Positions 1 to 10,553 of a stretch of 10,553 nucleotides of DNA are shown here, piece by piece. Within the stretch, counting starts at the first letter, position 1, and each line of letters begins with the position of its first letter. A program made the position numbers and the translations under genes. Below the pieces are notes generated by a model. It was given only the letters and a program-made list of their open reading frames with translations. It did not search any database and had not been told where the DNA came from. This DNA is from Myxococcaceae bacterium. GTDB taxonomy: Bacteria; Myxococcota; Myxococcia; Myxococcales; Myxococcaceae. Location of the stretch: positions 1 to 10,553 of the forward strand of contig JAGSPQ010000029.1 in assembly GCA_018262385.1 (NCBI GenBank). Reading direction: 5' to 3'.

Positions 1-1742
1 CCTTCCCCGCGGGCGATCCGCTGCAGCCGCGCCTCCCACTCGCCGGTCATCGCCGCGCTCTTCACCTCCGGGTCGACCACCGCGATCAGCCCCACCCCCC
101 GCTCGGTCGCCTGCAGCGCCTTCCCGTCGCGCACCACGTAGCCGCGGGCGAGCAGCGTCTCGATGATGCTCGCGCGGGTGGCCGGCGTTCCCAGCCCGCT
201 GTCTTTCATCGCCTCCGACAGCTCCTTCTCGTCGAGCGTCTTCCCCGCCGTCTCCATCGCGGTGAGCAGCGTCGCGTCGTTGAGCCGCGGCGGCGGCCGG
301 GTCCGCTTCGGCACCGCCTTCGCCTCGAGCACCCGCTGCGGCTGATCCCGCTCGAGCCCCGAGGGCAGCAGCGCGTCGTCGCTCTCGCCCGGCGGCCGCG
401 CCTCGCCGACGTCGAGCACCTTCCAGCCCAGCGCCTCGATCGCAGTGCCGTGGCTGCGGTACCCGTCGACCTGCGCGCCCTGGTGCACCTGGGTCACCAC
501 CACCGTCGCCGCCCAGACGAAGTCCGGGTGCCACGCCTGGAGCAGCCGCCGGCAGACCAGCCCGTACACCTTCTGCTCCGCGTCGCTCAGCGACCGCCCC
601 GCCGCCGAGACCGCGGTGGGGATGATCGCGTGGTGGTCGCTGACCTTCGCGTCGTCGACGAAGCGCCGCGACAGCGGCCGCGTCCCGGTGCCTTCCGCCA
701 GGTGCGCCTCGAACGGCGGGCGAATCGCCTCCACCACCGCGCCGAGCGTGCCCGCGACCTCGCTCGACAGGTGCCGGCTGTCGGTGCGCGGGTAGCTGAG
801 CAGCTTGTGCTTCCCGTAGAGCGCCTGGGCGACCTCGAGCGTGCGCTGGGCCGAGAACCCGTAGAGCCGGTTGCAGTGCCGCTGCAGTTCGGTGAGGTCG
901 TACAGCAGCGGCGGCGGCAGCTTCTTCGTCTGGGAAGTCACCGACGCGATCCGCGCCTGCCCCTGGAGCGCGCGCTCGACGATCGCCTTCGCTTCCTCGC
1001 CCGACGCGGGCAGGCGGGTCGGATGCGCGCCGTCTGAAGGGCGGAACCAGGTGCCGCGGTAGGAGGTGCCCTCGCGCGGCGAGAACGTGGCCACCACCTC
1101 GAGGTAGTCCTCGGGGACGAAGTCGCGAATCGCCAGTTCCCGCTCGACCAGCATCGCCAGCGTCGGGGTCTGCACCCGCCCGACCGACAGCGCCCCGTCG
1201 AGCGCGAGCCCGTACGCGCGCGAGAGGTTCATCCCCACCAGCCAGTCGGCGCGGCTGCGGCCGAGCGCGGCGTCGGCGAGCCGATCGAACTCCGAGGCGG
1301 GCCGCAGGCGGCGAAACCCTTCCCGGATCGCGCCGTCGGTGAGCGACGAGATCCACAGCCGTCGCACCGGCCGGCGACAGCCCGCGGCCTCGTAGATCAG
1401 CCGGAAGATCAGCTCGCCCTCGCGGCCGGCATCGGTGGCGCAGATCACCGACTCGACCTGCGGATCCGTCAGCACCCGCCGCACCACCTCGAACTGCGAG
1501 CGGGTCGAGTCGAGCACCGTCAGCGGCCAGCGCTCGGGGAGCATCGGCAGATCCTCGCGGCGCCAGCGCCTCCACTCGGGGCGAATGCCCTCGGGCTCGG
1601 CGAGGCCGACCAGGTGCCCGATCGCCCAGGTCACCACGTAGCCGTTGCCGCTCAGCGTCCCGTCCCCGCGCCGGGTCGCGCCGAGCACGGCCGCCAGATC
1701 GCGGCCGACGGACGGTTTCTCTGCGACGACGGCGATGGTCAT
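1..1742 (-). CDS. topB: DNA topoisomerase III (type IA), 3' end cut by window edge
   Basis: Type IA topoisomerases cut one DNA strand through a tyrosine linkage, pass the other strand and reseal; topoisomerase III mainly decatenates DNA at replication and recombination intermediates. The 580 visible residues begin with the Toprim start MTIAVVAEKPSVG (acidic Glu8), then the Toprim motif ATDAGREGE (about 102-110), ADWLVGMNLSRAYG (165-178), the family signature LSVGRVQTPTL (185-195), the active-site segment LSYPRTDSR with predicted catalytic Tyr317, SDHHAIIPT (368-376) and GLGTPATRASIIE (516-528). That order and spacing are typical of TopB. The ATG at 1740-1742 is the only sensible start, because an in-frame stop lies eight codons upstream (1764-1766). 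No strong ribosome site precedes it. The remaining C-terminal part, perhaps with zinc fingers, lies outside the window. It is transcribed away from the lipoprotein pair. Confidence 0.96.
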   Translation of the reverse strand, partial: MTIAVVAEKPSVGRDLAAVLGATRRGDGTLSGNGYVVTWAIGHLVGLAEPEGIRPEWRRWRREDLPMLPERWPLTVLDSTRSQFEVVRRVLTDPQVESVICATDAGREGELIFRLIYEAAGCRRPVRRLWISSLTDGAIREGFRRLRPASEFDRLADAALGRSRADWLVGMNLSRAYGLALDGALSVGRVQTPTLAMLVERELAIRDFVPEDYLEVVATFSPREGTSYRGTWFRPSDGAHPTRLPASGEEAKAIVERALQGQARIASVTSQTKKLPPPLLYDLTELQRHCNRLYGFSAQRTLEVAQALYGKHKLLSYPRTDSRHLSSEVAGTLGAVVEAIRPPFEAHLAEGTGTRPLSRRFVDDAKVSDHHAIIPTAVSAAGRSLSDAEQKVYGLVCRRLLQAWHPDFVWAATVVVTQVHQGAQVDGYRSHGTAIEALGWKVLDVGEARPPGESDDALLPSGLERDQPQRVLEAKAVPKRTRPPPRLNDATLLTAMETAGKTLDEKELSEAMKDSGLGTPATRASIIETLLARGYVVRDGKALQATERGVGLIAVVDPEVKSAAMTGEWEARLQRIARGE

Positions 1743-1754
1743 TGGCGCGAGGAC

Positions 1755-1780
1755 AGGTGTACCTCACTGGGGTGACACCT
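1755..1780. promoter_or_regulatory. Inverted repeat in the topB / lipoprotein divergent gap
   Basis: The perfect six-base arms AGGTGT (1755-1760) and ACACCT (1775-1780) are separated by 14 bases. The dyad lies just upstream of the topB start inside a 105-bp divergent intergenic region. It could be an operator or a small hairpin in the topB leader. Six-base arms arise by chance fairly often in GC-rich DNA, so this is only a candidate site. Confidence 0.25.
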
Positions 1781-1797
1781 TCATCGCCGCCGCACGG

Positions 1798-1827
1798 CTG
1801 ACGACCGCGGGCCCCGGGAGGTATGAA
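1798..1827 (+). promoter_or_regulatory. Possible sigma70-like promoter for the lipoprotein pair
   Basis: CTGACG (1798-1803) resembles a -35 box and TATGAA (1822-1827) a -10 box, each matching the consensus at four of six bases, with an 18-bp spacer. A transcript from here would begin about 14 bases before the ATG at 1848, giving a nearly leaderless message. That would fit the lack of a usable ribosome site next to that ATG. This is weak pattern evidence. Confidence 0.22.
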
Positions 1828-1847
1828 GCCGGTGGCTCCCCCGACCC

Positions 1848-2567
1848 ATGAACCTCCGCTTTGCCCTCTCCATTCTGATCGTCGCGGCGTGCGATCCCCC
1901 GAAGCTTCCCCCCCAGCAAACGCCGCTCACCGGAACGTTGGTGCGCGATTGCTCCGGAGCTGCGCTTGCGGGGGTCGAGGTCATCGCGGCGCAGCTTCCG
2001 GTGAAATATGGCCGCCCGCTGATGAGCGACCTCCCCTACCGCGAGCTGCGCCGGGCGACCACCGACTCGGCCGGGAAGTTCGTGATCGAGTTCGATTCGT
2101 CCCAGGTCACCGGGCAGCAGAGCGTGAGCGCGGTGAGGGCGGACGGAGGGGTGGCAGTGTTGATCTCGGGGCCGCTGGGAACCGCGCCGCAGTACGACCC
2201 TCCCTTCGATCACCACGACCTGGGGCGCCTGTTGCTCGACGGCCAGGACTCCGCGGTCCGCCTCGAGCTCAAGCGGGACACCGGGTTTCCCCCTGGAAGC
2301 AGTGTGAACCTCGCTTTCTCGGGCGGCGACGAGCTGGTGGTGGAGACGATCTCGAGCCCGGACGCCGGCGTGGTCCTCGAGCGCAACTTTCGACTCATCA
2401 CCAAGGTGCGCTGGGCTCAGGACTCCGGAATTCCGGACGACGCGTTTCAACTTTTCGTGCGAGCCACGCTGGTCGATGCCGCCCAGAGAGTGCTTCAGTC
2501 GACCAGCCAGACCGCCCGCTACTCAGAGTGCCAGACCCAGCCCCAGACGATCGTGTTGCAGTTCTGA
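1848..2567 (+). CDS. Predicted lipoprotein with carboxypeptidase-regulatory-like domain
   Basis: This 239-residue protein has a very short lipoprotein signal: MNLR, a hydrophobic stretch, then the lipobox VAAC with the lipidated Cys at residue 15. Asp follows the Cys; in E. coli that favours inner-membrane retention, but the rule is unreliable in myxobacteria. Residues about 27-105 resemble the carboxypeptidase-regulatory/transthyretin-like beta-sandwich: LTGTLVRDCSGAALAGVEV, then a TDSAGKFVIEF turn-and-strand. Residues 105-239 are also beta-rich and unassigned. Cys35 and Cys228 could form a disulfide. An in-frame stop at 1824-1826 leaves ATG 1848 as the first possible start; its ribosome site is poor, and the good GGGAGG at 1816-1821 sits too far upstream. 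The next gene, also a lipoprotein, begins 47 bp downstream, so the two are probably co-transcribed. Such domains often bind or scaffold surface material; no enzyme motif is seen. Confidence 0.8.
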   Translation: MNLRFALSILIVAACDPPKLPPQQTPLTGTLVRDCSGAALAGVEVIAAQLPVKYGRPLMSDLPYRELRRATTDSAGKFVIEFDSSQVTGQQSVSAVRADGGVAVLISGPLGTAPQYDPPFDHHDLGRLLLDGQDSAVRLELKRDTGFPPGSSVNLAFSGGDELVVETISSPDAGVVLERNFRLITKVRWAQDSGIPDDAFQLFVRATLVDAAQRVLQSTSQTARYSECQTQPQTIVLQF

Positions 2568-2600
2568 CGCGCGCGCACTGGCCACCCCGGACATTCCTCC

Positions 2601-2606
2601 AGAGGA
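2601..2606 (+). promoter_or_regulatory. Ribosome binding site fixing the start of the tail-tube lipoprotein
   Basis: AGAGGA lies eight bases before the ATG at 2615. The same reading frame is open back to 1823, so without this site the gene could be called some 260 codons too long. The ribosome site together with the lipoprotein signal just after 2615 settles the start. Confidence 0.7.
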
Positions 2607-2614
2607 TCTTTGAA

Positions 2615-3886
2615 ATGAAAACCATCAACGCGGTCGCGGCGCTTCTGTTCGGAGCGCTGGCGGCCTGTGTGCAGCCGACGCCGCCATGCGAGTGCCCGGA
2701 AAGGGACGCGGGCGCGCAGTGCGGCACCGACGCGGGGCCAGTCGACGCGGGGGCCGATGGGGGCTCGACCGCGCAGGACGCGCCGTACTCGCTTCGCTAC
2801 GAGCTGCAGCTGGACACCGCGGATGCGTCGGTGACGCTCGCGGCGCTCCCGACCGTCTGGCAGTTCCGCGGCGCGAGCGGCCTCGAGCCCTACGACCACG
2901 CGCTGCCCTTCGACGTGAAGGGCGGACCCGATGGCGGCCGGGCCCGCGGCGAAGGGTGGACGGAGCTGCACCTGGTGGGCTCCGACGGCCCCGGCTTCGC
3001 GGCCCTTCGCCAGTGGGGCGCGGAGCTCAGCAAGGTCGCCGTCTGCGCTGACGACGGCACGCCCTGCGACGGCGAGCAGCGCTGGAAGCAGGGGGCGCCG
3101 CCGTTCCTGCTCACGGGCCGGGTGCTGGTGCGGACCCTCGACAGCGAAGTCGTGCTCGGCAAGTACACCTTCCACGAGGCGTGGCCCGTCAGCCGGCTGG
3201 GCGTCGAGACCGGCGACGGAGGGGTCGCCCAGGTGGTGTCCCTCACCCTCGCCACCCGAATGGGCACGCTCGAGTACAACGTCGACCATCCGCTGATCGC
3301 CGGGCTGAAGAGCGCCTACCCCACCGGCCGGTTCGACCCGGCGCAGCTGGACCTGACCGGCAGCGATCTGCGCCTGGGTCGGCCGGAAGGGCTCGGTTCG
3401 ATGGAAGCCTCGCTGGACGAAGCCTGGGCCGCTCCCTCGCTGCGTGCGGTGAAGAAGGTGCACGCGCACAACGGGGACTACCTGCCAGCGCACAACTTCA
3501 AGCTCGAGATCGACGGAGTGATCTCCGGAGGCTTCAAAGAGGTCACCGGGCTCGAGCCCGAGCTGGAGGTGATCGAGTACAAGGACAGCCTCGACGCCAT
3601 CGTCCACAAGCGCCCCGGCAGGGCGAAGTTCAAGAACCTGGTCTTGAAGCGCGGCCAGGATCCGGGGCGGGTGCTGAAAGGCAACTTCAACAGCTTCCCG
3701 CGGGGCGCGAAGCCGCGAAGGTCCGGCGCGGTGATCTCCCTGGATCGCAACGGGCAGCAGGTCCTTCGCTACAACTTCTTCGAGGCCTGGCCGTGCCGGT
3801 GGAAGGCCCCGGAGCTCAATTCGAACAGCGACACCTTCATCGTCGAGGAGCTCGAGCTCGCGGTGGACTACATCGAGCGGGGCTGA
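2615..3886 (+). CDS. Lipoprotein with phage tail-tube (T4 gp19-like) domain, probably duplicated
   Basis: This 423-residue predicted lipoprotein has a hydrophobic N-terminus ending in the lipobox LAAC, with the lipidated Cys at residue 18. A Cys/Pro and Asp-Ala-Gly-rich linker (about 21-55) of the kind common in myxobacterial lipoproteins follows. Residues about 292-423 match the T4 gp19-like tail-tube family used in phage tails and extracellular contractile injection systems: NFKLEIDGVISGGFKEVTGL (294-313), EVIEYKD (318-324), KRPGRAKFKNLVLKRG (332-347), YNFFEAWPCRW (386-396) and a closing EELELAVDYIERG. Residues about 58-221 repeat the layout in weaker form: FRGASGLEP (84-92) against FKEVTGLEP (307-315), and YTFHEAWP (184-191) against YNFFEAWP (386-393). 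This suggests an ancient tandem duplication. Tail tubes normally lack signal peptides and form hexameric rings; here the fold would be lipid-anchored outside the cytoplasm. No other tail gene is nearby. The fold call is strong; the cellular role is unknown. Confidence 0.85.
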   Translation: MKTINAVAALLFGALAACVQPTPPCECPERDAGAQCGTDAGPVDAGADGGSTAQDAPYSLRYELQLDTADASVTLAALPTVWQFRGASGLEPYDHALPFDVKGGPDGGRARGEGWTELHLVGSDGPGFAALRQWGAELSKVAVCADDGTPCDGEQRWKQGAPPFLLTGRVLVRTLDSEVVLGKYTFHEAWPVSRLGVETGDGGVAQVVSLTLATRMGTLEYNVDHPLIAGLKSAYPTGRFDPAQLDLTGSDLRLGRPEGLGSMEASLDEAWAAPSLRAVKKVHAHNGDYLPAHNFKLEIDGVISGGFKEVTGLEPELEVIEYKDSLDAIVHKRPGRAKFKNLVLKRGQDPGRVLKGNFNSFPRGAKPRRSGAVISLDRNGQQVLRYNFFEAWPCRWKAPELNSNSDTFIVEELELAVDYIERG

Positions 3887-3906
3887 GCGGGACCCCGGCC
3901 CTCAGC
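3882..3906. terminator. Possible bidirectional terminator between convergent genes
   Basis: GCTGAG (3882-3887) and CTCAGC (3901-3906) form a six-base inverted repeat around a GC-rich 13-base loop. The stop codons of both converging genes (TGA at 3884-3886 on plus, TGA at 3902-3904 on minus) lie inside the arms. No T-run follows on either side, so this is not a textbook intrinsic terminator. Its position in a 15-bp convergent gap is the main support. Confidence 0.3.
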
Positions 3907-4888
3907 GCGTCAACACCGCCGGCGGCGGGCGGCCGTGCTGGTCGAGCCATTCGAGCAGCGCCTTGATGCTTCCGGTCGCCAGCGCCATCGAGGTGTCCGC
4001 CGCCCCGTAATAGAGGTTGATCGTGTCCCCGTCCGCCCCGATGGTGAAGCCGCAGGGGAAGGCGACGTTGTCCACGTCCCCGGTTTTTTCGTACTCGGTC
4101 TGGGGCGCGAAGATCCACTCATCGCCCCGCAGCAGGCAGACCTCGGGCTTGTCGAGCGCGAACAGCGCCAGCCCCAGCCGGTAGAGCGAGCCGGCGCAGG
4201 TGTTCCGCACCCCGTGGTACAGCATCAGCCAGCCCCTCGGCGTCTCGATCAGCGGCGGAGAGAGCCCGATCTTGTTCGCGTCCCACCAGGAGCCCTTGCG
4301 CGCCCGCAGCATCATCTTGTGCTGGCCCCAGTTTTCGAGATCGGGGGAATACGAGATCCAGATGTGGGCGCCGTGATCGTTCACCGGCCGATGGATCATC
4401 GCGAAGTTGCCGTCGATCTTGTGCGGGAGCAGCGCCGCATCCTTGTCGTCGGGCTGCATCACCAGCCCCTTGCGCTCGAAGGTCTTGAAGTCCTTCGTCA
4501 GGGCCAGCGAGACGCCGGGGCCGGAGGTGCTGAAGGCGGTGTAGGCGATCGCGTACTGGCCCAGATCCGAAAGCCAGGTGATCCGCGGATCCTCGATTCC
4601 CCAGATCTCTTCGGGGTGATTCACCGGGTCGGGCGCGAGGGTCGGCTGGGCGTCGATGATCCACTCGTCGATCCCGTTCTTCGAGCGCGCCGCGGTCAGG
4701 TGCGACTGGCCGGTGCGATCTTCGACCCGCACCAGCAGCAGCGTGGTGCCGTCCTCCAGCCGGGTGGCGCCGGCGTTGAAGACGGTGTGGGCGGGGTACG
4801 GCCACATCTCGGCAGTGAGAATCGGGTTGCCGAGGTGGCGCTTGAAGAGCGTCTCGTAGCTGCGGCGAATCGGAGGGGTCGGGCTCAT
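3902..4888 (-). CDS. GH130 family beta-mannoside phosphorylase or mannosidase
   Basis: GH130 enzymes have a five-bladed beta-propeller and split beta-linked mannosides, most by phosphorolysis that releases mannose 1-phosphate, some by hydrolysis. The 328 residues carry the family landmarks in order: NPIL (21-24), a VFNAGATRL strand (36-44), LLLVRVEDR (50-58), the active-site segment GIEDPRIT with predicted catalytic acid Asp100, a YHGVR strand, and YYGAADT near the C-terminus. Length is normal. With no signal peptide it should act in the cytoplasm. Its ATG overlaps the stop of the upstream glycosyltransferase gene (ATGA at 4885-4888), so the two are probably translationally coupled and share a substrate. 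Linkage specificity, and whether phosphate or water is the attacking group, cannot be told from motifs alone. Confidence 0.92.
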   Translation of the reverse strand: MSPTPPIRRSYETLFKRHLGNPILTAEMWPYPAHTVFNAGATRLEDGTTLLLVRVEDRTGQSHLTAARSKNGIDEWIIDAQPTLAPDPVNHPEEIWGIEDPRITWLSDLGQYAIAYTAFSTSGPGVSLALTKDFKTFERKGLVMQPDDKDAALLPHKIDGNFAMIHRPVNDHGAHIWISYSPDLENWGQHKMMLRARKGSWWDANKIGLSPPLIETPRGWLMLYHGVRNTCAGSLYRLGLALFALDKPEVCLLRGDEWIFAPQTEYEKTGDVDNVAFPCGFTIGADGDTINLYYGAADTSMALATGSIKALLEWLDQHGRPPPAVLTR

Positions 4889-7275
4889 CGGGTCATCCCG
4901 GCCCCGTTCGGAGGCGCAGTAGGGCGGTGGGGCCAGACGATGCTGGCAGAGACGTGGCTCGGAGCGCTGCTGCCAAGGACGGCCCCCGCCCCCGCGTGGG
5001 CGGCGCGCAGCTCCTGCAGGGTGAGCAGGAACGAGAGCGTCGACTCGGCGCCCTGGTTCTGATTCACCCGATCCGCGTGGAGCCCATCGCGGCAGCCGCC
5101 GGTGCGCGCGTCATAGAGGGGTTGCTGCAGGTGGTTCTGGCCGAAGAACCAGCCGAACGCCTTGCGCGCCCGCTGCCACCAACGCGCATCGCCGCTGATC
5201 CGCAGCGCGTCGAGGCAGGCGGAGACCATCGCGCACGCCTCGACCGGTTGCTGGTCGTGCCTGGCCATCGCCTCGCCCCGTCGGAAGAAGCCGTTGGAGC
5301 CCACCGGCGCGAAGTAGCCGCCGGCGGTGGTCTGCACCTCGGCCAGCCACTCGAGCGAGCGCAAGCCCGCAGCGGTCATCTCGTCGTTCGCCAGCGCGCC
5401 GCCAGAGACGATCAGCGCCTGCGACAGCCGCGGGTTCGAGTAGGTCAGCTGGTCCTCGAACCAGGGCCAGCTGGGGCCCTGGGTGTCCCGGTAGAGCACC
5501 AGCAGCCGATCGGCGAGCTGGGCGCGGGTCGCCTCGACGGTGGTGTCGCCCTTGAAGGCGCGCAGGTACTCGCTGATTCCCAGCAGGGCGTAGGCCCAGG
5601 CGCGCGGGCTGCTGAAGGCCGAGACCGGGGGCAGCGCCGCGTGGAACAGATCTCCGGCCAGGCTCTGCCGCCCGGGGTCGGTCGATCGGCCAATGACCGC
5701 GCCGAGCGCCCACAGCGCCCGGCCCTGGCTGTCCTCGGAGCCGATCCGCTCGTTCCAGCCGCGGTTGTAGGTCATGAAGTTGCGAAACCGCCCGCTGGCC
5801 CGATCGAACCCATGGCTGACGAAGGCCAGGTACCGCGAGGCGAGCGCGCGCACCGACTTGCCGTCGAGCTCTCCGGCGTCTTCGATCAACGCCATCAGCA
5901 GCAGCGCCCGGGCGTTGTCGTCGAGGCAGTAGCCCTCGCTGTAGCGCGGGACGCTGAAGAAGGCGTGCTGGAGGATCCCGGTGTCGTCGGTCATCAGCCG
6001 CAGATGCTCGAGGTTGAGCTCCGGCAGATCGCCCGATCGGGTCGCGAGGGTCTTCGCCTGGAAGCGGGTCCTCAGCCGCGCGGCCTGATCGACCCGCGCC
6101 CGCTCGAAGCTCTTCACATATTGGTGAGCGACCGCCGGCCACCGCATCGCCTTTCCCCAGGCCGCGGCGCGCTGTCGCATCGCCAGCCGCCGGGGCTCGT
6201 CGCCGAGCAGGCCGATCACTTCCTGCGCGATCGCCGCCGGATCTCTCGCGGGGACCAGGATCCCGCGGCCGTCGGCGAGCAGCTCGGTGGCGTAGACGTA
6301 GGGGGTGGAGATCACCGCTTTGCCAGAGCCGATCGCATAGGCCAGGGTCCCGGAAGTGATCTGCTCGGCGTTCAGGTACGGGGTGATGTAGATGTCGGCC
6401 GCGCCGAGAAAGTCGGTCAGCTCGTCGATGCTGACGAACCGGTTGTGGAAGATCACGTTCGAGTCGACGCCCAGCTCCTGGGCCCGGCTCTCGAGCTGCA
6501 GCCGGTAGGTGTCGCCGTGGCGCAGCACGTGGGGGTGGGTGGCGCCGAGCACCACGTAGACGGTGTCGGGGAACTTCTCGAGAATCGCGGGCAGCGCCTC
6601 GATCGCGTACTCGATTCCCTTGTCGGGGGAGAGCAGGCCGAAGGTGAGGATCACCGACTTGCCGTGAACTCCCAGCCGATCCTTGCTGTCGCTCTCGAAC
6701 GGCACGGTCGGAATCCCGTGGGGGATGAGGTCGATCTTCTCCACCGGCACGCCGTGGACCTCGGTCAACAGCTTCGCGCCGTAGGCGCTCATCACCACCA
6801 GCCGCTCGGACAGCCGGGTCAGCTCGTCCATCGAGGCCCGCTGCGCCGGGTCGGGGTTGCGCAGCACGGTGTGGAGGGTGGTGACGATCGGCATCCGCAG
6901 CTCTCGCAGCAGCGACAGCACGTGCGCGCCGGCCTTGCCGCCGAAGATCCCGTATTCGTGCTGAACGCTCAACACGTCGACGGTGTTCACGTTCAGGAAG
7001 TCGGCGGCGCGGCGGTAGGAAGCCAGATCGGCGTCGGCCAGCTGAAAGCGGACCGGGTCGGGGTACTCGTAGCGCTGGTCGCCGTCGTTCATCGCGAGGA
7101 CGAAGCAATCGAGGCCGGTGAACTCGGTCGCGATCGCGTTGCGCAGGTCGGTGGTGAACGTCGCGATGCCGCATTGCCGTGGGGTGTGATTGCCGAGCAT
7201 CGCGATCCGGCGAAAGGGGCCCGCGGGGTTGATGGTGTCGATGGCGAAGTCCTCCAGAGGGGGGCGGCGGTGCAC
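4885..7275 (-). CDS. Two-domain protein: GT-B glycosyltransferase plus C-terminal helical sugar-enzyme-like domain
   Basis: The N-terminal half (about 24-390) is a GT4-like GT-B glycosyltransferase. It shows the glycine-rich opening GNHTPRQCGIATFTTDLR (28-45), QHEYGIFGG (105-113), HGIP (186-189), the C-domain entry FGLLSPDKGIEYA (212-224), and the donor-binding region EQITSGTLAYAIGSGKAV (304-321) followed by ELLADGRGILVP (331-342). The C-terminal half (about 420-755) is helical and looks like an (alpha/alpha)-toroid sugar enzyme: TDDTGILQHA (429-438), GYCLDDNARALLL (448-460) and NQNQGAESTLSFLL (738-751). No signal peptide is seen, so the protein is cytoplasmic. Genes of this shape commonly sit beside GH130 genes, as here, which points to synthesis or remodelling of a mannose-containing oligosaccharide; donor and product are inferred, not shown. 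The start is uncertain: GTG at 7275 has no ribosome site, and the first ATG is residue 26 (7198-7200). Confidence 0.9.
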   Translation of the reverse strand: MHRRPPLEDFAIDTINPAGPFRRIAMLGNHTPRQCGIATFTTDLRNAIATEFTGLDCFVLAMNDGDQRYEYPDPVRFQLADADLASYRRAADFLNVNTVDVLSVQHEYGIFGGKAGAHVLSLLRELRMPIVTTLHTVLRNPDPAQRASMDELTRLSERLVVMSAYGAKLLTEVHGVPVEKIDLIPHGIPTVPFESDSKDRLGVHGKSVILTFGLLSPDKGIEYAIEALPAILEKFPDTVYVVLGATHPHVLRHGDTYRLQLESRAQELGVDSNVIFHNRFVSIDELTDFLGAADIYITPYLNAEQITSGTLAYAIGSGKAVISTPYVYATELLADGRGILVPARDPAAIAQEVIGLLGDEPRRLAMRQRAAAWGKAMRWPAVAHQYVKSFERARVDQAARLRTRFQAKTLATRSGDLPELNLEHLRLMTDDTGILQHAFFSVPRYSEGYCLDDNARALLLMALIEDAGELDGKSVRALASRYLAFVSHGFDRASGRFRNFMTYNRGWNERIGSEDSQGRALWALGAVIGRSTDPGRQSLAGDLFHAALPPVSAFSSPRAWAYALLGISEYLRAFKGDTTVEATRAQLADRLLVLYRDTQGPSWPWFEDQLTYSNPRLSQALIVSGGALANDEMTAAGLRSLEWLAEVQTTAGGYFAPVGSNGFFRRGEAMARHDQQPVEACAMVSACLDALRISGDARWWQRARKAFGWFFGQNHLQQPLYDARTGGCRDGLHADRVNQNQGAESTLSFLLTLQELRAAHAGAGAVLGSSAPSHVSASIVWPHRPTAPPNGAGMTR

Positions 7276-7389
7276 TGATCAGGCCGCGGCCGCTCGCTGC
7301 GCTGCGCTGGGGCTTCCTCCCCGGCCAGGTGTGCGCCCGCGCGCGGATGAGGCGAATTGCCACACTCCGCACCGCGGCTGCACGGGAGC

Positions 7390-7400
7390 GCCACGGTGGC
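7390..7400. repeat. Short palindrome GCCAC-G-GTGGC before the 54-residue gene
   Basis: Five-base arms flank a single base in the 149-bp divergent gap between the glycosyltransferase gene and the small gene starting at 7425. It could be an operator half-site pair. The arms are short and the background GC-rich, so chance is a real alternative. Confidence 0.18.
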
Positions 7401-7424
7401 ACGGCCCCTGCTCACGGGGTGAGG

Positions 7425-7589
7425 ATGAAGCCTCGACTGCCGCTGCTGACCCGAATCAAGCTGACCCTCGAAGCGCTGCGCGCGAAGGTGCGAGCGCTGG
7501 GGACAGTGCCTCCCCGGCTTCAGCTGCAGCCGATTCCCCTGCGCACCGCCAGGGAGCTCGAGCGGTGGCGCAACGAGGGCGGGAAATGA
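7425..7589 (+). CDS. Possible small basic protein, 54 residues
   Basis: An ATG at 7425, preceded by GGGGTGAGG, opens a 54-codon frame starting MKPRLPLLTRIKLTLEALRA and ending ELERWRNEGGK. The product is rich in Arg, Lys and Leu, with a likely amphipathic helix over residues 9-25 and a second charged helix at 41-51. It has no signal peptide or membrane segment. About 80 percent of third codon positions are G or C, in line with the surrounding genes, which supports coding. The frame is open further upstream (a GTG at 7329), but that extension is Arg/Ala-rich and unconvincing. No family is recognised. It lies upstream of the KaiC operon on the same strand, but a possible hairpin and about 160 bp separate them. 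It could be spurious. Confidence 0.42.
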   Translation: MKPRLPLLTRIKLTLEALRAKVRALGTVPPRLQLQPIPLRTARELERWRNEGGK

Positions 7590-7747
7590 CCTGCCTTCGC
7601 GCCGCCTGACCGCAAGCATGCCCACTCCATGCTTTTGAGCACTGTTGGCTTCCCTCTGCGCATGAGCATGGTTCGCCCGGCCAATGACCCTGATCCGCCT
7701 CGCCACCCAGACGAAACACTTCGCCGCCCCGACGCTGTCGGGCGCGC
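7590..7747. other. Gene-free stretch upstream of the KaiC-like operon
   Basis: These 158 bp hold a hairpin with a short T-run (7614-7636) and probably the promoter of the downstream operon, though no clear -35/-10 pair or sigma54 site could be fixed. A 28-codon open frame (ATG 7684 to TGA 7770) overlaps the TTG start of the next gene; it has no ribosome site and no recognisable product. Confidence 0.4.
7614..7636 (+). terminator. Weak intrinsic-terminator-like hairpin
   Basis: AAGCATG (7614-7620) and CATGCTT (7628-7634) are perfect seven-base inverted repeats with a seven-base loop, and the stem runs into TTTT (7633-7636). It lies 24 bp after the stop of the 54-residue gene and could end that transcript. 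The stem has only three G-C pairs and the T-run is short, so an operator dyad for the downstream operon is an alternative. Confidence 0.35.
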
Positions 7748-8197
7748 TTGGGTGGCGGCCGGTTGGCTGACCCCTCTCATGCGGCGCAGGTCGACGCCTG
7801 GCTCGAGCGGGCGGCGAAGGGCCAGCCGCCACAGGAGCTGCTTCGCCTGTTCGACGTAGCGCTCGCGGCGCTGTGGGCGCGGACCACCCCCACCCTCGGC
7901 GAGGTCACCCTCACCGCGATCGCCGAGCGGGTGACGCACAACGCCGGCGAGAAGTTCCCGTTCTTCGCGACCCTGAAGATCGGCCATACCGGCGGCCTCG
8001 GGTGCGACGAGCTGCGCGAGCGGATCACCGGCAGCCCGCGCGCCCCGTTGTTGGAAGCGATCCGGTTCGTGCTGGTGGAGTTCCTCACCGTGCTCGGCAA
8101 CCTCACCGCAGAGATTCTCACCCCCGAGCTGCACGCGGCGCTCGGCAAGGTCGCGCTGCCCCGCGGCTCCGCCGGGCGCAAGGAGACGAGGAAATGA
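7748..8197 (+). CDS. Unrecognised 149-residue protein coupled to the KaiC-like gene
   Basis: No family is recognised. The protein looks mostly helical: a charged helix HAAQVDAWLERAAKG (11-25), a helical stretch 28-45, a conserved-looking block GEVTLTAIAERVTHNAGEKF (51-70) leading into PFFATLKIG (71-79), a helix with CDELRERITG (86-95), and a hydrophobic amphipathic helix 100-122. The basic tail RKETRK is probably disordered. It lacks a thioredoxin-like pattern, so it is not an obvious KaiB, and it has no receiver, kinase or HTH motif. Its stop overlaps the next start as ATGA (8194-8197), strong evidence of shared translation and likely of a partner role. The start is unsure: no in-frame ATG exists after the stop at 7691-7693, leaving TTG at 7748 or TTG at 7763, the latter after a weak G-rich stretch. 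Third positions are strongly G/C, supporting real coding. Confidence 0.78.
   Translation: MGGGRLADPSHAAQVDAWLERAAKGQPPQELLRLFDVALAALWARTTPTLGEVTLTAIAERVTHNAGEKFPFFATLKIGHTGGLGCDELRERITGSPRAPLLEAIRFVLVEFLTVLGNLTAEILTPELHAALGKVALPRGSAGRKETRK
8181..8185 (+). promoter_or_regulatory. Ribosome binding site fixing the KaiC-like start
   Basis: AGGAG sits eight bases before the ATG at 8194. The same frame is open back to 7873, opposite the upstream gene's frame, so this site and the ATGA overlap decide the true start. Confidence 0.75.
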
Positions 8198-10338
8198 CGA
8201 AGACTCCAGACATTCCCCGCGTCCCGACCGGCGTCCCCAACCTCGACGCGATCCTCCACGGCGGGCTGCCGAAGGGCTCGGTGACGGTGGTCAGCGGCGC
8301 GCCCGGCTCGGGGAAGACGATCCTGATTCAGCAGCTGTGCTTCCACAACGCGTCGGCCCGGCGGCCGGTGCTGTTCTTCAGCACCCTCTCCGAGCCGACC
8401 GCGAAGAGCCTGCGCTACCTCAAGCAGTTCTCGTTCTTCGACCCGAAGAAGGTCGGGACCAGCGTCAAGTTCGTCGATCTCGGAGTGATGCTGCGCTCGA
8501 AGGGCCTGGCCGCGGCAGGCACGCTGATCCTGCAGCACCTCAAGGCGGTTCAGCCGGCGATCGTGGTGATCGACAGCTTCAAGGTGTTCGACGATCTCGC
8601 CAGCTCGAGAGAAGAGCTGCGCAAGTTCGGTTACGAGATCGCCGTCAACCTGATGGCCTGGGAAGCCACCGCCCTGCTGCTGGGCGAGTACGGCCCCGCC
8701 GACCACGAGACCAACCCGTTCTTCTCGATCGTCGATGGCGTCGTCCTGCTCTCGCAGCGGGAGTCGCTGGGCGAGCAGCAGCGCTTCTTCAAGATCGCCA
8801 AGATGCGGGGCACCGATCACAGCCGCGAAGAGCATCCGTTTCTGATCACCTCCGACGGGATCGAGCTGTTCGCGCCCCAGACGACGATTCGGCGGGAGCT
8901 CGAGCCCGGAGGCCTGCAGGCCCGCTGCGCGACCCACATCGACAAGCTCGACGAGGTTCTCGGCCCGGGCATCCCGCGCGGCTCGAGCCTGTTGATCGGA
9001 GGCGTCGCCGGCACCGGCAAGACCGTCCTCTCGCTCGAGTTCATCTACCGGGGGGCGCTGGCGGGCGAGAAGGGGATCCTCTTCTCGTTCGAAGAGACCG
9101 AAGAGCGGCTGCGCGCCGCCGCGACCGGCCTGGGGTGGGACCTCGATCGGCAGATCGAGCGCGGGATGATCGAGATCGTCTTCATCCCCCAGCCGGACAT
9201 CATGGTGGAAGCCCACCTGTTGATGATGCAGCGGCGGATCGAGGCGATGAAGGCCAGGCGGGTGGTGATCGACTCGGTCTCCGTCTTCCTCCACAAGGTG
9301 ACCAGCCCGCAGCTGAGCCGGGAGAAGATCTTCCACCTCTGCAGCCTCGTTCAGAACGCGCAGGCGGTCGGCTTCTTCACCACCGACATCCCCTACGGCT
9401 CGAACCAGGTCAGCCGCTTCGGGGTCGAAGAGACGGTGGTGGACGGGGTGGTGATCCTCAGCTCGGTCGAGGAAGGCCAGGAGCGCGAGCGCTACCTCGA
9501 GGTCTACAAGCTGCGAAACACCGCCCACCTCAAGGGGCGTCACAACATGGTGATCGGCAAGGGCGGCGTGGCGATCTTCCCGCGGTATGGGGAAGATCCG
9601 CTGGCGAAGTCCGGGCCCCCGCCTGCGGTAGAGGTCTCGAACCGGCGGCTGAGCTCCGGAGTCCCCGGGCTCGACGCGCTGATGAGCGGGGGGTTGCTCA
9701 AGCGCAGCGTCACCCTCGTCTCCGGGAGCGCGGGGGTGGGCAAGACGACCCTGGGAGTGCAGTTCCTGATCGAGGGCGCCCGGCGCAAGGAGCGCGGGCT
9801 CTACGTCACCCTCGAGGAAGGGCCCGACCAGCTGTTCGCCAGCGCCGCGGCGTTGGGGTTGCCGCTGCGGGCGATGGTGAAGAAGGGGCTGATCCAGGTG
9901 CTCTACGTCTCTCGCGAGCACCTGCGCGCCGGCCAGTTCCTCACCGTGCTCGCCGATCGGCTCACCGCGATGAAGGCCTCGAGGGTGGTGCTCGACGCGG
10001 CGACCCAGATGCTGACCGAGCACGTGACCCACGACGAGTTCAACCACGTGCTCTACAAGGTGGTGGTCCGGTTCAAGACGCTCGGCATCACCAGCGTGCT
10101 CACCCTCGAGGCGCCCTCGCTGGTCTCGACCGAGCGGGTGACCGAGCTGGGCCTGTCGCCGATCGCCGACAACCTGCTGATGCTCCGCTACAAGGACACG
10201 GAGAACCGGCTGTCGCCCACGCTGACGATCGTGAAGACCCGCGGCTCGGAGCACGATCGGGGCACCCACCCGCTCAGCGTCGCCCGGGGCGGCCTGCGGG
10301 TCGGGCAGCCGAAGCCGGTGGCGGGGAAGCGCCGGTGA
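8194..10338 (+). CDS. Triple-module KaiC-like RecA-fold ATPase
   Basis: The 714-residue protein has three consecutive KaiC modules where cyanobacterial KaiC (about 519 residues) has two. Walker A motifs are GAPGSGKT (35-42), GVAGTGKT (270-277) and GSAGVGKT (511-518). Walker B strands are VVIDS (124-128), VVIDS (357-361) and VVLDA (598-602). Each module ends in the KaiC hairpin motif: KMRGTDH (203-209), KLRNTAH (439-445), KTRGSEH (681-687). The paired catalytic glutamates are present in module 2 (Glu300-Glu301) and module 3 (Glu541-Glu542), but module 1 has Ser66-Glu67. Module 2 is CI-like (SRFGVEETVVDGVVIL). In module 3 the segment aligned with the Ser-Thr autophosphorylation pair reads LSPIADN, so only one hydroxyl residue is kept. 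There is no kaiA or kaiB here, and the next gene starts a GAF-like sensor, so ATP-driven signalling is more likely than a clock. It is probably cytoplasmic and a hexamer, as in the family. Confidence 0.94.
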   Translation: MTKTPDIPRVPTGVPNLDAILHGGLPKGSVTVVSGAPGSGKTILIQQLCFHNASARRPVLFFSTLSEPTAKSLRYLKQFSFFDPKKVGTSVKFVDLGVMLRSKGLAAAGTLILQHLKAVQPAIVVIDSFKVFDDLASSREELRKFGYEIAVNLMAWEATALLLGEYGPADHETNPFFSIVDGVVLLSQRESLGEQQRFFKIAKMRGTDHSREEHPFLITSDGIELFAPQTTIRRELEPGGLQARCATHIDKLDEVLGPGIPRGSSLLIGGVAGTGKTVLSLEFIYRGALAGEKGILFSFEETEERLRAAATGLGWDLDRQIERGMIEIVFIPQPDIMVEAHLLMMQRRIEAMKARRVVIDSVSVFLHKVTSPQLSREKIFHLCSLVQNAQAVGFFTTDIPYGSNQVSRFGVEETVVDGVVILSSVEEGQERERYLEVYKLRNTAHLKGRHNMVIGKGGVAIFPRYGEDPLAKSGPPPAVEVSNRRLSSGVPGLDALMSGGLLKRSVTLVSGSAGVGKTTLGVQFLIEGARRKERGLYVTLEEGPDQLFASAAALGLPLRAMVKKGLIQVLYVSREHLRAGQFLTVLADRLTAMKASRVVLDAATQMLTEHVTHDEFNHVLYKVVVRFKTLGITSVLTLEAPSLVSTERVTELGLSPIADNLLMLRYKDTENRLSPTLTIVKTRGSEHDRGTHPLSVARGGLRVGQPKPVAGKRR

Positions 10339-10553
10339 CCGACCCGGCCGGGCGTTCCTACCAGCGGCTGGAGCAGCTCTACGAGCTGAGCAACCTGTTC
10401 GCCAGCTTCGAGAACGTGGCGCAGACGCTGGATCCGGCGCTGGGGATCATCGCCCGGACGCTGCCCCTGCGCAGCGCGATCCTGATCGCGGCGGAAGGCG
10501 ACCGCTCCCGGATGAGCGTGTGGACCTCCGAGACCCAGAGCGCCCAGCAGATG
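10335..10553 (+). CDS. N-terminus of GAF-like sensor protein, probably histidine kinase (cut by window edge)
   Basis: A GTG at 10335 overlaps the KaiC-like stop (GTGA, 10335-10338) and opens a frame that stays open for 73 codons to the window edge. The residues YQRLEQLYELSNLFASFENV (9-28) form a likely helix leading into a GAF-type sensor fold, with ALGIIARTLPLRSAILI (35-51) as the first helix and strand and a following MSVWTSE strand. Myxobacterial KaiC-like genes are often followed by GAF sensor histidine kinases, so that is the best guess. The kinase core is not visible here, and a GAF-containing phosphatase or diguanylate cyclase is possible. No membrane segment appears in the visible part. 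The overlap implies co-translation with the triple KaiC. Confidence 0.65.
   Translation, partial: MTDPAGRSYQRLEQLYELSNLFASFENVAQTLDPALGIIARTLPLRSAILIAAEGDRSRMSVWTSETQSAQQM

Follow-up and report, generated by a model that had tools for sequence, protein, structure and literature searches.

What does a tail-tube domain do when it stands behind a lipoprotein-type export signal? Proteins of the tail-tube type are familiar components of phages, tailocins, eCIS and T6SS, and the locus described here encodes one in another guise. The window (the whole stretch of DNA analysed, 10,553 nucleotides from a Myxococcaceae bacterium) contains the gene for a protein, here the window protein or P0001, in which two tube domains, D1 and D2, follow a predicted signal peptide and an Ala/Asp/Gly/Pro-rich tether (Table 1).

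Table 1. Features of the tube gene and its upstream neighbour (window coordinates).
Feature	Position	Strand	Basis
Upstream gene, second apparent lipoprotein (VAAC by eye)	1848..2567	+	47 bases 5' of ATG
Shine-Dalgarno-like AGAGGA	2601..2606	+	Sequence read directly; spacing 8 bases to ATG
Gene for 423-aa protein with two tail-tube domains, predicted exported	2615..3886	+	ORF and domain matches
Signal peptide, residues 1-17	2615..2665	+	One Lys, hydrophobic stretch, LAA preceding Cys18
Cys18, predicted lipid-bearing residue, in lipobox LAAC (residues 15-18)	2666..2668	+	Sequence and pattern match
Ala/Asp/Gly/Pro-rich tether, residues 19-56	2669..2782	+	Sequence; predicted-fold pLDDT about 26-43
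D1, first tail-tube domain, residues 57-228, divergent	2783..3298	+	hhalign, lone-domain fold, PDB matches
Cys144 and Cys151 codons	3044..3067	+	Alignment; pair invariant in 10 aligned D1 rows
Inter-domain linker, residues 229-284	3299..3466	+	No gp19 match (hhalign score 7.5)
D2, second tail-tube domain, residues 292-421	3488..3877	+	PF06841 match

The gene, its export signal and the two tube domains

The window protein begins MKTINAVAALLFGALAAC, and its lipobox lies behind a hydrophobic stretch, as predicted for a lipoprotein. The gene has strong codon bias, with GC contents of 0.70, 0.48 and 0.91 at the first, second and third codon positions, and the third-position value is similar in D1 (0.94) and D2 (0.93). 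A frameshift or misassembly was considered for an odd helix in D2, but when the three frames were compared by eye the given frame fitted the flanking conserved residues best, and we therefore accept it as real.

D2 is identified from its Pfam and TIGR02241 scores and from phmmer hits on solved tubes, not from fold prediction: the full-length model, built from a nine-row alignment, has a mean pLDDT of 45.6 with D2 and the linkers below 50, and we used the D1 part alone. D2 matches Phage_T4_gp19 (PF06841) at 99.2 bits against a cut-off of 28.2, over positions 2-134 of the 134 in the profile, and TIGR02241 at 82.9 bits (cut-off 62.4). Among solved inner tubes the top phmmer match is All3324 of the Anabaena system (7b5h; E 1.8e-10), followed at lower rank by Algoriphagus, Pvc1 and Afp1. 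The NCBIfam equivalogs CIS1 and CIS5 are not reached (44.7 of 220 and 60.1 of 260 bits respectively), and P0061, a machine-associated relative discussed below, is likewise far under both cut-offs. The KR.G segment is retained in D2 among many residues common to cytoplasmic relatives, and the best-kept columns in exported relatives include the K, R and G of this segment, an RKS.S motif and the AWP strand end. D2 is nonetheless an unusual tube subunit, since its helix carries Asn where 91% of the exported rows carry Trp.

PF06841 has no match in residues 57-228, and its only stretch in the window protein is that in D2. The case for D1 comes from profile comparison and from a predicted fold. An alignment of D1 (nine rows) compared by hhalign with a separate gp19 alignment (12 rows) gives a probability of 94.9% and a score of 53.4; the best of 200 column-shuffles scores 17.8 and the reversed alignment 9.4. 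The signal depends on the family alignment, because the window D1 alone, without its relatives, scores just 18.3, the six closest rows give 89.6% over 55 columns, and D1 against D2 within the same proteins gives 82.8% over just 24 columns. Modelled by itself, D1 has a pLDDT of 81.5 and a pTM of 0.80, and the PDB matches listed for this predicted fold are nearly all Hcp or tail-tube proteins. The relative P0027 has a weak gp19 match in D1 itself (17.0 bits, under the Pfam cut-off of 28.2). By fold and in-register profile taken together, D1 belongs with the tail-tube/Hcp fold, and these comparisons support a D1 that is predicted to share the fold of tail tubes while having diverged in sequence. 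The D1 loop that matches the KR.G region is Gly-rich by eye, and Cys144 and Cys151 probably form a disulfide.

Much of this layout had been proposed in a preliminary description made from the letters and open reading frames. Its reading of a LAAC box with Cys18 agrees with the pattern match, and the D-, A- and G-rich linker followed by a full-length gp19 domain is borne out by the PF06841 match. It had further suggested a tandem duplication with a degenerate first copy from shared landmarks; hhalign recovers these in the same register, pairing FRGASGLEP with FKEISGLET and YTFHEAWP with HNFFEAWP between the D1 and gp19 alignments, and the duplication is supported by this comparison, by the weak P0027 match and by the D1 model, in which the first-domain residues adopt the tube fold that it had named as a test.

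Two further observations concern relatives of D1. P0011 and P0027 each have a DUF7450 match, just under the cut-off, on the N-terminal side of D1, and P0027 ends past D1 without a second gp19 domain, so it is perhaps a frameshifted or shortened copy.

Relatives and the wider group of exported tube proteins

Eight proteins besides the window protein have both domains (P0003-P0009 and P0011), with Myxococcota (P0007) and Byssovorax (P0011) among the named sources. The relative P0003 is 52% identical to the window protein over 98% of its length; in seven of the eight the aligned share of the window protein is 57-98%, and in P0009 it is 32%. Export was predicted by a home-made rule that scores hydrophobicity ahead of the domain, with domain starts derived from profiles. 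Eight of the nine two-domain proteins, the window protein counted, pass this rule. P0009 fails it; this sequence begins with V, is possibly cut at its start, and was counted as exported by hand assignment for an LGGC box seen by eye. Clean lipoboxes are confined to P0001, P0008 and P0009, and a lipid anchor is therefore not conserved across the set. The preliminary description had expected a lipobox in two-domain homologues: an export signal is, as predicted from sequence, common to these proteins, and a lipid anchor is not. A profile of D1-D2 matches 85 of 195 genomes of the same phylum at E 1e-5; among the matches listed, with at most nine candidates scored per genome, D1 is reached in the window's own genome only.

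Scanning genomes of named organisms with the D1-D2 alignment also identified, in a Candidatus Peregrinibacteria genome (locus L045, genome G196), a gp19 protein that begins with a signal peptide and, in the Cyanobacteria MAG RYN_339 (L046, G197), one with a lipobox; the Peregrinibacteria genome contains a second exported copy (L055). A protein search from L045 yields 334 relatives at E 1e-20, and 57 of the 120 listed have an export signal by the N-terminal hydrophobicity rule, a fraction that is biased because the query is itself exported; a cruder earlier rule gave 41 of 121. For the window protein the corresponding count is 18 of 24 proteins listed, including itself and P0009 as assigned by hand. 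Such gp19 proteins, with Sec-type or lipobox N-termini, come from Myxococcota, Peregrinibacteria, Sericytochromatia and Symbiobacteriaceae, the last three represented by P0028, P0087 and P0085 respectively. A lipobox pattern is present in 18 of the 76 exported proteins, with P0031, P0035 and P0094 doubtful by eye, and as judged from these sequences lipoboxes are not general among exported gp19 proteins. The preliminary description had held that the gp19 family is normally not secreted, and this needs amending: in one gp19 group the majority of the members sampled carry predicted export signals, the sample having been drawn with exported queries.

The exported members vary in architecture. Most have one tube domain; P0010, P0013 and P0099 have two gp19 domains in an arrangement other than that of the window protein, and in P0012, P0014 and P0016-P0018 the gp19 tube domain is accompanied by DUF5667 and by Kazal-type inhibitor modules. 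P0020 (462 aa) has a signal peptide followed by gp19 and CIS_tube (PF19266) domains, placing two injection-system parts in an apparently exported protein. We also note the 849-residue P0026, which combines DUF5667 and gp19 and by eye has an HEFVH zinc-protease-like motif and a cupredoxin-like C-terminus.

Outside this sample, gp19 itself has an uneven distribution. In the class to which the Cyanobacteria MAG belongs, one genome of 18 has it, and in the sample of its phylum 38 of 386 do, whether exported or not; in the Peregrinibacteria phylum sample G196 is the only one of 379 genomes with gp19 over the cut-off. The settings of the two Peregrinibacteria copies differ: the gene at L045 (9119-9664, +) is preceded by a Cu/Zn superoxide dismutase gene, and in L055 (565-1365 and 1495-2064, both -) the gp19 gene is followed directly, in the same orientation, by a gene for what looks like a secreted metallopeptidase, whose Reprolysin matches are under the cut-off. 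A contig labelled Nitrosarchaeum (L047; the label is that of an unchecked bin) contains a gp19-type ORF at 2049-2471 (+) that matches PF06841 at 144.5 bits and a second, recognised by eye, at 2947-3450 (-); gp25 has no match in its 1.8-Mb genome.

A tree was computed for 162 gp19 domains, of which exported proteins supply 79 and cytoplasmic ones 83; export labels were fixed beforehand, as they were for the second tree described below. It took in 10 of 30 cyanobacterial loci (L056-L085) and seven Myxococcota loci that were assumed to be eCIS; P0105, P0116 and P0130 were left out as truncated or fused sequences, and so were the P0004 D1 piece and all domain pieces covering fewer than 75 profile positions. 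One group of 99 rows contains 78 of the 79 exported rows together with 21 cytoplasmic ones (support 94, and 99 for an inner set of 92 rows). The remaining 63 rows are 62 cytoplasmic proteins and P0133, whose exported label is probably false and due to an over-long start. The export label changes at least 10 times on the tree, compared with a mean of 54 in shuffles, none of 500 of which is as low, and the supported branches by themselves force three changes. The tree has 144 columns, and 71 of its 159 inner branches are left open; a program warning concerned the small number of columns and the meeting of long branches among outside rows. The second tree, of 96 rows, was drawn from the group seen in the first, with seven long or odd rows taken out and four outside rows added. 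On it a single origin of export, with all exported rows held together, is rejected (p-AU 3.9e-6), and a single lineage of the two-domain proteins is not (p-AU 0.124). Repeated gain or loss of export within one tube lineage fits these sequence trees. Extra cysteines were considered as a mark of export, but two or more Cys in the gp19 domain are not commoner in exported rows (26 of 78) than elsewhere (4 of 21 cytoplasmic rows in the group and 28 of 63 other rows).

Genomic setting and the search for an injection machine

A functional CIS inner tube is expected to be cytoplasmic, to lack an export signal and to share its genome with sheath and baseplate genes. The window protein carries a predicted export signal, and neither the PF04984 sheath nor PF04965 gp25 was found in its own genome (G000), which has a single gp19 match in 5.57 Mb. 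With 1057 contigs and 79% completeness, the assembly may have missed a sheath cluster, either unassembled or too divergent for the profiles. The outcome favours the preliminary description, which had named a nearby sheath or baseplate cluster as the finding that would make the protein an ordinary tail component; with one gp19 match, no sheath and no gp25 in this genome, an ordinary tail component of a cluster just outside the window is not our leading reading. The same two profiles were not found in G196 (1.7 Mb) or G197, so that none of the three genomes examined for exported members shows a visible machine. A different picture is seen in G195, which encodes the cytoplasmic tube P0061 of the same gp19 group: it has three sheath matches, two of them on the tube's contig, and near the tube gene there are a sheath match and a weak hub match under the cut-off. 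Cytoplasmic members of the group can therefore be machine parts.

A phage origin of the window protein was rejected, as P0001 has no match in 50,697 phage records (tblastn, E 0.001) or in viral contigs. Distant gp19 relatives that belong to the wider group are encoded on two viral contigs (34% and 26%), and by eye these ORFs have no export signal. When P0028 was compared with plasmid records, 110 matched, the best place in each being under 60% identity.

The genes around the tube gene yield no functional lead. Topoisomerase III and GH130 genes flank it on either side on the other strand, and glycosyltransferase and KaiC-type genes are also among the neighbours. The upstream lipoprotein gene is a possible operon partner; its product has a weak CarboxypepD_reg match (15.8 bits, cut-off 32.3), but as a conserved partner it was rejected, being present in one of 96 family genomes, the window's own. 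The KaiC-type protein (7873-10338, +) matches PF06745 at 430 bits and contains three stretches of the KaiC ATPase, one more than the KaiC of the clock.

Interpretation and comparison with known systems

The reading that we prefer, with a probability of roughly 0.45, is that a CIS tube subunit was duplicated, gained a lipoprotein signal and was exapted as an exported, tethered, oligomerising scaffold. The export signal, tether, two tube domains and exported relatives on which it builds are recognised by sequence and prediction, as is the lack of sheath and gp25 matches in its own genome. Sec would export the window protein, and lipid on Cys18 would tie it to the envelope, most likely to the outer membrane, a location that we infer from the signal sequences. 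The two linked tube domains would then oligomerise, and three copies could close a pseudo-six-fold ring, for which T5 pb6 offers a precedent, with three tethers holding the ring over the membrane. A single ring or short stack would serve as a multivalent surface scaffold, and nothing would be injected. We take a single ring or short stack to be likelier than a long tube because D2 keeps the KR.G segment, the matching loop of D1 is Gly-rich and D1 probably has a disulfide. As we read the alignment, KR.G would correspond to the ring-to-ring loop of tubes. According to PMC8718954, the strand 2-3 loop is the largest ring-to-ring contact in all but two of the described systems, the inner sheet makes the ring in major tail proteins, and T5 pb6, whose tube domain is duplicated, builds its ring from three chains instead of six, helped by high salt and low pH. 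Added modules in exported members (DUF5667, Kazal and CIS_tube) support the scaffold reading, being of a kind that a scaffold might carry. A bolder extension, which we put forward tentatively and regard as somewhat doubtful, is that tube subunits left CIS more than once and became widespread Sec-exported, tethered ring scaffolds displaying modules such as protease inhibitors, the window protein being a lipid-anchored three-chain pseudo-hexamer.

Besides envelope rings, the preliminary description had proposed reuse of the fold for adhesion. The tube fold might in that case have become a simple beta-sandwich for binding or adhesion, with D1 and D2 displayed at the surface as monomers and no ring formed. 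The strong divergence of D1, the altered D2 helix and the fusion of exported relatives to unrelated modules all point this way, as do P0014 and P0016, which by eye are shortened at the KR.G stretch, suggesting that ring stacking is dispensable there. Yet D2 of the window protein keeps KR.G and many residues of the cytoplasmic type, more than a free beta-sandwich seems to need, and we consider monomeric display doubtful. The preliminary description had also raised docking or capping of a real injection system. In this form the protein would serve an eCIS or T6SS of its own cell as a dock, cap or assembly part at the envelope, and the genes of that system would lie in sequence missing from the assembly; the 79% completeness, gp19 matches in 27 of the 60 genomes searched as relatives (the window's own counted) and the joining of gp19 to CIS_tube in the exported P0020 would suit it. 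It is disfavoured because no such system was found, either in this genome or in G196 and G197, and the topoisomerase III, GH130, glycosyltransferase and KaiC-type neighbours also speak against it, so that we judge it unlikely.

A protective role is less probable again: rings at the surface could act as decoys or shields that bind or block foreign tubes, spikes or cargo of injection systems or phages. Such a protein would be expected at the membrane, where the signal and tether appear to place this one, and close in sequence to true tubes, as is the 67% identity to the cytoplasmic P0043 over 144 columns; the scatter over distant phyla also recalls that of defence genes. No defence gene, however, is among the identified neighbours. 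Incoming injection tubes are driven by contraction, and free rings are not known to stop them. Least credible is a decaying remnant of an injection tube that acquired its signal by chance. The degenerate D1 sequence and the absence of sheath and gp25 matches from this genome are what decay might leave, but the frame is intact with strong codon bias in both domains, P0003 keeps the same architecture, and the Cys pair of D1 is invariant.

If the exported group does exist apart from the rest of the machine, it represents an exaptation of the tube fold, in which Sec delivers a ring or conduit capable of self-assembly to the envelope surface or beyond it. Annotation would be corrected, as sources name some exported gp19 proteins phage tail protein, and surface-display engineers would have a natural scaffold. 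A tube subunit so placed might assemble in the periplasm or at the cell surface, which raises the question of what it holds. Tube proteins and duplicated tube domains are already known. Among the open-access papers listed, judged by title and the opening of the abstract, none treats Sec-exported tail-tube proteins, and neither the exported, lipid-anchored tandem nor the multi-phylum exported group was met in them.

Among known systems, the inner tubes of CIS (Afp1/Pvc1 type; PF06841, TIGR02241) resemble D2 by score and D1 by fold. The window protein differs from them in its predicted export signal and lipobox, its duplication, the lack of sheath and gp25 matches in its own genome and its scores below CIS1 and CIS5. 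Hcp leaves the cell via the T6SS and is not known to have a signal peptide, and neither it nor C-terminally extended Hcp resembles the window protein in this respect, which has a Sec/lipobox-type signal. T5 pb6 is not known to have a signal peptide either. Like the window protein, pb6 has two tube domains in one chain, but it belongs to a phage tail and carries an Ig-like domain at its C-terminus, and the two are compared here by layout. The signal peptide of eCIS cargo is, according to PMC12210884, a disordered loading leader, and as described there it differs from the export signals of exported gp19 proteins. Close to the window protein as well are the other exported gp19 proteins, such as P0028, P0087, P0010 and P0016, which fall in the same tree group and share N-terminal export signals, and from which the window protein is set apart since most of them have one tube domain and some a different two-domain arrangement or DUF5667 and Kazal modules.
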